This document shows positions 1-64,000 of a DNA stretch of 64,000 nucleotides, piece by piece (within the stretch, counting starts at the first letter, position 1; every line of letters begins with the position of its first letter). A program made the position numbers and the translations under genes. Location: positions 4,340,001 through 4,404,000 of the forward strand of contig NZ_CP109130.1 in assembly GCF_035917975.1 (NCBI RefSeq), in the 5' to 3' direction. The notes beneath the pieces were generated by a model, which saw only the letters and a program-made list of their open reading frames with translations, did no database searches and was not told the origin of the DNA. Source of the DNA: Streptosporangium sp. NBC_01756 (lineage in GTDB: Bacteria > Actinomycetota > Actinomycetes > Streptosporangiales > Streptosporangiaceae).

Positions 1-165
1 TTACCTAAGTGACACGCCGGTGCGGTAACGAGCTGGTAACAGATGAGCTGATCTATTGTCGAATGTGCACAAGCTGTAATTGACGCTCGGTTTCTAAGAC
101 CATCTAACGGGGCATTTCGGTCGTACTGGGGGTGCATTCCTCAGGGGGAACAGGGATACGGGGAG
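1..165. other. Leader region of the first gene, no gene seen
   Basis: This stretch precedes the anti-sigma-type ATPase and is relatively A+T-rich. It contains no convincing open frame. A purine-rich GGGGAG lies directly before the GTG at 166 and serves as its ribosome binding site. I could not assign a specific sigma-factor promoter. What lies further left is outside the window. Confidence 0.5.
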
Positions 166-621
166 GTGAGTGCGTCGAACGTCGTGTTGCTACCGTACGC
201 GCCGTCCAGCGTCGCTGTCGCACGCCAACGCCTCTGCTCTGACCTGCAGGAATGGGGGGTCTACGAGGCCGCGATCGATGATGCGGTCCTTGTGGTGAGT
301 GAGCTGCTGAGCAACGCGCTCCGGCATGCCCATCCTTTACCGTCCGGTCAGATCAAGGTGGCGTGGCGCTGGACCAACGAACACGTCGAGGTTGCGGTGA
401 GTGACGGAGGGGCCGCCACGGAGCCGCGCGCCGGACGCCCCACGCTCTCCTCGCTGGGGGGCAGGGGCCTCGGTATCGTCGAGTATCTGGCCGCCAGGTG
501 GGGGGTCAGGCATGACGACGAGATGACCACGGTCTGGGCTGTGGTCACCACTGTCAGCACTGTGAGTAACGGTAACGGTCAGATCTCCCTTCAGGAGCCT
601 GCTCTGCGGGAGTGCGGATAG
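166..621 (+). CDS. ATP-binding protein, anti-sigma factor (RsbW/SpoIIAB-like) family
   Basis: A 151-residue single-domain GHKL-type ATPase. The N-box helix SELLSNALRHA has the metal-binding Asn near residue 50, the G1 box VSDGG is at 78-82 and the glycine-rich G2 box GGRGLGIV at 98-105. This is the HATPase_c_2 pattern of actinobacterial serine kinases that phosphorylate STAS antagonists or bind sigma factors. Start: GTG after GGGGAG. No sigma factor or STAS gene is adjacent; the nearest STAS protein is at 3523, on the same strand but three minus-strand genes away. Partner switching as a role is inferred from the family; the actual partner cannot be read from the sequence. Confidence 0.85.
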   Translation: MSASNVVLLPYAPSSVAVARQRLCSDLQEWGVYEAAIDDAVLVVSELLSNALRHAHPLPSGQIKVAWRWTNEHVEVAVSDGGAATEPRAGRPTLSSLGGRGLGIVEYLAARWGVRHDDEMTTVWAVVTTVSTVSNGNGQISLQEPALRECG

Positions 622-663
622 GTCCGCGTCCCGCTTCACACCGGCGTGAAGCGGGACACGGAC
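622..663. terminator. Bidirectional terminator hairpin
   Basis: A long inverted repeat begins at the stop of the ATPase gene. GTCCCGCTTCAC (628-639) pairs perfectly with GTGAAGCGGGAC (646-657) around a 6-nt loop, and the flanking GTCCGC/ACGGAC extends the stem by almost six more pairs. It separates two convergent genes, which fits a shared terminator. There is no U-tract, as is common in high-GC actinobacteria. Confidence 0.75.
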
Positions 664-673
664 CCAGCTGGAC

Positions 674-1363
674 TCAGGCGGGTGCCGCCCGGTGCAGCAC
701 CGCCTTCTCACCGGCCGTCCACGCCGTGCTGACCAGCAGATAGATCCCGGCGGCGAGCGGGAGCACGGCCGCGGCCAGCAGCGTCCCGAACGGCAGCAGG
801 GGCATGAGCCTGCGGAGCATCTCCGGCTGGACCTCCTCGCCCATGGTGCGGCGCACTCGCCGCGATGTGACCAGGGCCACGGCGAGCAGCAGCAGGAAGA
901 GCCCGGCGAAGACCAGGGCGGGGCCGCTGAGCAGCCCGAAGCCGGCCACCGTGCCGGCGAACTGCTGTCCCAGCGGCACTCCGAACAGCCCGTGGGTGAG
1001 AAGCGCGTTGGCCTGCCCGGCGATCACCGAAGAGGCGAAGACCCGGTACATCACCATGAGGACCGGCACCTGGGCGAAGCCCTGCAGGCAGCCGGCCAGC
1101 GGCGAGGTCTTCTCCTCGGCGTAGAGCGCGGTCAGCTCACGCTGGAGCCGCCCGGGATCGCGGTCGTACCGCGTTCTCAGCTCCTTGATCCGCGGTGCCA
1201 GGCGGGCCCTGACCCGCTCGCCCCTGGCCTGCATGACGCTGAGCGGGAGCAGCAGGAGCCGGACGCCGAGGGTGCACAGGACGATCGCCAGGGCGGTCGA
1301 GCCCAGCGGCTGGGCCAGTGCGGTGATGAGTCCGGCGGTGAACTCGATGATGGAATCGAACAT
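674..1363 (-). CDS. YidC/Oxa1-family membrane protein insertase (short paralogue)
   Basis: A 229-residue polytopic protein with the Oxa1/YidC core. An N-terminal membrane segment is followed by a basic cytoplasmic hairpin (RARLAPRIKELRTRYDRD), the conserved PLAGCLQGFAQVPVLMVMYR segment and three further hydrophobic segments. Family members insert and fold membrane proteins, alone or with SecYEG. It lacks the long extracytoplasmic domain of E. coli YidC and is shorter than the housekeeping actinobacterial YidC near rnpA, so it is probably a paralogue. It is the last gene of a minus-strand group after the DUF6412 gene (gap of 79 bp). Start: ATG at 1363. Confidence 0.88.
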   Translation of the reverse strand: MFDSIIEFTAGLITALAQPLGSTALAIVLCTLGVRLLLLPLSVMQARGERVRARLAPRIKELRTRYDRDPGRLQRELTALYAEEKTSPLAGCLQGFAQVPVLMVMYRVFASSVIAGQANALLTHGLFGVPLGQQFAGTVAGFGLLSGPALVFAGLFLLLLAVALVTSRRVRRTMGEEVQPEMLRRLMPLLPFGTLLAAAVLPLAAGIYLLVSTAWTAGEKAVLHRAAPA

Positions 1364-1442
1364 GGGGGCCCTTCCGGCTGGAATGGAATCAGCACAGAAG
1401 ACGCCCGCGCCCCGGACCTCCCGGGTGCACTCAGGTGTGGCT

Positions 1443-1709
1443 CTACGCGGGCGCCGGGCCCGATGAGGGTGCTCTCGGCCGTGGCCGCCCGGCCGCGTCG
1501 GGGTCGCGCTGCCGGACGAACATGGTCCGTCTGGCCCGGTCCCGCCGCGACAGCGGTGACCGTTCCCCCGTCTCCGCGAGGAGGGGCGGCCGGCGCAGCG
1601 CCCAGGCGAGCAGGAGCACGCCCAGCCCGACCACGGCGGTCGCCGTCAGCAGCCCGCCGCCCTCGAACAGCCAGACGGACAGCGTCTGCAGGGCGAGCAG
1701 CACGTTCAC
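1443..1709 (-). CDS. DUF6412-type small membrane protein
   Basis: An 88-residue protein with two hydrophobic segments in its first 45 residues and a basic, proline-rich tail. Similar short proteins (DUF6412) sit next to YidC/Oxa1 paralogues in streptomycetes; the function is not known to me. Start: GTG at 1709, overlapping the stop of the upstream 55-residue gene as GTGA, which points to translational coupling. A role in the folding or partnering of the downstream insertase is inference from position only. Confidence 0.7.
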   Translation of the reverse strand: MNVLLALQTLSVWLFEGGGLLTATAVVGLGVLLLAWALRRPPLLAETGERSPLSRRDRARRTMFVRQRDPDAAGRPRPRAPSSGPAPA

Positions 1710-1873
1710 TTGGCGAACTTGCCCACGATCGTGACCACGGCGACGACCACGAAGGCCACCAGAGCCAGCACGACCAGGAACTTCACCAGCCCGAACAGCG
1801 CGGGCAGCACGAGCCCGAACACGACGTAGAGCGCGAGGACGACGCCCAGGACTGCCATGACGGTACGACTCAT
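1706..1873 (-). CDS. 55-residue hydrophobic membrane protein
   Basis: A small gene starting with ATG at 1873 (MSRTVMAVLGVV...) and stopping with TGA at 1706-1708. The product is almost wholly hydrophobic: two near-continuous membrane segments rich in Val, Leu and Phe, ending GKFAK. It is the first gene of the minus-strand group and overlaps the DUF6412 start by four bases. The overlap and strong membrane character argue that it is real even though it is very short. The function is unknown; candidates are a regulatory microprotein or a substrate or partner of the YidC-like insertase. Confidence 0.65.
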   Translation of the reverse strand: MSRTVMAVLGVVLALYVVFGLVLPALFGLVKFLVVLALVAFVVVAVVTIVGKFAK

Positions 1874-1894
1874 GAGCACACCGTACGTCCGGAG

Positions 1895-1920
1895 ATCGTC
1901 CCGGCGCGAGCCGGGACGAT
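1895..1920. promoter_or_regulatory. Perfect 11-bp inverted repeat in the divergent region
   Basis: ATCGTCCCGGC (1895-1905), loop GCGA, GCCGGGACGAT (1910-1920). It lies between the divergent starts at 1873 (-) and 2041 (+), upstream of both, so it is not at the end of any gene. The placement favours an operator or a leader hairpin over a terminator. The binding protein is unknown; the adjacent response regulator is one candidate. Confidence 0.5.
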
Positions 1921-1990
1921 AACGATCCAGTGCTTACGGAATGGTGACGCGGCCTGAGGACCGGCTGCCCGCTGGCCTACCGTGGGGACC

Positions 1991-2025
1991 TTGACATCCT
2001 CCCTCCCGAAGGCGGGGGTATCCAC
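1991..2025 (+). mobile_element. Possible remnant of an IS200/IS605-type element end
   Basis: The sequence begins TTGACATCCTCCCTCCC and continues GAAGGCGGGGGTATCC, forming an imperfect C/G-rich hairpin. This resembles the short conserved end repeated at IS200/IS605 (TnpB) elements in actinobacterial genomes, which typically reads TTGACATCCTCCCC-hairpin-GGGGATTCC. No transposase remains. It sits 16-50 bp before the response regulator start, so it may now act as part of that gene's leader. The assignment is by motif memory and is tentative. Confidence 0.35.
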
Positions 2026-2040
2026 GCTCAAGGAGATCTG

Positions 2041-2736
2041 ATGAGCACGCGGATCCTGGTGGTCGACGACGATCCGGCGGTGGCCGAGGTCGTGGCCCGC
2101 TACCTGGAACGCGACGGCCACCGGGTCGAGTGCGTCGGAGACGGCGCCGAGGCGCTCAGCCGCGCGCTGGCCGACCCGCCGGACCTGCTGGTGCTCGACC
2201 TCATGCTGCCGGAGATGGACGGGCTCCAGGTCTGCAGGAAGCTCAGGGAGCGCCGGCCGGTACCGGTGATCATGCTGACCGCGCTGGGGGAGGAGATCGA
2301 CCGGGTCGTCGGGCTGGAGACCGGTGCCGACGACTACCTCGCCAAGCCGTTCAGCCCCCGCGAGCTGGCTCTGCGCGTCCAGTCCGTGCTGCGCCGGGCA
2401 CGCGGCGCGTCCGTACCGGCCGGGACCGGGATGTTGCGGGACGGCGCCCTGGTGGTCGACGTCGGCGCCCACGAGGTACGGCTCGGCGACGGCGAGATCA
2501 CACTGACCGCCCGCGAGTTCGACCTCCTGGCCCATCTCATGCGCAACCCCGGCCAGGCCTTCAGCCGTGCCACGCTGCTCCATCAGGTCTGGGGCTGGTC
2601 CTTCGGCGACTCCTCGACGGTGACCGTCCACGTCCGCCGCCTCCGGGAGAAGATCGAGCAGGATCCCACCCTGCCTCGGCGCATCGTCACGGTATGGGGG
2701 GTCGGCTACCGTTACGAATCCCTGACGCTGCCATGA
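2041..2736 (+). CDS. OmpR/PhoB-family two-component response regulator
   Basis: A 231-residue protein. The N-terminal receiver has the acidic pocket D9-D11, phospho-acceptor Asp53 in LVLDLMLPEMDG, Thr80 and Lys102 in the KPF motif. The C-terminal winged helix carries LTAREFDLLAHL, the recognition-helix region TVTVHVRRLREKI and the wing GVGYRY. It binds DNA as a phosphorylation-controlled dimer by family rule. No histidine kinase lies next to it, so it is an orphan in this window. Start: ATG at 2041 with AAGGAG at 2030-2035. The region between it and the divergent membrane gene at 1873 holds a perfect inverted repeat. Confidence 0.93.
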   Translation: MSTRILVVDDDPAVAEVVARYLERDGHRVECVGDGAEALSRALADPPDLLVLDLMLPEMDGLQVCRKLRERRPVPVIMLTALGEEIDRVVGLETGADDYLAKPFSPRELALRVQSVLRRARGASVPAGTGMLRDGALVVDVGAHEVRLGDGEITLTAREFDLLAHLMRNPGQAFSRATLLHQVWGWSFGDSSTVTVHVRRLREKIEQDPTLPRRIVTVWGVGYRYESLTLP

Positions 2737-2779
2737 TCCCGAGCTCCTGCCGATCGTCGCGATCATGGCGGGTCTCGGG

Positions 2780-3301
2780 TCAGAGGGGCGTGTCCCGCAC
2801 GACCATGTGGGGAGTCGCCAGGACCGAGGCCCCCCCCTCCGGGCGGGCGGGAAGGACGAGGGTCACCCGGACGTCCTCGCCGATCTCACCCTCGTCGGGC
2901 TCGACGTGCTGGCACGAGGTCGGAGTCCTGGGGCTGCCGAAGGACTCGGCCATGGCCCGGAAGGTCGGGCACGGCCACCGCCACATGCAGCTCCGGCAGC
3001 GCAGGATCGGGTGCGCGGCGTCGCTGGTGATACCACCCGCGTCGCGGGGCTGGTGCAGGTCCAGGAGCCTGATCCCCAGCTCGGCGAAGTCGATCAGCTC
3101 CTCGCGCGCCCCTTCGAGGAAGTCGAGATCCGCACTGGCCAGGCGGGTCCTGATCGGTACGTATCCGTCGGGATTCACCAGATCGCGCAGGGAGTTGGCC
3201 GCATCGTGCCAGGAGGTGGCCTTCTCGGTGCGGGTGATTATGGACTCCAGGTGCTCCCGGAGCAGCTGCCGTTGGGGATCCTCAGGAAGGTCGGTGTTCA
3301 A
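2780..3301 (-). CDS. Conserved hypothetical protein with a CxxC-x(4)-C motif
   Basis: A 173-residue soluble protein that I do not recognise by name. The N-terminal two thirds look helical and charged. Around residue 100 is RCRSCMWRWPCPTFRAM, a Cys-x2-Cys-x4-Cys cluster that could bind zinc or iron or form a disulfide. No signal peptide or membrane segment is present. The start is uncertain: the longest frame uses TTG at 3301 with a poor ribosome binding site. It converges with the response regulator (gap of 43 bp). Function unknown. Confidence 0.6.
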   Translation of the reverse strand: MNTDLPEDPQRQLLREHLESIITRTEKATSWHDAANSLRDLVNPDGYVPIRTRLASADLDFLEGAREELIDFAELGIRLLDLHQPRDAGGITSDAAHPILRCRSCMWRWPCPTFRAMAESFGSPRTPTSCQHVEPDEGEIGEDVRVTLVLPARPEGGASVLATPHMVVRDTPL

Positions 3302-3329
3302 TGTGTTCGAGCCCGTTTCTAATCAACGG

Positions 3330-3352
3330 CCGCTGCGGACATAGCGCAGCGG
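3330..3352. promoter_or_regulatory. Inverted repeat upstream of the anti-sigma antagonist gene
   Basis: CCGCTGCG (3330-3337) pairs with CGCAGCGG (3345-3352) over a 7-nt loop, in the 220-bp gap between the divergent genes at 3301 (-) and 3523 (+). It could be an operator or a leader hairpin. No T-tract follows. Confidence 0.35.
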
Positions 3353-3522
3353 CGGTCGGGAGATTCCGGGTCTCCCCCCTTTCCGGCCAAGCCGGTGTTG
3401 CACAGTGTCAAGCTTCGCGCACTCCGGGTTTCCGTGAGGCCGAAACGGGGGACAAAGGGCTGACGACTCGGGTTGGCCGAGAGAACGTGACCCGCGGCCT
3501 CCGCGCCGCTAGTGTGCCCGCT

Positions 3523-3876
3523 GTGGAGCTAAAAGTCTCAACTCGATCTCATGCCGGGCACACCGTCATGACCATTGTCGGCGAAATCGACCTATATACC
3601 GCGCCTGGTCTGCAGTCCGAGTTCACTCGGCTGCTCCTGGAGACTCCGGCCACCTACGTGGTCATCGACATGTCCAAGGTGGAGTTCTGCGACTCCACCG
3701 GCATGAACGTCCTGCTCTCGGCGCTCAAGCGACTGAAAGAACGCGGCGGCACCCTGGAGTTGGTGGCACCGCGGCCCGCTGTCCGTAAGATTCTCCAGGT
3801 CACCGGCCTCGACTCGGTGTTCACCGTGCACGAGGCCATGCCTGGGAAGCTGCTGACGGCCGATCCCAAAGGATGA
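3523..3876 (+). CDS. STAS-domain anti-sigma factor antagonist (BldG/SpoIIAA-like)
   Basis: With the GTG at 3523 the product is a 117-residue STAS domain beginning MELKVSTRSHAG. The conserved FCDSTGMNVLLSAL segment places the phosphorylatable Ser at residue 58, the same position as in SpoIIAA. In the unphosphorylated form such proteins bind an RsbW-type kinase and release its sigma factor. The frame is open further upstream, to 3301, but that part lacks domain character, and the family normally starts just before the first beta strand; GTG at 3514 or 3487 are alternatives. The stop overlaps the next start as ATGA, so it is co-translated with the glycosyltransferase. Confidence 0.87.
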   Translation: MELKVSTRSHAGHTVMTIVGEIDLYTAPGLQSEFTRLLLETPATYVVIDMSKVEFCDSTGMNVLLSALKRLKERGGTLELVAPRPAVRKILQVTGLDSVFTVHEAMPGKLLTADPKG

Positions 3877-4553
3877 CCGGAACAGCAGCGATCATCCCGG
3901 CCAAGGACGAGGCCGACCGGATCGGCGCCACCGTGACCGCGGCCCTGGCGCTCTCCGACGTCGACCTCGTCGTGGTCGTGGACGACGGATCGACGGACCA
4001 GACGGGCCGGGTGGCCAAGGCCGCCGGAGCCAGTGTCGTACGGCACAGTCGTAACCGGGGCAAGGCCGCCGCCATGGAGAGCGGTGCGGAGGCCGTACGC
4101 CTGCTCGACGGGGAGGAGCCTCGGCACCTGCTGTTTCTCGACGCCGACCTGGGGGAGAGCGCACACAGGGCCGCGCCCCTGGTCAAGCCGGTCATGGCGG
4201 GGGAGGCGGACATGACCATCGCCGTGTTCGCCACCCGCGTGAAGCTGGGAGGGCACGGGTTCGTGGTGAAGCTCGCACGTGAGGGCATCGCCCGTGCCAC
4301 CGGATGGACGCCCACCCAGCCGCTCAACGGCCAGCGCTGCCTGACCAGGGTCGCGTTCGAGGCCGCCCGGCCCCTGGCGCACGGCTTCGGCGTGGAGACC
4401 GCACTCACCATCGACCTGCTCCGCAGGGGGTTCCGGGTGCGGGAGGTCGAGGTGGAGATGAGTCACCGGGCCACCGGCACCGACTGGAAGGCTCAGCTCC
4501 ACCGGGCCCGGCAGTTCCGCGACGTCGCCCGGGCCCTGCTGGCCCGCAGGTAG
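3873..4553 (+). CDS. Family 2 glycosyltransferase
   Basis: A 226-residue GT-A-fold enzyme. The N-terminal strand AAIIPAKDEADRI is followed by the nucleotide-binding DDGST at 37-41 and the metal-binding LFLDADLGE (DxD) near residue 90. No membrane segment is present, so it probably works at the cytoplasmic face, moving sugar from a nucleotide donor to an unknown acceptor. It is shorter than GpgS (about 320 residues), so glucosyl-3-phosphoglycerate synthase is unlikely. It overlaps the STAS gene by 4 bp and is followed, 168 bp later, by a lipid-linked mannosyltransferase on the same strand, suggesting envelope glycan synthesis. Confidence 0.85.
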   Translation: MTGTAAIIPAKDEADRIGATVTAALALSDVDLVVVVDDGSTDQTGRVAKAAGASVVRHSRNRGKAAAMESGAEAVRLLDGEEPRHLLFLDADLGESAHRAAPLVKPVMAGEADMTIAVFATRVKLGGHGFVVKLAREGIARATGWTPTQPLNGQRCLTRVAFEAARPLAHGFGVETALTIDLLRRGFRVREVEVEMSHRATGTDWKAQLHRARQFRDVARALLARR

Positions 4554-4721
4554 TCCTCGCCGGTACGGCCCTGCCGCCCTGCCCGGGGGCGGGGCTGAGA
4601 CGGTCGATGCTCCCGCCGCCGGACAGGTCCGTACGGTGCCGCGCGCCGGGCACTGCTCCGGATGTGCTGGAATTTGCGGGTGACTCGGGTTCCGTCGGTT
4701 GTCGATGAGGGGCGGGTTCCC

Positions 4722-6140
4722 GTGTCCGGTCCGCCGCGGGGGCTCGACGTCGTCGCGTTCGCGGCCATCGGGCTGTCGGCCGTGCTGACGATCATGATCG
4801 GACTGCTGGGCCCCTCGGCCATGGTGCCCGGCCTTCCAGGCCCGTCCTGGCAGCCTCCATACTCACTGGAGGCACGCCCCGACGGTCATCTGGTGATCGC
4901 CATGGCCGCGGTGGCGATCGTGCTGGGCGGGCTCGGGCTCGCCGCGGCACTCCGGGCCCGGTGGGGACCGGATCCGCGGTGGCTGCTCGCCGCCGGTTGC
5001 GTGGTGGCGGCGCTGCTGGCCTTCCTGCCGCCGTCGGGCTCGGCCGACCACCTGAACTACGCCGCCTACGGCCGTCTGGTCACCCTCGGCCAGAACCCCT
5101 ATGCCGTCACGCCCGCCGAACTGCCCGGCGATCCGGTCACCGGCGCGGTGGAGGAGTGGGCCGGCGTCACGAGCGTCTACGGTCCGGTGGCGACCGCCGT
5201 ACACGCGCTGGCGAGTCTCGTCGGGGGCGACTCGGTCAGGCTGACGGTCTTCGCGATGGCGGCGTTCAACGCGGCCGCGTTCGCCGGGACCGCGCTGCTG
5301 CTGCACCGGTTCACCCGGGGCGACGCCGGCCTGCAGCGGCGGGCGGCGCTGCTGTGGACGGTCAACCCGCTGATGATCTATCACCTGGCCGCCGGGATGC
5401 ACGTGGACACCCTGGCCGTCGCCTGCATGGTCGCGGCGCTCATGGCCCGCGGTGCAGGCTCCGGCCTGCTGCTCGGCGTGGGGATCGGGGTCAAGCTCAA
5501 CGCCGGCCTGGTCGCGCTCGGCCCGGCGTGGGAGCTGCGCCGCTCACCCGGCAGGCTCGCCGTCGTGGCGGGCACCGCGACGGCCACCGTGCTGGTGCTC
5601 TACGGCGTCGCCGGGCCGCACGTCCTCGACCAGGTCGGCGCGGCCAGCAAGAAGGTCTCGCTCGGCACGCCGTGGCAGCTCGTCAAGATCGGGCTCCAGA
5701 CGGTGTTCGGGCCCGGCGCCTACGCGACCTGGATCCAGCTCGGCTCCCTGCTCCTGCTGGCCGTCCTGGCCTGGCTGATGCTGCGCGCGGCGCCCCGGGA
5801 CTCGGCTCCGGCGGTCGCCGCGGTGCTGGTGGCCGCCTGGCTGTTCGCCGCGCCGTACGCGCTGCCCTGGTACGACGGGCTGGCCTTCGCGCTGCTGGCC
5901 ATGGCCTCCTGGCCGGCGCTGGAGGGGTTCATGGTGGCCAGGGTGACGATTCTCTCCCTGGGCTACCTCCCGGCCAGGGAGGCCCTGCGACCGGCGGACC
6001 TGCTCTGGCTGAAGACCGTCGTCAGGGAGCGGGTGGTGCCGTGGTCCCTGCTGGCGCTGACGATCGCTCTGCTGTGGTGGGCGGCGAGAGCTGGAGCGCA
6101 CGCACGCAGGCGGTCAGCGTCAGCGGCACCGCGACCGTGA
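4722..6140 (+). CDS. GT-C polyprenol-phosphomannose-dependent mannosyltransferase (MptA/MptB-like)
   Basis: About 472 residues with ten or more hydrophobic segments. An extracytoplasmic acidic loop SADHLNYAAYGR, NPYAVTPAELPGDP and SVYGPV follow an early membrane segment, as in the MptA/MptB alpha-1,6-mannosyltransferases that extend lipomannan from polyprenol-P-mannose outside the membrane. I prefer GTG at 4722, which has GAGGGGCGGG about 5-15 bases before it; ATG at 4662 is possible but has no ribosome binding site. The last 119 bp overlap the convergent gene ending at 6022. Specificity is inferred from the family. Confidence 0.82.
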   Translation: MSGPPRGLDVVAFAAIGLSAVLTIMIGLLGPSAMVPGLPGPSWQPPYSLEARPDGHLVIAMAAVAIVLGGLGLAAALRARWGPDPRWLLAAGCVVAALLAFLPPSGSADHLNYAAYGRLVTLGQNPYAVTPAELPGDPVTGAVEEWAGVTSVYGPVATAVHALASLVGGDSVRLTVFAMAAFNAAAFAGTALLLHRFTRGDAGLQRRAALLWTVNPLMIYHLAAGMHVDTLAVACMVAALMARGAGSGLLLGVGIGVKLNAGLVALGPAWELRRSPGRLAVVAGTATATVLVLYGVAGPHVLDQVGAASKKVSLGTPWQLVKIGLQTVFGPGAYATWIQLGSLLLLAVLAWLMLRAAPRDSAPAVAAVLVAAWLFAAPYALPWYDGLAFALLAMASWPALEGFMVARVTILSLGYLPAREALRPADLLWLKTVVRERVVPWSLLALTIALLWWAARAGAHARRRSASAAPRP

Positions 6141-8229
6141 GGGCCATCGCCGGGATCGCGATGCCCGAGTCGTTCATCAGGAACCCGATCAGCGCGCAGG
6201 TCAGCGCGCCGATCAGACCGGCACGCAGCGCGGGCGCGAGCAGGTAGGCCCGGCCCAGTGCGGAGGCGCCCCATCGGGAGGGGCGGTCCAGCACCAGGAA
6301 GAGGAACGCCAGCGCGACCAGCGAGAGCAGGGTCAGCGACCAGTTCCCGACGGTGACCCCGATCATCGCGCCGAGCTTGCGGCCGATCACGGTCCAGGCC
6401 TCGCCGTTCAGCACCTGCTGGACGAAGGCGCCCAGGTGGGTGCGGCGGTCGGGCGGCTTGAGCCAGTCGGCCACCGCGATCGCCCCGATGAGCAGGACAC
6501 CGGCCAGGCCGATCACCCCGAGCCTGACCGGTGAGACCCGGTTGCCGGACAGCAGGATGAGGAAGACCGCCACCCCGACCAGGAACGCCGGGACTCCGCC
6601 GAAGTCGGCGCCCCAGGCCGGCCAGCCGTCGGCGAACACCGCGAACAGGCCGTAGGCGCCGCAGCACGCCAGCGCGAGTGTGCGACGTCCTCGGGAGATC
6701 AGCCACTGGGCGATCCCGGCCAGGGCCAGGATCGTCCCGGCGGAGTAGACGGCGAAGGCGATGTTGGCGAAACCGTAGAAACGGCCGCCGGTGACGGGCT
6801 CGTAGCCGGTGACCGCGTTCACCTGGAGCCGGGAGCCGGTCATCACGTCGAGCAGGAGGGCCACCGAGGTGATCCCGGCGACCACGGTGAGCGGGCCGAG
6901 CACATGCGTCCGCCACGGCCCGGCGAAGGCGAGGGCGGCGATCACGCAGGCGATGCCGGTGATGGTGAGGATCACCCCGGCCATCGGGGCGGGCAGGCTC
7001 CACCAGGGCACGAGCTGGGCCAGGAAGGTCGCCACCGCGATCGCACCGCCGACCGCCGCGACGACCCGGGTGGCCGTCAGCGCCCGGGAGCCGCCCCAGC
7101 CGCGCCGGATCGCGACCGCCGCCAGCAGGTAGAACAGGATCTGGACGGCCACGAAGCCCGCGAAGAACGGCCCCCGCACCTTGCTCATCACGTGACTGGC
7201 CAGATCCTCGCCCGCCAGGTCCCGCACCAGGTCGGACGTCGATGCCTCGTCCGCTCCGGCGCTCTGCCAGGCGTGGCCCACGACGCCGTCCGGGGCCTGC
7301 AGGCCGAGCAGGGCGATCGCGGTAGAGGTCAGGTCGGTGTTGGTGACCAGACCGTCCTGGCGGGTGGAGGTGGTGGTCAGACGGCCGTGCGGGTACGGCT
7401 CGCCGCCGGGGGACGGCCCCCGGGCGATCGCCACGTGCAGGCGGGCGTCGGCCGAGACGTCGGACAGGCCGCCGAGCAGCACCGTGCTCTCCGGCGGGAG
7501 CCGGTCGAGGACCGCGCCCACCTGGTGGTCGGCCTCGGCGACGGCCGCCTGTCTGGCCTGCCCGGTCATCGAGGCCGGATCGCCGCCCGCCCCGGCCCGA
7601 GTGAGGCCATCGGCCTCCGCCATGATCAGCCGGTACGGTGCCAGGTCGCCCAGTTCGTCGATGGTCGCCGCGTATTTCCCGATTTTTCCGGATCTATCTG
7701 CGGCGCCGAGGGCGGCTCCCGGTCCCACCGCGGCGACCTTCCCCCCGGCGTCCTTCACGAGCTGCCCGAGCAGCCCCAGCGCCGGGTTGAAGGAGGTCTC
7801 GACGGCGTTGAACCTCATCAGTCCGGACCAGCCGGGCACGCTCGCCCCGCCGTCCGGTGCCGGAACCGGCGTCGCCGGCGGCGCGCAGCCCGTCCCGGGA
7901 GCGGCCGCCCGCTGTCCCGCCGAAACGGTCAGCCAGCCCGCGGTCCGGCAGGCGATGCCCGGGCTCGCCGTCCGGGTGGACATCGACGCGGCCCCGCCCT
8001 GATCCACCAGCGTCCACAGGTTCGGCGTCCGCGCCTGGTCCAGGTCGCTCCACAGCAGTCCCGGCACCCCGACCACCACGACCCTCGCCGGGAGGGACCG
8101 GGCCGAGGCGCCGGCCGTACCGGCCGCGCAGAGGACCAGGAGCACGACGGCCAGGAGCACCCCGGCCGCGCGGCGGTGGGTGCCCGGCCGTCCGGCGCGC
8201 CGTCGCTTGTCCTCGCCTGCCGAGCCCAT
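6022..8229 (-). CDS. Membrane protein with an alkaline-phosphatase-like ectodomain
   Basis: A 735-residue protein. A basic N terminus and one signal-anchor segment are followed by an ectodomain of about 300 residues: VVVVGVPGLLWSDLDQ, TPNLWTLVDQG, then GWLTVSAGQRA and TDLTSTAIALLG. This resembles the fold of the alkaline phosphatase/phosphodiesterase superfamily, but I cannot confirm a full metal-binding set. From about residue 350 there are ten or more membrane segments, including GRFYGFANIAFAVYSAG. Such proteins are conserved in actinobacteria without a known role. Start: ATG at 8229 with GGGGGAA. It is divergent from the next mannosyltransferase (66-bp gap) and its end overlaps the previous one, so all three are probably envelope genes. 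Confidence 0.72.
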   Translation of the reverse strand: MGSAGEDKRRRAGRPGTHRRAAGVLLAVVLLVLCAAGTAGASARSLPARVVVVGVPGLLWSDLDQARTPNLWTLVDQGGAASMSTRTASPGIACRTAGWLTVSAGQRAAAPGTGCAPPATPVPAPDGGASVPGWSGLMRFNAVETSFNPALGLLGQLVKDAGGKVAAVGPGAALGAADRSGKIGKYAATIDELGDLAPYRLIMAEADGLTRAGAGGDPASMTGQARQAAVAEADHQVGAVLDRLPPESTVLLGGLSDVSADARLHVAIARGPSPGGEPYPHGRLTTTSTRQDGLVTNTDLTSTAIALLGLQAPDGVVGHAWQSAGADEASTSDLVRDLAGEDLASHVMSKVRGPFFAGFVAVQILFYLLAAVAIRRGWGGSRALTATRVVAAVGGAIAVATFLAQLVPWWSLPAPMAGVILTITGIACVIAALAFAGPWRTHVLGPLTVVAGITSVALLLDVMTGSRLQVNAVTGYEPVTGGRFYGFANIAFAVYSAGTILALAGIAQWLISRGRRTLALACCGAYGLFAVFADGWPAWGADFGGVPAFLVGVAVFLILLSGNRVSPVRLGVIGLAGVLLIGAIAVADWLKPPDRRTHLGAFVQQVLNGEAWTVIGRKLGAMIGVTVGNWSLTLLSLVALAFLFLVLDRPSRWGASALGRAYLLAPALRAGLIGALTCALIGFLMNDSGIAIPAMALTVAVPLTLTACVRALQLSPPTTAERSSAPAGTTAPPAP

Positions 8230-8295
8230 CCGGTTCCCCCGTATCCGTACCTGTTGGCGGTCGTTTCCCCCAGGCCCACGGTAACCTGCCTGGTC

Positions 8296-9711
8296 GTGAC
8301 GACTGGCAAGGCGACCACGACCGAGCGGCCCCCCTGGATGTGGCCGCTCGCACTGCTGCTCATCGCGGTGGCGGTGGCCCCGCTGGTGCTCCAGTGGCTG
8401 GGCAACGTCGACGACCAGCGCCTGGTCGACCTGGACGTGTACCGTACCGGTGGCCAGGCGGTCCTCGAAGGGCGACCGGTCTACGACTTCGTGACGCCCG
8501 CCCCGCAGCTCCTGCCGTTCACCTACCCGCCGATCGCGGCGCTGCTGGCCACGCCGCTGGCGATGATGTCCTGGCCCGCCGCGCAGTGGGTGTGGACGGC
8601 CCTCGTCTTCGTGACGCTGGCGGTCACCGTCGGACACGGCTTCCGCGCCCTGCTGGGCTCCGCCGTGCCGTACCGGGATGTGCTGAGCCGCGCGGTGCCG
8701 TGCTGGGGCGGGCTGGGCCGCGCGGTGCCAGGGCGGTACCGGAACGTGCTGGGCCGCGCCGTGCCGGGACAGGGGCCGGCGGACCCGAGCCTGCCGGGTA
8801 GACCGGGCAGGCCGGGCAGGCCGGGCGGCATCGGTCTGCCGATGGCCTTCGCACTCCTGATGGTCGCCTGCACCTACCTGATGCCGATCAGGGACCAGGT
8901 CCGTTTCGGCCAGGTGGACATCCTGCTCGTCGCGCTCTGCCTGGCCGACTGCGTGACCCGCCGCCCCGCCTGGCCGCGCGGCATGCTGATCGGCCTGGCC
9001 ACCGCGGTCAAGCTCACCCCCGGCGTCTTCCTGATCTACCTGCTCATCACCGGCTTCGGCCCGGGAGCGCGGCCCGAACAGCGCCGGGCCTTCTTCATGG
9101 CGGTGTTCACCGCGGCGCTGCTCACCCTGCTGCCCTTCCTGGTCATCCCGGCCGACGCCGCCGACTTCTGGTTCCACGCGCTGCTCGACCCCGAACGGCT
9201 CGGCGCCAACGCGGCGACCACCAACCAGTCGGTGCGCGGCATGCTCATCCGGCTCTACCTGCCCGACGCGCTGACCAGCCTGCTCTGGCTGGCACTGGTC
9301 GCGGCGATCGCCTGGTACGGCTTCCGCCACGCACGCCGGGCGCTGCTCGACGGGCACGCGGTGACCGGGGTCGCGTTGGTCGGCCTGATGGCCGTGCTGC
9401 TTTCGCCGGTGGCCTGGATCCACCACCTGGCCTGGGTGGTGGTGGTGCTCGGCGCGCTGGCCGGCGACGGGCGTGACCCGTTGCGGGTCCGGGTGGCTGC
9501 CGGGGTCTGGCTCTTCTACGTGGTGCCGGTCCCCTGGTGGGGGGTGTCGATCAAGGCGGCGGAGATACCGGTGATCAGCCCGGTGCTGGGAAAGATCGTC
9601 CAGAACGGGTTCGGCCTGGGCGCGCTGGTCCTGGTCTGGCTGCTCGCGTCATGGCTGCCGCGGCGCCGCGAGGCCTTCCGGAAATGCGGTTTCGAGCCTA
9701 CTTTCGGATAG
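8296..9711 (+). CDS. GT87/DUF2029-type polytopic mannosyltransferase
   Basis: About 471 residues, a GT-C membrane enzyme. The first membrane segment is followed by the acidic loop LVDLDVYRTGGQAVLEG and VYDF...LPFTYPPIAALL, the signature of alpha-mannosyltransferases using polyprenol-P-mannose. Later conserved pieces are QVRFGQVDILL, KLTPGVFLIYLL and SPVAWIHHLAWV. GTG at 8296 fits the coding start; ATG at 8338 is an alternative. A loop of about 60 residues around residues 120-180 is inserted, made of AVP/GR repeats and a run of GRPGRPGRPGG; it is absent from typical relatives as far as I recall. Probable role: lipoglycan or glycolipid mannosylation. Confidence 0.8.
   Translation: MTTGKATTTERPPWMWPLALLLIAVAVAPLVLQWLGNVDDQRLVDLDVYRTGGQAVLEGRPVYDFVTPAPQLLPFTYPPIAALLATPLAMMSWPAAQWVWTALVFVTLAVTVGHGFRALLGSAVPYRDVLSRAVPCWGGLGRAVPGRYRNVLGRAVPGQGPADPSLPGRPGRPGRPGGIGLPMAFALLMVACTYLMPIRDQVRFGQVDILLVALCLADCVTRRPAWPRGMLIGLATAVKLTPGVFLIYLLITGFGPGARPEQRRAFFMAVFTAALLTLLPFLVIPADAADFWFHALLDPERLGANAATTNQSVRGMLIRLYLPDALTSLLWLALVAAIAWYGFRHARRALLDGHAVTGVALVGLMAVLLSPVAWIHHLAWVVVVLGALAGDGRDPLRVRVAAGVWLFYVVPVPWWGVSIKAAEIPVISPVLGKIVQNGFGLGALVLVWLLASWLPRRREAFRKCGFEPTFG
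8653..8829 (+). repeat. In-frame tandem repeats inside the mannosyltransferase gene
   Basis: Four degenerate copies of a 30-36-bp unit start at 8653, 8683, 8713 and 8749, each beginning CTGGGCCGCGCGGTGCC or close to it. They are followed by a short Gly-Arg-Pro repeat from about 8794. All stay in frame and encode a low-complexity loop between two membrane segments. This is typical of slippage or unequal recombination and may vary between strains. Confidence 0.7.
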
Positions 9712-9731
9712 ACGCCGGATACCCTGGTGTC

Positions 9732-10652
9732 ATGCCGAAACTCGCCTACCTGGGACCGAAGGGCACTTTCACCGAGGAAGCCCTGCGGATCCTGGCACCC
9801 GAGGCCGAGCGTCTGCCGAGCGCGAGCATCAGCGCGGCGCTGGACGCGGCGCGGCGCGGCGAGGCCGACGGCGCCGTCGTCCCGCTGGAGAACTCGCTCG
9901 AAGGTGCCATCACCACGACCCTGGACGAGCTCGCCTGGGGCGAGCCGCTGTCCGTCACCGCGGAGCTGCTGCTCCCCGTGGAGTTCTCGCTCCTGGTGCG
10001 GCCGGGCACCCGGCTGGGCGACATCAAGCGGGTCTTCACCCACCCGGCCGCCATCACCCAGTGCCGCAACTTCACCGCCCGCGAGCTGCCCGACGCCGTG
10101 GTGGTCGCGGCTCCGTCGACCGCGGCGGCGGCTCAGGAGGTCGCCCTCCCCGGCTCGCCGTACGACGCGGCCATCGCCGCGCGCATCGCGGGGGACAACT
10201 ACGGCCTGGTCGAGCTCGCCGCCAACGTCGGCGACCGCTCCGACACCGTGACACGGTTCATCCGGGTGTCCCGTCCCGGCCCGCTGCCCGAGCCCACCGG
10301 CTCCGACCGCACCTCCCTGGTCGCCTTCCTCGCCGACGACCACCCGGGCGCGCTGCTGGAGATGCTCACCGAGTTCGCCGTGCGCGGGGTCAACCTGACC
10401 CGCATCGAGTCGCGGCCCACCGGCGACGGCATCGGCCGCTATTTCTTCCACTTCGACCTGGAGGGGCACGTGGCCGACGCCAGGGTCGGCGAGGCGATCT
10501 CCGGACTCCACCGGATTTGCGCCGACGTGCGTTTCCTCGGCAGCTACCCCCGTGCCGACGGCACGTCGCCGCAGATCAAGCGCGGTACGGCCGACGGCGA
10601 CTTCGCCGAGGCCGCCGGCTGGCTGGCCAGGATCCGCACCGGCCGGGCCTGA
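9732..10652 (+). CDS. pheA: Prephenate dehydratase
   Basis: A 306-residue monofunctional enzyme converting prephenate to phenylpyruvate in phenylalanine synthesis. The N-terminal dehydratase domain (about 1-185) shows AYLGPKGTFTEEAL, VPLENSLEGAITTTLDEL and the catalytic Thr-Arg-Phe in DTVTRFIRV. The C-terminal ACT domain (about 200-285) carries HPGALLEMLTEFAVRGVNL and the ESRP motif in RIESRPTGDG for allosteric phenylalanine binding. ATG at 9732 is 20 bp after the upstream stop. It precedes serS in the same direction, an arrangement also seen in streptomycetes. No chorismate mutase domain is present. Confidence 0.96.
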   Translation: MPKLAYLGPKGTFTEEALRILAPEAERLPSASISAALDAARRGEADGAVVPLENSLEGAITTTLDELAWGEPLSVTAELLLPVEFSLLVRPGTRLGDIKRVFTHPAAITQCRNFTARELPDAVVVAAPSTAAAAQEVALPGSPYDAAIAARIAGDNYGLVELAANVGDRSDTVTRFIRVSRPGPLPEPTGSDRTSLVAFLADDHPGALLEMLTEFAVRGVNLTRIESRPTGDGIGRYFFHFDLEGHVADARVGEAISGLHRICADVRFLGSYPRADGTSPQIKRGTADGDFAEAAGWLARIRTGRA

Positions 10653-10790
10653 TCTCGGGTGGTCTCCGGTCCGTCGGGGGCCGTGTCCCGCTGCCGGGGG
10701 TCCGCACGGCCGGGTCTGATCTCGGATGGTCTCCCGTTCGTCGGGAGCCGCATTCGGGGGCGGCGTCGGCCGGGCCTGATCCCGCGCGCG
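10641..10790. repeat. Degenerate direct repeats after pheA
   Basis: Three copies of GGCCGGG(C/T)CTGATC begin at 10641, 10708 and 10768 (spacing 67 and 60 bp). The first two share about 40 bp of similar sequence, including TCTCGG(G/A)TGGTCTCC. The first copy includes the last codons of pheA. No gene is seen between 10653 and 10926, apart from the serS leader. Confidence 0.55.
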
Positions 10791-10926
10791 GCCGGCACGG
10801 ATCCCCGCCGGTGACCGCATCTTTCTCGCGGTTCGATCCCGGCTCCCACGGAGGTATTCGGACGGATGATCCGGCCAAGGCCTAATACGTGTGCGAGCCC
10901 AAGCTTCGCATCGGTAGCCTTGATCT

Positions 10927-12189
10927 GTGATTGACCTGCGTACCCTTCGTGAGGATCCCGACCGGCTACGGGCGTCGCAGCGTGCCCGCGGCGAGGACGA
11001 CTCCGTCGTCGAAACGCTGCTCGACCTCGATGAGCGGCGGCGCGGTGCGCTGAGCCGCTTCGAGACGCTGCGAGCCGAGCAGAAGAGCATCGGCAAGTCG
11101 GTGTCCCGTGCCTCCGGGGAGGAGAAGACGGCCCTCCTCGACCGGGCCAAGGACCTCTCGGCGCAGGTCAAGTCAGCCGAGGCCGAGGCCGAGAAGCTGG
11201 CCAAGGAGCTCGACGACCTGCTCTACACGGTGCCCAACCTCGTGGAGGAGGGCGTGCCGGCGGGCGGCGAGGACGACTACGTGGTGCTGGAGGAGATCGG
11301 CGAGAAGCGGTCCTTCGACTTCGATCCCAAAGACCACCTGGAGCTCGGCGAGCTGCTCGGTGCGATCGACATGGAGCGCGGCGCGAAGGTCTCCGGCTCG
11401 CGGTTCTTCTTCCTCCGGGGTGTCGGCGCGCGACTCCAGCTCGGGCTGCTCAACATGGCCATGCAGCAGGCGATCGAGGCGGGCTTCGTCCCGATGATCC
11501 CGCCGGTGCTGGTCAAGCCGGAGACGATGCGGGGCACCGGTTTCCTCGGCGCCCACGCCAGCGAGGTCTACCACCTGCCCGAGGACGACCTTTTCCTGGT
11601 GGGCACCAGCGAGGCGCCCATGGCCGCCTACCACGCCGACGAGATCCTCGACGGCGGCTCGCTGCCGTACCGCTACGCCGGATGGTCGACGTGCTTCCGC
11701 CGCGAGGCCGGCTCGTACGGCAAGGACACCCGGGGCATCATCCGCGTCCACCAGTTCGACAAGATCGAGATGTTCTCCTACTGCCGTCCCGAGGACGCGC
11801 ACGAGGAGCACCGGCGCCTGCTCGCCTGGGAGAAGGAGATGCTCGCCAAGATCGAGGTGCCCTACCGGGTCATCGACACCGCGGCGGGTGACCTCGGCGC
11901 GAGCGCGGCGCGGAAGTTCGACTGCGAGGCGTGGATCCCCACCCAGGGCCGCTACCGCGAGCTCACCTCGACCTCCAACTGCACCGACTTCCAGGCCCGC
12001 CGCCTCGGCGTCCGCTACCGCGACTCCGGGGGCAAGCCCCAGCAGGCGGCCACGCTGAACGGCACCCTGGCCACCACCCGCTGGATCGTCGCGATCCTGG
12101 AGAACCACCAGCAGGCCGACGGCTCCGTGGTGATCCCCAAGGCCCTGCGCCCCTACGTGGGCCTCGACGTCCTCGAACCGGTCAAGTAG
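10927..12189 (+). CDS. serS: Seryl-tRNA synthetase
   Basis: A 420-residue class II aminoacyl-tRNA synthetase that charges tRNA-Ser (and primes tRNA-Sec where present). The N-terminal [18 protein letters not shown] and the acidic/basic stretch to about residue 105 form the tRNA-binding coiled-coil arm. Motif 2 is seen as [20 protein letters not shown], and the C-terminal motif 3 region as [12 protein letters not shown] and [18 protein letters not shown]. Length is normal. Start: GTG at 10927. Two tRNA-Ser genes are also in the window (19811 and 60162). A strong terminator follows. Confidence 0.98.
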
Positions 12190-12200
12190 CCCTCCGAGGA

Positions 12201-12226
12201 GGCCCCGCCGCACCTCCGGCGGGGCC
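12201..12226 (+). terminator. Terminator of serS
   Basis: GGCCCCGCCG (12201-12210) and CGGCGGGGCC (12217-12226) form a perfect 10-bp G+C stem with a 6-nt loop, 11 bp after the serS stop and followed by TTCGG. This is a typical actinobacterial intrinsic terminator. Confidence 0.85.
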
Positions 12227-12235
12227 TTCGGCATG

Positions 12236-12365
12236 CACGGAGGCCATACTCACACAGGCCGTATTTGCGAGGCCGTACTGGCGCAGGCCGTCACGGAGGC
12301 CGTACTCGCAAGGCCGTATTCACGGAGGCCGTACTCGCAAGGCCGTATTCACGGAGGTCGTGGAG
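12236..12365. repeat. 29-bp tandem repeat array between serS and tetR
   Basis: The unit begins CACGGAGGCCGTACTCGCAA and ends GGCCGTATT (29 bp). Near-exact copies start at 12292 and 12321, with a partial copy at 12350 and a diverged pair of units from 12236. Each unit contains two halves built on GGCCGTA. It lies between two convergent genes and has no coding character. Confidence 0.8.
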
Positions 12366-12396
12366 CCCTCCTCACGGCGGAAGCGGTAGGGGGTGG

Positions 12397-12942
12397 TCAC
12401 TCCGCGAGATAACGCTGGAGGGTGGGCCCAAGCCAGTCCACGATCTCCTGCCTGGACATGGCGACGACGGGCGGCAGGCGGAGCACGTAGCGGCACAGGG
12501 CCATGCCGAGGACCTGGGTGGCGACGAGTCCCGCGCGGGCGGGGGCCTGGGCGGGGTCGTCGCAGAGCCGGGCGGCCAGCGGGCCGAGCTGCCGGGCGAA
12601 GATGCCGCGTACGCGCTCGGCGACGGCCTCGTCGGTGACGCCGGTGCGCAGCAGGATCACCATGCCCTCGTCGTCTTCCCAGCGATCGAGGAAGTGGGCG
12701 ATGAGCGCCGGACCGACGGTCTCCGGCGGGACCGCCGTCAGGTCGGGAAACCTCAGATCGATGTCGGCCGCGGCGGCGAACAACCCCTCCTTGTTGCCGA
12801 AGTAGCGCATGACCATGGCCGGGTCGATGCCCGCGTCCGAGGCGATGGCGCGGATGGTGGCCCGCTGGTACCCGTCGGCGGCGAAACGTTCACGTGCCGC
12901 GGCCAGGATCACAGCCTTGGTCTCCTCGGAGGATCTCCTCAT
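12397..12942 (-). CDS. TetR-family transcriptional repressor
   Basis: A 181-residue protein. The N-terminal helix-turn-helix shows ILAAARERFAADGYQRATIRAIASDAGIDPAMVMRYF, written here across its parts as ILAAARERFAADGY, ATIRAIASDAG and MVMRYFGNKEGLF. The C-terminal half is a TetR ligand domain of the common actinobacterial type. ATG at 12942 starts the domain correctly; no Shine-Dalgarno is visible and the start touches an operator copy, so the transcript may be leaderless. It is divergent from an FAD monooxygenase and the gap holds four operator-like copies, so it very probably represses that gene and itself. Confidence 0.9.
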   Translation of the reverse strand: MRRSSEETKAVILAAARERFAADGYQRATIRAIASDAGIDPAMVMRYFGNKEGLFAAAADIDLRFPDLTAVPPETVGPALIAHFLDRWEDDEGMVILLRTGVTDEAVAERVRGIFARQLGPLAARLCDDPAQAPARAGLVATQVLGMALCRYVLRLPPVVAMSRQEIVDWLGPTLQRYLAE

Positions 12943-12943
12943 G

Positions 12944-13029
12944 CCAACAACTGTAGGCCAACAACTGTTGACATTGCTAGCGCGGAGGCGCACAGTTATG
13001 CCAACAGTCGTTGACCAACAAGTGTTGAC
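12944..13029. promoter_or_regulatory. Four TetR operator-like copies
   Basis: Related 16-bp sequences of the form CCAACA-NN-TGTTGAC occur at 12944-12955 (partial), 12957-12972, 13000-13015 and 13014-13029. The cores CAACA-AC-TGTTG and CAACA-AG-TGTTG are perfect 5-2-5 inverted repeats. They fill the gap between the TetR start at 12942 and the monooxygenase start at 13050, the expected place for control of both promoters. Confidence 0.75.
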
Positions 13030-13049
13030 ATCACCTCACGGAGGTCGAG

Positions 13050-14192
13050 ATGCTCCCCGCCACCACGGACGTTCTCGTCATCGGCGCAGGCCCGACCGGG
13101 CTCACCGTCGCGCTCTCCCTCGCCGGACAGGGATTCGACGTGACCGTCGCCGACAACCAGGCGGCCGGTGACAACACCTCGCGAGCCGCCGTGGTCCACG
13201 CCAGGACGCTCGAGGTCCTGGAGCCGCTCGGAGTCTCCGAACGGCTGGCCGCCCAGGGGATCCACGCCTCCCAGTTCACGATCAAGGACCGTGACCGGAC
13301 CCTCGTCCCCGTCCGGTTCGACCGGCTGCCGACGCGCTACCCCTACACGCTGATGATCTCCCAGGCGGTGACCGAGCGGATCCTGCTGGAGCGCCTCGTC
13401 GAGCTGGGCGGCCGGGTCGCCAGGCCGTACACCCTGGAGAGCCTCACCCAGGACGGCGAGGGTGTGAGCGCGGTCTTCGCCGAGGGCGGCACGGTCAGGG
13501 CGAAATACGTGGTCGGTGCGGACGGCATGCACAGCACGGTCCGCGAGCAGGCGGCCGTCGCCTTCACCGGGGGGCAGTACGCCGAGTCTTTCAGCCTGGC
13601 CGACGTGCGGCTCACCGGCGGCGTACCCGATGACGAGGTCATCCTCTTCTTCTCGCCCACCGGGCTGGTCGTCGTCGCCCCGCTGCCCGACGGCACGCAC
13701 CGGATCGTGGCCACCGTCGACGAGGCGCCGGCCGAGCCCGACGCGGCCTTCGTGCAGGCGCTGCTGGACGGCCGGGGGCCGCAGAGGGACCGGGCCGTGG
13801 TGCGCGAAGTCGTCTGGGGATCGCGGTTCCGGGTCCACCATCGGGTGGCCGACGCCTACCGCGTCGGACGGGTGGTGCTGGCGGGCGACGCCGCGCACGT
13901 CCACAGCCCCGCAGGAGGCCAGGGAATGAACACCGGCATCCAGGACGCCACCGCCCTGGGCGAGGCTCTCCTGGCCGCTCTGAAGGGCGATCAAGCCGCT
14001 CTGGACGTCTACGCCACGACCCGTCGCCCGGTCGCCGAACGGGTCATCTCCCTCGCCGGTCGTCTCACCCGGCTGGCCACCGTGAACAGGCGCCTGCGTC
14101 CGATCAGGAACCTGGCCCTGCGGATCCTGGCGCGCAACCCCGGCTTCCGCAACGGCCTGGCCATGCGGCTCTCGGGTCTGGTCTACCGGTGA
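13050..14192 (+). CDS. FAD-dependent aromatic-ring monooxygenase family protein
   Basis: A 380-residue flavoprotein of the PheA/TfdB (p-hydroxybenzoate hydroxylase-like) group. The N-terminal dinucleotide-binding motif is LVIGAGPTGLTVALSL (about 9-24). The DG motif appears as VVGADGMHSTVREQ and the second FAD motif as VLAGDAAHVHSPAGGQGMNTG. Such enzymes hydroxylate phenolic or polyketide-like substrates with NAD(P)H and O2; the substrate here is unknown. The ATG at 13050 has GGAGG upstream. It lacks the C-terminal thioredoxin-like domain of the longer phenol hydroxylases. It is controlled, by inference, by the divergent TetR. Confidence 0.9.
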   Translation: MLPATTDVLVIGAGPTGLTVALSLAGQGFDVTVADNQAAGDNTSRAAVVHARTLEVLEPLGVSERLAAQGIHASQFTIKDRDRTLVPVRFDRLPTRYPYTLMISQAVTERILLERLVELGGRVARPYTLESLTQDGEGVSAVFAEGGTVRAKYVVGADGMHSTVREQAAVAFTGGQYAESFSLADVRLTGGVPDDEVILFFSPTGLVVVAPLPDGTHRIVATVDEAPAEPDAAFVQALLDGRGPQRDRAVVREVVWGSRFRVHHRVADAYRVGRVVLAGDAAHVHSPAGGQGMNTGIQDATALGEALLAALKGDQAALDVYATTRRPVAERVISLAGRLTRLATVNRRLRPIRNLALRILARNPGFRNGLAMRLSGLVYR

Positions 14193-14248
14193 GCAGGGTC
14201 GCGGGCGGTCTGCGGACGGCTGGCCGGGCCGGCCCGGGAAACGCAGAA

Positions 14249-14277
14249 GGCGGGGTCCGCGTCAAGCGGACCCCGCC
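14249..14277. terminator. Bidirectional terminator between monooxygenase and cspA
   Basis: GGCGGGGTCCGC (14249-14260) and GCGGACCCCGCC (14266-14277) form a perfect 12-bp stem with loop GTCAA. It sits between two convergent genes and can serve both. Confidence 0.88.
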
Positions 14278-14302
14278 TCCCTCGCTACCAGAGGTCTATG
14301 CG

Positions 14303-14506
14303 TCAGACGGCGCGGACCTGCGAGGCCTGCGGGCCCTTCTGGCCCTGCGTGATCTCGAACTCGACCCGCTGGCCGTCTTCGAGACTACGGTAGCCGTTGC
14401 CCTGGATTTCGGAGAAGTGCACGAACACATCCGGTGCACCGCCATCCGGTGCGATGAAGCCGAAGCCCTTTTCAGCGTTGAACCACTTGACGGTTCCCTG
14501 AGCCAT
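14303..14506 (-). CDS. cspA: Cold-shock protein (CspA family)
   Basis: A 67-residue OB-fold nucleic-acid-binding protein. RNP1 is KGFGFI (13-18) and RNP2 VFVHF (27-31), with the exposed aromatic surface starting at KWFN. The family binds single-stranded RNA or DNA and acts as an RNA chaperone. The ATG at 14506 has GGGAGAG upstream. The gap to the divergent HAD gene is 237 bp, long enough for the structured leader typical of cold-shock mRNAs; I did not identify a defined thermosensor fold. Confidence 0.95.
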
Positions 14507-14743
14507 TAAAGCTCTCCCTCAGGATTTGAAACTTTGGGATTCACACCTCGTGAACCCCATGTGTCGTACAGCAAGCCCCGGGGTGGTTCAGTCAAACTGG
14601 TTTTCACAACGGGATTCAGCTAATACAACGCCATCACATCTAACACTATCCGGCGGACTCGTGTTCCCGCCATGAGGAAGATTCCTCGGAGACGGATCCC
14701 ACGGCTCGCTCTCCCCGGATCACGGTGCAGACTGGATCCTGTT
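14507..14743. promoter_or_regulatory. Divergent promoter region and presumed cspA leader
   Basis: This gap is lower in G+C than its surroundings and has no gene. The half next to cspA is presumed to be its 5' untranslated leader. No specific -10/-35 pair could be fixed with confidence. Confidence 0.45.
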
Positions 14744-15541
14744 ATGGGAAGCCCCCGGCTCGTCGCCACCGACCTCGACGGCACCGCTCTGCGTTCGGAC
14801 GGCACCGTCTCGCCCCGCACCGCGGCCGCTTTCGCCCTTGTGGAGAGCGCCGGGGCCATGCTGGTCTTCGTGACCGGCCGCCCACCCCGATGGATGCACC
14901 CGGTCGCGGCGGCGGTGCGCCATAGAGGGCTGGCCATATGCGCCAACGGTGCCCTTGTCTACGACCTGCACACCGAGCGGATCGTCAAATCACACCTCAT
15001 TGCCCCAGAGGTGCTCGAAGAGGTTGTGACGCGTCTTCGGGAAAAGGTTCCCGAGCTGGCGTTCTCAGCCGAATACGAGGGTGGATTCGCTCACGAATCA
15101 GACTTTCGTCTCGGCCGTTGGGATGGTAAAGGAGGCGCCGGATCCCGGGTCGGGGAAGCGGCTCTCACCTCGCGGCCGTGTGCCAAGCTTCTGGCCCTTC
15201 ATCCCCGAATGGACCCCGACATCCTCCAGGAGGAGGTCTGTGAGCTGGTCGGCGACCTCGTCACCCCCACTCACTCCAGCGGCCGCGCGCTGATCGAGAT
15301 GAGCGCCCACGGTGTGACGAAGGCCTCCACGCTGGCCGTGCTCGCCGGAAAACAGGAGATCAAGGCCGCCGAGGCGATCGCGTTCGGAGACATGCCCAAC
15401 GATCTGCCGATGCTGCAGTGGGCGGGCACTTCCTATGCCGTCGCCAATGCCCACGCCACGGTGCTGGCCGCGGTCGACCATGTGACCGCGACCAACAACG
15501 ACGACGGGGTTGCCAGAGTGCTTGAGGGCCTCTACAGGTAG
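14744..15541 (+). CDS. HAD-superfamily hydrolase, Cof/YbiV-like sugar-phosphatase type
   Basis: A 265-residue protein. Motif I is TDLDGTAL with the nucleophile Asp10 and Asp12; motif II VFVTGR; the Lys motif lies before IAFGDMPNDLPML, which is motif IV with the metal-binding acidic residues. A Cof-type alpha/beta cap is inserted between motifs II and III. Members dephosphorylate sugar phosphates, FMN or other small phosphates in the cytoplasm; the substrate here is unknown. Start: ATG at 14744, chosen because the conserved strand begins six codons later. The last 10 bp overlap the convergent bpa gene. Confidence 0.88.
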   Translation: MGSPRLVATDLDGTALRSDGTVSPRTAAAFALVESAGAMLVFVTGRPPRWMHPVAAAVRHRGLAICANGALVYDLHTERIVKSHLIAPEVLEEVVTRLREKVPELAFSAEYEGGFAHESDFRLGRWDGKGGAGSRVGEAALTSRPCAKLLALHPRMDPDILQEEVCELVGDLVTPTHSSGRALIEMSAHGVTKASTLAVLAGKQEIKAAEAIAFGDMPNDLPMLQWAGTSYAVANAHATVLAAVDHVTATNNDDGVARVLEGLYR

Positions 15542-16050
15542 GGGCCCGAGCTGCCCTGCTGGCCGTCCTGCGGGAGGGAGATGCCGCTGGGCAGCGCCTT
15601 CCGCATGTTCTCCAACTGGGCACGGGCCGCCATCTGCTGGGCGAAGAGGGTGGTCTGTATCCCGTGGAACAGGCCTTCGAGCCAGCCGACCAGCTGCGCG
15701 TGCGCGACCCGGAGCTCGGCGTCGCTCGGCGGGGTGCCGTTGTCGTTCTCGGTGAACGGAAGTGACAGGCGCTCCAGCTCTTCCACCAGCTCGGGCGCCA
15801 GACCGTCTTCGAGCTCCTTGATGGAGCTCTGGTGGATCTCCTTGAGCCGCTTGCGACTGGCCTCGTCCAGCGGGGCCGCGCGGACCTCTTCAAGGAGCTG
15901 GCGGATCATGCTGCCGATCCGCATCACCTTGGCGGGCTGCTCGACCAGCTCGGTGATCGACCGTCCCTCGCCGTCCTCCTCGGCCTGGACGCCCTGAGGG
16001 CCCATGACCACGATGTGCGGAGTGCTCTCCTCAGCGTTCATAGCCTTCAA
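15532..16050 (-). CDS. bpa: Bacterial proteasome activator (Bpa/PafE)
   Basis: A 172-residue helical protein of the DUF2587 family. Conserved pieces are PAKVMRIGSMIRQLLEEVR, LEDGLAPELVEELERL and LVGWLEGLFHGIQTTLFAQQ, the helices that form the dodecameric ring. The disordered C terminus ends GPYL, matching the GQYL motif whose penultimate Tyr docks into the 20S alpha-ring pockets. It opens the gate for ATP-independent degradation of unfolded proteins in actinobacteria. The start may be TTG at 16050 (overlapping the upstream stop as TTGA) or ATG at 16041. It is co-directional with and immediately downstream of the quinone oxidoreductase gene. Confidence 0.93.
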   Translation of the reverse strand: MKAMNAEESTPHIVVMGPQGVQAEEDGEGRSITELVEQPAKVMRIGSMIRQLLEEVRAAPLDEASRKRLKEIHQSSIKELEDGLAPELVEELERLSLPFTENDNGTPPSDAELRVAHAQLVGWLEGLFHGIQTTLFAQQMAARAQLENMRKALPSGISLPQDGQQGSSGPYL

Positions 16051-17003
16051 CTTACTAGCAGGATTTTCCCGATGTGGTCGCCAGACTCCATGATCTTGTG
16101 AGCCTCCGCGGCGTCGCTCAGCGGCACGCGGGCATGGATGACCGGACGGATCGCTCCCGCGTCGACAAGGGGCCAGACGTTGTCCACGACACCGCGTACG
16201 ACGACCCCCTTCTCGTCGACCGAACGCCCACGTAGCGTGGTGCCGTGCACAGAGGCCCGTTTGGCGAGGAGAGCGCCCAGGTTCAGCTCCCCCTTGGAGC
16301 CGCCCTGGAGTCCGATCACGACCAGCCGCCCGCCGGTCTTGAGCGCCTTCACGTTCCCCTGGAGATATTCGCCGCCGATGATGTCAAGGATCACATCGGC
16401 CCGGACCCGCTCCGCGAAGTCGTCCTCGTGGTAGTCGATCCCCTCGTCCGCGCCGAGTTCGAGGCAGCGGGCGATCTTCTCGGCCGATCCGGCGGTGACG
16501 ACCACCCGGGAGCCGAAGGCCTTGGCCAGTTGTACGGCCAGCGTGCCGATCCCGCTGGCGCCGCCGTGGACGAGGAGCGTCTCACCCTTCCTCAGGCGCG
16601 CGACCATGAACACGTTGGACCAGACCGTGCAGGCCACCTCGGGGAGGGCCGCGGCATCGACCAGGCTCACGCCGTCGGGCACACGCATGACCTGTTGCCA
16701 GGGCACCGCGACCTTCTCCGCGTAGCCGCCTCCGGCCAGCAGCGCGCACACCCGGTCGCCCGGCTTGAAATCCTCGACGTCCGAGCCGACCTCGGCGACC
16801 ACGCCGGAGCACTCCAGCCCGGGGTACGGCGAGGCGCCCGGCGGCGGGTCGTACAACCCCTGTCTCTGCATCACATCGGCCCGGTTGACCGCCGAGGCGG
16901 CCACATCGATGAGAACATCACCCGGTCCGGGCAGAGGATCGGGGACCTCCCGCCAGGCCAGCACTCCGGGTCCACCAGGTTTGTCGATCACGATGGCGCG
17001 CAT
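16047..17003 (-). CDS. NAD(P)H-quinone oxidoreductase, medium-chain (PIG3/zeta-crystallin-like)
   Basis: A 318-residue zinc-free MDR enzyme. The N-terminal GroES-like part shows VAASAVNRADVMQRQGLY and PGLECSGVVAEVG. The NADPH-binding Rossmann motif is VHGGASGIGTLAVQLAKA near residues 140-160, and the C terminus has DAAEAHKIMESGDHIGKILL. The pattern matches the TP53I3/PIG3 subgroup, which reduces quinones by one electron using NADPH. No structural zinc cysteines are present. It is followed directly by bpa (4-bp or 5-bp junction), an arrangement that suggests co-transcription without an obvious functional link. Confidence 0.9.
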   Translation of the reverse strand: MRAIVIDKPGGPGVLAWREVPDPLPGPGDVLIDVAASAVNRADVMQRQGLYDPPPGASPYPGLECSGVVAEVGSDVEDFKPGDRVCALLAGGGYAEKVAVPWQQVMRVPDGVSLVDAAALPEVACTVWSNVFMVARLRKGETLLVHGGASGIGTLAVQLAKAFGSRVVVTAGSAEKIARCLELGADEGIDYHEDDFAERVRADVILDIIGGEYLQGNVKALKTGGRLVVIGLQGGSKGELNLGALLAKRASVHGTTLRGRSVDEKGVVVRGVVDNVWPLVDAGAIRPVIHARVPLSDAAEAHKIMESGDHIGKILLVS

Positions 17004-17118
17004 ACGACCAAGCTATCCGGTGGGCTCAACTTGGTGGTTGCCCGCATTGACAAGAACACAGGGCGTTAACCTGCTATGTGTTTGCTGCCCTTTTATGTCC
17101 ATCCCGAGGGGGAACACG

Positions 17119-19683
17119 GTGGCGAGACATGATCGTGAGGAATCTCTCGAGGAGCAGCTCGCCTGGCTCGACGCGATCAAGGAGCAAGAGGAGGCGCCTC
17201 CTGGTGCGGTGACGGACACCGCGATGGACGGTGCCGCCATTTCGCCATACCCGAAGGACCCGTGGGGTTCGGTGCCGTCCGAATCCTCCGGGATCTCGTC
17301 GCCGCTGTTCCGCACGGCAGTCGACTCGGCCCACGATCCTGCGGGTGCATCGACGGTCGTGCCGGATGCCTCGGCCGAGGACGCCGACGCGGTCGACTGG
17401 CTGGAAGGGGCCGAAACGGTGAGCGCCTTCACCCTTCCGGCTCTTCCGGTGCCCCCCGCCCAGGACGACGACGGTTTCCTGGCCCCGCTCAAACCGCTGC
17501 CCCGCCAGGAGCATGGCGGCACCGGTGGTCACCCCACGGGTGAGTTCCCCGAGCACGAGACCCGCGTCTCGCGTACGGAGTCCGAGCCGGAGCCGTCCCG
17601 CGGGCTGTTCGAGCAACCTCAGCGCACCGAGAAGACGGCCGAGTCCGCCGTCCCGGCTCTCGAACCCTTCAAGCCCTCGGCTCCGGAGGCCGGGAAACCC
17701 GCGTCCGGCGGCGCGGACTCCGACCACGACCAGTTCACGCTCACCGGTATCGGCGTCGACCGCTTCGCCTTCGACAACGCGGACTCCGACCGTGACCGGT
17801 CCGCGCTCCCGGGCACCGGCACTGACAGCGACCGGTCCGCGCTCCCGGATACCGGCGCTGACAGTGGCCGGTCCGTGCTCCCGAGCACCGGCGCTGACCG
17901 TGACGGCTTCACCTCCGATGCCGCCGACCATGAGGACGACCGGTCCGGCTCCCATGACACCGGGCCGAAGCACGATCTTCCCGTTCTCAAGAACGCCGAG
18001 CCGTTCATCGTCAGCGAGTCGCTCCGGCCGGCTCCCGAGCTCCCCGAGCCCGCCAAGCCCGAGCTTTCCAAGCCCGAGCCCGCTGAGCCGTTCCGGGTCC
18101 CCGAGTCCTTCGGTGTCGAGCGCCCGGTACCGGCAGAGCACGTCCCCGGCCCGTTCGGCGCGGACACCTCCGGTCCGTCGGCCTTCGCCCAGGACCGAGA
18201 CCGAGACCGAGACCGAGACAAGTCGACGGCTCTGGAACGGGAGACGTCTCCCTTTTCGGAATGGGGCAAACCGTTCACCTCGGAGCGGGAGACGGCTTTC
18301 GAGTCCAGGGGAGACACCGCTTTCGCTCCCGGCCGGGACACCCCGTTCGGGGCCGACCGGGACAAGCCGTTCACCCCGGAGCGGAAGGCGGCTTTCACCT
18401 CCGAGCAGGGCGGCCCCTTCACGCCGGACCGGCACATAACCGAGGCTCCCGGCAGGTCGCGGGCTTTCGCCGCGGACCTGGACAGATCTCCCTCTGCCGG
18501 CGGGAACACCTCTTTCGAGTCGAGCCAGGAGGCGACTCCCAGCAGGGACACGGCTTTCTCGGCGGATCGGGACACGTCTCCGGCGCTCAGCCGCGACACG
18601 GCTTTCGCCGCCGAACAGGTCGCGCCTTCCGCGTCCGGCAGAGAGACGGCCGAGCCGGTCCGTGAGCCGTACCAGGCGCGTCGCCGTCAGTCGCCCTCGC
18701 CGCCCGCCTTCAGCGCCCCCGCCCGGCAACCGGTGCCGGGCGCACCCAGGCCGTCGGCTGACAGCCTGGATCCCGAATCGCTGCTCAGAGGACGCCGTAA
18801 CGGGCCCTCCGGCGGCTGGCGCAAGCTGATCTACAAAGCGTCGGCAGGCCTGATCAAGCCCGGCGAGTCCCCTGAGGTCCGCCGCCGTCGCGAGCTGGTC
18901 GGCCGGGCGCGCACTCCCGTCGCCACGGGCCACCACCGGGTCGCCGTGCTCAGCCTGAAGGGCGGCGTCGGAAAGACCACCACCACGGTCGGCCTCGGCG
19001 CCACCCTCGCTCAGATCCGCGGTGACAGGGTCATCGCGGTCGACGCCAACCCCGACCGCGGCACCCTGTCGGACAAACTCGAACTCGAAACCTCCGCGAC
19101 CGTTCGCGACCTGCTCAACGAGCGCCAGCAGATCAAGCGCTACGTCGACATCCGGGCTTTCACCTCGCAGGCCCCGTCCCGGCTGGAGATCCTCGCCTCC
19201 GACCGTGATCCGTCGGTATCGGAGGCGTTCAGCGCGTCCGACTACCAGTCGGTGGCCCAGGTTCTGGAGAACTTCTACTCGATCTGCATCACCGACTGCG
19301 GCACCGGCCTGCTCCACTCGGCCATGTCGGGCGTCCTCGGGCTGGCCGACCAGCTCGTCCTGGTCAGCTCCCCGTCCGTGGACGGCGCCCGCGCCGCCTC
19401 GGCCACCCTGGACTGGCTGGAGGCCCACCACTACGAGGAGCTGGTCCGCTCCGCCACGGTGGTGCTGTGCAGCGTCCGGCCCCGGTCGAAGTCCACCGTG
19501 GACCTCGACCGGCTGGAGGCCCATTTCGCGGCCCGCTGCCGTGCCGTGATCCGAGTCCCCTACGATCCTCACCTCGAAGAAGGCGCGGAAATCGACCTGG
19601 AAAGGCTGCAGCCCGGCACCCGAGAGTCCTACCTCCGGCTGGCGGCCTCGGTGGGTGACGGCTTCGCCGGCACGCAACTCTGA
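17119..19683 (+). CDS. Large MinD/ParA-like ATPase with disordered N-terminal region (EspI-like)
   Basis: An 854-residue protein. Residues 1 to about 560 are low-complexity, rich in Pro, Glu, Asp, Arg, Ser and Phe, with a 12-residue repeat, a run of DRDRDRDRDK and many copies of a (F/T)-x-x-(E/D)-R-(E/D) type motif. A basic linker follows (RRNGPSGGWRKLIYKASAG), then a MinD-type ATPase with deviant Walker A LKGGVGKTTTTVGLGATLA, VIAVDANPDRG and CITDCGTGLLHS. This layout matches EspI, the ESX-associated regulator, and orphan actinobacterial homologues. No ESX genes are nearby. GTG at 17119 has GAGGGGGAA before it. Confidence 0.82.
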   Translation: MARHDREESLEEQLAWLDAIKEQEEAPPGAVTDTAMDGAAISPYPKDPWGSVPSESSGISSPLFRTAVDSAHDPAGASTVVPDASAEDADAVDWLEGAETVSAFTLPALPVPPAQDDDGFLAPLKPLPRQEHGGTGGHPTGEFPEHETRVSRTESEPEPSRGLFEQPQRTEKTAESAVPALEPFKPSAPEAGKPASGGADSDHDQFTLTGIGVDRFAFDNADSDRDRSALPGTGTDSDRSALPDTGADSGRSVLPSTGADRDGFTSDAADHEDDRSGSHDTGPKHDLPVLKNAEPFIVSESLRPAPELPEPAKPELSKPEPAEPFRVPESFGVERPVPAEHVPGPFGADTSGPSAFAQDRDRDRDRDKSTALERETSPFSEWGKPFTSERETAFESRGDTAFAPGRDTPFGADRDKPFTPERKAAFTSEQGGPFTPDRHITEAPGRSRAFAADLDRSPSAGGNTSFESSQEATPSRDTAFSADRDTSPALSRDTAFAAEQVAPSASGRETAEPVREPYQARRRQSPSPPAFSAPARQPVPGAPRPSADSLDPESLLRGRRNGPSGGWRKLIYKASAGLIKPGESPEVRRRRELVGRARTPVATGHHRVAVLSLKGGVGKTTTTVGLGATLAQIRGDRVIAVDANPDRGTLSDKLELETSATVRDLLNERQQIKRYVDIRAFTSQAPSRLEILASDRDPSVSEAFSASDYQSVAQVLENFYSICITDCGTGLLHSAMSGVLGLADQLVLVSSPSVDGARAASATLDWLEAHHYEELVRSATVVLCSVRPRSKSTVDLDRLEAHFAARCRAVIRVPYDPHLEEGAEIDLERLQPGTRESYLRLAASVGDGFAGTQL
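17788..17895 (+). repeat. Three tandem 36-bp coding repeats
   Basis: Units at 17788-17823, 17824-17859 and 17860-17895 each encode a 12-residue segment of the form D-x-D/G-R-S-A/V-L-P-x-T-G-T/A. They lie in the disordered part of the EspI-like ATPase and keep the frame. Confidence 0.8.
18196..18222 (+). repeat. Hexanucleotide GACCGA repeat
   Basis: Four consecutive GACCGA units, plus a partial fifth, encode alternating Asp-Arg in the EspI-like ATPase. A change of unit number would change linker length without a frameshift. Confidence 0.8.
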
Positions 19684-19691
19684 ATCCGGTA

Positions 19692-19740
19692 CGGCGGGCA
19701 CCCGGCTCCGAGTCGTCGAGCGGAGTCGGGACACCCGCCG
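19692..19740 (+). terminator. Terminator after the EspI-like gene
   Basis: CCCGGCTCCG (19700-19709) pairs with CGGAGTCGGG (about 19719-19729) with one mismatch, and the flanking CGGCGGG/CCCGCCG extends the stem. It lies just after the stop at 19683. Confidence 0.65.
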
Positions 19741-19784
19741 TATCCGGTGCGCACCTGGGACGCCGAGAGGCTAAGGTGCAATCT

Positions 19785-19806
19785 GACACGTTCTATGGAG
19801 CGTGTC
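19785..19806. promoter_or_regulatory. Inverted repeat just upstream of tRNA-Ser(UGA)
   Basis: GACACG (19785-19790) and CGTGTC (19801-19806) flank TTCTATGGAG, four bases before the tRNA 5' end. It may be part of the promoter or a processing hairpin. Confidence 0.35.
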
Positions 19807-19810
19807 GCCA

Positions 19811-19899
19811 GGAGAGCTCGCCTAGTGGACGATGGCGGCGGTCTTGAAAACCGCTAGGGGCTTTGCGGCTCCTCGTGGGTTCGAATCCCACGCTCTCCG
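19811..19899 (+). tRNA. tRNA-Ser, anticodon UGA
   Basis: The acceptor strands GGAGAGC (19811-19817) and GCTCTCC (19892-19898) pair fully, with discriminator G at 19899. The anticodon stem GCGGT/ACCGC encloses CTTGAAA, giving anticodon TGA. A long variable arm, as expected for class II tRNA-Ser, precedes the T arm GTGGG-TTCGAAT-CCCAC. CCA is not encoded. The 3' side is followed by remnants of an integrative element, so the gene has probably served as an attachment site. Confidence 0.96.
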
Positions 19900-20009
19900 C
19901 TCACCTCGCGAAACGGCGCTTGACCAGGGCTTACGGCCCGGTGGGGCGCCGTTGGTCGTTTCCGGGATGTGCAGCCGTAGGCCACCGTGAGCAGCTCTCG
20001 GCCGGTGTT

Positions 20010-20029
20010 CGCGGGATATGCGCGGGATG
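20010..20029 (+). repeat. Arm-type direct repeat, left copy
   Basis: CGCGGGATATGCGCGGGATG is found again at 22407-22426 with one mismatch (T for C in the middle). It contains the sub-repeat GCGGGAT twice. Such paired short repeats next to a tRNA resemble arm-type binding sites of tyrosine recombinases. Confidence 0.55.
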
Positions 20030-20061
20030 GATCTTGAGGTGTTTCCCCAGGTCGCGCCCGC

Positions 20062-20093
20062 AAAAAAGAAGAGGCCCCGCGATGCGCGGGACC
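20062..20093 (-). terminator. Intrinsic terminator of the integrase remnant
   Basis: Read on the minus strand, GGTCCCGCG, a 3-nt loop and CGCGGGGCC form a stem with one mismatch, followed by CTTCTTTTTT. It lies 18 bp beyond the stop of the recombinase remnant and is one of few U-tract terminators in the window, suggesting acquired DNA. Confidence 0.75.
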
Positions 20094-20111
20094 CCTTGAG
20101 CGTACCTATGA

Positions 20112-20740
20112 TCATGCCGCGAGTGCGTCGTCTATCCGCTGGTTGGCGATCTCCGTGCCCCCGTCGATGCACTTGGCATAGACCCGAAGCAGCACGTCCA
20201 CCCCGTGCCCTGCCCGCTCGGCCACGTCGGGAGCGGCAACACCCGCGTTGAGCCAGAGGGACACCGCCGCATGTCGCAGGTCGTACGGCCGGGCCGCCAG
20301 AGGTGAGACCTGCTGTTCGGGAGTCAGGGCGAAGGTCCGAGCCGCCTTCCACACCTCGCAGTAGGCCCCAATGGAGATCACGCCACCGCGAGAGCTACGG
20401 AACAGCCGGCCGTCCTCGTGGACGCCGAACTCTTGGATGTGCTCCCGGAGGATGGCCACCAGCTCAGGCGAGACCGGAACGGGACGGCCCTCGTCCCCGG
20501 CCCGGTGCTTCAGGCCCCGATCGTCGTGAGCCGCCCCACTGTCGGTCCACTTCTTGTTCGTCTGCGGCTTGGACCTGGTCAGGACGAGCAGTCCCCAACC
20601 GGTCGCCGGGAGGTGACAGTCCTGCTTGCGGAGCCCGAACGCTTCAGCTGGACGGAGACCGGAGAAGTAGAGACGGGCGAAGAAACCCCGCAGGTGCCGA
20701 CCACGGTCGAGGGGCGGCAGCGCTGAGCGCCGTCGCCCGG
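20112..20740 (-). pseudogene. Tyrosine-recombinase (phage/ICE integrase) catalytic domain, 5' truncated
   Basis: The frame holds about 205 residues of the C-terminal catalytic domain. It has the first catalytic Arg in FSGLRPAEAFGLR, the second in PYDLRHAAVSLWL, and the His and nucleophile Tyr in ERAGHGVDVLLRVYAK. The core-binding N-terminal domain is missing: upstream of about 20740 the reading becomes random Arg/Pro-rich sequence, though the frame stays open to 21140. An intact relative would have about 380-450 residues. It lies 210 bp from tRNA-Ser(UGA), facing it, as actinobacterial integrases usually do. Inferred to be inactive. Confidence 0.82.
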
Positions 20741-21247
20741 CCCTGCGCCTGCACCGCACGCCGGGCATGCGGCCTGGGGGCCGGTCCCGGCGTGCGGCAG
20801 GACTCCGGGCCGTCACCACACGCACCCCGCGCCGACCAGGCTCTACGCACCGGTACGGTACGCGCCGCCGCCTCGCTACGGTGCTTACCGGCCCTTCGGT
20901 CTTGGGGGGAGAACTCGCCTTCAAAACCGAAGAGCCCACGTACGGGTCCGTGGTGATGGACAAGCTGACAGCGCTGATGCCAGCGGACATGTCGGCTTCG
21001 GACACCTGCGAATCGACCGGCCGCTCGGCAATACGGCGGCCGACGTGATCGTGATCGCCCGCCGCCACAGCGCCGATGAGGTCCGGACACGACTCGCCGC
21101 CAACGCCACATTCAATAGGAAGATCCCCGAAGCGCGCCAATTTGTGAGGACCGTGTGCGTTCGTCGTATCCGGCCAGTTCCCGCCCGGGCCAGGTCACCC
21201 GCAGGAGACCAGGCCCGGACCGATCCATGCGGGACCAGGGGCCTTGA
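20741..21247. other. Degenerate region, no intact gene
   Basis: About 500 bp between the truncated recombinase and the SapA-like gene. Short open frames exist but none has family character. One stretch (about 20990-21140) reads RIDRPLGNTAADVIVIARR and HSADEVRTRLAANATFNRK, which looks protein-like but is broken; I could not name it. Probably decayed element DNA. Confidence 0.5.
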
Positions 21248-21646
21248 TCAGCCGCAGTGCTCAAGGGGCGAGGTGTAACCGATGGATCCGTAAACGCCGC
21301 CCCATTCGATGCACTTCCCCTTGGCGGAGAGCTTCACCGGGCCGGCGTAAGTCGAGTAGTAATCGGCGTCACCTAGGTAAGATCCTCCTTGCACGACAAG
21401 GTAGACCCCGACCCACTCGGTGTTGGGGCTGTCCTTCCAGGTGACCACGCAGTTGGTGGTGCCGTTGTACATCAGGTAGATGGTGGCTTTGCCCAGGTCG
21501 TGCTGGTCGATCACGTGGTAGGAGCCGCCGCCGCAGGCCGCGATCGGCGTCGATGCCGCCATCGCCGGGCTGCCGGTGGCGAGGGTTCCGGCGAGCGCGG
21601 CCACGGTGGCGACTGCGAGCGCGGCTCCCTGCTTGAATCTGCGCAC
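21248..21646 (-). CDS. Secreted protein similar to spore-associated protein A
   Basis: With GTG at 21646 (AGGAG seven bases before it) the product has 132 residues. The signal peptide is MRRFKQGAALAVATVAALAG and ends near ATGSPAMAA (cleavage about residue 30). The mature part of about 100 residues has four Cys (ACGGGSYHVI, NCVVT, KCIEW, EHCG), enough for two disulfides. The pattern fits the small SapA-like secreted proteins of sporulating actinomycetes, whose biochemical role is unclear. A longer frame begins at 21688 but would bury the signal peptide. It stands alone in element-like DNA. Confidence 0.75.
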   Translation of the reverse strand: MRRFKQGAALAVATVAALAGTLATGSPAMAASTPIAACGGGSYHVIDQHDLGKATIYLMYNGTTNCVVTWKDSPNTEWVGVYLVVQGGSYLGDADYYSTYAGPVKLSAKGKCIEWGGVYGSIGYTSPLEHCG

Positions 21647-22360
21647 AGAAAATCTCCTGAGGGGCGTCGTTCGGCGAGGCGCGATCATCTATAGCCGCGC
21701 ACCCCGCCGGCCGGCAGACGTCGAGGTACGCGCACCCTGGTGGTGGCGCCCTGACGGAAGACGACCGGGCAGGCCGGACCTGTGGCAGAGGTCGTCAAGT
21801 CCCATGGTCCCGGCGGCTACATTTGATCACTTACATGCATGTTATACATTCGCGTTATGTATTCGTCAAGGTTAGGTAAAGTCTTGTTCTCATTGGCCGT
21901 CCTGTCTGGGTGAAATATCCGTTCGTGCAGGTGAGAACCACTGGTCTCTGCTGCGTGATACCGAGAGGTGCCGTTCTCCTGCGGACCCATCTCCCTGGTC
22001 ATGCTCATGTCTCGCACGGCATCGATCATCAGGGGGTCCGGCTCTGGAGTGGTGATCGGGTCGGAGCGCCGGCCGTACCACCACAGCCCGCACGATCGCC
22101 ACGTCATGGCCGGCCGCCGTACGGGGTCGAGGGCGATCGACGGTCAGGGACTTCGTTCCGCAGCCCCTGACCACCGGGTAGCGTGGCCGGCCACGGCTCA
22201 CCCTGGCAGCAGGGTACGCACACCGGAGATTGCCGAAGACCGTAGCGAGAGAGCCAGATTCCAAGATCCGGACCATGCCCGGAGCGCTTCCCTTGGACTG
22301 GATCAAGACAGCATCCAAAGCGCCAGGTCAGAGCGCCGCGAAGGCCAATAAGCGCCATCC

Positions 22361-22380
22361 ACTTTTAATCCGCAGGTTCT
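22361..22380 (+). other. tRNA-Lys-like fragment, candidate attachment core
   Basis: ACTTTTAATCCGCAGGTTCT matches the anticodon-loop-to-T-arm part of tRNA-Lys(UUU), where the loop reads CTTTTAA and is followed by TCCGCAGGTTC or similar. No other part of a tRNA is present. Integrating elements often carry such a piece as the att core. It lies 26 bp before the second arm-type repeat. Confidence 0.5.
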
Positions 22381-22406
22381 AAGCGGGATCGTGGCGTTTT
22401 CAGCCT

Positions 22407-22426
22407 CGCGGGATATGTGCGGGATG
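22407..22426 (+). repeat. Arm-type direct repeat, right copy
   Basis: CGCGGGATATGTGCGGGATG, 19 of 20 bases identical to 20010-20029, same orientation, 2,397 bp away. It follows the tRNA-Lys-like core. The two copies bracket the recombinase remnant and the SapA-like gene. Confidence 0.55.
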
Positions 22427-22548
22427 ATGCAGGTCTTGTTCTCCCGGGTCGCCGTCGCTGTCAGGCGGTTTGGGACAGTGCCGTCGAAGCAGGGACCTGA
22501 CGGAGCTTGCTGTTGGATCTGAGGCATGGAACAGCCGTGAAGCCTCGT

Positions 22549-23070
22549 TCAGGCGGGAAGGTCCTTGGCCAAGACGATGCTGTCGTAGTTGGTGACTCCC
22601 CACTTCCATGTCCCGATCGACGTGTAGCCGTGCCGGCCGTACCAGGCGATGAGATCGGTGGCCTGTGCGGAAGTATCGATCACTATCTTCGACGCGCCCA
22701 GGGCGGTGATGCGAGTTTCGGCCAAGGTCAGGAGGCGATGTCCCAAGCCGGTTCCCCGCCGGGCCGGATCCACCGCCAGCTGCCAGAACGATCCCGCATG
22801 GACCGGCGCCGGATATCCAGGCGGAGTGTCGTATGTCCCTGTCACCGTGACACTGCCAACGATCGTTCCCCGCTCCAGGGCAACCCAGCACTCTCCTTTG
22901 CCCAGGCGCCGCAGCGTGTCCTCAGGGGTCTGGTAGGAGGCGAAGAAGACGAGCCCGGCGGCTGCATGATCCGCATAAGCGCGGTGCAGAAGCACGGTCA
23001 GCTCTTCCACCGAGTCATCTTCGATGAAGCGTCGTATGACGACCGGTTCCGCGGAATCTGGCTGTCTCAC
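22549..23070 (-). CDS. GNAT-family N-acetyltransferase
   Basis: A 173-residue protein with the GNAT fold. Motif A, which binds acetyl-CoA, is QLAVDPARRGTGLGHRLL near residues 97-114 (R/Q-x-x-G-x-G/A loop RRGTGLG). The beta-4 strand GTIVGSVTVTG precedes it and motif B is IDTSAQATDLIAWYGRHGY. The substrate is unknown. It starts at GTG 23070 and stands alone, with 261 bp of gene-free sequence before the next gene. Confidence 0.88.
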   Translation of the reverse strand: MRQPDSAEPVVIRRFIEDDSVEELTVLLHRAYADHAAAGLVFFASYQTPEDTLRRLGKGECWVALERGTIVGSVTVTGTYDTPPGYPAPVHAGSFWQLAVDPARRGTGLGHRLLTLAETRITALGASKIVIDTSAQATDLIAWYGRHGYTSIGTWKWGVTNYDSIVLAKDLPA

Positions 23071-23331
23071 GGTGTCCTTTCCCGAAGATCATTCCAGCGC
23101 GCCGGCTTGATTGTCCGGCACCCCGCCACCCCACATGGGCGGCATGGTGGCCGGGTGCAGCGCGATCACCTGGTACCGGAGCCGGGACCGACCGGCAGGT
23201 CAACGGCGAGCAGGTGCGGCAGATCAGACCCGGTTCGCCCCGGCCCTTCCCTCTGCGGACCCGGCTTCAGCGTGCGCGATCTATCAGGTGACGTGAGATG
23301 GCGCGGTGAGTCTGGGATTGTGCCACCAGGA

Positions 23332-23967
23332 TCAGCTTCGCTGGATGCCGACGAGCAGGATGTCCGCGAGTTTGTCGGCGTAGTCGTCAGGGTCGATGTG
23401 GGGGCCGTTGGTTCCGAGGTATCCGATCATCATGTCGATCGCGCCTTGATAGGTGATGGCCATCACGCGGGTGTCGAAGTCGCGCAGGGTTCCCTCGGCT
23501 TGGCCGCGTCGGAACAGCGATTCCTGTGCTTGGTAGGTCTCTTCGTAGGCGTCAGGCGTCAGGCGCGGTGTGCCATCGGGGTGACGCAGGTTGTGCGCGA
23601 TGTGGTTGAGCGCGGTGAGTTCTCCCCGGTGGGTGACGGTCAAGGCCGCAGCTCGGCGTAGGGCCGCGCGAATGATGTCCGGGACGGGCTCGGTCAGGTC
23701 GAGCGAGTTCGCGATGCGGTCGCGGATGGTGGTCATCGTCGCTTTGGCAGTGGACTCCATCAGGTCGTCCTTGTCGGCGAAGTAGTGCCAGAGCAGGCCC
23801 TTGGAAACGCCGGCCCGCTCGGCGACGCGAGTCAACGACAGGCCGTCGTAACCGCAGTCGGCGAGCTCCTCCACGGCTGCGGTCATGATCTGTGCCCGGC
23901 GTTGATTCTCGTCGAGTCGACGCCGACGCGCACCCGACCCTGTGGTTTGTGAGGACGAAGTGGTCAT
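23332..23967 (-). CDS. TetR-family transcriptional regulator
   Basis: A 211-residue protein. The helix-turn-helix is seen as IMTAAVEELADCGYDGLSL, TRVAERAGVSKGLLWHYF and ADKDDLM. The C-terminal ligand domain has TALNHIAHNLRHPDGTPRL. ATG at 23967 lies 4 bp after the stop of the membrane-protein gene, so both form one transcript. Two perfect 7-4-7 palindromes at the start of the upstream gene are the likely operators, making this an autoregulated operon. The inducer is unknown; the partner membrane protein gives no clear hint. Confidence 0.9.
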   Translation of the reverse strand: MTTSSSQTTGSGARRRRLDENQRRAQIMTAAVEELADCGYDGLSLTRVAERAGVSKGLLWHYFADKDDLMESTAKATMTTIRDRIANSLDLTEPVPDIIRAALRRAAALTVTHRGELTALNHIAHNLRHPDGTPRLTPDAYEETYQAQESLFRRGQAEGTLRDFDTRVMAITYQGAIDMMIGYLGTNGPHIDPDDYADKLADILLVGIQRS

Positions 23968-23971
23968 GCCG

Positions 23972-24424
23972 TCACCGCGGATCGTTGGTCTGGTCATCGG
24001 CGACCGGCTGACGGTTCCGGCGAACCCGGATTGACAGGATCGCAAGGGTCAGCATCATCGCGGCGATGACGAGCATCTCGACGCGCATCCACGCAGGGAA
24101 GACGCCAGGCAGCGCGGCTTCGACGAGATTCACCACCAGCAGGACGCATCCGATGATGGTGAGTGCACGCAGGCCGGAGGGGCTCCCTTTGAGTGCGGCG
24201 CGCGTCCGCACGGGTAGCACGATCGCGAACACGGCGACGATCACGGCGTGACCCCATGCCTCTGAGGTCGCCAGATGTGGTGCCGTCGCCGCCAGGACGG
24301 CCAGGGCCACCAACGTGCCCAAGGCCACGACCACGTAGGCGGCTACCAGTCGTTTCACCCTTGCGAGCGGTACAGACGTGAGCGATGCCGACCCGAGCTC
24401 ATCTCTTTCAATCCTATTGACCAT
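23972..24424 (-). CDS. Four-helix integral membrane protein of unknown function
   Basis: A 150-residue protein with a charged N terminus (MVNRIERDELG) and four hydrophobic segments: VAAYVVVALGTLVALAVLAA, WGHAVIVAVFAIVLPV, ALTIIGCVLLVVNLVEAAL and VEMLVIAAMMLTLAIL. No catalytic motif is visible. ATG at 24424 lies inside one operator palindrome and has no Shine-Dalgarno, so the transcript may be leaderless. It is the first gene of the TetR operon. It could be a small exporter or stress-responsive membrane protein, but nothing in the sequence decides this. Confidence 0.72.
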   Translation of the reverse strand: MVNRIERDELGSASLTSVPLARVKRLVAAYVVVALGTLVALAVLAATAPHLATSEAWGHAVIVAVFAIVLPVRTRAALKGSPSGLRALTIIGCVLLVVNLVEAALPGVFPAWMRVEMLVIAAMMLTLAILSIRVRRNRQPVADDQTNDPR

Positions 24425-24460
24425 GCGGTCAATACTATCCCAATTGACCGCGTGGTCAAT
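24416..24460. promoter_or_regulatory. Twin TetR operator palindromes
   Basis: ATTGACC-ATGC-GGTCAAT (24416-24433) and ATTGACC-GCGT-GGTCAAT (24443-24460) are perfect 7-4-7 inverted repeats, 27 bp apart centre to centre. The first covers the start codon of the membrane-protein gene and the second lies over its presumed promoter. Confidence 0.85.
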
Positions 24461-24768
24461 AGACGGGGGGTGGGGGTGCCTGACCGGTGAGCTCGCCGGG
24501 GGAGCAGAGGTGCATCGGCGGTCGAGGTGTGGTTGTGCGGCACGAGCGGCCCCCGGCTGCATCCGATAAGGCGGTTTCTGCGCATACCGATCGGCCTGTC
24601 CGCCGTGGGCGAGGAGTGTTTATTCTTGATCAGCAAGTTGCGTGATCCGGCGTCTGACTCTCGGCTCTGAACTCCGGGACCCGGCCCGTGACCGCGGCCG
24701 ATCTCGCCGTGATGCTCCCACTCGCCCGAGGTCGCAGAGAACGGCGGTGCGGCCGGAAGGAGGAGCCG
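24461..24768. other. Intergenic region, no gene seen
   Basis: About 300 bp between the TetR-controlled operon and the truncated AraC gene. It contains no convincing open frame or RNA. The right end holds AAGGAGGAG (24757-24765), the ribosome binding site of the AraC remnant. Confidence 0.5.
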
Positions 24769-25200
24769 TTGAGTCTGATGACCTTCCACACCCACGATCT
24801 GCCGGCCCGGGACCGTTTCCCCTGCTGGTTCGAGATGGCCACGCAGGCACATGTGCGCTCCTGGGTCCGCAGTGAGCACGAGAACGACTTCGCGGCCACG
24901 ATGCGCGTGCTGCAGCTGGGCGAGGTCCAGGTGTCGCTGCTGTCCTACCCCTCGCTCCAGATGACCCGGACCCCCAGGTTGATCCGCGAGAACGATCCGG
25001 AGATGTATCTGCTCAACCTCAACCTGAACGGCTCGGCCGGCCTCACCTACCGGGGCCGCTCCACCATCTTCCGAGCGGGGGAGTTCGCCTTCTACAGCAC
25101 CTCCCACCCCAGCCAGGGGTGGCGATCGTCGCAGGAAGAGCCGGCGCGGTCGCTGGTCGTGCAGTTCCCGCGCGCACTGCCGGGCCTGCCCGCCGCCTTG
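24769..25200 (+). pseudogene. AraC-family regulator, N-terminal half only
   Basis: The frame starts at TTG 24769 behind AAGGAGGAG. It encodes the AraC_binding_2-type sensor half: DRFPCWFEMATQAHVRSW, VLQLGEVQVSLLSYP and FRAGEFAFYSTSHP, up to SLVVQFPRALPGLP. The C-terminal double helix-turn-helix domain, normally about 120 further residues, is absent; after about 25200 the reading is random and the frame runs into the convergent DUF4127 gene until 25368. The start signals are intact, so the loss is probably a deletion made when the neighbouring locus was joined. Confidence 0.72.
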
Positions 25201-25291
25201 CCTGCCGGCCGGGCGGCCTGGGCGCCGATTCCGAACGGCGGCGGAAATCGGGCCGCCCGCTGCACCGAACCACCCGCCGCGCGCGGTCCCC

Positions 25292-26770
25292 TCAGTCCCG
25301 CGCAGTCCCCTCGTCAACGAACGTCTCGTCGGGGTGCTGTCCCCGAGGCTCCCGCCTCGCCAGCGTGAAGTCGATCTCGAAGGAGCGGTTCCACGGAAAC
25401 GCGACATCCCCGATGGTCCAGTCCGGGTCGAGTCCGCGCAAGATCGGCGCGAGCCGCCGGCCTGCCGCGGCGGCGTCCGGACCGGTGGCACGGACGATGG
25501 CCTGATAGCCGTAGTCCTCGGTGAGGCGGTGCAGGAGGAGACGCCGGGCGGCCGTCCGGTCGAGGGTGTTCTCCCTGCTGCCGATGACGGTCGCCACGGC
25601 GGCGGCCACCACCGAGCCGATCGTGTTGCCTGCGGTGTTCCAGCCGCCGTACGCCACCAGGCCGTCGATGAGGCCCTCCGCCTGCAGCGCCGTCACCAGT
25701 TCCGGGTCGCCGCCGTTGGCGTGACGGATGTCCGCCAGGGCGACCGGGGCGTCAGCCTCGCGGACGGCCCGGATCGTCGCGGCGACCGCCACGGCGTCCG
25801 GGACGGGCGGGGTGCCGAGCCAGTCGGTCCGGCGCGGGTCGGGGGTGTGGAGGACCAGGACGACGTCGGCGTTCTCACCGTTCTCGGCCACCCGGGCGCC
25901 CGCGGCGAGGATCTGGCGGCGGGCGCCTTCGGCGGCGGGCAGGTTCTCGTAGGGAGCGACGGCGTCCAACCCGGCCGGGTCGCCGCCGACCACGCGGATG
26001 CGGATCGTCCGGCCGTGCTGTGCCGCCAGCGCGCGGGCGACCAGCACCGCGCCGACCTCGTCGGCGCCCGGGTACATCAGCAGCGTGCCCGCCGGATCGA
26101 GTGACCGCGCCCAGTGCCGCAGCCAGCTCTGCTCGACCGAGCCCGCCGAGTGGACGGCCGTGTCGTCGGCGGTGACGAGCAGCGGATCGACGACACCTTC
26201 CGCGAGGAGCCTGAGCACCTCCAGGTTGACGACGTGGTTGCGCAGGCGGCGCAGCTCGAAGTCGGACCTGATCTCGGCGGGGATCCGGCCGGTGTGCTCG
26301 TCGGCGGGAGGCTCGTCACCCGTCAGGTCGGCCAGGTGCAGCCGATGGAGCAGCCCGCCGTACGCGTGCAGCTCACGGCCGAACCGCGGCCAGTACGAAG
26401 GCTCCTCGTCGCCGTGATAACTGTCACTGGCCCTGGTGACCAACGAGACCGCGGAGACGGGCAGGCCAGGACGGGCCTGCCGGAGCCTGCGCAGCACGTC
26501 GAGCCTTTCGAGGACCGTCAGCGTGTCGTCGGAGGTGGTCCTCGCGGGGATGAGGCCCCCGTACACCAGCATGTCCACCGACACCACGGCCGCGTCCATG
26601 CGCTGGTCCAGCAGCCACTGGCCGAGGAGCCCGACCTTGCCGGGAGTCCGCATGGACGGCAGCAGCCCGGTGTCGGGCAGGCTGACCCGCGCGCCGGCGA
26701 TCGCCGCGACGTCGGCGGGCAGGCGGGTGTTGACCGGGCGTTCGTCGAGGGGCAGCAGAGCGATGTGCAT
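25292..26770 (-). CDS. DUF4127-family protein of the glycan locus
   Basis: A 492-residue soluble protein without signal peptide or membrane segments. It starts MHIALLPLDERPVNTRLPAD, typical of DUF4127, and has conserved acidic and polar pieces VDMLVYGGLIPARTT, RASDSYHGDEEPSYWP, YPGADEVGAVL, ADIRHANGGDPEL and YGGWNTAGNTIG. The pattern of conserved Asp, Arg, His and Trp suggests a catalytic sugar-binding site, but I know of no proven activity. It follows a GntR regulator by 14 bp on the same strand, so the two are co-transcribed. Its place beside nanE, a ROK kinase and glycosidases suggests a role in handling the same glycan. Confidence 0.82.
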   Translation of the reverse strand: MHIALLPLDERPVNTRLPADVAAIAGARVSLPDTGLLPSMRTPGKVGLLGQWLLDQRMDAAVVSVDMLVYGGLIPARTTSDDTLTVLERLDVLRRLRQARPGLPVSAVSLVTRASDSYHGDEEPSYWPRFGRELHAYGGLLHRLHLADLTGDEPPADEHTGRIPAEIRSDFELRRLRNHVVNLEVLRLLAEGVVDPLLVTADDTAVHSAGSVEQSWLRHWARSLDPAGTLLMYPGADEVGAVLVARALAAQHGRTIRIRVVGGDPAGLDAVAPYENLPAAEGARRQILAAGARVAENGENADVVLVLHTPDPRRTDWLGTPPVPDAVAVAATIRAVREADAPVALADIRHANGGDPELVTALQAEGLIDGLVAYGGWNTAGNTIGSVVAAAVATVIGSRENTLDRTAARRLLLHRLTEDYGYQAIVRATGPDAAAAGRRLAPILRGLDPDWTIGDVAFPWNRSFEIDFTLARREPRGQHPDETFVDEGTARD

Positions 26771-26784
26771 GCGGTGGAACTTCC

Positions 26785-27507
26785 CTACTGAGGGTCGCGG
26801 TAGATGGTGAGCTGGTAGGAGTAGCGATCTCCCCGGTAGAGCGAGACGGCTCGCTCGATGGCGCGGCCGCGGGCGTCGAAGCCGGTGCGCAGGACGAGGA
26901 ACGCCGGGGAGAACGGCGGCGCGCCGAGGGTTCGCGCGTCGTCCGGGTCGAGCACGGTCACCTTGATCGTCTGCTCCGCCCGGTGCAGCGTGAGCCCGTA
27001 CCGCTCCGAGAGCACCTCGTACAGCGAGCCGTGCAGCTCGGGCCCCAGATCAGCGGGCACGAGCCCGGCGGGCAGGTAGCTGTGTTCCAGGCACATGGGC
27101 TCGTCGTCGGCGGTGCGGATCCGGCGGATGTGCAGCACCTCCGCCGACGGGCTGATCTGCAAGGCGTAGCCGATGTCGGCGCCCGCCGGGATCCGCTCGC
27201 AGCTGACGTCCAGCGATCCGGGACGCCGGCCGCGTGAGCGCATGTCTTCGCTGAAGGAGGTCAGCTCGACGGACTTGCGGATGCGCGGCTCGCTCACGAA
27301 CGTGCCCGAGCCCTGAACCCGGTAGACCCGCCCGTCCCGTTCCAGCTGGTCCAAGACGCGCCGCACGGTGAGTCGGCTCACGGAGAACTCCTCGGCCAGG
27401 CTGCGCTCGGTGGGCAGCTGCTCGTGCGGAGCCAGCTCGCCGATCACGAGATCCACCAGGTGCCGCCGGAGCCGCTCAGACCTGGCCGGGGGGCGTCCCA
27501 TCTGCAT
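26785..27507 (-). CDS. GntR/HutC-family regulator 1 (UTRA ligand domain)
   Basis: A 240-residue protein. The N-terminal winged helix has LPTERSLAEEFSVSRLTVRR and LERDGRVYRVQGSGTFV; the C-terminal UTRA domain binds an effector, commonly a sugar phosphate (SFSEDMRSRGRRPGS, LHIRRIRTADDEPMCLE). It resembles DasR/NagR. The start is ATG at 27507; the frame is open further upstream but crosses a palindromic operator (27528-27543). It is transcribed with the DUF4127 gene and divergently from the ROK kinase. It is about as similar in layout to the second GntR at 31951 as paralogues would be, but has a different putative operator. Confidence 0.9.
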   Translation of the reverse strand: MQMGRPPARSERLRRHLVDLVIGELAPHEQLPTERSLAEEFSVSRLTVRRVLDQLERDGRVYRVQGSGTFVSEPRIRKSVELTSFSEDMRSRGRRPGSLDVSCERIPAGADIGYALQISPSAEVLHIRRIRTADDEPMCLEHSYLPAGLVPADLGPELHGSLYEVLSERYGLTLHRAEQTIKVTVLDPDDARTLGAPPFSPAFLVLRTGFDARGRAIERAVSLYRGDRYSYQLTIYRDPQ

Positions 27508-27527
27508 GGCCCAGGAGTCTAGCCTAA

Positions 27528-27543
27528 ATTGGTGTACTCCAAT
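27528..27543. promoter_or_regulatory. GntR/HutC-type operator before regulator 1
   Basis: ATTGGTGTACTCCAAT is an inverted repeat (ATTGG...CCAAT) with the GGT-x-TA-x-ACC-like core of HutC/DasR sites. It lies 21 bp upstream of the gntR1 start, in the divergent region with the ROK kinase. It differs from the GGTATATACC sites elsewhere in the locus. Confidence 0.65.
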
Positions 27544-27612
27544 ATCGTAACCATGGCGATAATTTTGTCCTAGATCAATCGGAGTAACCCCAGCACCATG
27601 CAAGGAGCGCGA

Positions 27613-27801
27613 GTGAAGATCGTCAAAATGGGCATGCCGTCAGTGCTCGTTGGTGCGCCGACGGCCCGCTCCGGCCGGAAGGCGAGGCGATCGAGAGGCT
27701 CATCGCCGTTTCCGGTGGAAAGATCTTGTGCCGCAGCGGCGAGCGGAGTGGCCGGCGCCCGGATCCCCGTGACCCGACGACCGGCCGCCGTGCCGCGATG
27801 A
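27613..27801 (+). CDS. Possible 62-residue leader ORF coupled to the ROK kinase
   Basis: GTG at 27613 has a good AAGGAG five bases upstream, and the frame ends with TGA at 27799-27801, overlapping the kinase ATG as ATGA. These signals suggest translation. The product (starting MKIVKMGMPSVLVG) has no recognisable domain and becomes Arg/Ser/Pro-rich. The kinase frame is itself open upstream and reads WCADGPLRPEGEAIERL and IAVSGGK, which looks more protein-like. So this may be a frameshifted remnant of a small gene, not a functional leader. Confidence 0.3.
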   Translation: MKIVKMGMPSVLVGAPTARSGRKARRSRGSSPFPVERSCAAAASGVAGARIPVTRRPAAVPR

Positions 27802-28676
27802 CGCCGCTCGCACTGGCCGTCGACATCGGCGGCACCAAGGTCGCTGTCGGGCTCGTGGCGGCGGACGGGACGCTGAAAGAGCGGACCAGGGCGGCCACGC
27901 CCGCCGGGTCGTCGATCCTCCAGACCGTTTTCGAGCTCGCCCGGCCGCTGGCCGAGCAGGCGGTGATCTGCGGGATCGGCACCGCCGGGACCGTCGACCC
28001 GCGGGGGCGCATCACCTCGGCGACCGAGCTGCTCACCGGCTGGGCCGGCACCGATGTCAAGGGCGCGGCGCAGCGCGCGCTCATGCTCCCGACGGTCGTG
28101 CTGAACGACTGCCATGCCGCCGGAGTGGCGGAGGCGCGGGTCGGATCGGCTCGCGACGCGAGCACGGCACTGGTCGTCGCTGTCGGGACGGGCATCGGTG
28201 GGGCGGTGTGCGTGGCGGGCCGGGTGCGGACCGGACTCTCCGGGACGGCGGGGAGCATCGGCCATCTGCCTGCTCCGACCAGCGCGGGCGTGCCCTGCTC
28301 ATGTGGGGCGCTCGATCACATCGAGGCGCACGCGTCCGGCCCCGCGATCGAGCGCGCCTACCGGGAGGAGACCGGGCAGGCGCTGCCCCTGGCCGAGATC
28401 GGCCGGCTCGGCTCTCACGTGATCACCGACGCGGCCACGCTCCTGGGTCGCGTGCTCGCCGGCGCCGCCAACCTGGTCGACCCTGACGCGATCGTCATCG
28501 CGGGCGGCGTCTCCATGCTCGGCCCGGCGCTGTTCGGGCCCCTGGAAGCCGCCTACCGCGCCGATGCCCTGCCGGGCCCGTCCGCCGCGCCGCTCCTCCC
28601 GGCCCGTCTCGGAGGCGACGCGGGACTGGTCGGAGCGGGCCTGGAAGCCCTGTCCCGTCTCGAGAACAGATCGTGA
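27798..28676 (+). CDS. ROK-family sugar kinase, N-acetylmannosamine kinase candidate
   Basis: A 292-residue protein. The phosphate-1 motif AVDIGGTKVAVG (7-18), GIGTAGTVDPRG, the catalytic-base region VLNDCHAAGVAEARVG (Asp in ND) and VVAVGTGIGGAV define a ROK kinase. The zinc site is unusual: CSCG is present, but the following third Cys is replaced, the sequence being ALDHIE. Given nanE in the same locus, ManNAc 6-phosphorylation (NanK role) is the best guess; glucokinase or GlcNAc kinase are alternatives. It lacks the N-terminal helix-turn-helix of ROK repressors. It is the only plus-strand gene of the locus. Confidence 0.85.
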   Translation: MTPLALAVDIGGTKVAVGLVAADGTLKERTRAATPAGSSILQTVFELARPLAEQAVICGIGTAGTVDPRGRITSATELLTGWAGTDVKGAAQRALMLPTVVLNDCHAAGVAEARVGSARDASTALVVAVGTGIGGAVCVAGRVRTGLSGTAGSIGHLPAPTSAGVPCSCGALDHIEAHASGPAIERAYREETGQALPLAEIGRLGSHVITDAATLLGRVLAGAANLVDPDAIVIAGGVSMLGPALFGPLEAAYRADALPGPSAAPLLPARLGGDAGLVGAGLEALSRLENRS

Positions 28677-28759
28677 TGGGGCGCCGACCGTCGTGTCATC
28701 GTGGTCGGCGCCCCTGACCTGAGGCGTTTCTCCGGATCTCCGGAACGAAGGCCCGTCGA

Positions 28760-29803
28760 TCAGCCGGCTGTCAGCCGGACCACCCGCCCGTCGGCCACGG
28801 ACCGCTGGGCAGCGGTGACGATCCGAAGGGTGCGCAGGCCGGTGGCGCCGTCCGGCTGCGGTGGCCTCCCGTCGCGGACGGCGCCGAGGAACCGGTCCAG
28901 CATGGCCCGGTCGAGGTCCTCACCGAGGGCCAGCCAGGAGGCGCCGTCGCGCGACGTCCCGGACACGTGGGCGCCGAACGGGTCGATCTCGACGACGCCC
29001 TCGGTACCCACCACCTGCAGGGTGAGTCCGCCCCAGTTGGGGGCGTTGTCGGGATGGCTCCACGAGCAGTCGATCGTCGCAACGGCGCCGGACTGGTACG
29101 TGATGGTGACGAGACCGCCGGTCTCCGCCCGGACCTGCGGCTTGTCGGCGTGCAGGATCTGGTTGGTGACGGCCCGCACCGCGACCGCCGGCTCGCCGAG
29201 CAACTCGTCGATCAGGTCGGCCACGTGCACGACGTGGTCGGCCAGCGCGCCGCCGCCGGAGAGCGACGGATCGGTGAACCAAGCGCGCCCGCCGACGGGG
29301 ATCTTCCCGTTGTTGGTGCCGGTGATGCCCAGGACGGTCCCGATGGCGCCCGAGTCGTACAGTGCCTTGAGCGACGCGAACTCCCGGCTGAACCGTACCG
29401 GGTAGGCGGTCATCAGGAAGACGTCCGCGGCCTCGCAGGCGGCGATCATCGCCTCCGCGTCGGCGACGCTGGTGGCGAGAGGCTTCTCGCAGAGCACGTG
29501 CGCGCCCGCGGCCGCGGCGCTGATGACGAGGTCGCGATGCCGGGCGTTCTCGCTGCAGACGATGACGGCATCGGGCCCCCAGGCCAGCGCCTCGTCGTAG
29601 GTGTCGGCGTAGGCGACGCCGATCCGATCGGCGAACGCCCTGCCGCGCAGCTCTCCCGGTGGGGCGCCTGCGGCGTCCGGGTCCGCGGTCAGGAGTTCGA
29701 CGCCCGGCCGCCCGGCCAGCAACCCCGCGTAACCCTCGGCGTGCACGTGCGCGAACGACAACAACGCGACCTTCAGCGGGCGGCCCTCTGCTGCGGCTGT
29801 CAC
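28760..29803 (-). CDS. Gfo/Idh/MocA-family oxidoreductase A
   Basis: A 347-residue NAD(P)-dependent sugar dehydrogenase-type protein. Strand one reads KVALLSFAHVHAEGY in place of the usual GxGxxG, a variant seen in some members. The catalytic EKP motif is HVLCEKPLATS near residue 110, and the C-terminal sheet has GGALADHVVHVADLIDELLG, where DHVVH supplies the usual D-x-x-x-H. Members oxidise, reduce or epimerise sugars and inositols. It starts with a 4-bp overlap at the end of oxidoreductase B, so the two are translationally coupled and probably act on the same pathway. Confidence 0.88.
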   Translation of the reverse strand: MTAAAEGRPLKVALLSFAHVHAEGYAGLLAGRPGVELLTADPDAAGAPPGELRGRAFADRIGVAYADTYDEALAWGPDAVIVCSENARHRDLVISAAAAGAHVLCEKPLATSVADAEAMIAACEAADVFLMTAYPVRFSREFASLKALYDSGAIGTVLGITGTNNGKIPVGGRAWFTDPSLSGGGALADHVVHVADLIDELLGEPAVAVRAVTNQILHADKPQVRAETGGLVTITYQSGAVATIDCSWSHPDNAPNWGGLTLQVVGTEGVVEIDPFGAHVSGTSRDGASWLALGEDLDRAMLDRFLGAVRDGRPPQPDGATGLRTLRIVTAAQRSVADGRVVRLTAG

Positions 29804-30843
29804 GCGACACCACTCCCCACGCTCATGTCCGGTTCCAGGGCGCCGAGGAGGTCACGCAGGCGCGCGGCGGTGTCGATCGGGACCGCCTCCCCGCTGCCGA
29901 GCGATTCGAGGGCGGCCTCGGCGAGTTCGACGGCGACGACCCCGTCGGCGGCAGTCACCCGGGCCGCCGGCCCACCGGCGATCGCCTCGGCGAACTCACG
30001 GATCTCGGTCAGGTACGGGCTCTCCCCGGCGACCGGCGCGGGCCGCTCCTCCCCGCCCGCCGGAACCGGCCCGAGATCGAGGCGCACCCCCGGCGGGTCG
30101 GCCGAGTCGAAGTGCAGCACCCCGCCGTCGCCCGCGACATGGAACGACGTCCGGAACGTGACGTGCGGCGGGCCCCAGAGTCCTCGTACGTGGCTGATCG
30201 CGCCGCCCGCGTGCGTGAGCACGACGTGGGCGGTCTGCAGCGGCTGTCCGTCGCGGTCCGCGGTGTTCTGCGTCGCGTAGACCTCCACCACCTCACCGGC
30301 CACCCACCGCGCGATGTCCAGGTCGTGGATCATCTGGTCCATCACCAGCCCGCCCGACTGCCCGGTGTCGGAGAACCAGGGTGACCACCACGGGAACGCG
30401 CCGCCGCGGCTGAACCGCAGCACCGCCGGCCGCCCGATCGCCCCTGCCCTGACGGCGGCGTGCATGGCCGCGTACTCGGGGAAGTAGCGCACGACGTGGC
30501 CGGGGAAGAGGTGCCGACCGGCGGCCGAGGCCCGGCGCAGCAGGTCGGCCGCGTCAGAGGTCTTCCGGGCCAGCGGCTTCTCGCAGAACACGTGCGCGCC
30601 GGCGGCCAACGCCCGGCTCGCGATGTCGTGATGGGTGGGAGTCGGCGTCATGACGTCGACGACGGAGACCAGCCGCAGCAACTCGTCGAGCGACGCGGAT
30701 TTCCGCGCGCCGTACGTCGCGGCGAGTTCGTCCGCGCCCGCCAAGCTGAAGACGTGCAGCTCGGCGCCGAGTGACCGCCAGGCGGGGGCATGGGCGTGCG
30801 CGATGCCCCCGGCTCCGACCAGTCCGACTTTCAGTGCGGGCAT
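29800..30843 (-). CDS. Gfo/Idh/MocA-family oxidoreductase B
   Basis: A 347-residue protein. The Rossmann motif is VGLVGAGGIAHAHAPAW (GxGxxA), the EKP motif HVFCEKPLARK, and the active-site stretch SGGLVMDQMIHDLDIARWVAG supplies Asp and His. ATG at 30843 is preferred; TTG at 30846 is adjacent. It precedes oxidoreductase A with a 4-bp overlap and follows nanE after 217 bp. The gap contains a weak inverted repeat (GAGCCGG near 30924, CCGGCTC near 30947) but no clear promoter palindrome of the GGTATATACC type. Two Gfo/Idh enzymes in a row often run an oxidation/reduction pair, for example in 3-keto sugar chemistry. Confidence 0.88.
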   Translation of the reverse strand: MPALKVGLVGAGGIAHAHAPAWRSLGAELHVFSLAGADELAATYGARKSASLDELLRLVSVVDVMTPTPTHHDIASRALAAGAHVFCEKPLARKTSDAADLLRRASAAGRHLFPGHVVRYFPEYAAMHAAVRAGAIGRPAVLRFSRGGAFPWWSPWFSDTGQSGGLVMDQMIHDLDIARWVAGEVVEVYATQNTADRDGQPLQTAHVVLTHAGGAISHVRGLWGPPHVTFRTSFHVAGDGGVLHFDSADPPGVRLDLGPVPAGGEERPAPVAGESPYLTEIREFAEAIAGGPAARVTAADGVVAVELAEAALESLGSGEAVPIDTAARLRDLLGALEPDMSVGSGVA

Positions 30844-31060
30844 CAACTCTTCCTGCCTGTGCTCGGAGCGCGGTCAAGTGCGGGAGACACGGTGGCCGTC
30901 CTGAGCCCCCGTCGATCGGCGGGAGAGCCGGCATCCGCGTAAGCCGACCGGCTCGGGGAATGTGGTGAGTCACCTCGATGGGGAAGGTCCGGGTGACGTG
31001 TTGAGGGGGACTGCATGGGGCGGCTCCTGGGCTGCGGGACCGGTCGAGTGGGGCGCCGGA

Positions 31061-31810
31061 TCACGACCGGTGTGAGTACGGACCGGTCGCATCTCGCGTG
31101 ACTCCGGTCATACGCCTGGTGATGCGCTCGGGGTCGGTCACCGCGGAACCGACGACGACGGCGAAGGCACCCGCGGCGAAGGCGGCCTCGACCCCGCTCG
31201 GGTCCCAGATCCCGCCCTCGGTGACCACCGGGATCGACAGTTGGGCGGCGAGGACGGCGGTCATGCCGAGATCGGGCGGCGTCACACTGCGCGTCTCCGC
31301 GGTGTATCCGGCCATGGTCGTCGCCACCATGTCGGGGGCTCCCGGCCCCGCGGCCACGGCCAGGCCCTGCTCGACCGTCGCGCAGTCGGCTGCGACGGCG
31401 ACGCCTCTGCGGTGACAGGCCGCCACGATGTCGGCGAACGAGTCGGCCGGACGGCCCTGTGGCGAGGCGTCCGCCGCGACGATGTCGGCGCCCGCGTCGA
31501 TCAGCGAGACCGCGTCCCCTACGCTCGGCGTGATGAACACCTCATGTCCCAGGTCGGGCCGCTTCGTGATGCCGATGATCGGCAATGTGGTCCGGCCGCG
31601 TAGCAGCTCCACAACCTCGGGGCCGGCGACGCGAAAGCCTCTTGCGCCACCGAGTTCGGCCGCGATCGCGAGCCGGACGAGTGTGTCCGGATCGTCCAAT
31701 GGCCCGCCTGGCCGGTGAGTTTGAGCCGAGACGACCACGCCCCCTTCCAGGCGAGCGACCGTAGAGGCTCGCGCCTCCTTACGGGACAGATCGGAACCAG
31801 CTCCATCCAT
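31061..31810 (-). CDS. nanE: N-acetylmannosamine-6-phosphate 2-epimerase
   Basis: A 249-residue TIM-barrel protein of the NanE family that converts ManNAc-6-P to GlcNAc-6-P. Recognisable pieces are VVSAQTHRPGGPLDDP, AELGGARGFRV, PIIGITKR with the catalytic Lys, DAGADIVAADAS, and PVVTEGGIWDP with the catalytic Glu. ATG at 31810 is chosen since the palindromic operator lies 14 bp further upstream; an open frame continuing to 31858 would put the operator inside the coding region. No sialic acid lyase (nanA) is present nearby, so free ManNAc, not sialic acid, may be the source. Confidence 0.9.
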   Translation of the reverse strand: MDGAGSDLSRKEARASTVARLEGGVVVSAQTHRPGGPLDDPDTLVRLAIAAELGGARGFRVAGPEVVELLRGRTTLPIIGITKRPDLGHEVFITPSVGDAVSLIDAGADIVAADASPQGRPADSFADIVAACHRRGVAVAADCATVEQGLAVAAGPGAPDMVATTMAGYTAETRSVTPPDLGMTAVLAAQLSIPVVTEGGIWDPSGVEAAFAAGAFAVVVGSAVTDPERITRRMTGVTRDATGPYSHRS

Positions 31811-31824
31811 TGACTGCACATAAT

Positions 31825-31836
31825 TGGTATATACCA
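31825..31836. promoter_or_regulatory. GGTATATACC-type operator before nanE
   Basis: TGGTATATACCA is a perfect palindrome 14 bp before the nanE start. The 17-mer TGGTATATACCATTTTG matches the site before the importer operon (42413-42429) at 16 of 17 positions, in the same orientation. It may overlap an extended -10 promoter element (TG-x-TATAT). Confidence 0.82.
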
Positions 31837-31950
31837 TTTTGCACATCAGTGCAACCAATTAATCCCCAGTCCACGGCCGAGGTCAGGCGTCGAGGGCACG
31901 CCTGAGGGAGCCTCCGCGGTGGCAGGCGCCCTGTCTCCCCGAACGTCCGG

Positions 31951-32685
31951 TCAGTCTCTCCTGACGGCGAACTGCAACGCGTACCGGTCGGCGCGATAGG
32001 TCGTGACGCAGTACTCGACCGCCTTGCCGCGCGTGTCATAGGAGACCCGCGTCGCGCGCAGGGCCGCCGAGAACGACGGCACGCCAAGGAGTTTCGCGTC
32101 GTCCGGCGCCAGCACCGTCGCCTCGACGCGCTGCTCCGCCCACGAGGGATACAGCCCGAACTCGCGGCCGACGAGCTCGTACAGTGAGCCCGTCAGATCC
32201 ATGTCCTGCAGGCCCGGGACGCTCTCGGCGGGCAGCGCGCACGCCTCGAGGCACATGGGCTCGCCATCCGCCCGGCGCAGCCGGCGGAGCAGCAGGATCG
32301 GTTCGCCCGGGCTGAGTCGCAGGTTGCGCCCGGCCTCCTCGCCCGCCGGCGCGATGCCGACCTCGAGGACGACGGAACTGGGCTTGCGCCCTCGGGCGCG
32401 GATGTCCTCGGAGAACGACGTCAACTTGAGCGACTTCGCGATCGCCGGCCCGACGCAGAAGGTGCCGCCGCCCTGCACCCGGTAGACGAGACCGTCGGAT
32501 TCGAGCTCGTCGATCGCCCGCCGCAACGTGACCCGTGTGACCCCGAAGTCCTGCGCAAGGATGCGCTCCGGCGGCAGCATGTGACCAGCCGGCTGTCCTT
32601 CGACGTAGTCCGCCAGCAACGACTCCTTGATCTGCAGGTACTTCGGCAGCTTCGCCGTCACCGGGCCGGACGGGTTCGATGTCAT
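31951..32685 (-). CDS. GntR/HutC-family regulator 2 (UTRA ligand domain)
   Basis: A 244-residue protein. Winged helix: KYLQIKESLLADYVEG, LPPERILAQDFGVTRVTLRR and LVYRVQGGGTFCVG. UTRA domain: LTSFSEDIRARGRKPSSV, ILLLRRLRRADGEPMCLE and YDTRGKAVEYCVTTYRADR. The effector is probably an amino-sugar or hexose phosphate. ATG at 32685 lies 15 bp from its own GGTATATACC site. It is placed between the importer/glycosidase operon and nanE, both preceded by the same palindrome, so it is the likely repressor of all three units. Confidence 0.9.
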   Translation of the reverse strand: MTSNPSGPVTAKLPKYLQIKESLLADYVEGQPAGHMLPPERILAQDFGVTRVTLRRAIDELESDGLVYRVQGGGTFCVGPAIAKSLKLTSFSEDIRARGRKPSSVVLEVGIAPAGEEAGRNLRLSPGEPILLLRRLRRADGEPMCLEACALPAESVPGLQDMDLTGSLYELVGREFGLYPSWAEQRVEATVLAPDDAKLLGVPSFSAALRATRVSYDTRGKAVEYCVTTYRADRYALQFAVRRD

Positions 32686-32700
32686 GTCATGAGCATAAGA

Positions 32701-32710
32701 GGTATATACC
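32701..32710. promoter_or_regulatory. GGTATATACC operator before gntR regulator 2
   Basis: A perfect 10-bp palindrome 15 bp upstream of the regulator start and 14 bp after the end of the alpha-glucosidase gene. It indicates that the regulator has its own autoregulated promoter. The distance to the start codon is the same as in nanE. Confidence 0.8.
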
Positions 32711-32724
32711 GATCATCCAAAAAA

Positions 32725-34404
32725 TCAAGCAGAGACCTGAACGACAGCCCGAAGCCAGACCGTCGTGTCCGGGGGGAGGAGGTTTCCGTCGGTCAACGGC
32801 CCGCTGGCGAACAGCGGCTCTCCCTCCGGCAACACGGTCGGCTCCGTGCCGAAATTCGTCATCGACACCCAGCCGTTCGGCCGCCGGAACGCGACGACGG
32901 TCGAGTCGGTCGTGAGCCACTCGAGCGTCCCCGTGGTCTGCAGCCTGCGGCGCAGGCTGAGCGCCCGGCGGTAGAAGTGCAGGGTCGAGTCCGGCGACTT
33001 CTCCTGCACATCGGCCGCGTACTCGGCGAACCAGGCCGGCTGCGGCAGGTGGGCGCCGTTCGGGCCGAACCCGAAGGAGGTCCCGTGTTCGCTCCACGGG
33101 AGCGGCACCCGGCACCCGTCCCGGCCCATTTCGATGCCACCCTTGCGGAAGAAGACCACGTCCTGGCGGGCTTCGTCGGGGATCGTGGCCACCTCCGGCA
33201 GGCCGAGTTCCTCCCCTTGGTACACATAGGTGCTGCCGGGCAGTGCCAGGGCCAGCAGGGTGACCGCCCGCGACCGCCGTGCTCCGAGGTCTCTGTCCTC
33301 GACCGGCTCCGTCCCGCGCGAGAGGAGCCAGTCGTTGCCGTCGCCTCCCCCGGCGAGCCCGTAACGGGTCGCGTGGCGGACCACGTCGTGATTGGAGAAC
33401 ACCCAGGTGGTCGAGCTTCCCGAGGGCTCCGCCAGCGCCAGGTTGTCGCTGACGATCGTACGGAACTGCTCGGGGTCCCAGTCTGCCCGCAGCAGGTCGA
33501 AGTTGAAGGCCTGCCCCAGGCCCGCGGCGTCCGCGTACCGGACTCGGCGCTCGGCGGGCACCCAGGCCTCGGCGACCGCCATGAGCGGAGGGTCGTACCG
33601 GTCGAACAGCGCCCGCCATTCGGCATAGATGTCATGGACGTCGTCACGGTCCCACAGCCAGTGATCGCCCACGGCGTACAACGTCTCGTCCCCCAGGTCC
33701 GCTTGGCTGGGCAACACCTCGGGGAGCCGCTTGGTCAGGGCGTTGGCCACGTCGACGCGGAAGCCGTCGACGCCGCGATCGCCCCAGAACGCCAGCGTCC
33801 GCAGGAAGTCCGCGTGGACCTCGGGGTTCGCCCAGTTCCAGTCAGGTTGCTCCTTGGCGAAAATGTGCAGGTACCACTGCCCGTCGGGCACGCGCGTCCA
33901 GGCCGGGCCGCCGAAGAGCGACCTCCAGTCGGACGGCGGAAGCTCACCGTTCTCTCCCAGGCCGTCCCGGAAGATGAACCGATCCCGCTCTGGCGACCCG
34001 GCCTTCGCGGCGAGAGCGGCCTGGAACCACTCGTGACGATCCGAGGAGTGGTTCGGGACGAGGTCGATGATGAGCCGGATGCCGCGCACATGCAGCGCCT
34101 CGACCAGCACGTCGAACTGGTCGAGGGTGCCGATCCGGGGATCGACGTCCCGGTAGTCGTCGACGTCGTATCCGCCGTCGGCCAGTGCTGACGGGTAGAA
34201 CGGGCTCATCCAGACGGCGTCGACACCGAGCTCGGCGAGATGGTCGACACGCGAGATGATTCCCGCGAGGTCGCCGATGCCGTCGCCGTTGCCGTCCGCG
34301 AAGCTGCGCGGATAGATCTGGTAGACCACGGCCTGCCGCCACCAGCCGGGGTCGCCTGCTCGGGCGGCGAGCACGTGCGCCGGTGCGCTCTTCACGTCGG
34401 TCAC
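32725..34404 (-). CDS. GH13 alpha-glucosidase
   Basis: About 559 residues. The (beta/alpha)8 barrel begins WWRQAVVYQIYPRSFADGNGD, here quoted in part as VVYQIYPRSFADGNGDG. Conserved region I is DLVPNHSSD, region II GFRVDVANAL (nucleophile Asp), region III AVAEAWVP (acid/base Glu) and region IV VFSNHDVVRH (transition-state Asp). The layout fits the oligo-1,6-/alpha-1,4-glucosidase subgroup and not alpha-amylase; no signal peptide is present, so it acts on imported oligosaccharides. GTG at 34404 with AGAAGGA is preferred; ATG at 34434 is possible. It is the last gene of the importer operon. Confidence 0.92.
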   Translation of the reverse strand: MTDVKSAPAHVLAARAGDPGWWRQAVVYQIYPRSFADGNGDGIGDLAGIISRVDHLAELGVDAVWMSPFYPSALADGGYDVDDYRDVDPRIGTLDQFDVLVEALHVRGIRLIIDLVPNHSSDRHEWFQAALAAKAGSPERDRFIFRDGLGENGELPPSDWRSLFGGPAWTRVPDGQWYLHIFAKEQPDWNWANPEVHADFLRTLAFWGDRGVDGFRVDVANALTKRLPEVLPSQADLGDETLYAVGDHWLWDRDDVHDIYAEWRALFDRYDPPLMAVAEAWVPAERRVRYADAAGLGQAFNFDLLRADWDPEQFRTIVSDNLALAEPSGSSTTWVFSNHDVVRHATRYGLAGGGDGNDWLLSRGTEPVEDRDLGARRSRAVTLLALALPGSTYVYQGEELGLPEVATIPDEARQDVVFFRKGGIEMGRDGCRVPLPWSEHGTSFGFGPNGAHLPQPAWFAEYAADVQEKSPDSTLHFYRRALSLRRRLQTTGTLEWLTTDSTVVAFRRPNGWVSMTNFGTEPTVLPEGEPLFASGPLTDGNLLPPDTTVWLRAVVQVSA

Positions 34405-34441
34405 GGGATGATCCTTCTCTGTTGCGGGGCTCATGGGACGG

Positions 34442-36592
34442 TCACACTCGGGCGAAGTGGACCAGGATGAGCCGTTCGGGAAAGAGCGCGGGCAGCTGAA
34501 CACCGTGCTCCGCGAGGACCCGGCCGGGCAGCGTGGTGCCGCCGGTCCACCACGGCGGGCAGGTGCCTGCGAGGAACCTGGAGACCTCCGCGGTGAGAGG
34601 CAGCGGGGTGACCTGGTAGTCCGCGTCCGGGTCGAGCCCCGGCACCCGGACCGGTCCGGGCCGGGTCTGCGCCGATGTGGCGACGGCCACGAAGGTGAAG
34701 AGCGCTTCGGCGGAGTCCGCGGCCACGACCCCGTGCACCTGGAGCGCCGGGTCGGGGTGGTCGACGTGGATGACGCGTCCCGTGTGGAGCAGCTCCTGGT
34801 GCTGCCGGTAGAGCGCCACCCACTCGGCCAGGGCCTGCCGGTCGGCCGGCGAAGCCGATCGCAGGTCCCACTCGATCCCGAAGCTGCCGAAGAGGGCCGT
34901 ACCGGCGCGGAAGGCCAGGTCGTGTACGCGGGCGGTGGCGTGCGAGGCGGGGGAGCCGACGTGCGAGCCCATCATCTCCGGCGGCAGCAGCAGACCGGTC
35001 CAGCGCTCGATCTGCTGCCGCTCAAGGGCGTCGATGCAGTCACTGGCCCAGATCCGCTCGGTCTGGTCGAGGATGCCGAGGTCGGCGCGGGCGCCCCCGG
35101 AGGAGCAGGACTCGATCTCCAGCCCCGGATGGCGGGACTTGAGGGTGTCGATCAGCCGGTACACCGCTCGGGTCTGCTCGTGCACGCCGGCCCGGCCGTG
35201 CGCGGCCCGCCCGGGTTCGACCAGGTCGCGGTTGTGGTCCCACTTGATGTAGGCGATGCCGTACTCGGTGATCAACGCGCTCATCCGCTCCAGGATGTAC
35301 GCGAAGGCCCCGGGCTCGGCCAGGTCGAGGACCTGCTGATGGCGGCCCTCGGGCGGCAGCCGGTAGCCGGCCGAGAGGATCCACTCGGGGTGGGCGCGCG
35401 CCAGGTCGGAGTCGACGTTGATCATCTCGGGCTCGAACCACAGGCCGAACTGCATCCCGGCCTCGCGGACGTGGTCGGCGAACGCGTGCAGCCCGCCCGG
35501 CCACACGCTCTCGTCGACGTACCAGTCACCCAGTCCGGCGTGATCGTCGCGGCGGTGACGGAACCAGCCGTCGTCCAGCACGAACCGTTCGACGCCGATC
35601 TCGGCGGCCAGCTCGGCGAGCTCGGTGAGCACGGCGACGTCCTGGTCGAAGTAGACCGCTTCCCAGGTGTTGAGCACAACGGGCCGGCGTGCGCCCGGAT
35701 GCTGCGGACGGGCCCGGAGGTAGTCGTGAAAGCGCGCCGACAGGTCGTTCAGGCCGCGGCCCCAGCTGCCGAAGACCCACGGCGAGGTGTACGACTCCCC
35801 CGGCGCGAGCGTGCCCTCGCCCGGGAGGAGCAGCTCACCGCCGCCGAGCAGGCCGACGCCGTCGGGATTGCGCTCCGCGAGAGTCCGGTGATTGCCGCTC
35901 CAGGCGACGTGCAGTCCCCAGACCTCGCCGTGCTCGAAGGAGAAGGCCGGCGCGCCGGCGAGGAGCAGCAGCGTGGCGTCCCCTCCGGTGCGGCCGCGGC
36001 GGTTGTCGCGCTGGTGAGTGCCCTGGGTGAAGGTGTGCCGCTGAGGTGACCGCTCTCTCAGGTGCCGGCCGGAGAAGTCGAGGATCTCCTGCGCCCGCAG
36101 CGGCACGGGCAGTGTGAGCAGGAGACCGTCCAGGGTGTAGTCGAGCCCGGGATCGTCGTTGGAGAGCGTGGCGCGCAGCCGTACGAGGCCGGAGACCGCC
36201 ATCTCGATCTCGAGCGATATCCCCAGCCGGCCGTGCTCGTCGACCGCGCTGATCGTCAACCGGTGGGCGATCGGTCCTGAACCTTGCTCGCTTTCCACCC
36301 GCTCCGTCACGAACCGGGCGGAGAAGTCCCGTCCGGCACGGTGGCCGGACAGGCCCGGCGTTCCGAGCCAGCCGGCGCTCTGCTCGGGAACGATCGACAG
36401 CGGGACCACCTGGTCGACGGGGCCGAACCCCGTCGGCGGGATCGAGACGGCGCTCAGCGCGAGCAGGTCCGCTGCGTCGAGCGCCCCGAGGTCCGCGCCC
36501 CAATGCAGCACCCTGGGCAGGCCGCTGCCCCGGGTGTCGACGACCAGCGACACGCCGCCGGCACGCAGATGGACAAGCCCTTCGGCATCCAT
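34442..36592 (-). CDS. GH36 alpha-galactosidase
   Basis: A 716-residue cytoplasmic enzyme. The N-terminal beta-supersandwich (about 1-310) ends before the barrel VLNTWEAVYFD and FVLDDGWF. The catalytic nucleophile is the Asp in YIKWDHNRD and the acid/base Asp lies in IWASDCIDALER. GLWFEPEMIN and ESCSSGGARADLG complete the active site. It removes terminal alpha-galactose from oligosaccharides. ATG at 36592 has GAAGGG nine bases before it and is preferred over ATG at 36601, which abuts that site. Between the GHL10 gene and the alpha-glucosidase in one operon; spacings are short (22 and about 30 bp). Confidence 0.93.
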   Translation of the reverse strand: MDAEGLVHLRAGGVSLVVDTRGSGLPRVLHWGADLGALDAADLLALSAVSIPPTGFGPVDQVVPLSIVPEQSAGWLGTPGLSGHRAGRDFSARFVTERVESEQGSGPIAHRLTISAVDEHGRLGISLEIEMAVSGLVRLRATLSNDDPGLDYTLDGLLLTLPVPLRAQEILDFSGRHLRERSPQRHTFTQGTHQRDNRRGRTGGDATLLLLAGAPAFSFEHGEVWGLHVAWSGNHRTLAERNPDGVGLLGGGELLLPGEGTLAPGESYTSPWVFGSWGRGLNDLSARFHDYLRARPQHPGARRPVVLNTWEAVYFDQDVAVLTELAELAAEIGVERFVLDDGWFRHRRDDHAGLGDWYVDESVWPGGLHAFADHVREAGMQFGLWFEPEMINVDSDLARAHPEWILSAGYRLPPEGRHQQVLDLAEPGAFAYILERMSALITEYGIAYIKWDHNRDLVEPGRAAHGRAGVHEQTRAVYRLIDTLKSRHPGLEIESCSSGGARADLGILDQTERIWASDCIDALERQQIERWTGLLLPPEMMGSHVGSPASHATARVHDLAFRAGTALFGSFGIEWDLRSASPADRQALAEWVALYRQHQELLHTGRVIHVDHPDPALQVHGVVAADSAEALFTFVAVATSAQTRPGPVRVPGLDPDADYQVTPLPLTAEVSRFLAGTCPPWWTGGTTLPGRVLAEHGVQLPALFPERLILVHFARV

Positions 36593-36614
36593 GAGATTCA
36601 TCCCTTCAGCGCGG

Positions 36615-39041
36615 TCAGCGCATCTGCCGCTTGATCGCGTAGTCGATGATGGAGCGGCAGCGGCTGATCTGCTCGGTCAGCTGCCGCGCCACGGCGGACT
36701 TGATCCTGCCCTTTGCGGTGAGTTGCTCGATGCTGCCCGAGAGCGTGCTCAGCCGCTTGTCGGTGGACGTGAGCTCCGCGTCGGAAAGACGCTCCCGGTC
36801 GAGCGCACGCGCCAAAGCCTTGATCTCGGCGGCCAGCGAGGTGGCGACGGAGGGCGCCATTCCGTTCCGCGGCAGGTAGCGCTTGCCGATCTCGTCGCGG
36901 CTCTCCTCCAGGAGCGCCCGCGCCGCGGCCACGGGACGCCGGCCCGGCGGGATGGCGGGTGTGCGCCACGGGCCGATCGACAGAGCCCGCACATGCGCGG
37001 GGCCCGCCTGCCCGAAGGCGAAGATGATCGTCCCGGTGTCGATGTCCTCGGCCGCGGTGGACTGCCGGATCGTCGCGTGTCCGCCGGCGCGGTTGTACAT
37101 CGACCCGATGCCGGTGTAGATGAGCTGCCCGCCGGTCATCTTCTCGCGGTGTTCGACGACCATCGCGCGCAGGGCTTCGAGATTCTCGGTGTACGCCTGG
37201 GCGATCACCACGTCGACGATCTCGGTCCACTGTCCGATCTTCCGCGCCTCGGTGCCGGCCTCGGGGGCCTCGGACACGACCACCGACGGGTCGTCCGCCT
37301 TGATCTTCCGGTAGATGTCCGTGACCATGCGCGTCTCCTCCTCCCCGACGAACGCCGTCCACTTCGCCCATGGGTCGGGGGTTCCGTCCGGGCTCAGGGT
37401 GAGCGGATCGACGCCTTCCCGGCCCTTGAACGCGGCGCGGGCGTCGTCGGAGAAGTTGAAGCTGTGCTGCCAGTCGCTCTCGTCCGGGTAGCGCATGTAG
37501 TCGAGGTCGATGCCGGCCAGGCGGTATTCCCGCACCATCTCCGCGCAGAGATCGAGGAAGTAGGTGTGGGCCACCGGGTCGGTGACGTCCAGCCAGTAGA
37601 AGCCGTTCGGCGACGTCGTCGGCTTACCGTCCTCGACATGGTCACGGCCCACCGCGGCCCACTCCGGATGCCGGGTGAGGATGGGGCCCAGACCATCGCC
37701 GAGCTCGTTGCCGACCGCGAGCCCGTCGATCCACGCGTGCAACGCGATCTTCTGGCGGTCCGCCTCCCGCTTCCACACCTTCAACGGATCGAACCCCGAG
37801 AACTCCGGGCGCTGAGCGGGAAGGTCGTGCGCCACGTTGACCTTGCTCGGATAGAGCGTGTACCCGCCCCAGAGGGTCTCCAGGTACAGCTCGTTGACGC
37901 CGGTCTCCTTCATCTTCGCCAGCGTCGCCGCGATCTGCTCGGCGTTCTTCTCTACCGGCCGATACCACACGCCGCGCGCGTCGGCCGGGCGGCTCGGCAG
38001 GGAGCGATAGTACGCTTCCCGGGCCGCGGAGATGGCCGCACCGCAGTAGAACAGGACTTTCTGGTCGTCCGTGCCCTTGGCGGCATCCGCCTTCGCGAGC
38101 CATCCGCGGGCTGTCGCCAGGCCCTGGAAAGCGGCGTCGAAGGGCGCGTTGACGAATGCGTCGTGCCGTTCCTGTATACCGGCGGCGAGTTCCTCGACCT
38201 CGTTCCGCGCGCTCACGATGTTGATGGTCACGTCCCGGTGAACGGAGACGGTCTTGCCCTCGACCTTCACCTGCGCGCCGACGAGCCCGTTCTGCTGGAG
38301 CCAGGTCGCCATGGTGCCGTGGCCGCTCAGGACGAGACCGTCGGCCGGGATGACCGTGTTCGCGCCGGCCAGGGCCGTGACGGCGCCGCCCTGGACGATC
38401 AGCTCGTAGCCCCACTGGTTCGTCCCCGTCGACTTGCCATAGGCCGGCGTGTAGACGAGGAGCTGGTCCGCCCCGCGGAAGCCGGGGAACGTCGCGCCGT
38501 CAGGGTTGGACTCCGCCGTGGGATCCACCGCGGCCGCCGTCTGCGACGAGTCGACCGTGGTGGGCCGGAGGATCGTGACGGTGTCCCCGACGGCGAAGTG
38601 CTCGGTGAGGAACGCGACCGCGTCCTGCGCGCCTCCCGGCGCGGCGCTGAGCACCATGCCGTTCGCGGGGATGGCGGTGTTGCCGCTCTTCGACGGGTCG
38701 GTCAGGGCCGAGTTCACGGCGGTCACACGGTACTGGTTGGGCTCCGTGGTCGCTTCGAGCGCGACCTCGGCACCCCACTGGTTCGTGAACGTGGTGAAGC
38801 CGTAATCAGGGGTGTACTGGACGAGCATGCCCTCCCATCTGGCTCCGTCCACCGCGTTGACGGGCCATCGGGTCCCGTCCGCGGCCATCACCGTGGTCTG
38901 ATCCACGGTGACGGCCGACGGCTCGCCGGCACCCCGGCTCGACGCCGACGCCGCCTCGGCCCAGGTCAGTCCTGGCACGGCCAGTACGCCGGCCGTGCCG
39001 ACGACGAGTCCACGTAACACGGCACGTCGATGAACACCCAT
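36615..39041 (-). CDS. Tat-exported GHL10/DUF187 glycoside hydrolase-like protein
   Basis: An 808-residue exported protein. The Tat signal is MGVHRRAVLRGLVVGTAG, with cleavage near AEAASA. Two repeated beta modules follow, each with (V)YTP-x-YG-x-(T)-x-TNQWG (about residues 75-180 and 200-290). A helical linker leads to the GHL10 barrel: ARGVWYRPVEKNAEQIAATL, YLETLWGGYTLYPSK, HAWIDGLAVGN and GIDLDYMRYPDESDW. The C terminus is helical. Relatives such as YngK have no well-defined substrate. ATG at 39041 has AGGGAG upstream. The gene lies between the permeases and GH36 in the importer operon, so it probably releases the imported oligosaccharide. Confidence 0.88.
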   Translation of the reverse strand: MGVHRRAVLRGLVVGTAGVLAVPGLTWAEAASASSRGAGEPSAVTVDQTTVMAADGTRWPVNAVDGARWEGMLVQYTPDYGFTTFTNQWGAEVALEATTEPNQYRVTAVNSALTDPSKSGNTAIPANGMVLSAAPGGAQDAVAFLTEHFAVGDTVTILRPTTVDSSQTAAAVDPTAESNPDGATFPGFRGADQLLVYTPAYGKSTGTNQWGYELIVQGGAVTALAGANTVIPADGLVLSGHGTMATWLQQNGLVGAQVKVEGKTVSVHRDVTINIVSARNEVEELAAGIQERHDAFVNAPFDAAFQGLATARGWLAKADAAKGTDDQKVLFYCGAAISAAREAYYRSLPSRPADARGVWYRPVEKNAEQIAATLAKMKETGVNELYLETLWGGYTLYPSKVNVAHDLPAQRPEFSGFDPLKVWKREADRQKIALHAWIDGLAVGNELGDGLGPILTRHPEWAAVGRDHVEDGKPTTSPNGFYWLDVTDPVAHTYFLDLCAEMVREYRLAGIDLDYMRYPDESDWQHSFNFSDDARAAFKGREGVDPLTLSPDGTPDPWAKWTAFVGEEETRMVTDIYRKIKADDPSVVVSEAPEAGTEARKIGQWTEIVDVVIAQAYTENLEALRAMVVEHREKMTGGQLIYTGIGSMYNRAGGHATIRQSTAAEDIDTGTIIFAFGQAGPAHVRALSIGPWRTPAIPPGRRPVAAARALLEESRDEIGKRYLPRNGMAPSVATSLAAEIKALARALDRERLSDAELTSTDKRLSTLSGSIEQLTAKGRIKSAVARQLTEQISRCRSIIDYAIKRQMR

Positions 39042-39106
39042 GATGGCTCCCTGGGGGGATTCTGCCGATCGGTGAAAATCCGATCGGAACGGTTTCGCGG
39101 GATGAG

Positions 39107-40024
39107 TCATCCCTTGACGGCGCCGGCGTCGACGCCGCGGAAGAAGTACCGCTGAAGGAGGCCGAAGAAGACGGCCACCGGGACGAAAGCGATCATCGTT
39201 CCGGCTGCGATGACCCGCGGGTTGGCCGAGAACGCTCCGTGCAGATACTCCAGCCCGACGGTGAGCGTGAGCTTCTCCGGAGTGGTCAGCACGAGCAACG
39301 GCCAGAGGAAGTCGTCCCAGGCGGCGATGAACGCGAAGACCGAGACGACGGCGACCATTCCCTTCACATTGGGCAGCCCGATGCGCAGGAAGCGGTGCCA
39401 GGTGTTCGCGCCGTCGACGATCGCCGCCTCGTCGATCTCCTTCGGGATCGCGAGGAACGCGGTCCGCATGAGCAGGATGTTGAGCATGCCGATCGCCCCG
39501 GGCAGGGCGACACCGAGGAGCGTGTCGGTCAGGCCCATGGAACGGATCGTCAGGTACTGCGCCACGAGTGTCGCCTCGGCCGGCATCAGCATGCTCGCGA
39601 GGATGGCGCCCAGGATCAGCTTGGCGCCGCGGAACCGCAGCCGGGAGAGCGCGTAACCGGCCATCGTGGTCCCCACGACGTTGCCCGTCACGGAGATCAC
39701 GGCCACGACGAGGGAGTTCCACGCGAACCCCAGGATGGGGACCATCTCGGCGGCGGTCACGTAGTTGGCCAGCGTCGGGTCCTCGGGGAGGAGGGACGGT
39801 GTCTGCGTGTAGATGTCCTCACCCGCGCCCTTGAACGAGGTGGACAACTGCCAGACGAACGGCCCGACGGTGATGAGCAGCACGAGCACGAGCAGCAGGT
39901 AGCGCACGACCTTCTCGCGCGTGGACATGGAGGCGAACCCTCGGTACCCGCGCCGCGCCCTGGGCGCGGCTCCCGATCCGTGGTCCGGGCGCTGCGAGCG
40001 GACCTGCGCCGATGTCGATGTCAC
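39107..40024 (-). CDS. Sugar ABC transporter permease (MalG/CUT1 type)
   Basis: A 305-residue inner-membrane protein with six membrane segments. The EAA loop for contact with the ATPase is DEAAIVDGANTWHRFLRIGL. The N terminus is basic and unusually long (about 40 residues before the first membrane segment). GTG at 40024 overlaps the stop of the partner permease as GTGA, so the two are made in step. No ATP-binding subunit is encoded in the locus; a shared MsiK/MsmX-type ATPase elsewhere is the rule for CUT1 importers in actinomycetes. Confidence 0.93.
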   Translation of the reverse strand: MTSTSAQVRSQRPDHGSGAAPRARRGYRGFASMSTREKVVRYLLLVLVLLITVGPFVWQLSTSFKGAGEDIYTQTPSLLPEDPTLANYVTAAEMVPILGFAWNSLVVAVISVTGNVVGTTMAGYALSRLRFRGAKLILGAILASMLMPAEATLVAQYLTIRSMGLTDTLLGVALPGAIGMLNILLMRTAFLAIPKEIDEAAIVDGANTWHRFLRIGLPNVKGMVAVVSVFAFIAAWDDFLWPLLVLTTPEKLTLTVGLEYLHGAFSANPRVIAAGTMIAFVPVAVFFGLLQRYFFRGVDAGAVKG

Positions 40025-40998
40025 GGCTTCACCCTGTTGATACGTGCGAGAACGAGCAGCGGTCCCAGCGTGACGAAGAACAGCAGCAGTGACAGGGCCG
40101 AGGCGTAGCCGAGGTTGCCGCTGAAGCCCCGTGCGTACATCTGGATCAGCATGACGACCGAGGAGGAATCCCCACCGGCTCCGCCGGTGCCGTTCGTCAG
40201 GATGTACAGCTCGGAGAACACCCGCAGGGCGCCCACCGTGATGAGGACCGCGACGAGAAGCATCGTGTTGCGGACACCCGGCACCGTCACCGCCCAGAAC
40301 CGGCGCCACGCTCCGGCGCCGTCGACCGCGGCCGCCTCGTGGAGTTCGGGGGGCACACTGCCGAGAGCCGACAGGTAGATGACCATGTAGTAGCCGAGGC
40401 CCTTCCAGATCGTCAAAGTGATCGCGCTGAAGATCACCAGCCATCGGTCGGTCAGGAACGGTATCGAGTCGCTGATGAACCCGAGGTTCTTCGCCATCGA
40501 GTTGATCGCTCCGCTGTCGTCCAGCAGCCAGGTCCAGATGAGACCCACGACGACGGCCGACGCGACGACCGGCGTGTAGAAGACCGTCCTGAAGAACGTG
40601 ATGCCAGGCAGCTTCTTCTCCACGAGCAGCGCCAGGCCCAGCGGCAGCAGGAGCAGGACCGGCAGGCACACAGCCAGATAGACCACTGCGTTCAACAGCG
40701 CCGACGCGAGCTGGTCGTCGCCGAGCATCTGGCCGAAGTTCTCCAGGCCGGTGAACTCTCCGCCGGTCAGAAGCTTGGCGTCGGTGAAGGCGAGCACCAA
40801 CCCGTTCAGCGCGGGCCACAGGTTGAACACGAGGAGGAACACAATCGCCGGCAGGCACAGCAGCCACGGGGTGAACCAGGCGTGGGTGCGGACCGGTACG
40901 GCATCCGGCCGGTCGCCCGCAGGTGGCGGGTCGACCGAGGCCGGGCTGTGCGGCTTCGAGGACGGGTCCTGGCGAAGCGGTGTCTTGATCTTGGTCAT
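40021..40998 (-). CDS. Sugar ABC transporter permease (MalF/CUT1 type)
   Basis: A 325-residue protein with a Pro-rich cytoplasmic N terminus (about 40 residues) and six membrane segments. The EAA motif reads HEAAAVDGAGAWRRFWAVTV. Conserved pieces NLWPALNGLVLAFTD and FFRTVFYTPVVASAVVVGL are typical of MalF/UgpA-type subunits without the large periplasmic P2 loop. It lies 63 bp after the binding-protein gene and overlaps the second permease by 4 bp. Together they form the heterodimeric channel of the glycan-locus importer. Confidence 0.94.
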   Translation of the reverse strand: MTKIKTPLRQDPSSKPHSPASVDPPPAGDRPDAVPVRTHAWFTPWLLCLPAIVFLLVFNLWPALNGLVLAFTDAKLLTGGEFTGLENFGQMLGDDQLASALLNAVVYLAVCLPVLLLLPLGLALLVEKKLPGITFFRTVFYTPVVASAVVVGLIWTWLLDDSGAINSMAKNLGFISDSIPFLTDRWLVIFSAITLTIWKGLGYYMVIYLSALGSVPPELHEAAAVDGAGAWRRFWAVTVPGVRNTMLLVAVLITVGALRVFSELYILTNGTGGAGGDSSSVVMLIQMYARGFSGNLGYASALSLLLFFVTLGPLLVLARINRVKP

Positions 40999-41061
40999 CT
41001 GCGCTTTCCCGATCCGTGCACCGGGCCGGCTGGTGTCATCCGGCCCGGCACCGCCTTCGCC

Positions 41062-42342
41062 CTACTGCGCGAGCAGCTGGTTGCACTTGGCGACCGCGGA
41101 GTCGAGCGCCTCCTTTGACGTGACCCCCCCGGTCATGGCCGCCGCGATCTGCTGGTTGACGAACGTCGACATCGCCCCGGTGAGCTGCACCGGCTCCGGC
41201 ACCGTCGCCTGTGTCAGGGCCTTGAAGGCGATCACTCTGGCGTCACCCTCGGGAGTCCCGTCACCCTCGCCGAACGCGGCGTTCGCCTGCGACGCGGTGG
41301 TCGAGGGGAAGATGCCGGGGACCAGTTTCGCGAACGCCTCCTGGTTCGCCGCGTTGGTGAGGAACTGCGCCAGGGCCTTCGCGGTGGGAAGGTTCTTCGA
41401 GGACTTCGGGATCGACACGCCCTGTACGGAGAGCGGAGGCGTCCCGATGTAGGGCGAAGAGGTGATCTTCCCCTTGAGCGAGGGGTTGCTCTCCAGCACC
41501 GTGCCGATGAAGTTGCCGCCGGCGGTGGTCCACCCCACCGACCCCTTGGTGAACAACTGCGTGTTACCGAGGAAGTTGTCGGTGAGCACGTCCTTGGGCA
41601 GCAGCCCCTCCTTGTAGGCCTCGCGGTAGGTGTCGAGCAGCGTGACGGCCTCGTCCGAATTGAAGACGAACTCCGTCCCGGCCTCGTTGATGACGGGAAT
41701 GCCGGCCGCGGTGAGGGTGCCCACGTACGGCTTGCTGCTCATCAGGAACGACTTGCCGTCGGACTTCTCCTTGAGCGTACGGGCCTGGGTGACCAGCTCG
41801 TCGAGGGTCGTGGGCGGGCGCTTGGCGTCGAGGCCGCCGGCGGCCATCACGCCGGTGTTCCAGTAGTTCAGTTCCGTGGTGAGGTACCACGGGTAACCGT
41901 AGGTGCCCTTCTGGCCGTTGAACTGGAAGGCGGCCAGCGAGCCCGGGACATACGTCGCCTTGAGCGAGTCGTCGACCGAGTCGAGGTCGGCCAGGAGCCC
42001 CTCCTTCGCCAGCTGGTAGCTGAAGACGGGAGTGGTGTTGGTCACGTCCGGCAGCTCTCCCGCGCTCGCCTGAGCGAGGAGCTTCTCTTCGTAACCGTCA
42101 CCGGGCTGATCGAGCCAGGTGACGTCGGTCCCCGGGTACGTCTTCTCGAAGGCGGTGATGACGCCCTCGATGTAGTCGGAGAACTGGGACTTGAGGTTCC
42201 AGGTCTGCAGCGTCACCTTTCCGGTGACTTTGCCGCCGGCTTCCGGCTGACCGCCGTCGTCCGTTCCGGAGAGCCCGCAGGCGGACAACAGCACCGTACC
42301 CGCGAGGACGGCACCGGCTGCAATGGCCCCTCGTTTGATCAT
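41062..42342 (-). CDS. Extracellular sugar-binding lipoprotein of the ABC importer
   Basis: A 426-residue lipoprotein. The signal MIKRGAIAAGAVLAGTV ends in the lipobox LLSAC with the lipidated Cys at 22. A Gly/Asp-rich linker follows, then the two-lobed solute-binding fold (DVTWLDQPGDGYEEKLLAQ, YPWYLTTELNYWNTGVM, GSVGWTTAGGNFIG), family SBP type 1. The long, aromatic-rich cleft sequence suits an oligosaccharide ligand, though the ligand cannot be read. ATG at 42342 has GGGAGG eight bases upstream. It is the first gene of the operon, with a 72-base leader from the GGTATATACC operator. Confidence 0.93.
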   Translation of the reverse strand: MIKRGAIAAGAVLAGTVLLSACGLSGTDDGGQPEAGGKVTGKVTLQTWNLKSQFSDYIEGVITAFEKTYPGTDVTWLDQPGDGYEEKLLAQASAGELPDVTNTTPVFSYQLAKEGLLADLDSVDDSLKATYVPGSLAAFQFNGQKGTYGYPWYLTTELNYWNTGVMAAGGLDAKRPPTTLDELVTQARTLKEKSDGKSFLMSSKPYVGTLTAAGIPVINEAGTEFVFNSDEAVTLLDTYREAYKEGLLPKDVLTDNFLGNTQLFTKGSVGWTTAGGNFIGTVLESNPSLKGKITSSPYIGTPPLSVQGVSIPKSSKNLPTAKALAQFLTNAANQEAFAKLVPGIFPSTTASQANAAFGEGDGTPEGDARVIAFKALTQATVPEPVQLTGAMSTFVNQQIAAAMTGGVTSKEALDSAVAKCNQLLAQ

Positions 42343-42413
42343 CTTTTTGCCTCCCGCGTTCGGCCATCGTCACCGCAGGCCGTGACTAAGTGGTATGGCT
42401 TGGGAAGCTAATA

Positions 42414-42423
42414 GGTATATACC
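42414..42423. promoter_or_regulatory. GGTATATACC operator before the importer operon
   Basis: A perfect 10-bp palindrome; the surrounding AGGTATATACCATTTTG (42413-42429) matches the nanE site at 16 of 17 positions. It lies 71 bp upstream of the binding-protein start and is the predicted control point for importer, GHL10, GH36 and GH13 genes. Confidence 0.82.
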
Positions 42424-43006
42424 ATTTTGTCAAGACTGCTTCTCCTGACCCATCAGTCCCAATCTGACACATGCCGGGTGAGTCGCGCGCGGGGCATGGG
42501 CGTCACCGGCCCGGAAGCAGCCCGGTACGGCTCACCTGCCATTTCATGCCTTGGTGGGTCACGCGGGCAGGCTACCTGCCCGGCTGACCCGTCGGACGCA
42601 TGTAGCGATCCCGACGCTGGGATCGAGACGGCGAGTGGGGCGGCCGTTCACTCCGAGGGCTCACTGGTGTAGTCCTTTCCCGGCCATGGTGCGAGCGTGG
42701 GCGCGGGCCGCTGTGCCGCGGCGGTTTCGTCTCGCGGAACGCCGAAGCTCGACTAGATCCGGTCCGCGACCTGATCGGGTCGGCTGATCCGCGCGGGCCT
42801 GCCACCCGCGCACGGATCGCCGAACCGATCGGGTCGGCCGATTCACACGGGCCTGCCACCCGCGCACAGATCGCCGACCTGATCGAGCACACCCTTGGCG
42901 ACGCACACGCCCTGGACGGAGGACACCCGCCGGTCACCCCGGCCAGTGGCGCACGCCCGCAAGGGCTGGACGCCGAGACGAAAACCGCTGGACGGGTCAG
43001 AACAGC
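42424..43006. other. Intergenic region with 54-bp repeats, no intact gene
   Basis: Beyond the operator, 580 bp hold no convincing gene. A plus-strand frame across the repeats reads ARIADLIEHTLGDAHALDGG near its end, which might be the tail of a lost gene. The rest has no family character. Confidence 0.5.
42773..42890 (+). repeat. Two and a fraction tandem 54-bp units
   Basis: Units begin GATCGGGTCGGC at 42773 and 42827, with a partial third at 42881. The segment CGGGCCTGCCACCCGCGCAC is identical in both full copies. The repeat keeps an 18-residue period in the one open plus-strand frame. Confidence 0.75.
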
Positions 43007-43633
43007 TCAGTGTCGGGGGATGCCCAGAGTGACAAGCAGGTCTTCGTGAAGTTGGAACCACACGGTGTGGTAAGCCTCGAGGTTGTCCGTCACGTAGTCC
43101 GACGCGCCGGACCTGACGCGCGTGAGTGCGTAGGCGAGCCGGGTCTGATACCGCTGGAACCGGAGCATCGCTGCGAACAGATCTGCGCAGACGACGTCGG
43201 CACGCCGATGGAAGTCGGTGAGCAGGTCCAGGACCCGGGAGTCGTAGGCAGGATCGCTGTGGTCATTCGGTAGCGCGACACCGTCGACGGATCGCATCTG
43301 CCACGCCGTGCAGAGATCGAGCAGCTCCGGGTTGAGCACGAGAAAGTCGTCGTACGCCTCGGCCACTGCGGTTCGGGTGCCCGCTGTGTCCAGCTCGGCG
43401 GAGATCCGCTCGCTGTCCGCGGCGCGGCCGGCCTCGGTGAGACCCCACCCACCGAAGTCACCCGAAACATGGGTGACCAGGCCGGCCACCGCGAGATCGA
43501 TCAGCTCGGATTCGACATCGGGCGCAGGCAGCCCCGTCGCTTCGGACACGCGGGCGAGACCGGCGAATCCGATACAGCGAAGCGAGTGGAGCACCAACAA
43601 GTCAGCACTGGTCGAATGGGGCAGGCTCGGCAC
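43007..43633 (-). CDS. Winged-helix regulator of the dikinase-like gene (inferred)
   Basis: A 208-residue protein. The N-terminal 75 residues look like a winged helix (LLVLHSLRCIGFAGLARV, DVESELIDLAVAGLVTHV, GGWGLTEAGRAAD). The rest is helical and acidic with no known ligand domain (DFLVLNPELLDLCTAWQMR, LLTDFHRRADVVCADLFAAM). It may sense a small molecule or protein. The start is ATG at 43633, only 17 bp from the start of the divergent PPDK-like gene, so control must act across a very small shared region. I know similar divergent pairs exist in actinobacteria but not their function. Confidence 0.7.
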   Translation of the reverse strand: MPSLPHSTSADLLVLHSLRCIGFAGLARVSEATGLPAPDVESELIDLAVAGLVTHVSGDFGGWGLTEAGRAADSERISAELDTAGTRTAVAEAYDDFLVLNPELLDLCTAWQMRSVDGVALPNDHSDPAYDSRVLDLLTDFHRRADVVCADLFAAMLRFQRYQTRLAYALTRVRSGASDYVTDNLEAYHTVWFQLHEDLLVTLGIPRH

Positions 43634-43650
43634 GTCGATAGGCTACACCG

Positions 43651-45282
43651 ATGGCCTGGATCCACCCGCTCTCGGCGGAGGCCGAGGAAACCGCGAGCGT
43701 CCTTGGCGGCAAGGGGTACGGCCTCGCCGTACTGCGACGGCTTGGCGTTCCGGTGCCCCCGGGGTTCGTCATCGGCACCGGGGCATGTCGCGCTTTTCTC
43801 CGTGACGGACGGCTCCCCGAGGGCCTCGATGCCGAGCTGGCGGCTGCCGTCTCCGATCTCGAAGCCGCCACCCGGCGGCGCCTCGGCGGGCCCGAGCGAC
43901 CACTGGTGGTGTCGGTTCGCTCAGGCGGCAGCGTGTCGATGCCCGGCATGATGAACACCGTCCTCAACCTTGGCCTCACCGCTGAGACCACGGCAGGGCT
44001 GGCGGCTGAGACAGGTGATCCGCGGTTCGCGCTCGACTCGCGCCTGCGGTTCTTGACCAGCTTCGCCTCGGCGGTCTTCGGCCTCGAGCCGGAGAGCCTG
44101 GAAGCCGTCGCGCGTGAGGTGGCCGAACACGGCGCCGGCAGCGAGGAGACACGCCTTGCCGATGCGATTCGCGGCATTGAGACCCTCATCCGCGAACGGG
44201 CCGGCGGGCCCGTCCCGGACGACGCGATGAGGCAGTTGGAGCCGGCCGTCAGAGCCGTGTTCTCGTCCTGGGACACGCCGCGCGCCAAGACCTACCGCGA
44301 ACTGCACGACATCCCGCACGAACTCGGCACAGCCGTCATCGTGCAGGCCATGGTCTTCGGGAACCGCGGCAACCACAGTGGCACCGGTGTCGCGTTCAGT
44401 CGCAATCCCAACACCGGTGAGCGCGTTCCGTTCGGTGAAGTCCTGTTCGGTCGCCAAGGCGAGGACGTCGTCTCCGGGAGATCGACGACTCGGCCGCTGC
44501 CCGAACTGTCCGAACGAGAGCCGGCAGTGTGGGCCGGCCTGCTGGAGGCCATGAATCGCATCGAGGAGCACTACCGCGACGCATGCCACGTGGAGTTCAC
44601 CTTCGAGGCAGGTGCGCTGTGGATTCTGCAGGTACGGCCCGGCGGCCTCGTCGGACGCGCTGCCGTCCGTGTCGCGGTCGACCTGGCCGATGAGGGCGTC
44701 ATCAGCCGCCGCGAGGCACTGCTCCGGGTCTCGCCGCAGCATCTCCAACACACTCGTACGCCCCGGATAGCGACAGTCGGCGCGGTCGACCTCCTCACCC
44801 GAGGGCTGGGCGCCTGTCCGGGTGTCGCGGTCGGCAGGGTGGCGACCACCGCCGACAGTGCGGCGCGGATGGCTGCCGATGGTCCGGTCATCCTGGTGCG
44901 TCCACACACCTCCCCGCTCGACATGCACGGCCTGGCCGCCGCCGTGGGAGTCGTCACCGCCCGGGGCGGGCCGACCAGCCACGCCGCCGTCGTCGCGCGA
45001 GCAATGGGCAAACCCGCCGTCGTGGGAGCCGCGGACCTCACGGTCGACATCGCCGCCGCCTGCGTGCGAGCCGGTGGACGCACCTTCCCGGAAGGCACAC
45101 TCATCACCATCGACGGGACGGGTGGAGAGGTCTTCGTCGGCGGCCTCCGCATCGTTACCGCCGCGACCGACTCCCACCTGCGCCGCCTGCTCGAATGGGC
45201 TGATGAGGTCTCCGGCGGTGACTCGGGCCGCAACGAGGTGGAACGCCTCGTTGCGGCCCACGCGGTCCTTCGGAACACCTAG
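43651..45282 (+). CDS. Shortened PPDK-like protein: ATP-grasp plus phospho-His domain, no PEP barrel
   Basis: A 543-residue protein. Residues 1 to about 340 are the PPDK/PEP-synthase ATP-grasp half (GGKGYGLAVLRRLGVPVPPG, SGGSVSMPGMMNTVLNLGL, GNHSGTGVAFSRNPNTGE, ILQVRPGG). Residues about 385-510 are the swivelling domain with the phospho-His in GGPTSHAAVVARAMGKPAV. The C-terminal PEP/pyruvate-binding barrel of true PPDK (about 870 residues in total) is missing, with the frame ending normally and no remnant after it. It can in principle phosphorylate its own His from ATP; the acceptor is unknown. Antibiotic phosphotransferase relatives (Rph) place the domains differently. Confidence 0.85.
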   Translation: MAWIHPLSAEAEETASVLGGKGYGLAVLRRLGVPVPPGFVIGTGACRAFLRDGRLPEGLDAELAAAVSDLEAATRRRLGGPERPLVVSVRSGGSVSMPGMMNTVLNLGLTAETTAGLAAETGDPRFALDSRLRFLTSFASAVFGLEPESLEAVAREVAEHGAGSEETRLADAIRGIETLIRERAGGPVPDDAMRQLEPAVRAVFSSWDTPRAKTYRELHDIPHELGTAVIVQAMVFGNRGNHSGTGVAFSRNPNTGERVPFGEVLFGRQGEDVVSGRSTTRPLPELSEREPAVWAGLLEAMNRIEEHYRDACHVEFTFEAGALWILQVRPGGLVGRAAVRVAVDLADEGVISRREALLRVSPQHLQHTRTPRIATVGAVDLLTRGLGACPGVAVGRVATTADSAARMAADGPVILVRPHTSPLDMHGLAAAVGVVTARGGPTSHAAVVARAMGKPAVVGAADLTVDIAAACVRAGGRTFPEGTLITIDGTGGEVFVGGLRIVTAATDSHLRRLLEWADEVSGGDSGRNEVERLVAAHAVLRNT

Positions 45283-45341
45283 TGCTTCCGGTCCTCGACA
45301 TCCGGCGCGGCACCTGCCCGGGCTGCGACGCGGGGCTCTGG

Positions 45342-45917
45342 TCAGGTCGAGAAGCGTCTGATCAGTGCCGCCAGTCGCCGATCGTGGTCCTCGGGCCGGA
45401 GCCGGCCGCTGCGCATGAGGGCGAGGAGCCCGTGCAGCCCGCTCCAGAAGGTCTCGACGAGTATCTCCAGGTTGTCGTCGGCGCCGGCGAACGGGCGGAC
45501 GGTCTCGCGTAGCTCGGCGAAGGCCTCCTGCAGGGCGGGTGGTGCTTGGGGGGTGGCGAACGGCAGGTCGACGATGTGGGTGAACATCACGTCATACAGG
45601 GCGGGCCGTTGCTTGGCGAACGCCGCGTACGCCGCGCCGACGGCGGCGATGGCCTGCTGCGGGTCGTTCGCCGATGTGCGGACCGTGTGCAGTTCGGCGG
45701 CGAGTTCGGCGCAGCCTTCCACGGCGACCGCGGCCATGATGGCGTCTTTGCCTTTGAAATGGCTGTAGAGGACGGGCTGGCTGTATTCGATCTCTTCGGC
45801 GAGTCGCCGGGTGGTCACCGCGTCCCAGCCTTCTGCTTCGGCCAGTTCCCGGGCGGTTGTGACGATCAGCCGCCCTCGCTCTGCTCGCTCGCGCTCTCGG
45901 CGCTCCTGGATCGACAT
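45342..45917 (-). CDS. TetR-family transcriptional repressor
   Basis: A 191-residue protein. The helix-turn-helix is TTRRLAEEIEYSQPVLYSHF with GKDAIMAAVA after it; the C-terminal part has the TetR_C fold (LHTVRTSANDPQQAIAAVG, LVETFWSGLHGLLALM). ATG at 45917 is chosen; GTG at 45923 is two codons upstream. It is divergent from a DUF4267 membrane protein, and two matching TAGC-x3-GCTA palindromes lie between. It probably represses that gene and itself. The ligand is unknown. Confidence 0.9.
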   Translation of the reverse strand: MSIQERRERERAERGRLIVTTARELAEAEGWDAVTTRRLAEEIEYSQPVLYSHFKGKDAIMAAVAVEGCAELAAELHTVRTSANDPQQAIAAVGAAYAAFAKQRPALYDVMFTHIVDLPFATPQAPPALQEAFAELRETVRPFAGADDNLEILVETFWSGLHGLLALMRSGRLRPEDHDRRLAALIRRFST

Positions 45918-45928
45918 GACCACGATTC

Positions 45929-45989
45929 TAGCATCGCTAGCCTTTCTGCTGAGGGTATGTTAGTTTTGCTCTCGAATCTAGCGCTGCTA
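45929..45989. promoter_or_regulatory. Two TetR operator palindromes
   Basis: TAGC-ATC-GCTA (45929-45939) and TAGC-GCT-GCTA (45979-45989) sit next to the TetR start and the DUF4267 start respectively. Both are perfect 4-3-4 repeats. Each gene thus has its own copy. Confidence 0.65.
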
Positions 45990-46005
45990 ACAAACGGAGA
46001 CGACC

Positions 46006-46377
46006 ATGCTCACCCCCATCGCCTATGGTCTGGCCATCGTGCTCAACCTCTTCATCGTCTTCATCGGCCTCCGCTTCCTCCTCGTGCCCCACTCCGCAGC
46101 CGCCGGCTATGGTGTCCCGGCCAAAAAAGACGGAGACGCCGCTTATCTGACCATCAAAGGCCTGCGCGACCTCAGCTACGGCATCCTCGGCCTCGCCCTG
46201 CTCGCCTTCGCCGGCGCCCGCGCCGAAGCCTGGTTCATGCTGGTCGTCGCGCTCGTCCCCCTGGGCGACACCCTCATCGTCCTGCGCCACGGCGGCACCA
46301 GAGCGGTCGCCTTCGGCATCCACTTCGCCACCGCCGTGGTCGTCCTCGTCAACGCCGCCCTCCTCTTCGCCATCTGA
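46006..46377 (+). CDS. DUF4267-family membrane protein
   Basis: A 123-residue protein with four membrane segments: PIAYGLAIVLNLFIVFIGL, LSYGILGLALLAFAG, AWFMLVVALVPLGDTLIVL and AVAFGIHFATAVVVLVNAAL. The loop VPHSAAAGYGVPAKKDGDA and KGLRD before the second segment are typical of DUF4267. These proteins are usually paired with a TetR regulator, as here. Function is not established. ATG at 46006 has CGGAGA upstream. Confidence 0.85.
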   Translation: MLTPIAYGLAIVLNLFIVFIGLRFLLVPHSAAAGYGVPAKKDGDAAYLTIKGLRDLSYGILGLALLAFAGARAEAWFMLVVALVPLGDTLIVLRHGGTRAVAFGIHFATAVVVLVNAALLFAI

Positions 46378-46510
46378 AAGTCAGAGATGGCCTCCGCACC
46401 GGACACCGACCCCAGCAGGACCGGGACCTGTCGGAAAGACGGAGAGATCCGAGGGAGTGGAAGGCCCCTGGAGGCCCTCCACGATCAAGCAGCCCCGTCC
46501 GGGTGCGAGG

Positions 46511-47584
46511 TCAGCCGGGAAGCTCGTGAAGCCCGGCCGGGACGGCGGACACGGGCGGGTCAAGGAACGGCCGGCTGGGCAGTTCCCGGCGCAGTACCGG
46601 TGCGATGTCGCTCTGGAACAGCTCCAGTGTGGTGAGGTAGTCCTTCCTGGACAGGACCTCGCCGTCCACGTGGATGTGCAGGAGTTCGTGGCCGAACTGC
46701 TCGTGGTACCGGTGCACCTTCTCGATGATCTGCTGTGGGCTGCCGATCAGTGCCGAACTGCGCTCGACGAAGTCCTCCAGGGTGTCGAAGGGCAGGCTCT
46801 GGCCGTGGCCGTACCGCTGGATGACGGCCATCCGGGCCTCGAAGACCGGGCGGTATCTCTCGATCGCCTCCTGCGAGGTGCGCGCCCCGAAGTAGCCCGC
46901 CGTACCGGCGCCGACCAGGGCGTCCTGCGGCTCGTGACCGTGGAACGCCCATCTCCGCCGGTAGTGACGGACCAGCGCGGCGTACTGCTCGATGGTGTTC
47001 GCACCGTTGGCCGAGAACAGCGGATCACCGTGTCGCGCGGCCAGTTCGACCGAGTCCTTGCTGGTCGCGCTGCCGTGCCAGACCCGGATGGGTCGTTGCA
47101 GCGGCCGCGGCAGCGCCTCCGCCTCATGGAGCGGGGGGCGGAAGCGGCCCTGCCAGGTGACCTGGTCCTGCTGCCACAGCAGCCGGAACAGCTCGTAGTT
47201 CTCCCGGTGCCGTTCCCACTGGTCCTCCGTCGTGACGTTGAACAGCCGTGCCTGCACCGCGCCGTTGCCCTTGCCGATGATCAGGTCGAGCCGGCCGCCG
47301 GAGAGGTGGTCCAGGGTCGAGTAGTCCTCGAACGCGCGCACCGGATCATGCAGGCTCAGCACGGTCACCGCGGTGAACAGCCGAATCTTCGAGGTGTGTG
47401 CCGCGATGTGGCTCAGGATGATCGCCGGGGAGGATTCCTCGTACGGACGCTCGTGCCGCTCGCCGACACCGTAGGCGTCGAAGCCCAGCTGCTCGACGAG
47501 TACGGCGTTCTCCACCAGCTCGCGCAGCCGGTGGGTGGTCGGCTTGTGCCGGCCGGAGACATGCGGCAGGACGAGGAATTTCAC
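46511..47584 (-). CDS. LLM-class flavin-dependent oxidoreductase (luciferase-like)
   Basis: A 357-residue TIM-barrel flavoenzyme. Family marks are KFLVLPHVSGRHKP, ENAVLVEQLGFDAYGVGERH, AAHTSKIRLFTAVTVLS, DHLSGGRLDLIIGKG and the late VWHGSATSKDSVELAARHG. It uses reduced FMN delivered by a partner reductase, and the next gene upstream encodes one. GTG at 47584 overlaps the reductase stop as GTGA. The substrate is unknown; oxygenation of a small organic or sulfur compound is likely. The operon is divergent from a MarR repressor. Confidence 0.9.
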   Translation of the reverse strand: MKFLVLPHVSGRHKPTTHRLRELVENAVLVEQLGFDAYGVGERHERPYEESSPAIILSHIAAHTSKIRLFTAVTVLSLHDPVRAFEDYSTLDHLSGGRLDLIIGKGNGAVQARLFNVTTEDQWERHRENYELFRLLWQQDQVTWQGRFRPPLHEAEALPRPLQRPIRVWHGSATSKDSVELAARHGDPLFSANGANTIEQYAALVRHYRRRWAFHGHEPQDALVGAGTAGYFGARTSQEAIERYRPVFEARMAVIQRYGHGQSLPFDTLEDFVERSSALIGSPQQIIEKVHRYHEQFGHELLHIHVDGEVLSRKDYLTTLELFQSDIAPVLRRELPSRPFLDPPVSAVPAGLHELPG

Positions 47585-48144
47585 CGCGATGCCCGGACCG
47601 TGCGCAACGCCGTACTCCACTTGACGACCTGGTCGAGCAGCGTGGTGAGGGTGCCCTCCTGGCGGGGGGTGGGGGCGAGCACGGAGTAGTCCACGAAATC
47701 GGTGAACAGGCTCAGTTCGACCTGCGTCCGGACGTCGGCGAGCTGCAGCTCACCGGCGACCTGGCGGAGTTGCTCGACCGCGCGCACCCCACCGGAACCC
47801 CCGTAGGAGACGAAGCCGACCGCCTTGTCGTTCCACTCGGCGTAGACGAAGTCCAGGGCGTTCTTGAGCGCGGCCGGAACGGCGTGGTTGTACTCGGGTG
47901 TCACGAGAACGTACCCGTCGAATTCGGCTACCTTCCGAGCCCACGTCCGGGTGTGCTGGTGCGCGTACTGGCCCGCCGACGGGGGGATCGCCTCGTCGAA
48001 GTGCGGCAGTCCGTAGTCGGCGATGTCGACCAGCTCGAAGTCCGCGTCACCGCGCTTCTGGGCGATTTCGTGGACCCAGTGGGCGACCGGTTCCGCGAGC
48101 CGGCCGGGACGCGTGCTGCCGATGACAATGCCGATCTTGAGCAT
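47581..48144 (-). CDS. NADPH-dependent FMN reductase
   Basis: A 187-residue flavodoxin-fold reductase. The phosphate loop is GIVIGSTRPGRLAEPVA (about 4-20), followed by the flavin-binding PEYNHAVPAALKNALDFVY and YGGSGGVRAVEQL. It supplies reduced FMN to the luciferase-like enzyme encoded next. ATG at 48144 is chosen because it begins the first strand; an open frame upstream crosses a MarR operator. It is the first gene of the pair under the palindrome at 48164-48179. Confidence 0.92.
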   Translation of the reverse strand: MLKIGIVIGSTRPGRLAEPVAHWVHEIAQKRGDADFELVDIADYGLPHFDEAIPPSAGQYAHQHTRTWARKVAEFDGYVLVTPEYNHAVPAALKNALDFVYAEWNDKAVGFVSYGGSGGVRAVEQLRQVAGELQLADVRTQVELSLFTDFVDYSVLAPTPRQEGTLTTLLDQVVKWSTALRTVRASR

Positions 48145-48163
48145 GATGTCTGCTTTCCGTTCG

Positions 48164-48212
48164 AGTTGATGTATCAACTGGATCGTAGGCAGCGTGAGTT
48201 TATACGTCAACT
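48164..48212. promoter_or_regulatory. MarR operators between the flavin operon and marR
   Basis: AGTTGAT-GT-ATCAACT (48164-48179) is a perfect 7-2-7 palindrome. AGTTTATACGTCAACT (48197-48212) is a weaker copy with AGTT...AACT ends. They lie between the starts at 48144 (-) and 48231 (+). Confidence 0.75.
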
Positions 48213-48230
48213 GGCGCATAGGATCGCGGT

Positions 48231-48731
48231 ATGACCAGCACGGGTACCGCAGGGTGGCTTGACGATCGTGAGCAGCGTGTCTGGGAGGTCTTCTTCACGA
48301 TGCAGGATCAGTTCTGGCGGCAGATGAGCCGGCAACTGCGCCAGGAGACGGGGCTTTCCGAGGTCGACTTCGTGGTCCTGACCGTGCTGATCGAGGCACC
48401 GGAAGGGCGCCTGCGGGCCTTCGAGCTGAGCGCGGTCGCGCAGATGGAGAAGAGCCGGCTGCACCACCACCTCAACCGGATGGTCGAGCGCGGGCTGCTG
48501 ACCCGGGAGACCTGTGCCGACGCACCCCGAGGGGCGATGTTCACGGTGGCGGAGGCCGGCCGTACCGCTTTCGCGGACGCCGCGCCCGTCCGGGCCGCGC
48601 ACGTACGCCACTGGCTGATCGATCGGCTCAGCGGCGACCAGTTGGCTGCGCTTGAGGAGATCTCCGAGGTCGTGCTGGCGCACCTGCGGTCTGGTGAGCC
48701 GGCCCCGACCTGGGACGGCGACTGCTCATGA
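48231..48731 (+). CDS. MarR-family transcriptional regulator
   Basis: A 166-residue dimeric winged-helix protein. The DNA-binding part runs ETGLSEVDFVVLTVLIEAP, LRAFELSAVAQMEKSRLHHH and LNRMVERGLLTRETCADA, with wing GAMFTVAEAGR. Helices at both ends form the dimer. It is divergent from the FMN reductase/LLM operon, and two palindromes occupy the gap, so it probably represses both directions until a small phenolic or oxidant ligand binds. ATG at 48231. Confidence 0.91.
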   Translation: MTSTGTAGWLDDREQRVWEVFFTMQDQFWRQMSRQLRQETGLSEVDFVVLTVLIEAPEGRLRAFELSAVAQMEKSRLHHHLNRMVERGLLTRETCADAPRGAMFTVAEAGRTAFADAAPVRAAHVRHWLIDRLSGDQLAALEEISEVVLAHLRSGEPAPTWDGDCS

Positions 48732-48806
48732 CCGCTCAGGTCCCGGGAGGCGGGATCTGGTGATCGTACTCAACGGCTCGTACGGGCCGGGACATGGCCT
48801 GGGCTT

Positions 48807-48990
48807 GGGCCGGGGACAGGGCCGTCCGGGCCGAGCGCCGGACGTCGGCTGAGCTCCGTACGGGGTCAGGGCCGGGGACAGGGCTGTTCGGCCGAGCGCC
48901 GGACGTCGGCTGAGCTCCGTACGGGGTCAGGGCCGGGGACAGGGCTGTTCGGGCGAGCGCCGGACGCCGGCTGAGCTCCGTACGGGTCAG
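48807..48990. repeat. Three tandem copies of a 61-62-bp unit
   Basis: Units starting GGGCCGGGGACAGGG occur at 48807, 48869 and 48930. Each continues through GCGCCGGACG and CGGCTGAGCTCCGTACGGG. The second and third are nearly identical. They fill most of the space between marR and the next minus-strand gene and have no coding character. Confidence 0.85.
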
Positions 48991-49021
48991 GGGCCGTCCT
49001 CGCGATCGCCGGCCGGGGCGC

Positions 49022-49258
49022 TCAGTACGACGGTTCCGAGATCGACTGGGCGCGGAAGATCTCCGTCGCCTCGTCGCCGCTCTCGTCGACCCCGGTCCTC
49101 TGCAGCACCAGTGTCCGGCTGCCGATCTTCAGTGAGCGCCGGCCGTCGACCTCGGTGGACTCGAACACCGTCACCGTATGCCCGTGCATATCGCGCACCT
49201 GGTCATACTCCGGGCCGTCGGGAATGTCGAGCCTGATGCGTTTCGCCTGGTCTGCCAT
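49022..49258 (-). CDS. Small hypothetical protein
   Basis: A 78-residue acidic soluble protein (MADQAKRIRLDIPDGPEYD...), with predicted short beta strands (HTVTVFESTEVDGRRSL, SRTLVLQRTGVDE). I do not recognise a family. ATG at 49258 is preferred; GTG at 49264 is two codons upstream. Codon use is typical of coding sequence. It lies alone between a repeat array and the toxin-antitoxin pair. Function unknown. Confidence 0.5.
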   Translation of the reverse strand: MADQAKRIRLDIPDGPEYDQVRDMHGHTVTVFESTEVDGRRSLKIGSRTLVLQRTGVDESGDEATEIFRAQSISEPSY

Positions 49259-49354
49259 GTTCACATTGTGAACGGCTCAGCTCCGGCGGAGATGTCGAAT
49301 ACGCATATTGTCGATTACCGTTCCGTTATTACGGGTTCAGGAGAAAATGATCGC

Positions 49355-49741
49355 TCAGGGCAATGGGTCGATCACGATGTGCTGGTCGTATTGGGAGATC
49401 TCACCGCCGCGATCCGTCAGGATGGGCCATTTGGTGTTTCTGGCGCACCAGACGACATGTCCTGCGGTGATGTCGCGTGACCCGTCGAGGATCTCCGCGA
49501 TATCCCCCACCTTGCCGTGGGTGAAGTCGTCGATCGTCACACCGGGTGTCGTGACGAGCTCGAACAGCTCCACCTGGGTGGATATCGGAGATATGGACAG
49601 GACGGCTGCCAGGCAGGTCGCCGGGACACATATTCCGCCGCCGCGGTAGAGGCACATGGCGGCGATGCTCCGTGAGTATTCGGTTTTCGCCACCGCGATG
49701 TCGATCAGCGCGCTGACGTCGAGCACTCGGCCGGGAAGCAT
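49355..49741 (-). CDS. PIN-domain toxin-like protein (VapC type)
   Basis: A 128-residue protein. The first acidic residue of the PIN active site is in RVLDVSALIDIAVAK (Asp7-region), a second acidic cluster in HGKVGDIAEILDG, and the last in PILTDRGGEIS. PIN toxins are Mg-dependent RNases, mostly tRNA-cleaving. ATG at 49741 begins 2 bp after the stop of the upstream gene, which fits an antitoxin-toxin operon. The active-site spacing is not textbook, so activity is uncertain. The codons are slightly less G+C-rich than nearby genes, which fits a mobile module. Confidence 0.7.
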   Translation of the reverse strand: MLPGRVLDVSALIDIAVAKTEYSRSIAAMCLYRGGGICVPATCLAAVLSISPISTQVELFELVTTPGVTIDDFTHGKVGDIAEILDGSRDITAGHVVWCARNTKWPILTDRGGEISQYDQHIVIDPLP

Positions 49742-49743
49742 TG

Positions 49744-50166
49744 TCAGGACCTCCGGGTCCGGCGGGTGCCGATCTGGTCCCACTCCGCCTCGGACAGCGG
49801 GTCGACCCCGAGAGCGTCGGCTGCCACGTCGAGGTCGTCACGGTGCAGGTTCCATCGGTGTATCAACGTGATGACGTGCGGCTTGGTGCCGATCTCTCGC
49901 TGGACAGCGGCATGGATCACATCGGCGATCTTACTCCCCGTTGATCGTGCCTTGCGAGAAAGCGCCTCGAAGTCTGCTTTATCCAGCTCCACGGTTACCG
50001 AGATGTCGGAGGGCGGTGTGTTGTTCCCCTGCTTTTCTTCGTCGGGCCGGAGATGCGCGAGCCATAGGGGGACATCGGTCCTCTCTCGTATGGAGGCGTC
50101 TTGATCGGTCGATTTCGGTGCGTCCGAACGTGCGCCGTCTCGCCAGGCCGGCGGGGGATGGGCCAT
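49744..50166 (-). CDS. Antitoxin-like protein paired with the PIN toxin
   Basis: A 140-residue protein. The N-terminal 45 residues are disordered; the central ISVTVELDKADFEALSRKAR and TGSKIADVIHAAVQREI look like a ribbon-helix-helix or a related DNA-binding antitoxin fold. The C-terminal part VITLIHRWNLHRDDLDVAA could wrap the toxin. It is longer than usual VapB antitoxins (70-90 residues). ATG at 50166. The assignment rests mainly on the close spacing to the PIN gene. Confidence 0.6.
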   Translation of the reverse strand: MAHPPPAWRDGARSDAPKSTDQDASIRERTDVPLWLAHLRPDEEKQGNNTPPSDISVTVELDKADFEALSRKARSTGSKIADVIHAAVQREIGTKPHVITLIHRWNLHRDDLDVAADALGVDPLSEAEWDQIGTRRTRRS

Positions 50167-50319
50167 GTATCTGACAGTAGCTGCGAATTACGGCGCTGGC
50201 AGTACCCTTCCGTGACTTTGACGGTCAATCAGTATGTCGGCGGAGGATAACGAGAGATCCATGAGAATCGCCGAATGTATTTCACTTTCCGTGTCCAGGT
50301 CTTACGCCGGGTGAACGGA

Positions 50320-50976
50320 TCATCCCGGTACCGTGGCGGGGGTTGACGGGGTGGATGTGGCGGTGGCGGAGCCGCAGGTCCCCGCGGCCTGTCGCTGCCG
50401 GGCCAGCTGGTCGACACCCTTCTGGTATTCCTGCAGTTCCTCCTGCGGAGGTGAGTATCGCCAGGCGTCGCCCTGGAAAAGGAAGCCGAAGTCGGCCGTC
50501 TCGTTGAGCCGGACCGCCTGGACCTTCGCGGTGTCACCGCTGACCGTGACGGTGGTGATGGTGAACCGGACATCCGGCACCGGCTGGGGGCAGAGCTGGA
50601 ACAGCCTGACGTACTCCTCCCGGGCCAGTGCCGCCTGTGCCTGCGTGCTCCACAGGTCCCAGAAGTCGCCGTAGGAGCCGCTGGAATAGGAGTCGAGTCC
50701 CAGTTGGGCGATCTGCCGGAGCGTGGTCTCGGAACGCTCGGTGCTCTGGGCCGCGGGCGGGCTCTCGGCCGTGACGACCGGATTGAGCACCGCCGACACG
50801 GCGACCGCCGCTCCGATGAGCACTCCGACGATCATGATCACGATTACCGCCAGCCCCCGGCCCGTCTCGCCTCGCGGCGGTCGGCCGCGCTGTGGCGGAT
50901 AGCCCACGTGAGGCCTCCAGGGGCTGACGGGAGCGGACAGAGGTGATGGTAACGCCCGTCGGTCGCGACTGGCCAT
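50320..50976 (-). CDS. Single-pass membrane protein with a secreted NTF2/DUF4878-like domain
   Basis: A 218-residue protein. A Pro/Arg-rich cytoplasmic N terminus of about 40 residues precedes one membrane segment (GLAVIVIMIVGVLIGAAVAV). The outside part has LRQIAQLGLDSYSSGSYGDF, WDLWSTQAQAALAREEYVRL and DVRFTITTVTVSGDTAKVQ, then a Thr/Ser/Pro tail. The arrangement of helices and strands resembles the small NTF2-like domains often attached to actinobacterial membrane anchors. The function is unknown. ATG at 50976 is chosen as it leaves a sensible N terminus; the frame is open to 51108. Confidence 0.68.
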   Translation of the reverse strand: MASRDRRALPSPLSAPVSPWRPHVGYPPQRGRPPRGETGRGLAVIVIMIVGVLIGAAVAVSAVLNPVVTAESPPAAQSTERSETTLRQIAQLGLDSYSSGSYGDFWDLWSTQAQAALAREEYVRLFQLCPQPVPDVRFTITTVTVSGDTAKVQAVRLNETADFGFLFQGDAWRYSPPQEELQEYQKGVDQLARQRQAAGTCGSATATSTPSTPATVPG

Positions 50977-51125
50977 GGTGATCGGCGTGGCCGAGCGGCT
51001 CGGGAGACGGCTCGTATCGGTGGTGTCCGTGCTGGTCGGTGTGACCACCTCGACGAAAGGGGGTTTTAGGGAAATATGAGCTATTAGTCCGAATTCAGAC
51101 CGCTTCAAATGGGGATTTACTTCTC

Positions 51126-51959
51126 ATGCGTGAACATTTTAGTTTCTACCGGCATCGGTGGTTCAAAGTGTGGATCGCCATGGCGGCGCTGTCGGCCGCA
51201 CTCATCGCAATGACCGAGGCCGTCGGCAACCGGGCGGTAATGCCTGCGGCCTTCTTCTACGGCGCGGCGGCCGGGCCGATCGGACTCCTGGTCGCCATCC
51301 ACGACCGGACCGGGATCGGCGCCAGCGTTCCGGGCGTCACCCTGGTGGGGATGTTCCTGTTCGGCGGAGGCGTCGCCCTCCTGCTCGGCGGATACTTCGA
51401 CGCGCTGTTCATCCCCGACAAGCACGGACCCTCGATCCTGCAGGTCGGGTGGATCGAGGAATCGGCCAAATTCCTCCCACTCCTCCTGCTCGCGCTGACC
51501 GGCCGCCACCTCACCAAGGCCGCCGGGGTGGCGCTGGGCCTGTCCTGCGCGACCGGATTCGCAATCATGGAATCGATGTCCTACGCCTGGAAGAACGTCG
51601 ACCACGCCGGGGCCGTCAACGCGGGTGTGGTGCTGTTCATGCGAGGGCTCGCCACCCCGTTCAGCCATCTCGCCTGGACCGGCCTGATCTGCGCGGTCGC
51701 CTTCGGGACCTGGCAGGCCAGAGGGAGAATCGTGATCACCTTCTCGGTGGCCGGGGCCTTCGTGGCGGCGGCCGTACTGCACTCGCTCAACGACGGCCTG
51801 CTCACCCTCGACATCCCCGGTCCCGCCCGCCTGCTCTTCGTCGTCGTCGCGGCGGTGAGCTACTGGCTGTTCTACCGCGCCACCCGTGACCTGGTCCCCG
51901 GCACCGCCGACGGGCCAGGCGCCGTCCCCGGCCTGACCTCATGCCGGTCCGTCCCCTGA
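51126..51959 (+). CDS. prsW: PrsW-family intramembrane metalloprotease
   Basis: A 277-residue protein with about eight membrane segments. The family active-site motifs are visible: WIEESAKFLPLLLL (EExxK), GFAIMESMSYAW (FxxxE), PFSHLAWTGLICA and VLHSLNDGLL (HxxxD/N). PrsW cleaves membrane anti-sigma factors or similar substrates in Bacillus; targets in actinomycetes are mostly unknown. ATG at 51126. It is divergent from the membrane protein at 50976, and the 149-bp gap is lower in G+C, consistent with promoters there. Confidence 0.9.
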   Translation: MREHFSFYRHRWFKVWIAMAALSAALIAMTEAVGNRAVMPAAFFYGAAAGPIGLLVAIHDRTGIGASVPGVTLVGMFLFGGGVALLLGGYFDALFIPDKHGPSILQVGWIEESAKFLPLLLLALTGRHLTKAAGVALGLSCATGFAIMESMSYAWKNVDHAGAVNAGVVLFMRGLATPFSHLAWTGLICAVAFGTWQARGRIVITFSVAGAFVAAAVLHSLNDGLLTLDIPGPARLLFVVVAAVSYWLFYRATRDLVPGTADGPGAVPGLTSCRSVP

Positions 51960-52248
51960 CCCGGGTCGCCGTAGGGTCCGTTCTCCGTCTCCGTCTCCGC
52001 GGGCGGGACCATGACAGCCGTGGACACCCACGATGAGGGACTTCGCCGGGGGACGCACCCCCGGAAGCCCGTCTCGTCCTCATCGGTCCAGGTGTCGCGT
52101 GGATCGGCCCGGAACGCGGGCACGGCGGCCCGTATCGCGGCAGATCTGTGCGATGTTCCACGTGGAACATTCCCCGGCTGGCCGTCATGGGAAGGCCCGC
52201 TCCCCGGACCGGGCGGGAGGCGGAAAGCAGCGGGCCCGAACCGGCGGG
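51960..52248. other. Intergenic region carrying a parS-like site
   Basis: About 290 bp between prsW and the convergent Nudix gene. No gene is seen. The notable element is the 18-bp palindrome at 52153-52170, listed separately. Confidence 0.5.
52153..52170. promoter_or_regulatory. parS-like ParB-binding site
   Basis: ATGTTCCACGTGGAACAT is a perfect 18-bp palindrome. Its core differs from the parS consensus TGTTTCACGTGAAACA only by symmetric T-to-C and A-to-G changes, one of which is also used by native B. subtilis parS. It lies at the 3' side of two convergent genes, not in a promoter, which fits a segregation site. Actinomycete parS sites cluster within a few hundred kb of oriC. Confidence 0.75.
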
Positions 52249-53103
52249 TCACAGTTGGGAGAGCAGCCACCTGGGGCCGGTGACCAGGGCCCCCAGAGCG
52301 GTGACCCGCTCACGCAGGCCCCGGTCGGCGGTGACGACCAGGACACGCTCCCAGGTCGGGACAGCCTGTACGGCTCGCACGATGGCGTCGTCGCCGCTTC
52401 CGGGAGCTGCGATCACGGAGGCGCCCGGCCGCGGTGAGACGGCCCGGGCGGCGCCTTCGACGACCATGGTGAAGCGCGGGAACCACCGCTCCAGCGCCGG
52501 AAGGTCGCCGGGTACGGCGCGCAGACCGCCGACGGCGAGGGCACTCACCTCGGCGACCAGTTTGCCGGCGGCTCCGGCGCGGTCCCTCCACCACCCGTGC
52601 TCGGCGCGGGCGCCGACGATGTTGGCGACGTCGAGGACGACCGTCAGGGAGCCGAGGGCCCGGCTGATCACGGGCCAGGTCTCGGCGAAACCGGGATGGA
52701 GGTTCCGGGCCGCGAGCTGCTCGGGGGTCAGCCAGCGCAGGTCGACGCTCTCGCTGTTGGCCGGGGCCGCGTCCAGCAGACGGTCGGCCTCGGCGATCAC
52801 GGTCGTGAACGACCAGCCGCCGTGGTCGTCGACATAGAGCCCCTGGACCCGGAGACCGTCACCGGTCAGCGCCGCCTCCTCCCGGGCCTCACGGAGCGCA
52901 CCGGCGACGGCGTCCTCGTGGCTGTCGAGAGCGCCACCGGGCAGACCCCAGGTGCCGCCGTGATGGCTCCATACGGCGCGTTCCTGCGTCAGGACGTGCG
53001 GTGTCCCGCTCGTGTCATGGTGGACGGCGAGCAGACCGGACGCACCGTACACCCCCCAGTGCCGATGCCCGCGATCGCAGTAGGCCCATCCGTCGCCGTC
53101 CAT
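52249..53103 (-). CDS. Nudix hydrolase fused to a NYN/PIN-like domain
   Basis: About 284 residues. The Nudix box reads GGALDSHEDAVAGALREARE followed by EAAL, near residues 55-80, with the upstream TWGLPG. After about residue 145 a second domain begins LTVVLDVANIVGARAEHGWW and continues with FTMVVEGAARAV, SGDDAIVRAV and VLVVTADRGLRERV; the acidic pattern D-N, E, DD and D-R resembles NYN/PIN nucleases. So one chain may join nucleotide-pyrophosphate hydrolysis and RNA cleavage. ATG at 53103 is preferred; GTG at 53112 is possible. Substrates are unknown. Confidence 0.82.
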   Translation of the reverse strand: MDGDGWAYCDRGHRHWGVYGASGLLAVHHDTSGTPHVLTQERAVWSHHGGTWGLPGGALDSHEDAVAGALREAREEAALTGDGLRVQGLYVDDHGGWSFTTVIAEADRLLDAAPANSESVDLRWLTPEQLAARNLHPGFAETWPVISRALGSLTVVLDVANIVGARAEHGWWRDRAGAAGKLVAEVSALAVGGLRAVPGDLPALERWFPRFTMVVEGAARAVSPRPGASVIAAPGSGDDAIVRAVQAVPTWERVLVVTADRGLRERVTALGALVTGPRWLLSQL

Positions 53104-53165
53104 GGCAGTCACGGGTCAATGATGCACCTGCGGGCGCCGGCCTCCGAGACCAGGCCGGTACGGAC

Positions 53166-53395
53166 AGGTGCGGCGGCGGTCTTCCGCGATCTTCCGCGCC
53201 GGTCGCTTCCGGTCTTCCGCGCCGATCTCCTGCAGTCTTCCGCGCCGGTCTCCCAAGGTCTCCCAAGGTCTCCCAAGGTCTTCCGCGCCGGTCTCCCAAG
53301 GTCTTCCGGGTCGGTCACCCGCGGTCTTCCGGGTCGGTTCCCGCGGTCCTTCGCGCCGGTCTCCTGCAGTCGTTTCCCGCACCGGTTCAGCGGAG
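53166..53395. repeat. Degenerate 21-bp tandem repeats
   Basis: About ten units of the type GGTCTTCCGCGCCGGTCTCCC fill the gap between two minus-strand genes, including four successive 10-bp TCTCCCAAGG steps near 53250-53280. There is no Shine-Dalgarno or family-like product on either strand. Several DNA-level duplications are evident. Confidence 0.8.
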
Positions 53396-53416
53396 CGGGG
53401 CAGGAGCGGCGCCCGC

Positions 53417-54193
53417 TCAGCCGCCGCCCTTGCTGAAGTGCTGGTAGTCCCTGGTGCCCGACCAGGAGCCGCCCCACTCCCAGCCGAGCCGCTCGAACGC
53501 CCTGACCACCCGGTCGCCGGGGTTGATCACACCGGGGGCGTCCACCGGGCGCCTGGCGAACTTGCGGGCGTTCTTGTGCGCCACCGAGCCGTCCGCGGAC
53601 ACATAGGGGTTCTCGCGGGGGTTGATGTCGACGGCTCTGCCGTACGCGTGCTGCGACCAGTTGCTCGAACCGGTCGCCGGGCGGCAGTTGAAGGCCGAGG
53701 TGTTGTTGGCCTCGATCGAGTCGAAGTCGTCGCCCTTGTAAACGTCGACGAGGTCCATCTTGTATATCGGCCACCGCCAGCCGTACAGGCGGCCGAAGAC
53801 CGTGACGATGTCGTCGGCCGCGACCTTGTTCACCACCAGCTCGCCGGTGTGCGGTCGGTGGTCGAAGCCCCAGTAGGTCATCGTGATCAGTCGCAGATCA
53901 CCGACGGGGACCGGGCAGCCGGGACGCCAGGAGTATCGGAGCCGGTCGCGCGCGACCTTGGTCACCTTGGCGGAGAACTTCGGCGGGCCGGTGGGAGCCG
54001 GGGTCGCCGTGGCCGGTCCGGCCGAGGGGGTGGGCGACGCCGGTGCCGCCGACGGTGTGGACGGGACCGGCGGCGTGGACCGCGTCGGCTGTGCGGGCTG
54101 CGAGGTGGCGGTGGCACCGCATGCGGCCACCACCAGACAGCCGGCTACCGCGGCGGATGTCCGGATACGCGGCACCAACGGTGATCTGCTCAC
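53417..54193 (-). CDS. M15-family D-Ala-D-Ala carboxypeptidase-like lipoprotein
   Basis: A 258-residue exported protein. The signal segment ends in the lipobox VVAAC with Cys25. A Thr/Pro/Ser-rich linker to about residue 70 follows. The catalytic domain has zinc ligands in SQHAYGRAVDINP (His and Asp) and DYQHFSKG (His), with EWGGSW nearby. This is the VanY/M15C pattern of peptidases that trim peptidoglycan peptides at the cell surface. All key residues are present. Start: ATG at 54193. Confidence 0.9.
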   Translation of the reverse strand: MSRSPLVPRIRTSAAVAGCLVVAACGATATSQPAQPTRSTPPVPSTPSAAPASPTPSAGPATATPAPTGPPKFSAKVTKVARDRLRYSWRPGCPVPVGDLRLITMTYWGFDHRPHTGELVVNKVAADDIVTVFGRLYGWRWPIYKMDLVDVYKGDDFDSIEANNTSAFNCRPATGSSNWSQHAYGRAVDINPRENPYVSADGSVAHKNARKFARRPVDAPGVINPGDRVVRAFERLGWEWGGSWSGTRDYQHFSKGGG

Positions 54194-54758
54194 TGGTCGT
54201 CACCCCCATGACCGACAGAGGACAAGCCTCCATTGTATTTGACCGGCTACCTGAGGTGATAAGAGGCGGCGATGACGGACCCGCGGCGAACAGCGGGGCC
54301 GTTCCCGGCCCGAGGAGGGAGGGTCGTCCCCGTCGGTGGCCGGAGAGAGCGATGGGCCGCCCGGCGTCGGCGGCCGGAAAAGGAGGGCGGGCCGCCCGGT
54401 CGTGTCCCGTCGTCATCGCCGACCGTCCGGTGGCCTGGCGATCTCCGCCGAGCCGTTCTCATATGGCTTTTAAGCTGATTAAAACCGTATTGGTAAGCGC
54501 GCCGACATTCTTTAGCTGAGCTTTCTCCGAAAACTCTCGCCCGTGTGTTCGAAGTCGCGCTAAAGTCTCAGGCATCGGATCGAACACGGGTTCGTACGGT
54601 GTCTTAGCAGATGGGGGGCGGGCATGGCGATGCTTGCGACGCGGCCGACGGCTCACACCCCTGTCCCGCAGATTTCCGTGCGCCGTCGCGCGACACGCCG
54701 TAGCGCTTTCTATGGAAATCTACCTCGGCCGCTATACCCCGTAATAAAGTCCGAGAGC
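54194..54758. other. Intergenic region, promoter of the ATPase gene
   Basis: About 565 bp. The part from 54455 to 54620 is A+T-rich for this genome, with TTTTAAGCTGATTAAAA near 54469-54485 as an imperfect inverted repeat. The frame of the next gene is open from ATG 54624 (with GGGGGGCGGGC before it), but codons between 54624 and 54758 do not show the G+C-rich third positions of coding sequence, so I treat that part as leader. Confidence 0.5.
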
Positions 54759-55940
54759 GTGGACCCCGTGCGCAATCCTTACGCCCCCGGTGCGGGGCAG
54801 CGTCCTCCGGAGCTCGCCGGACGCGACCGCGAGCTGCAGCAGTTCGAAATCGTCCTGGAGCGGGTGGCGCGTGGCCGCCCGGAGCGCAGCATGGTCGTCA
54901 CCGGTCTGCGCGGCGTCGGCAAGACCGTCCTTCTCAACACCTTCAAGTCGATGGCCATGCAACGGCTGTGGGGGACCGGGAAGATCGAGGCTCGGCCCGA
55001 CCAGTCGATCAGGCGTCCGGTGGCGGCCGCCCTGCATCTGGCGATCCGCGAACTGGCCCCCCGTCACCGGGCGCCCGAACGGATCGAGGAGTTCCTCGGC
55101 GTGCTCAAGGCGTTCGCGATGCGCGACCCCGGCGCGGCCAAGGGCACCTCGCACTGGTCGCCCGGGATCGACGTGCCCGCCGCCCGGGGCCGCGCCGACT
55201 CCGGCGATCTGGAGATCGACCTCACCGAGTTGTTCGTCGACGCGGCAGGGGTGGCCACCGACCTCGGCGTCGGTGTCGCCCTTTTCATCGACGAGATGCA
55301 GGACGTGCAGACCCCTGACGTCTCCGCACTCTGCGCGGCCTGCCACGAGCTCTCGCAGACCGGCGGCCCGCTGATCGTGGTCGGTGCCGGCCTGCCGCAC
55401 CTGCCCGGCGTCCTGTCGGCCAGCAAGAGCTATTCCGAGCGGCTCTTCCGCTACGCCAGGATCGACAGGCTCGACCGTGAGGCGGCCGACCTGGCGCTCA
55501 TCGCGCCGGCCGAGGGCGAGGGCGTGGAGTTCACCCAGGACGCCCTTGACGCGCTCTACGAGGCCGCCGACGGCTATCCCTACTTCGTCCAGGCCTATGG
55601 CAAGGTCGCCTGGGACCTCGCGCTGCGCAGCCCGATCACCGTCGACGACATCAAGGTCTCCGCGCCGGAGGCCGAGGAGGAGCTCGCGGTCGGCTTCTTC
55701 GGCAGCCGTTACGAACGGGCCACCCCGGCCGAGCGCGACTACATGCACGCGATGGCCTCCATCGGAGATGAGCCTGTGGCCACCGCCGACGTGGCCATGG
55801 GCCTCGGCCGTAAGCCGTCCAGCCTGTCTCCGGCCCGCGACAGCCTCATCAAGAAGGGCTTGATCTACAGCGCCGAACGCGGGTTGATCGCGTTCACGGT
55901 GCCTCACTTCGGAAAGTTTCTGCGTTCTCAGCCAATCTGA
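54759..55940 (+). CDS. AAA/STAND-like ATP-binding protein
   Basis: About 393 residues from GTG at 54759 (MDPVRNPYAPGAGQRPPELA). The nucleotide-binding core has the Walker A VVTGLRGVGKTVLLNTF, Walker B VALFIDEMQD and a sensor-like LIVVGAGLPHLPGV. The C terminus contains a winged-helix-like part (SPARDSLIKKGLIYSAERG). It resembles the ATPases found in archaea and actinobacteria that carry an ORC/Cdc6- or STAND-like core fused to a winged helix. The role is unknown; DNA binding or transposition support are possible. ATG at 54624 is an alternative start. Confidence 0.8.
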   Translation: MDPVRNPYAPGAGQRPPELAGRDRELQQFEIVLERVARGRPERSMVVTGLRGVGKTVLLNTFKSMAMQRLWGTGKIEARPDQSIRRPVAAALHLAIRELAPRHRAPERIEEFLGVLKAFAMRDPGAAKGTSHWSPGIDVPAARGRADSGDLEIDLTELFVDAAGVATDLGVGVALFIDEMQDVQTPDVSALCAACHELSQTGGPLIVVGAGLPHLPGVLSASKSYSERLFRYARIDRLDREAADLALIAPAEGEGVEFTQDALDALYEAADGYPYFVQAYGKVAWDLALRSPITVDDIKVSAPEAEEELAVGFFGSRYERATPAERDYMHAMASIGDEPVATADVAMGLGRKPSSLSPARDSLIKKGLIYSAERGLIAFTVPHFGKFLRSQPI

Positions 55941-55975
55941 ACATACGTTCGATATAGTAAGGAAGTCTCCTAGAC

Positions 55976-56019
55976 CTCTATATGGCTCTCTAGTGGGGAA
56001 GCTAGAGAGCCATATAGAG
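55976..56019. terminator. Perfect 18-bp hairpin between convergent genes
   Basis: CTCTATATGGCTCTCTAG (55976-55993), loop TGGGGAAG, then CTAGAGAGCCATATAGAG (56002-56019). The stem is perfect over 18 bp and unusually A+T-rich for this chromosome. It lies between the convergent ATPase and MauE genes, so a bidirectional terminator is likely, yet no U-tract follows. A partial third copy, CTACGGCTCTCTAT, is at 56047-56060, touching the end of the MauE gene. Confidence 0.7.
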
Positions 56020-56054
56020 TTGAATTCGGCTGCCCTAAGAAAATCTACGGCTCT

Positions 56055-56909
56055 CTATCGGCTGGCCGATACGCCGATAGATTCCGGCAGAGATCCGATC
56101 TCGATCGGCCGTCCGTCGTAGCCGACCATCGCCACCCGCACCGCTGGATGCCGTCCACTCAGGTAGATCGCAAAGACCACGTCCGCCGGATCGCCCGCGT
56201 GGCTGCGTCCCGGATAGACGAAGAATCGCCAGCAGAGCTCCCGCCAGCTGTCGACGGGCTCCGTGCTGGACAGCAGCCGCTCGTGTGACCGCCAGGCCGA
56301 GCTCGACCGCAGGCGGCTGAGCGCGGTCGCCGGATCCAGCGGCCGCTGTTCGCAGGGGGCGCGATGCCGGAGCCGGGCGGCGGCCTCCTCGATCTCCGGG
56401 GAGAGCGCGATGAGCACCAGCAGCGCTCCGGCCGCGGCCAGTGCCTGTGACCACGTGATGCCGGCCACTATCGACCAGCCGGGGACCGGCGGGGCCCAGA
56501 CCGTCCCCAGAGCCATGGCGGTCAGCACCATGGTGCGGCCCAGCGAGCGCAGGCCCACCGGGATGGCGCTGACCTCGCCGAAGCAGCCGCAGCCCACATC
56601 TGGGCGGCGGCGGCGTAGCTCCCACAGGACATAGGTGGACACCGCGAAGAACGCGGCAGTGCCCCACCGGAAGAAGGGGTGACCGGTCGCCGTCAGGCCG
56701 ACCAGCAAGGCCAGCTCCACGGCCGCGCAGCCGAGCATGGCAGGCACCTGCCAGCGGGCGGCCATCAGCACCGCCGGTCCCAGCCTGCTCAGCGCACCCG
56801 GTTCCGAGTCGTTCACGGCCGTCCGCACCTTGGCGAGTGCGCCTGCGATCAGCAGCGCGCCCAGCACGGGTATCTGTGCGGTGGCGATCATCGTCAACAT
56901 CGCTGTCAC
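56055..56909 (-). CDS. MauE/DoxX-like redox membrane protein
   Basis: A 284-residue protein. Four membrane segments lie in the first 185 residues: AQIPVLGALLIAGALAKV, VPAMLGCAAVELALLVGL, FFRWGTAAFFAVSTYVL and ALAAAGALLVLIAL. The cysteine motif GCGCFGE after the third is typical of MauE-type proteins, which pass electrons for disulfide formation in exported partners. The C-terminal 100 residues are soluble and of unknown use. GTG at 56909 overlaps the stop of the Cys-rich gene as GTGA, so the two are made together and are probably enzyme and client. Confidence 0.82.
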   Translation of the reverse strand: MTAMLTMIATAQIPVLGALLIAGALAKVRTAVNDSEPGALSRLGPAVLMAARWQVPAMLGCAAVELALLVGLTATGHPFFRWGTAAFFAVSTYVLWELRRRRPDVGCGCFGEVSAIPVGLRSLGRTMVLTAMALGTVWAPPVPGWSIVAGITWSQALAAAGALLVLIALSPEIEEAAARLRHRAPCEQRPLDPATALSRLRSSSAWRSHERLLSSTEPVDSWRELCWRFFVYPGRSHAGDPADVVFAIYLSGRHPAVRVAMVGYDGRPIEIGSLPESIGVSASR

Positions 56910-57856
56910 CCCAATCCGACCCTGGCATTGAAACACCCTTTGGTCAGGTCTCCGCCGAGCTCCACGAAGGCGGTCGCCGACAGCTCCACGATCCGGCCCC
57001 GCGGGGAGGTGCCGCACTCCAGACACCGGTCGCAGAACCGGCCGGCCAGGCAGCCGCACGCCACGATCGGCAGGATCGAGGTACGGCCGGCGCACACGTT
57101 GCGCACATTGAGCATCGAGCCCAACGCGAGGTAGGGCAGGCCGGCGCAGGACACGCCGGCATCCTCGCAGTCGGTGTCGGAACGCTCCAACATGGGATAC
57201 GCCGCCCCCAGCTCGTCGCAGTCCAGGGCGTCCGACCAGGTGGCCGTGCCCGAGATCCGCGACTGCACGCCGTTGTAGCCGGCGGGCGGTGCGGGAACCG
57301 CCGTCCATCGGTAGGGCGGTTGCGAGGTCGCCGGCAACCGGGCGTGAGCCGTACCGCCCTCGCGGATCCCGATGGCGTCGAACAGGTAGCCGGGCTCGAA
57401 CTGCGGATGCCGTACCCGCAACCGTCCCGAGGCGCGGTAGGGGATGACGACCGTGCGCCGCCCCCGGTGCGGTCCGCAGTACAGCTCCACGAGCCAGTCC
57501 TTGGGGCCGGTGTCGACAGACTGGATCACTCCGGTGATCCGCGTGATATCCGCCCAGATCCGGTCCACCACCCGGCCGGACCGGAGCGCCTTGATGATCA
57601 CATGGGCGCCTATGGGCAGGTCGGTGGGGGCGAGGGCCTCACCGCGCCAGGCCGTCGCCCACGGGGCGATGACAAGGCGTTCCTCCCGGCCTTCGTAGGT
57701 CTCCACAACGATCAGATGCGGGCTGACGTCCAGGATCTCGCCGGTGACGGCCTGGAGGAGCTCGCCGTCGTCGGCAGCCGCTCCCGGCTCGTCGAGGGCC
57801 CGGCCAAGCGCGGCCGCCGCCAGAACACGGCGACGGTCAACGCTGTGGTGCGGCAT
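56906..57856 (-). CDS. Cys-rich protein with a double-psi-barrel-like C terminus
   Basis: A 316-residue protein. The first 30 residues are basic with no clear signal. A beta-rich domain (about 30-160) follows (VTGEILDVSPHLIVVET, GAHVIIKALRSGRVVDRI). The C-terminal 110 residues have eleven or so Cys, including CGCLAGRFCDRCLECG, and end GRIVELSATAFVELGG with GCFNARVGL, like the double-psi barrel of RlpA/expansin folds. It is encoded with a MauE-like protein, which could form its disulfides. Relatives appear in actinobacteria; I know no function. ATG at 57856 with GGGGAG is preferred over GTG at 57862. Confidence 0.65.
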   Translation of the reverse strand: MPHHSVDRRRVLAAAALGRALDEPGAAADDGELLQAVTGEILDVSPHLIVVETYEGREERLVIAPWATAWRGEALAPTDLPIGAHVIIKALRSGRVVDRIWADITRITGVIQSVDTGPKDWLVELYCGPHRGRRTVVIPYRASGRLRVRHPQFEPGYLFDAIGIREGGTAHARLPATSQPPYRWTAVPAPPAGYNGVQSRISGTATWSDALDCDELGAAYPMLERSDTDCEDAGVSCAGLPYLALGSMLNVRNVCAGRTSILPIVACGCLAGRFCDRCLECGTSPRGRIVELSATAFVELGGDLTKGCFNARVGLG

Positions 57857-58163
57857 GGTCACTCCCCATGGTTCGCCGAGGTTTCCCCGCTAGCGTCACA
57901 CGCCCACAGGGACCTCGCTCTTCGCTTACGCCAACAGATCAGGCAGGTGTCCGACCACGTATCAGAATTTCCATCCCCGGTACAACGCCTTGTCATCCGT
58001 TCGTGGCGAACCCGTGGCCCATACTTCTCGGGCTCGTGATCACAAAATCGGTCCTGTTTTTGCCATTAAGGGGATGAAATATAGGTTCTGGTTCAGCCGG
58101 ATTAGGGGCTGCGGCTGCGATTCTGGCCACGAGACGCACCCTGACCACGGGTTGGTGATCGCG
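57857..58163. promoter_or_regulatory. Divergent promoter region before the sigma factor gene
   Basis: A 307-bp gap between divergent genes at 57856 (-) and 58164 (+). The sigma-factor frame is open upstream to 57990, but without coding-like composition. No defined -35/-10 pair or palindrome could be assigned. Confidence 0.4.
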
Positions 58164-58679
58164 GTGACCGGCGGAACCCACGAGGAGTTCCGCGAGTACG
58201 TCGTTGCTCGCGGACCCGCCCTGCTGCGCGCCGCCCGCCGGCTCACCGGACATCCCAACGACGCCGAAGACCTGCTCCAGTCGGCGCTGGTCAAGACCTA
58301 CCTCGCCTGGGACCGCATTCAGGACCGCGCAGCATTGGACGCCTATGTGCGCCGGGCGATGGTCAACATCAACATCTCCTGGTGGCGCCGGCGCAGGTTG
58401 GAGGAGTATCCCTCGGGTGAGATCCCCGAACAGGTCTCCGTCGACGGTCACGTCTACCTGCCCGAGCAGGTGGAGCAGGCCCTCGACCGGCTTCCCACCC
58501 GCATGCGGGCCGCCGTCATGCTGCGCTACTACGAGGACATGACCGAACCGGAGATCGCCAGGGCACTGGGAATCAGCGTCGGTACGGTGAAGAGCACCGT
58601 CTCGCGGGCCATGGCCAAGCTCCGCGGCGATCTCGCCGTCCCGGAGCAGCGGCGACTGGAGTCGAGGACCAGCGCCTGA
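58164..58679 (+). CDS. SigE-family RNA polymerase sigma factor (ECF-like)
   Basis: About 171 residues. Region 2 is seen in FREYVVARGPALLRAARRL and DAEDLLQSALVKTYLAWDRI; region 4 in MRAAVMLRYYEDMTEPEIA and RALGISVGTVKSTVSRAM. This is the small SigE/SigL-type ECF family of streptomycetes and relatives. Its target genes cannot be read here. GTG at 58164 (MTGGTHEEFREYV) is preferred; GTG at 58155 is three codons upstream. No anti-sigma gene is adjacent. Confidence 0.9.
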   Translation: MTGGTHEEFREYVVARGPALLRAARRLTGHPNDAEDLLQSALVKTYLAWDRIQDRAALDAYVRRAMVNINISWWRRRRLEEYPSGEIPEQVSVDGHVYLPEQVEQALDRLPTRMRAAVMLRYYEDMTEPEIARALGISVGTVKSTVSRAMAKLRGDLAVPEQRRLESRTSA

Positions 58680-58700
58680 CCGGTGGCCGCCGGCAGAGCG

Positions 58701-59207
58701 TCAGTCGGACGGTGCGAGCTCGCCCTCCGCCGTGTCGCGTACCGCCCCCGCCGTGGCGCACGGCCGTACGGCGTCGCGGATGATTCTGAGCGTGTCCAGG
58801 AAGGTGCTGAGCTGCTCGGGAGTGAGCAGGCCGGTGAACCAGGTCTCGACGTCGGCCAGATGATCGGGGAGCACGGCACCGAGCCGATCGACGCCCGCGT
58901 CGGTGATGGCCGCGTAGGAGGCTCGGCGGTCGGTGGAACACGGCTGCCTCATGACGAGCCCATCGCGCTCCAGCCGGTCCACGACCCTGGTCACCCCGCT
59001 GGTGGACAGCCCGGTCTGCGCGGCCAGATCGCTCATGCGCAGGCTCTGGCCCGGCGAGCGCGCCAGCCGGATCAGGGCCTCGAAGTCGATGTCCGAGAGC
59101 CCCCCGGCGGAGAAGGACAGATGCGTCTTCGCCAGCAGGCCGGTGTAGGCCTCGGCAAGAAGGCCCATCGCGGTCAGCCGGGAGTCGTCAAAGGGGATCA
59201 CGTTCAC
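58701..59207 (-). CDS. MarR-family transcriptional regulator
   Basis: A 168-residue winged-helix protein. The DNA-binding part has LSDIDFEALIRLARSPGQSL, RMSDLAAQTGLSTSGVTRVV and DRLERDGLVMRQPCSTDRRA, with the wing Asp-Arg-Arg conserved. The GTG at 59207 is chosen; GTG at 59201 is close. It is divergent from the YceI-like gene, and the gap contains the palindrome GGAATATTCC. It may repress that gene under oxidative or organic-acid stress, by analogy with other MarR/YceI pairs. Confidence 0.9.
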   Translation of the reverse strand: MNVIPFDDSRLTAMGLLAEAYTGLLAKTHLSFSAGGLSDIDFEALIRLARSPGQSLRMSDLAAQTGLSTSGVTRVVDRLERDGLVMRQPCSTDRRASYAAITDAGVDRLGAVLPDHLADVETWFTGLLTPEQLSTFLDTLRIIRDAVRPCATAGAVRDTAEGELAPSD

Positions 59208-59233
59208 ACTGTATCCGACGATAGTTGACGAGT

Positions 59234-59243
59234 GGAATATTCC
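59234..59243. promoter_or_regulatory. Palindrome between marR and the yceI-like gene
   Basis: GGAATATTCC is a perfect 10-bp palindrome, flanked by CGAGT on the left and TCGTG on the right, 27 bp from the MarR start and 60 bp before the YceI start. It is a likely MarR operator. Confidence 0.55.
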
Positions 59244-59302
59244 TCGTGTAGAAATCTGTTGTCGCAAACATCCGCACAGCAAGTACGCCATCGGGAGTAG
59301 AC

Positions 59303-59863
59303 ATGACCACTCGGACCTGGGAAAACCTTCAGCTCCCCACCGCAGGCACGTTCGCCCTCGACGCCGCTCACACCCATATCGGCTTTGTCGTCAAGCACAT
59401 GATGGTGAGCAAGGTCCGCGGAAGCTTCACCGACTTCGCCGGGACCGTCACGGTCGCCGAGAACCCGCTGGACTCCTCCGCCCAGCTCTCGATCAAGACC
59501 GGGAGCATCACCACCGGCATCGCCGACCGTGACGGGCACCTGCGCGGCGACGACTTCCTCTCGGTGGAGAAGTTTCCCGAGATCACCTTCAACAGCACCC
59601 GCGTAGCCGGCCACTCCGGCGACGAGTTCACCCTCCTGGGCGACCTCACCATCCGTGACGTCACCAAGCAGGTCGAGCTCACCGTCGAGTACGGCGGCGC
59701 CGGCACCAACCCGTGGGGTCAGGACGTCTGGGGCTTCTCCATCACGACCGAGATCGACCGTGAGGAGTTCGGACTGACCTGGAACCAGGCCCTGGAGACC
59801 GGCGGCGTCCTGGTCGGCAAGAAGATCAAGATCGAGATCGAGGGCGAGGCCAACCCCGCCTGA
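59303..59863 (+). CDS. YceI-family lipocalin-like protein
   Basis: A 186-residue all-beta protein. The pattern FALDAAHTHIGFVVKHMMVS, KVRGSFTDFAGTVTV, IADRDGHLRGDDFLSVEKFP and EFGLTWNQALETGGVLVG is typical of YceI, which binds polyisoprenoids in an extended barrel. Unlike E. coli YceI, it has no signal peptide, so it is cytoplasmic or exported by another route. ATG at 59303 with GGGAG upstream. It is divergent from a MarR regulator. Confidence 0.95.
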   Translation: MTTRTWENLQLPTAGTFALDAAHTHIGFVVKHMMVSKVRGSFTDFAGTVTVAENPLDSSAQLSIKTGSITTGIADRDGHLRGDDFLSVEKFPEITFNSTRVAGHSGDEFTLLGDLTIRDVTKQVELTVEYGGAGTNPWGQDVWGFSITTEIDREEFGLTWNQALETGGVLVGKKIKIEIEGEANPA

Positions 59864-60026
59864 TCTCCACGATCTGTCCGGACTCCTTCCTCGTAATGAT
59901 CGTGAGACGCTCGTGGCGATCGTGAGGCGGGGAGGGGGTCCTTGCACGTCTGCCAGGCGAGACATTCCATCTTGTACTGTGAGAATCCCCAGGTTCCACA
60001 CCGCTTTCACCTGGGAAGTCATGATT

Positions 60027-60070
60027 CTGTCCACAGGGGTGGGCAAAGTTATCCACAGACAGTGGATAAC
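60027..60070. promoter_or_regulatory. Cluster of DnaA boxes
   Basis: TTATCCACA (60049-60057) is a perfect consensus box. GTGGATAAC (60062-60070) is the same box on the other strand (GTTATCCAC). CTGTCCACA (60027-60035) is a weaker third. Three boxes in 44 bp are not expected by chance in high-GC DNA. oriC itself would hold many more boxes beside dnaA and dnaN, which are absent, so this is a satellite site. Confidence 0.72.
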
Positions 60071-60110
60071 TTCCCTGTTCCCGCTCTCGGTGACGTGGCC
60101 GCCAACCGCT

Positions 60111-60139
60111 TTGCTGCCATGGCGAATGGCCGGTACTCT
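60111..60139 (+). promoter_or_regulatory. Promoter of tRNA-Ser(GCU)
   Basis: TTGCTG (60111-60116), a 17-bp spacer and TACTCT (60134-60139) form a housekeeping-type promoter, 23 bp before the mature tRNA 5' end. Confidence 0.55.
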
Positions 60140-60161
60140 GTGCTGAGCCAGCAGGCAACCA

Positions 60162-60250
60162 GGAGGCTTCGCCTAGTCCGGTCTATGGCGCCGCACTGCT
60201 AATGCGGTTTGGCAGCAATGCCATCGGGAGTTCAAATCTCCCAGCCTCCG
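60162..60250 (+). tRNA. tRNA-Ser, anticodon GCU
   Basis: GGAGGCT (60162-60168) pairs with AGCCTCC (60243-60249), with discriminator G at 60250. The anticodon stem CCGCA/TGCGG encloses CTGCTAA, giving anticodon GCT. A long variable arm precedes GGGAG-TTCAAAT-CTCCC. CCA is not encoded. A terminator follows at once, and beyond it are arm-type repeats and mobile-element debris, so the gene has probably been an integration site. Confidence 0.96.
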
Positions 60251-60259
60251 CAGGTCAGA

Positions 60260-60293
60260 GGCCCTCTCCCAGATTCTGGGAGAGGGCCTTTTT
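60260..60293 (+). terminator. Terminator of tRNA-Ser(GCU)
   Basis: GGCCCTCTCCCA, loop GATTC and TGGGAGAGGGCC form a perfect 12-bp stem followed by TTTTT, 9 bp after the tRNA. A classical intrinsic terminator. Confidence 0.92.
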
Positions 60294-60310
60294 GATGCCT
60301 GAACCCTGCC

Positions 60311-60334
60311 GGGTTGCAGTTTGGGTTGCAGTTC
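60311..60334 (+). repeat. Arm-type direct repeats next to tRNA-Ser(GCU)
   Basis: GGGTTGCAGTTT (60311-60322) and GGGTTGCAGTTC (60323-60334) are adjacent 12-bp direct repeats, 61 bp from the tRNA end. Such repeats flank att cores of actinomycete integrative elements and bind the integrase N-terminal domain. Confidence 0.55.
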
Positions 60335-60389
60335 TCACCCGTCGTCCCAGAGTGCGGACCCCATGCGTGTGCTTGCGTCCTGCATGAGA

Positions 60390-60550
60390 GCGCCACCGAC
60401 GCGACCGTCCGCTCGCCCTCCAGCACCATCCGGACGGCCTCTTCCTTGAACTCCGATGAGAACTGCCTGCGACGCCTCGTCACGTACCTACCTCTTCCAG
60501 GCTTCTGTCAGCTTATGTAGCCGACTGTCCGGAATCTGCTGGGCACCTCA
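60390..60550 (-). mobile_element. IS3-family element, orfA 5' fragment with left end
   Basis: Read on the minus strand, the element end TGAGGTGCCCAGCAG begins at 60550. The transposase N terminus MTRRRRQFSSEFKEEAVRM starts at 60483, and homology stops after TVASVA near 60390. It matches the copy at 63147-63305 closely over about 160 bp, in the same orientation. It is a fragment that cannot make transposase. Confidence 0.85.
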
Positions 60551-60629
60551 GAGCCACTACGTCCGCTTCTGCCGATGAGCGGACGATGCCTCGGCGAGGT
60601 GTGTCAGGGTCAGATGGCATGGTTCAGGT

Positions 60630-61022
60630 ATGCCGATCACCGCCGATGAGCTTCGTCCATACTTCCGATCAGCGTGGGGCGCCGACACCTGCTACCCCGA
60701 CAGTCGGGAGGAGTGGACTCCCCGGAACCCAGCCCGCGATCAGTGCGGCATGACGGCGCTGGTCGTGCAGGACATCCTGGGCGGTGATCTGATCATCGGC
60801 GAGGTCCACGTGGGCGGCGTGCAGATCGGCCACCACTACTGGAACCGGCTACTGGATGGTTCCGAAGTGGACCTCACCGCGGACCAGTTCCGGCCGGATG
60901 AGGAGGTGGTGGGCGGCAAAGTGGTCGCTCGACCGCCGGACGCTCCGTGCCGTCACCGCGAGCAGTACGAACTCTTGCGCGAGCGAGTACTTGAAGCGCT
61001 GGCCGCCGATGCGCGGTCCTGA
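60630..61022 (+). CDS. YunG-family protein
   Basis: A 130-residue soluble protein. The conserved cysteine and glutamine region NPARDQCGMTALVVQDILGG is followed by HHYWNRLLDGSEVDLTADQF, as in the YunG family. The Cys, His and Asp/Asn pattern resembles transglutaminase/NlpC-like folds, which is only an inference. The function is unknown. ATG at 60630. It lies between two IS3 remnants and may have come or moved with them. Confidence 0.82.
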   Translation: MPITADELRPYFRSAWGADTCYPDSREEWTPRNPARDQCGMTALVVQDILGGDLIIGEVHVGGVQIGHHYWNRLLDGSEVDLTADQFRPDEEVVGGKVVARPPDAPCRHREQYELLRERVLEALAADARS

Positions 61023-61153
61023 GCCATCGCACGACTCTGCCGCTGGTGGCGCGCGCCAACGTGCCGAAATGCGATCGCGGCTCCGAGGGATCGGCTGCTG
61101 TCGGTGCCGTCTGCTTTGCTTTCTTCTCCGTGAACGCATCAAGGAGGACGCTC

Positions 61154-62113
61154 GTGGCTCGACTCCCCTCACCCCACCCCGTCGATCTCACACCGCGGCG
61201 CTGGTGGGGTGACCACCTCGCAGTGCCGGTCGGGCTGGGGGGCAACACGTTCGGCCGCACCACCGACGCCGCTGCATCCCATCGGGTCCTCGATGCGTTC
61301 GCCGAAGCCGGAGGTGCGCTGGTCGACACCGCCGACACCTACTCCGACGGAGCATCGGAGGCCATCGTTGGAGCCTGGATGCGTGACCGGAAGAACCGCG
61401 ACCAGGTGGTGGTGTCGACGAAGGGCGGCAACCACCCGCGTTTCGAGGGACTGTCCGCGACCACCGTGGCCGCTGCTGTCGAAGAGTCGCTGCGTCGACT
61501 GGGCACCGACTACATCGACCTGTACTTCGCGCACTACCAGGACGACCGGACGCCGATCGAGGAGAGCGCGGCAGCGTTCGACGCTCTGGTCCGGGCCGGC
61601 AAGATCCGGGCCATCGGACTCTCGAACTTCACCGCCGACGCCGTCCGTGAGTGGATCGACACCGCTGGCAGCGGCGGCTTCGCCGCACCGGTCGCGCTCC
61701 AACCGCACTACAGCCTGGTTCATCGGCAGCCGTTCGAGGGGGAGTTCGCCCCGCTTGCGAGCGAGACCGGTCTTGCGGTGCTTCCTTACCGGGCCCTCGG
61801 TGGCGGATTCCTGTCGGGCAAGTACCGCACCGATGCTGACACCGAGGACCGAGCCAGGGGAGCCGGCGTGCGACCTCTGCTCACGCCTGAGGGCCTCCAC
61901 CTGCTCGACACCATCGACGCGATCGCCCACGACCATCACGCTCGGGCCGCCACGATCGCTCTGGCCTGGCTGATGCACCAACCGGCCGTTACGGCACCGT
62001 TGGCCTCCGCCACCTCCCGTGCGCAGCTCGAAGAGCTCCTGGCAGCGCCAGCCGTCACGCTGGACGAAGCGGAGATCACCCGCCTCAACACCGCAGCCGA
62101 TGACCTTGCATAG
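61154..62113 (+). CDS. Aldo/keto reductase
   Basis: A 319-residue TIM-barrel NADPH-dependent oxidoreductase. The catalytic tetrad is visible: Asp and Tyr in ALVDTADTYSDGASE, Lys in VVVSTKGGNH and His in YFAHYQDDRTP. The cofactor-binding end has PLASATSRAQLEELL. The group is the YajO/AKR11-like branch with broad carbonyl substrates. GTG at 61154 has an ideal AAGGAGG six bases before it. It lies between IS3 remnants, downstream of the YunG-like gene by about 130 bp. Confidence 0.92.
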   Translation: MARLPSPHPVDLTPRRWWGDHLAVPVGLGGNTFGRTTDAAASHRVLDAFAEAGGALVDTADTYSDGASEAIVGAWMRDRKNRDQVVVSTKGGNHPRFEGLSATTVAAAVEESLRRLGTDYIDLYFAHYQDDRTPIEESAAAFDALVRAGKIRAIGLSNFTADAVREWIDTAGSGGFAAPVALQPHYSLVHRQPFEGEFAPLASETGLAVLPYRALGGGFLSGKYRTDADTEDRARGAGVRPLLTPEGLHLLDTIDAIAHDHHARAATIALAWLMHQPAVTAPLASATSRAQLEELLAAPAVTLDEAEITRLNTAADDLA

Positions 62114-62299
62114 ACCGGGGCGTCCTGGCCAGCTCGTGCCCGGCTGTGAGCTGGATTTACCGGTGAGAACGCACGGACATGCCGCAGAGCGTGAGCGTCG
62201 CCCGGTTCGGAACAGCCAGGACTGTCAAGCATGTCCCGAGACAGGACATTTGATCACGCCAACACACACTGCCGAATTGTTCTCATAGGTATCAAGGGC

Positions 62300-62825
62300 G
62301 GCGCTCCGCGCAGCCAGTTCGGGCAGGCCGGAGAGCAGGGTTCGTAGCGGAGTGCTTCGACCATCCGGGCCGCGTGCTGGTGCTGGTGCTGGGCGGGGTT
62401 GTCGGTGTCGAGGGTGTCGCCGAGGCTCTTGGTCAGGTACTTGGACAGGTAGCGGATGCACTGGTCGGCGTCGGGGGTGCCGGCGAGGATGCCCTGCACG
62501 TCGACTTGGGGGCCGAAGCGGACCACGTGTAGGGGTTCGGTCTTGTCGTCGGTGTCGAGCCGGTCGAGTGCCTCCCGCCAGGTCGGCAGGAGTTCTTCGG
62601 TGGCCGGGTCGAGGTAGTCGCCGTCTTGACCGTCTGAGTAAGTCTTTCCGTCGGGAAGGTCGGCCCGCGGCGTCCATACCGGCAGGTGATCGCCGTCGAA
62701 CTTGACCTCGTCGACGGATGGCCACCACACCTGGTGATAGGTGGCCGCGGCGATGGCCTTGATCCCCGCGCGTGGCATGGTGCCCCGTACGGCCATGTGC
62801 AGGTGCGGGGCGAGCCGTTTTTGTG
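62300..62825 (-). pseudogene. RepSA-type replication initiator, internal fragment
   Basis: On the minus strand this reads LAPHLHMAVRGTMPRAGIKA, then YHQVWWPSVDEV, VVRFGPQVDVQGILAGTPDA, QCIRYLSKYLTKSLGDTLD and VEALRYEPCSPACPNWLR. This is the central part of the replication initiator of pSAM2-like integrative and conjugative elements (AICEs). Both ends are missing: the left joins IS3 orfB sequence near 62825, the right becomes random after NWLR. No other AICE gene is nearby. The intact protein would be about 450-500 residues. Confidence 0.82.
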
Positions 62826-62948
62826 GGAGGCCGGCCGCTCACGCCATTCGTAGTAGCCCGAGCGGGAAACGCCCAGCCAGGCGCACATCTTCATGATCGG
62901 ATGGCAGGCCTTCTCCGCATCGATGAGCTCGTACTTGGCGAGCGTCAT
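62826..62948 (-). pseudogene. IS3-family OrfB transposase, N-terminal fragment
   Basis: ATG at 62948 overlaps the stop of OrfA. About 40 residues remain, with the OrfB helix-turn-helix start MCAWLGVSRSGYYEWRERP. The DDE catalytic domain is gone; the frame continues by chance into the antisense of another reading of the Rep fragment. It shows where the IS was broken and joined to AICE DNA. Confidence 0.82.
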
Positions 62949-63238
62949 CGAGTCTCTGCCGCGAAGAAGGCCGCTTTTTTCAAGAAGATCAACTTCTCGC
63001 GCAGCTCGGCGTTCTCCCGCTCCAACTCCCGGATCCGGGCCCGCTCCGGCCCGGAAACCGGCGGCGGCTGCTCATCCTGAGCACTCACGATCCGATGCCG
63101 GTTGACCCAGCTGCCCAGAGTGCTGGCGTTGATCCCGAACTCGCGCGCCACCGACGCGACCGTCCGATCACCCTCCAGCACCATGCGGATGGCTTCTTCC
63201 TTGAACTCCGGCGAGAACTGCCTACGACGCCTCGTCAC
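62945..63238 (-). CDS. IS3-family OrfA transposase
   Basis: A 97-residue protein. The helix-turn-helix is EFKEEAIRMVLEGDRTVASV and AREFGINASTLGSWVNRH; a leucine-zipper-like coiled coil follows (RARIRELERENAELREKLIF). It binds the IS ends and, with OrfB made by frameshift, forms the active transposase. GTG at 63238. The gene is intact, but OrfB is truncated, so the element cannot move by itself. The last four bases overlap the OrfB start. Confidence 0.93.
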   Translation of the reverse strand: MTRRRRQFSPEFKEEAIRMVLEGDRTVASVAREFGINASTLGSWVNRHRIVSAQDEQPPPVSGPERARIRELERENAELREKLIFLKKAAFFAAETR

Positions 63239-63290
63239 GTACTTACCTTTTCCAGACTTCTGTCAGCTTATGTAGCCGACTGTTCGGAAT

Positions 63291-63305
63291 CTGCTGGGCA
63301 CCTCA
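63291..63305 (-). mobile_element. Terminal end of the second IS3 copy
   Basis: CTGCTGGGCACCTCA ends the homology shared with the first copy (60536-60550). Read outward-in it starts TGAGGTGCCCAGCAG, with the TG terminus common in IS3 elements. The opposite end of the IS is not present in the window. Confidence 0.75.
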
Positions 63306-63550
63306 TCACACGGCTGCCAACGCGCACCGGCCAATCCGACAGCGAGCGCGGCCGGCGGGCTAGGCATTGACGAACAACGCCGCGGCATACTCGACAACGA
63401 ACCCAATGTTCGGGCTCACCTGCAAACCCGCCCAGCCAATGCGCACAAACGGTCACAGCCGTGCGGACACACGTTGCGGAACGGCGGCGGGATGCGGGTG
63501 CCACCCGACGCGATGTTGTACCGTACCGGGCGGACGTATGAGGCGGGGGC

Positions 63551-64000
63551 GTGGTGCGGGCGACGACCGATCAGGCGATCGACGCGGTTCGGGCGGCCGG
63601 TGGGGGTGACCTGGACCTGGCCCGGCGCGGGCTGACCACGGTGCAGGAGTCCATCCGGCGCCTCTCCGGGGTGACCGGCCTCGACCTGTCCGGCAATCGG
63701 CTCACGTCGTTGCCCAACTGGATCGGGAGCCTCGCCGACCTCACGCGGCTGGACCTGTCCGACAATGCCCTGTCGGTGCTGCCAGACGCAATTGGCGATC
63801 CCACCAACCTCCGCGAGCTGCGCCTCAAGAACACCCGCATCTCGGCGCTGCCGGCGAGCATCGGCAAGCTCACCAGGATCGCCACACTGGACGTGGACTA
63901 CAACCAGCTCACCGAACCCCTTGCCCCGTCGGCTACTTTCGGTTGCCCCGTATGCGGGCGGCCGACATGCGATTCATGGCAGATCGGGATGGGCGTCTCA
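63551..64000 (+). CDS. Leucine-rich-repeat protein (partial, runs off the window)
   Basis: The frame opens at GTG 63551 and is still open at 64000 (150 codons). Four repeats of the bacterial LRR type are seen: VTGLDLSGNRLTSLPNWIG, LTRLDLSDNALSVLPDAIG, LRELRLKNTRISALPASIG and IATLDVDYNQLTEPL. After them comes CPVCGRPTCDSW, a possible small metal-binding piece. Such proteins mediate protein-protein contact. The gene's end and any further domains are outside the window. Confidence 0.8.
   Translation, partial: MVRATTDQAIDAVRAAGGGDLDLARRGLTTVQESIRRLSGVTGLDLSGNRLTSLPNWIGSLADLTRLDLSDNALSVLPDAIGDPTNLRELRLKNTRISALPASIGKLTRIATLDVDYNQLTEPLAPSATFGCPVCGRPTCDSWQIGMGVS

Follow-up and report, generated by a model that had tools for sequence, protein, structure and literature searches.

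Organization of the tRNA-Ser(UGA) locus

The window analyzed here is a 64,000-nucleotide stretch of Streptosporangium sp. NBC_01756, and the locus of interest occupies positions 19811-22426 within it. At its left border lies a tRNA-Ser(UGA) gene (19811-19900, + strand), identified with ARAGORN, which is the attachment gene. From left to right, the locus consists of a Ser-type attL, the 3' part of an integrase gene, a hairpin-rich block (block A), a cargo gene, a second structured block (block B), a Lys/Arg-type right arm with a decayed core, and a Ser-type arm site. The Ser-type core extends from the anticodon loop (19842) through the tRNA 3' end (19900), and in relatives, elements carry a second copy of 19842-20055 at their far end. 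A preliminary description made from the sequence had proposed a decayed integrative element at this tRNA, which is supported here; an integrase fragment ends 211 bp from the tRNA.

The same description had pointed to a 20-bp direct repeat. Both copies exist, with GCGGGATATGYGCGGGATG at 20011 and 22408, and these are the only two matches with up to three mismatches in the 64 kb (chance expectation, 0.06); the repeat does not, however, act as an att core. The motif is an arm-type site that stands 167 bp from the core start in the window, with identical spacing in genome G002. A role as att core was also rejected because the same motif occurs ~75 bp before the far tRNA-Ser core in G002, G005, G006, and G009 and stands beyond the core too, in the window and in other genomes. 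The first copy (20009-20029, + strand) is thus read as an arm-type site (P' arm) of the Ser-type integrase. The second (22406-22426, + strand) is assigned as a P' site of the Ser type by similarity to locus L037 of G002, in which positions 3060-2364 are 91% identical to 22406-23102 and the site lies 167 bp from the tRNA-Ser core start. By this similarity, the site at 22406-22426 is a leftover of another Ser-type att site whose core has been lost; the tRNA-Ser core expected to the left of 22406 is absent from the window. A GNAT acetyltransferase gene (22549-23070, - strand), which accompanies the att flank in relatives, follows.

The integrase gene is a 5'-truncated tyrosine recombinase of the Ser type (20112-20711, - strand), whose 3' end at 20112 faces the tRNA. 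As described previously, the recombinase is truncated: the C-terminal 199 residues, read from 20711, alone remain, and they give an 87% match to L053 integrase residues 165-363. Behind the gene, the U-tract terminator reported earlier was found as a terminator-like hairpin (20097-20069, - strand) with a 13-bp stem and a T-tract; two such sites were found in the 64-kb stretch against 1.2 expected from shuffles. The integrase next to the tRNA-Ser att site is full length in L040, L041, L047, and L048 and a fragment in the window.

Locus L041 reads nick, NUDIX, GntR, GntR, tra-like frame, RepSA, Int, tRNA-Ser. Its RepSA belongs to PF20199 (E value, 5e-100), and its tra-like frame, read by eye, has a Walker-A motif, is translocase-like, and is apparently frameshifted. 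As described in part of PMC3218068, pSAM2-type AICEs (actinomycete integrative and conjugative elements) carry RepSA, a tRNA-targeting integrase, and NUDIX/Pif. L041 resembles them in its Int, RepSA, GntR, and NUDIX genes and its tRNA 3'-end att site, and the window does so in its truncated integrase, att site, and origin; the window copy differs in holding only an integrase fragment, origin parts, cargo, and att remnants. With L041 RepSA as the tblastn query, matches were found in L039, L040, L041, L047, and L048, as fragments in L053 and at 62.3 kb of the window, and none in 19811-22426, so the locus was classed as a remnant rather than an AICE. No FtsK/TraB-type translocase was noted in the list of open reading frames of the window.

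Block A, the integrase junction, and block B

Block A (20712-20834, - strand) consists of GC-rich hairpins and lacks the flank expected beyond the nick. We infer that it is the rolling-circle origin (dso) of pSAM2-type AICEs, here fused to the integrase. Its nick site would be CTTG^A, which we take to be a pC194/phiX174-like nick motif. In line with this, the nick site of pSAM2 has led to its assignment to the pC194 family (part of PMC3218068). The junction (20707-20711, - strand) reads CTCG|A on the bottom strand, the counterpart of the presumed nick. The third base of the junction is C, like that of the integrase, and the automatic alignment stops at nick -3, so the exchange point appears to lie within a few bases of CTTG^A but cannot be fixed to the base. 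Intact Ser-type integrases (L040, L041, L047, L048, and L053) read CTCG at this site, where L049 reads the dso-like CTTG; a sixth, more distant integrase, L029, has CCCT at this position. The window and L049 share the same position in the integrase gene and may descend from one ancestral event.

In L036, L042, L045, L049, and L053, block A directly adjoins block B, and the intervening 20873-22082 of the window is therefore regarded as inserted cargo. It contains a gene for a small secreted protein of 146 amino acids (21248-21688, - strand), which has no Pfam or NCBIfam family and has relatives elsewhere in the same genome. Block B (22083-22180) comprises an 8-bp inverted repeat that is nearly invariant, CGATCGCC/GGCGATCG, together with a 10-bp hairpin that covaries. 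In an alignment of 30 of the 33 copies (L053, L067, and L076 were left out), 9 of the 10 pairs of helix 2 are changed on both sides and 85% of cells are paired, the pair counts pooling both helices and the both-sided changes applying to helix 2 only; two of the helix 2 pairs, at columns 62-88 and 68-82, do not form in 20 and 11 sequences, respectively. By position and covariation, block B is structured and lies 5' of the nick on the nicked strand, where most sso lie according to parts of PMC5037232 and PMC4595007, and it is a candidate sso. The arrangement recalls the staphylococcal dso-qacC-sso plasmids, in which cargo sits between the dso and hairpins located 5' of the nick (part of PMC5037232), although block B is a candidate sso and the likeness seen is one of layout.

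A second attachment specificity at the right end

The tRNA-Lys-like piece noted in the preliminary description, at 22361-22380 (+ strand), matches the tRNA-Lys(UUU) gene of this genome (G000:3885040-3885114) at 19 of 20 positions. This resemblance is more than chance, because the adjoining 270 bp on the left can be aligned with the right ends of other elements that enter complete tRNA-Lys or tRNA-Arg 3' halves; these alignments identify 22092-22361 as a right arm of the tRNA-Lys/Arg AICE type. The three best alignments, each compared with the best of 50 simple shuffles, were with L042 (204/267 identical; score, 257 versus 43), L082, which enters tRNA-Arg(UCU) (196/264; 221 versus 40), and L076, which enters a complete tRNA-Lys 3' half (148/210; 108 versus 34). 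The arm contains a degenerate P-arm site of Lys/Arg-type elements, AAGATCCGGA.CATGC.CGGA (22263-22284, + strand), ~95 bp before the anticodon-loop core and aligned with those of L042, L050, L076, L082 (tRNA-Arg), L083, L087, L090, L093, and L095. Behind the window core, no complete tRNA 3' half was found, and since the window diverges after AGGTTCT, this tRNA-Lys-type core is called decayed. The claim of a second, tRNA-Lys-type att core is supported, since related elements do have a real att core at this place: the aligned arm enters a complete tRNA-Lys 3' half in L076 and, on weaker alignments, in L090 and L093.

Block A junctions within Streptosporangium and in other genera

A search of the genus with the loop motif of block A gave 81 exact matches in 16 of 16 genomes and none with a reversed-pattern control. 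Hairpin and loop are conserved, and 51 of the 81 copies retain CTTG followed by a flank with AATTCGGCA (at most two mismatches); the window copy has no native flank. A loose pattern had called 52 copies native, wrongly so for L236, which leaves 51; four of the remaining copies represent a second native type, one lies at a contig end, and the other 24 were aligned together with L236. Of these 25 copies, none of which has a recognized native flank, 9 stop between nick 0 and +2 (P, 9e-7 if breaks were uniform over 66 positions, or 7e-6 when the doubtful L207 is set aside) and 16 end outside this range; all 51 flank-bearing copies align to at least +21. L207 looks like a native variant flank, and L207, L222, and L237 may be native variants. 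Read by eye, 12 genus copies are joined at the nick, namely the aligner's nine without L207 and with L242 (+5), the window (-3), L039 (-3), and L236 (-10). They lead into an integrase (10 copies), RepSA (1 copy), or no identified partner (1 copy), and the integrase downstream has the same orientation in every identified case. CTTG is not kept in L225 (CTGG), L039 (CTCA), and the window (CTCG). An earlier hairpin-based survey, which overlaps the loop-motif set, gave 47 copies, 35 of them with flank.

In other genera, the motif search also gave 5 matches with the reversed-pattern control; the copies with an available locus, a subset of all matches, numbered 70. Flank was missing from 26, of which 11 end at nick 0 to +2 and 15 elsewhere. 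Between -3 and +9, the 26 contribute 18 ends, and 12 of these lead to an integrase or xis-like gene, recognized by profile or blastp in L386, L397, L399, L414, L416, L420, L433, and L440 and by eye or weak similarity in L385, L391, L422, and L446. Six do not, among them L404, which leads to a Mutator-type transposase, and L415, L424, and L438, without an identified gene; the flanks of the near-nick copies L393 and L432 look native. For the reciprocal ends, the post-nick motif was found in 71 distinct copies among the loci examined; 15 are without the loop, of which 8, by eye, also have no hairpin; in 5 of these 8, the join is at a CTNG- or CCTG-like end. Such ends are few, and their left sides gave no match to L041 integrase or RepSA except at 62.3 kb of the window, the sole place where tblastn with five L041 proteins found RepSA. 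The origin relic there joins ~15 bases before the nick.

Origin of the remnant

Beside tRNA-Ser of this soil actinobacterium there are pieces of two or more dead mobile elements that targeted different tRNA genes. We consider it probable, from the sequence comparisons, that pSAM2-type AICEs accumulated at tRNA-Ser(UGA) in this locus, an accretion site now reduced to 2.6 kb, and that RepSA joined the origin to a CTNGA look-alike in the integrase gene. The RepSA initiator would have cut its own origin at CTTG^A, as the junction statistics suggest, and the cut 3' end would have been joined to the look-alike, with loss of the genes between (in the layout of L041, NUDIX, two GntR genes, tra, rep, and the 5' part of the integrase gene). 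Because the origin joined to the Ser-type integrase runs on into a Lys-type end, a deletion within one element is insufficient, and at least one further exchange would be required.

Ordinary decay, by random deletions and microhomology joining, would make the coincidence with the nick a matter of sequence bias, CTNGA being common in GC-rich coding DNA. The joined partners do have CT.GA in common, a short microhomology, most breakpoints fall outside 0 to +2 in the genus and in the other genera alike, and AICE decay with partial integrases is known (part of PMC9513070). Microhomology alone, however, does not explain why 9 of 25 and 11 of 26 breakpoints fall in 3 of the ~66 positions of block A, nor does decay explain why most identified ends enter the integrase gene in a single orientation, and we regard it as unlikely. 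A structured RNA or a transfer locus (clt), broken by some other enzyme, would account for the strong hairpins and for the covariation of block B helix 2. Against it, the break point is a 4- to 5-base motif equal to the nick motif of pC194/phiX174-type origins, and it lies in RepSA-type elements. Block B has the position of most sso, 5' of the nick on the nicked strand (parts of PMC5037232 and PMC4595007), and no Rfam family reached gathering score in blocks A and B, the tRNA of the locus excepted (sX4 and miRNA matches were below threshold). A locus of this kind is the hardest of the alternatives to credit and is highly improbable.

The two att systems suggested in the preliminary description are both present, as a Lys/Arg-type arm joined to a Ser-type remnant, but nesting by site-specific integration of a second element at the tRNA-Lys-like core is not favored. 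The Lys-type core and P arm are real, and two other genomes, G012 and G003, likewise have such an arm and core close to tRNA-Ser (L042:8108 and L050:6476). However, CTTTTAATCCG occurs just once in the window, ARAGORN found no tRNA-Lys there, the sole integrase seen in 19811-22426 is the Ser-type fragment, and the core is cut after AGGTTCT with the Ser-type arm site 26 bp further. Nested integration is therefore very unlikely.

Rolling-circle joining at the origin would have parallels in known systems. Michel and Ehrlich reportedly described Rep-mediated illegitimate recombination in pC194 and M13, in which joins at the origin nick produce deletions; the present scars likewise appear to be deletions joined at the nick, but they are natural chromosomal scars in integrated elements, with the identified ends concentrated in the integrase gene. 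Actinobacterial genomes often contain truncated integrases as fossils next to tRNA genes, and these are usually ascribed to nothing more specific than "decay." At tRNA genes, AICE accretion and decay have been described with successive elements at the same insertion site and remnants with partial integrase, cargo, and direct repeats, as here; the available part of that account (PMC9513070) gives no cause of integrase truncation, whereas here the truncation points coincide with the presumed nick. Element decay is already known, and the proposed nick-site scar pattern appears to be new.

Relatives carry numerous scars of this kind. Their identified ends lie mostly in the integrase gene and in a few cases in rep or a xis-like gene, which suggests that the surviving deletions are those that also remove or break rep. 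More generally, it may be, with the chances evenly balanced, that Streptosporangiaceae AICEs are regularly killed by their own RepSA, the nicked CTTG being joined to a downstream CTNGA on the same strand, and that many dead tRNA-side integrases were thus made by the replication machinery and not by slow decay. Under the same proposal, survivors would end in rep, xis, or int because deletions that spare rep but not its regulators would either continue to fire or prove lethal. The scar at which the elements are joined suggests that the replication enzyme of such elements can destroy them by cutting DNA and rejoining it in the wrong position. If rolling-circle initiators made the cuts, the scars would record past origin firing within chromosomes, explain the loss of integrase 5' ends, and offer a direct test of the danger of an integrated rolling-circle origin. 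The two att specificities in one remnant also point to a possible route to a changed insertion site.

Comparison with other tRNA-Ser loci

Of 80 named loci examined for an empty site, 77 match the tRNA-Ser gene over nearly its full length, in many cases on the opposite strand, and a related integrase lies within the up to 6 kb of downstream sequence covered in 17 of the 77; the P' block is present in 30 of the 80. In the downstream DNA of 23 of these loci, compared with the window, the one gene match apart from att, integrase, and origin pieces was in L251, whose gene pair has 38% protein identity to that at 47.6-48.7 kb; L262 has a further short DNA match, to the origin relic at 62.3 kb. Window positions 23122-24568 are 96% identical to a segment of G002 that lies on a different contig, and the right side has therefore been rearranged in one of the two genomes.

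Composite att remnants beside tRNA-Ser(UGA)

The window spans 4340001-4404000 of G000, a 9.0-Mb Streptosporangium genome in one contig. All of the features listed in the preliminary description, namely tRNA-Ser(UGA), an integrase remnant, a terminator, a 20-bp repeat and a tRNA-Lys-like piece, were confirmed in the window. The segment from the anticodon loop of tRNA-Ser(UGA) onward (19842 to ~20055) was repeated beyond the insert, at its far end, in nine of 12 genus-mates compared at this locus (G001, G002, G004, G005, G006, G009, G011, G012 and G015; on another contig in G011, and clipped by the limit of the stretch compared in G005). This second occurrence places the start of the Ser-type core inside the anticodon loop, at CTTGAAAA. 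The 20-bp repeat motif, which lies 167 bp past the core start and has an extra copy ~75 bp ahead of the far core in G002, G005, G006 and G009, is read as an arm-type integrase site. Window positions 22406-23102 are 91% identical to G002 DNA beginning 167 bp from a second tRNA-Ser core; the window is without the core that G002 keeps beside this counterpart.

The central claim of the earlier reading, that a second type of att site is present, proved right, since the Lys-type core and arm have matches in relatives that run into the 3' halves of tRNA-Lys or tRNA-Arg. ACTTTTAATCCGCAGGTTCT differs by one base from the tRNA-Lys of the same genome (G000), and the core in the window is decayed beyond AGGTTCT. 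The 270 bp to the left of this core aligned to locus L042 of G012 (204/267 identical), to L082, which continues into the 3' half of tRNA-Arg(UCU) (196/264), and to L076, which continues into a complete tRNA-Lys 3' half (148/210). Right-arm alignments scored above all 50 simple shuffles in 9 of the 14 sequences compared, by a margin that was only moderate for some; L086, L094, L074, L057 and L058 were not above their shuffles. An arm site, AAGATCCGGA, was common to the window and the nine above-shuffle sequences and absent from the other five. The Lys-type arm and core also occur near tRNA-Ser in G012 and G003. The integrase adjoining tRNA-Arg(UCU) in G000 (L036) has 76% DNA identity to that of the window, indicating that related integrases serve different tRNA genes.

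Elsewhere in G000, an integrase-like frame (L034, downstream of 3115; 45% to the L236 integrase) lies beside the intact tRNA-Lys(UUU), a place that may therefore house a Lys-type element. At 8.9 Mb (L003:1501; G000:8906673) there is a further tRNA-Lys 3' half that lacks the 5' half, read as another Lys-type att footprint.

The integrase ends at an origin-like block

The integrase fragment (20112-20711) corresponds to residues 165-363 of the Ser-type integrase of L053 (87%). Similarity to intact integrases ends at 20711, and a conserved block, termed block A, starts at 20712-20714. Block B (22083-22180) is the continuation of block A past an insertion; the two adjoin each other in L036, L042, L045, L049 and L053, and the gap in the window measures 1.2 kb and contains a small secreted-protein gene. 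In L041, which has a Ser-type integrase, block A comes after int, then RepSA and a tra-like frame, a pair of GntR genes and NUDIX.

On the bottom strand, the edge of block A reads GCGCCGCC-GCCTTG-ATACCYATAAGAACAATTCGGCA; CTTG^ATA is taken as the nick motif of pC194/phiX174-type origins. The double-strand origin (dso) of pSAM2 is nicked by RepSA, and the nick site placed pSAM2 in the pC194 family (PMC3218068). From this assignment and the CTTG^ATA motif, block A is read as the dso. Block B contains an 8-bp inverted repeat that hardly varies among copies, together with a hairpin of 10 bp with both-sided changes in 9 pairs; for both helices together in 30 sequences, both-sided changes filled 35 cells versus 10.2 in shuffles. 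Because it lies 5' of the inferred nick on the nicked strand, our guess is that block B is a candidate sso.

Breakpoints cluster at the inferred nick

Copies were searched for using an exact loop motif ~55 bases from the nick, with the reversed pattern as a control. The motif was found in 81 copies across 16/16 Streptosporangium genomes, in which the reversed pattern had no matches. After removal of 51 copies with the common flank, four with a second flank type and one at a contig end, 25 were analysed. Alignment to flank-bearing copies stopped at nick 0 to +2 in nine of these, where breaks spread uniformly would give 1.1 (P = 9e-7, or 7e-6 if L207 is left out); all 51 flank-bearing controls aligned to +21 or further. 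The alignment of the window copy stopped at nick -3.

Judged by eye, 12 copies were joined at the nick, ten of them entering an integrase (called by Pfam at E < 1e-4 in L225, L236, L242 and L244; by blastp to Ser-type integrases, 57-90%, in the window, L049, L206, L171 and L239; and solely by 69% similarity to L242 in L204). L232 runs into RepSA and L039 into DNA without a recognised gene. Of the nick-to-att stretch of L041, rep covers 23% and int 15%, and 11/11 identified ends fell in one or the other (P = 2e-5 on a uniform model, counting the window and L049 as two, though possibly one shared event). Beyond the 25-copy set, L042:10922, L143 and perhaps L106 are joined to int, L128 to RepSA and L137 to DNA without a recognised gene. 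G000 holds further AICE (actinomycete integrative and conjugative element) origins at L171 (G000:4877627), joined at the nick to an integrase fragment, and L083 (G000:5019060), with its native flank kept.

In a draw of 200 genomes of the family, 11 of them from the genus, 99 contained the loop motif, with five control matches of the reversed pattern. Of 70 copies examined outside the genus, 44 had the common flank and 26 lacked it, and 11 of the latter stopped at nick 0 to +2. Eighteen of the 26 stopped between -3 and +9: 11 ran into an integrase (seven called by profile or blastp, four by eye or weak similarity), one into an excisionase-like HTH_17 protein (by profile or blastp), one into a Mutator transposase and three into DNA without a recognised gene, while two had native-looking flanks.

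Possible origin of the joins

Recombination at the rolling-circle origins of plasmids has long been known. It has been described that AICEs accrete, exchange modules and decay to remnants with partial integrases (PMC9513070), and abrupt cassette junctions have been treated (PMC5703833). Nick-site scars in integrated AICEs were not described in the open-access papers searched, which were covered mostly at title and abstract level.

The sequence comparisons establish that the att remnants are composite, that int is joined to the origin and that breaks are in excess at a single place. The joins would have been made by RepSA, and survivors would have been obliged to lose rep; the latter is suggested by the identified end points, which lie in int, rep or xis, with none among the identified ends in tra, kor or pif. 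The window has a Ser-type int but a Lys/Arg-type end beyond block B, so elements exchanged DNA here at least one more time. L338, L361, L365, L366 and L369 keep the post-nick flank of the origin alone, with other DNA joined at CTNG|A or CCTG|A, the pattern expected of reciprocal products.

Other relics and genes

A RepSA fragment at 62254-62886 (-), 70% to residues 376-577 of L041 RepSA, runs into a dso nick flank, CTTGATACCTATGAGAACAATTCGGCA, and is read as a second AICE relic in the window; tRNA-Ser(GCU) lies nearby (60162-60251). The small secreted protein (21248-21688), which presumably resembles the Streptomyces spore-associated protein SapA, has four cysteines in its mature part. At least four copies occur in G000 (those elsewhere at 3890915-3891696, 4495190-4495868 and 4496154-4496828), and another in L042 (16058-16764); one copy lies 6 kb from the tRNA-Lys gene. 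A near-perfect 20-bp inverted repeat, CTATTGACCATGCGGTCAAT (24414-24462), possibly an operator, lies inside the 5' part of an ORF (23972-24562, -) that precedes a TetR-type regulator gene (23332-24045).
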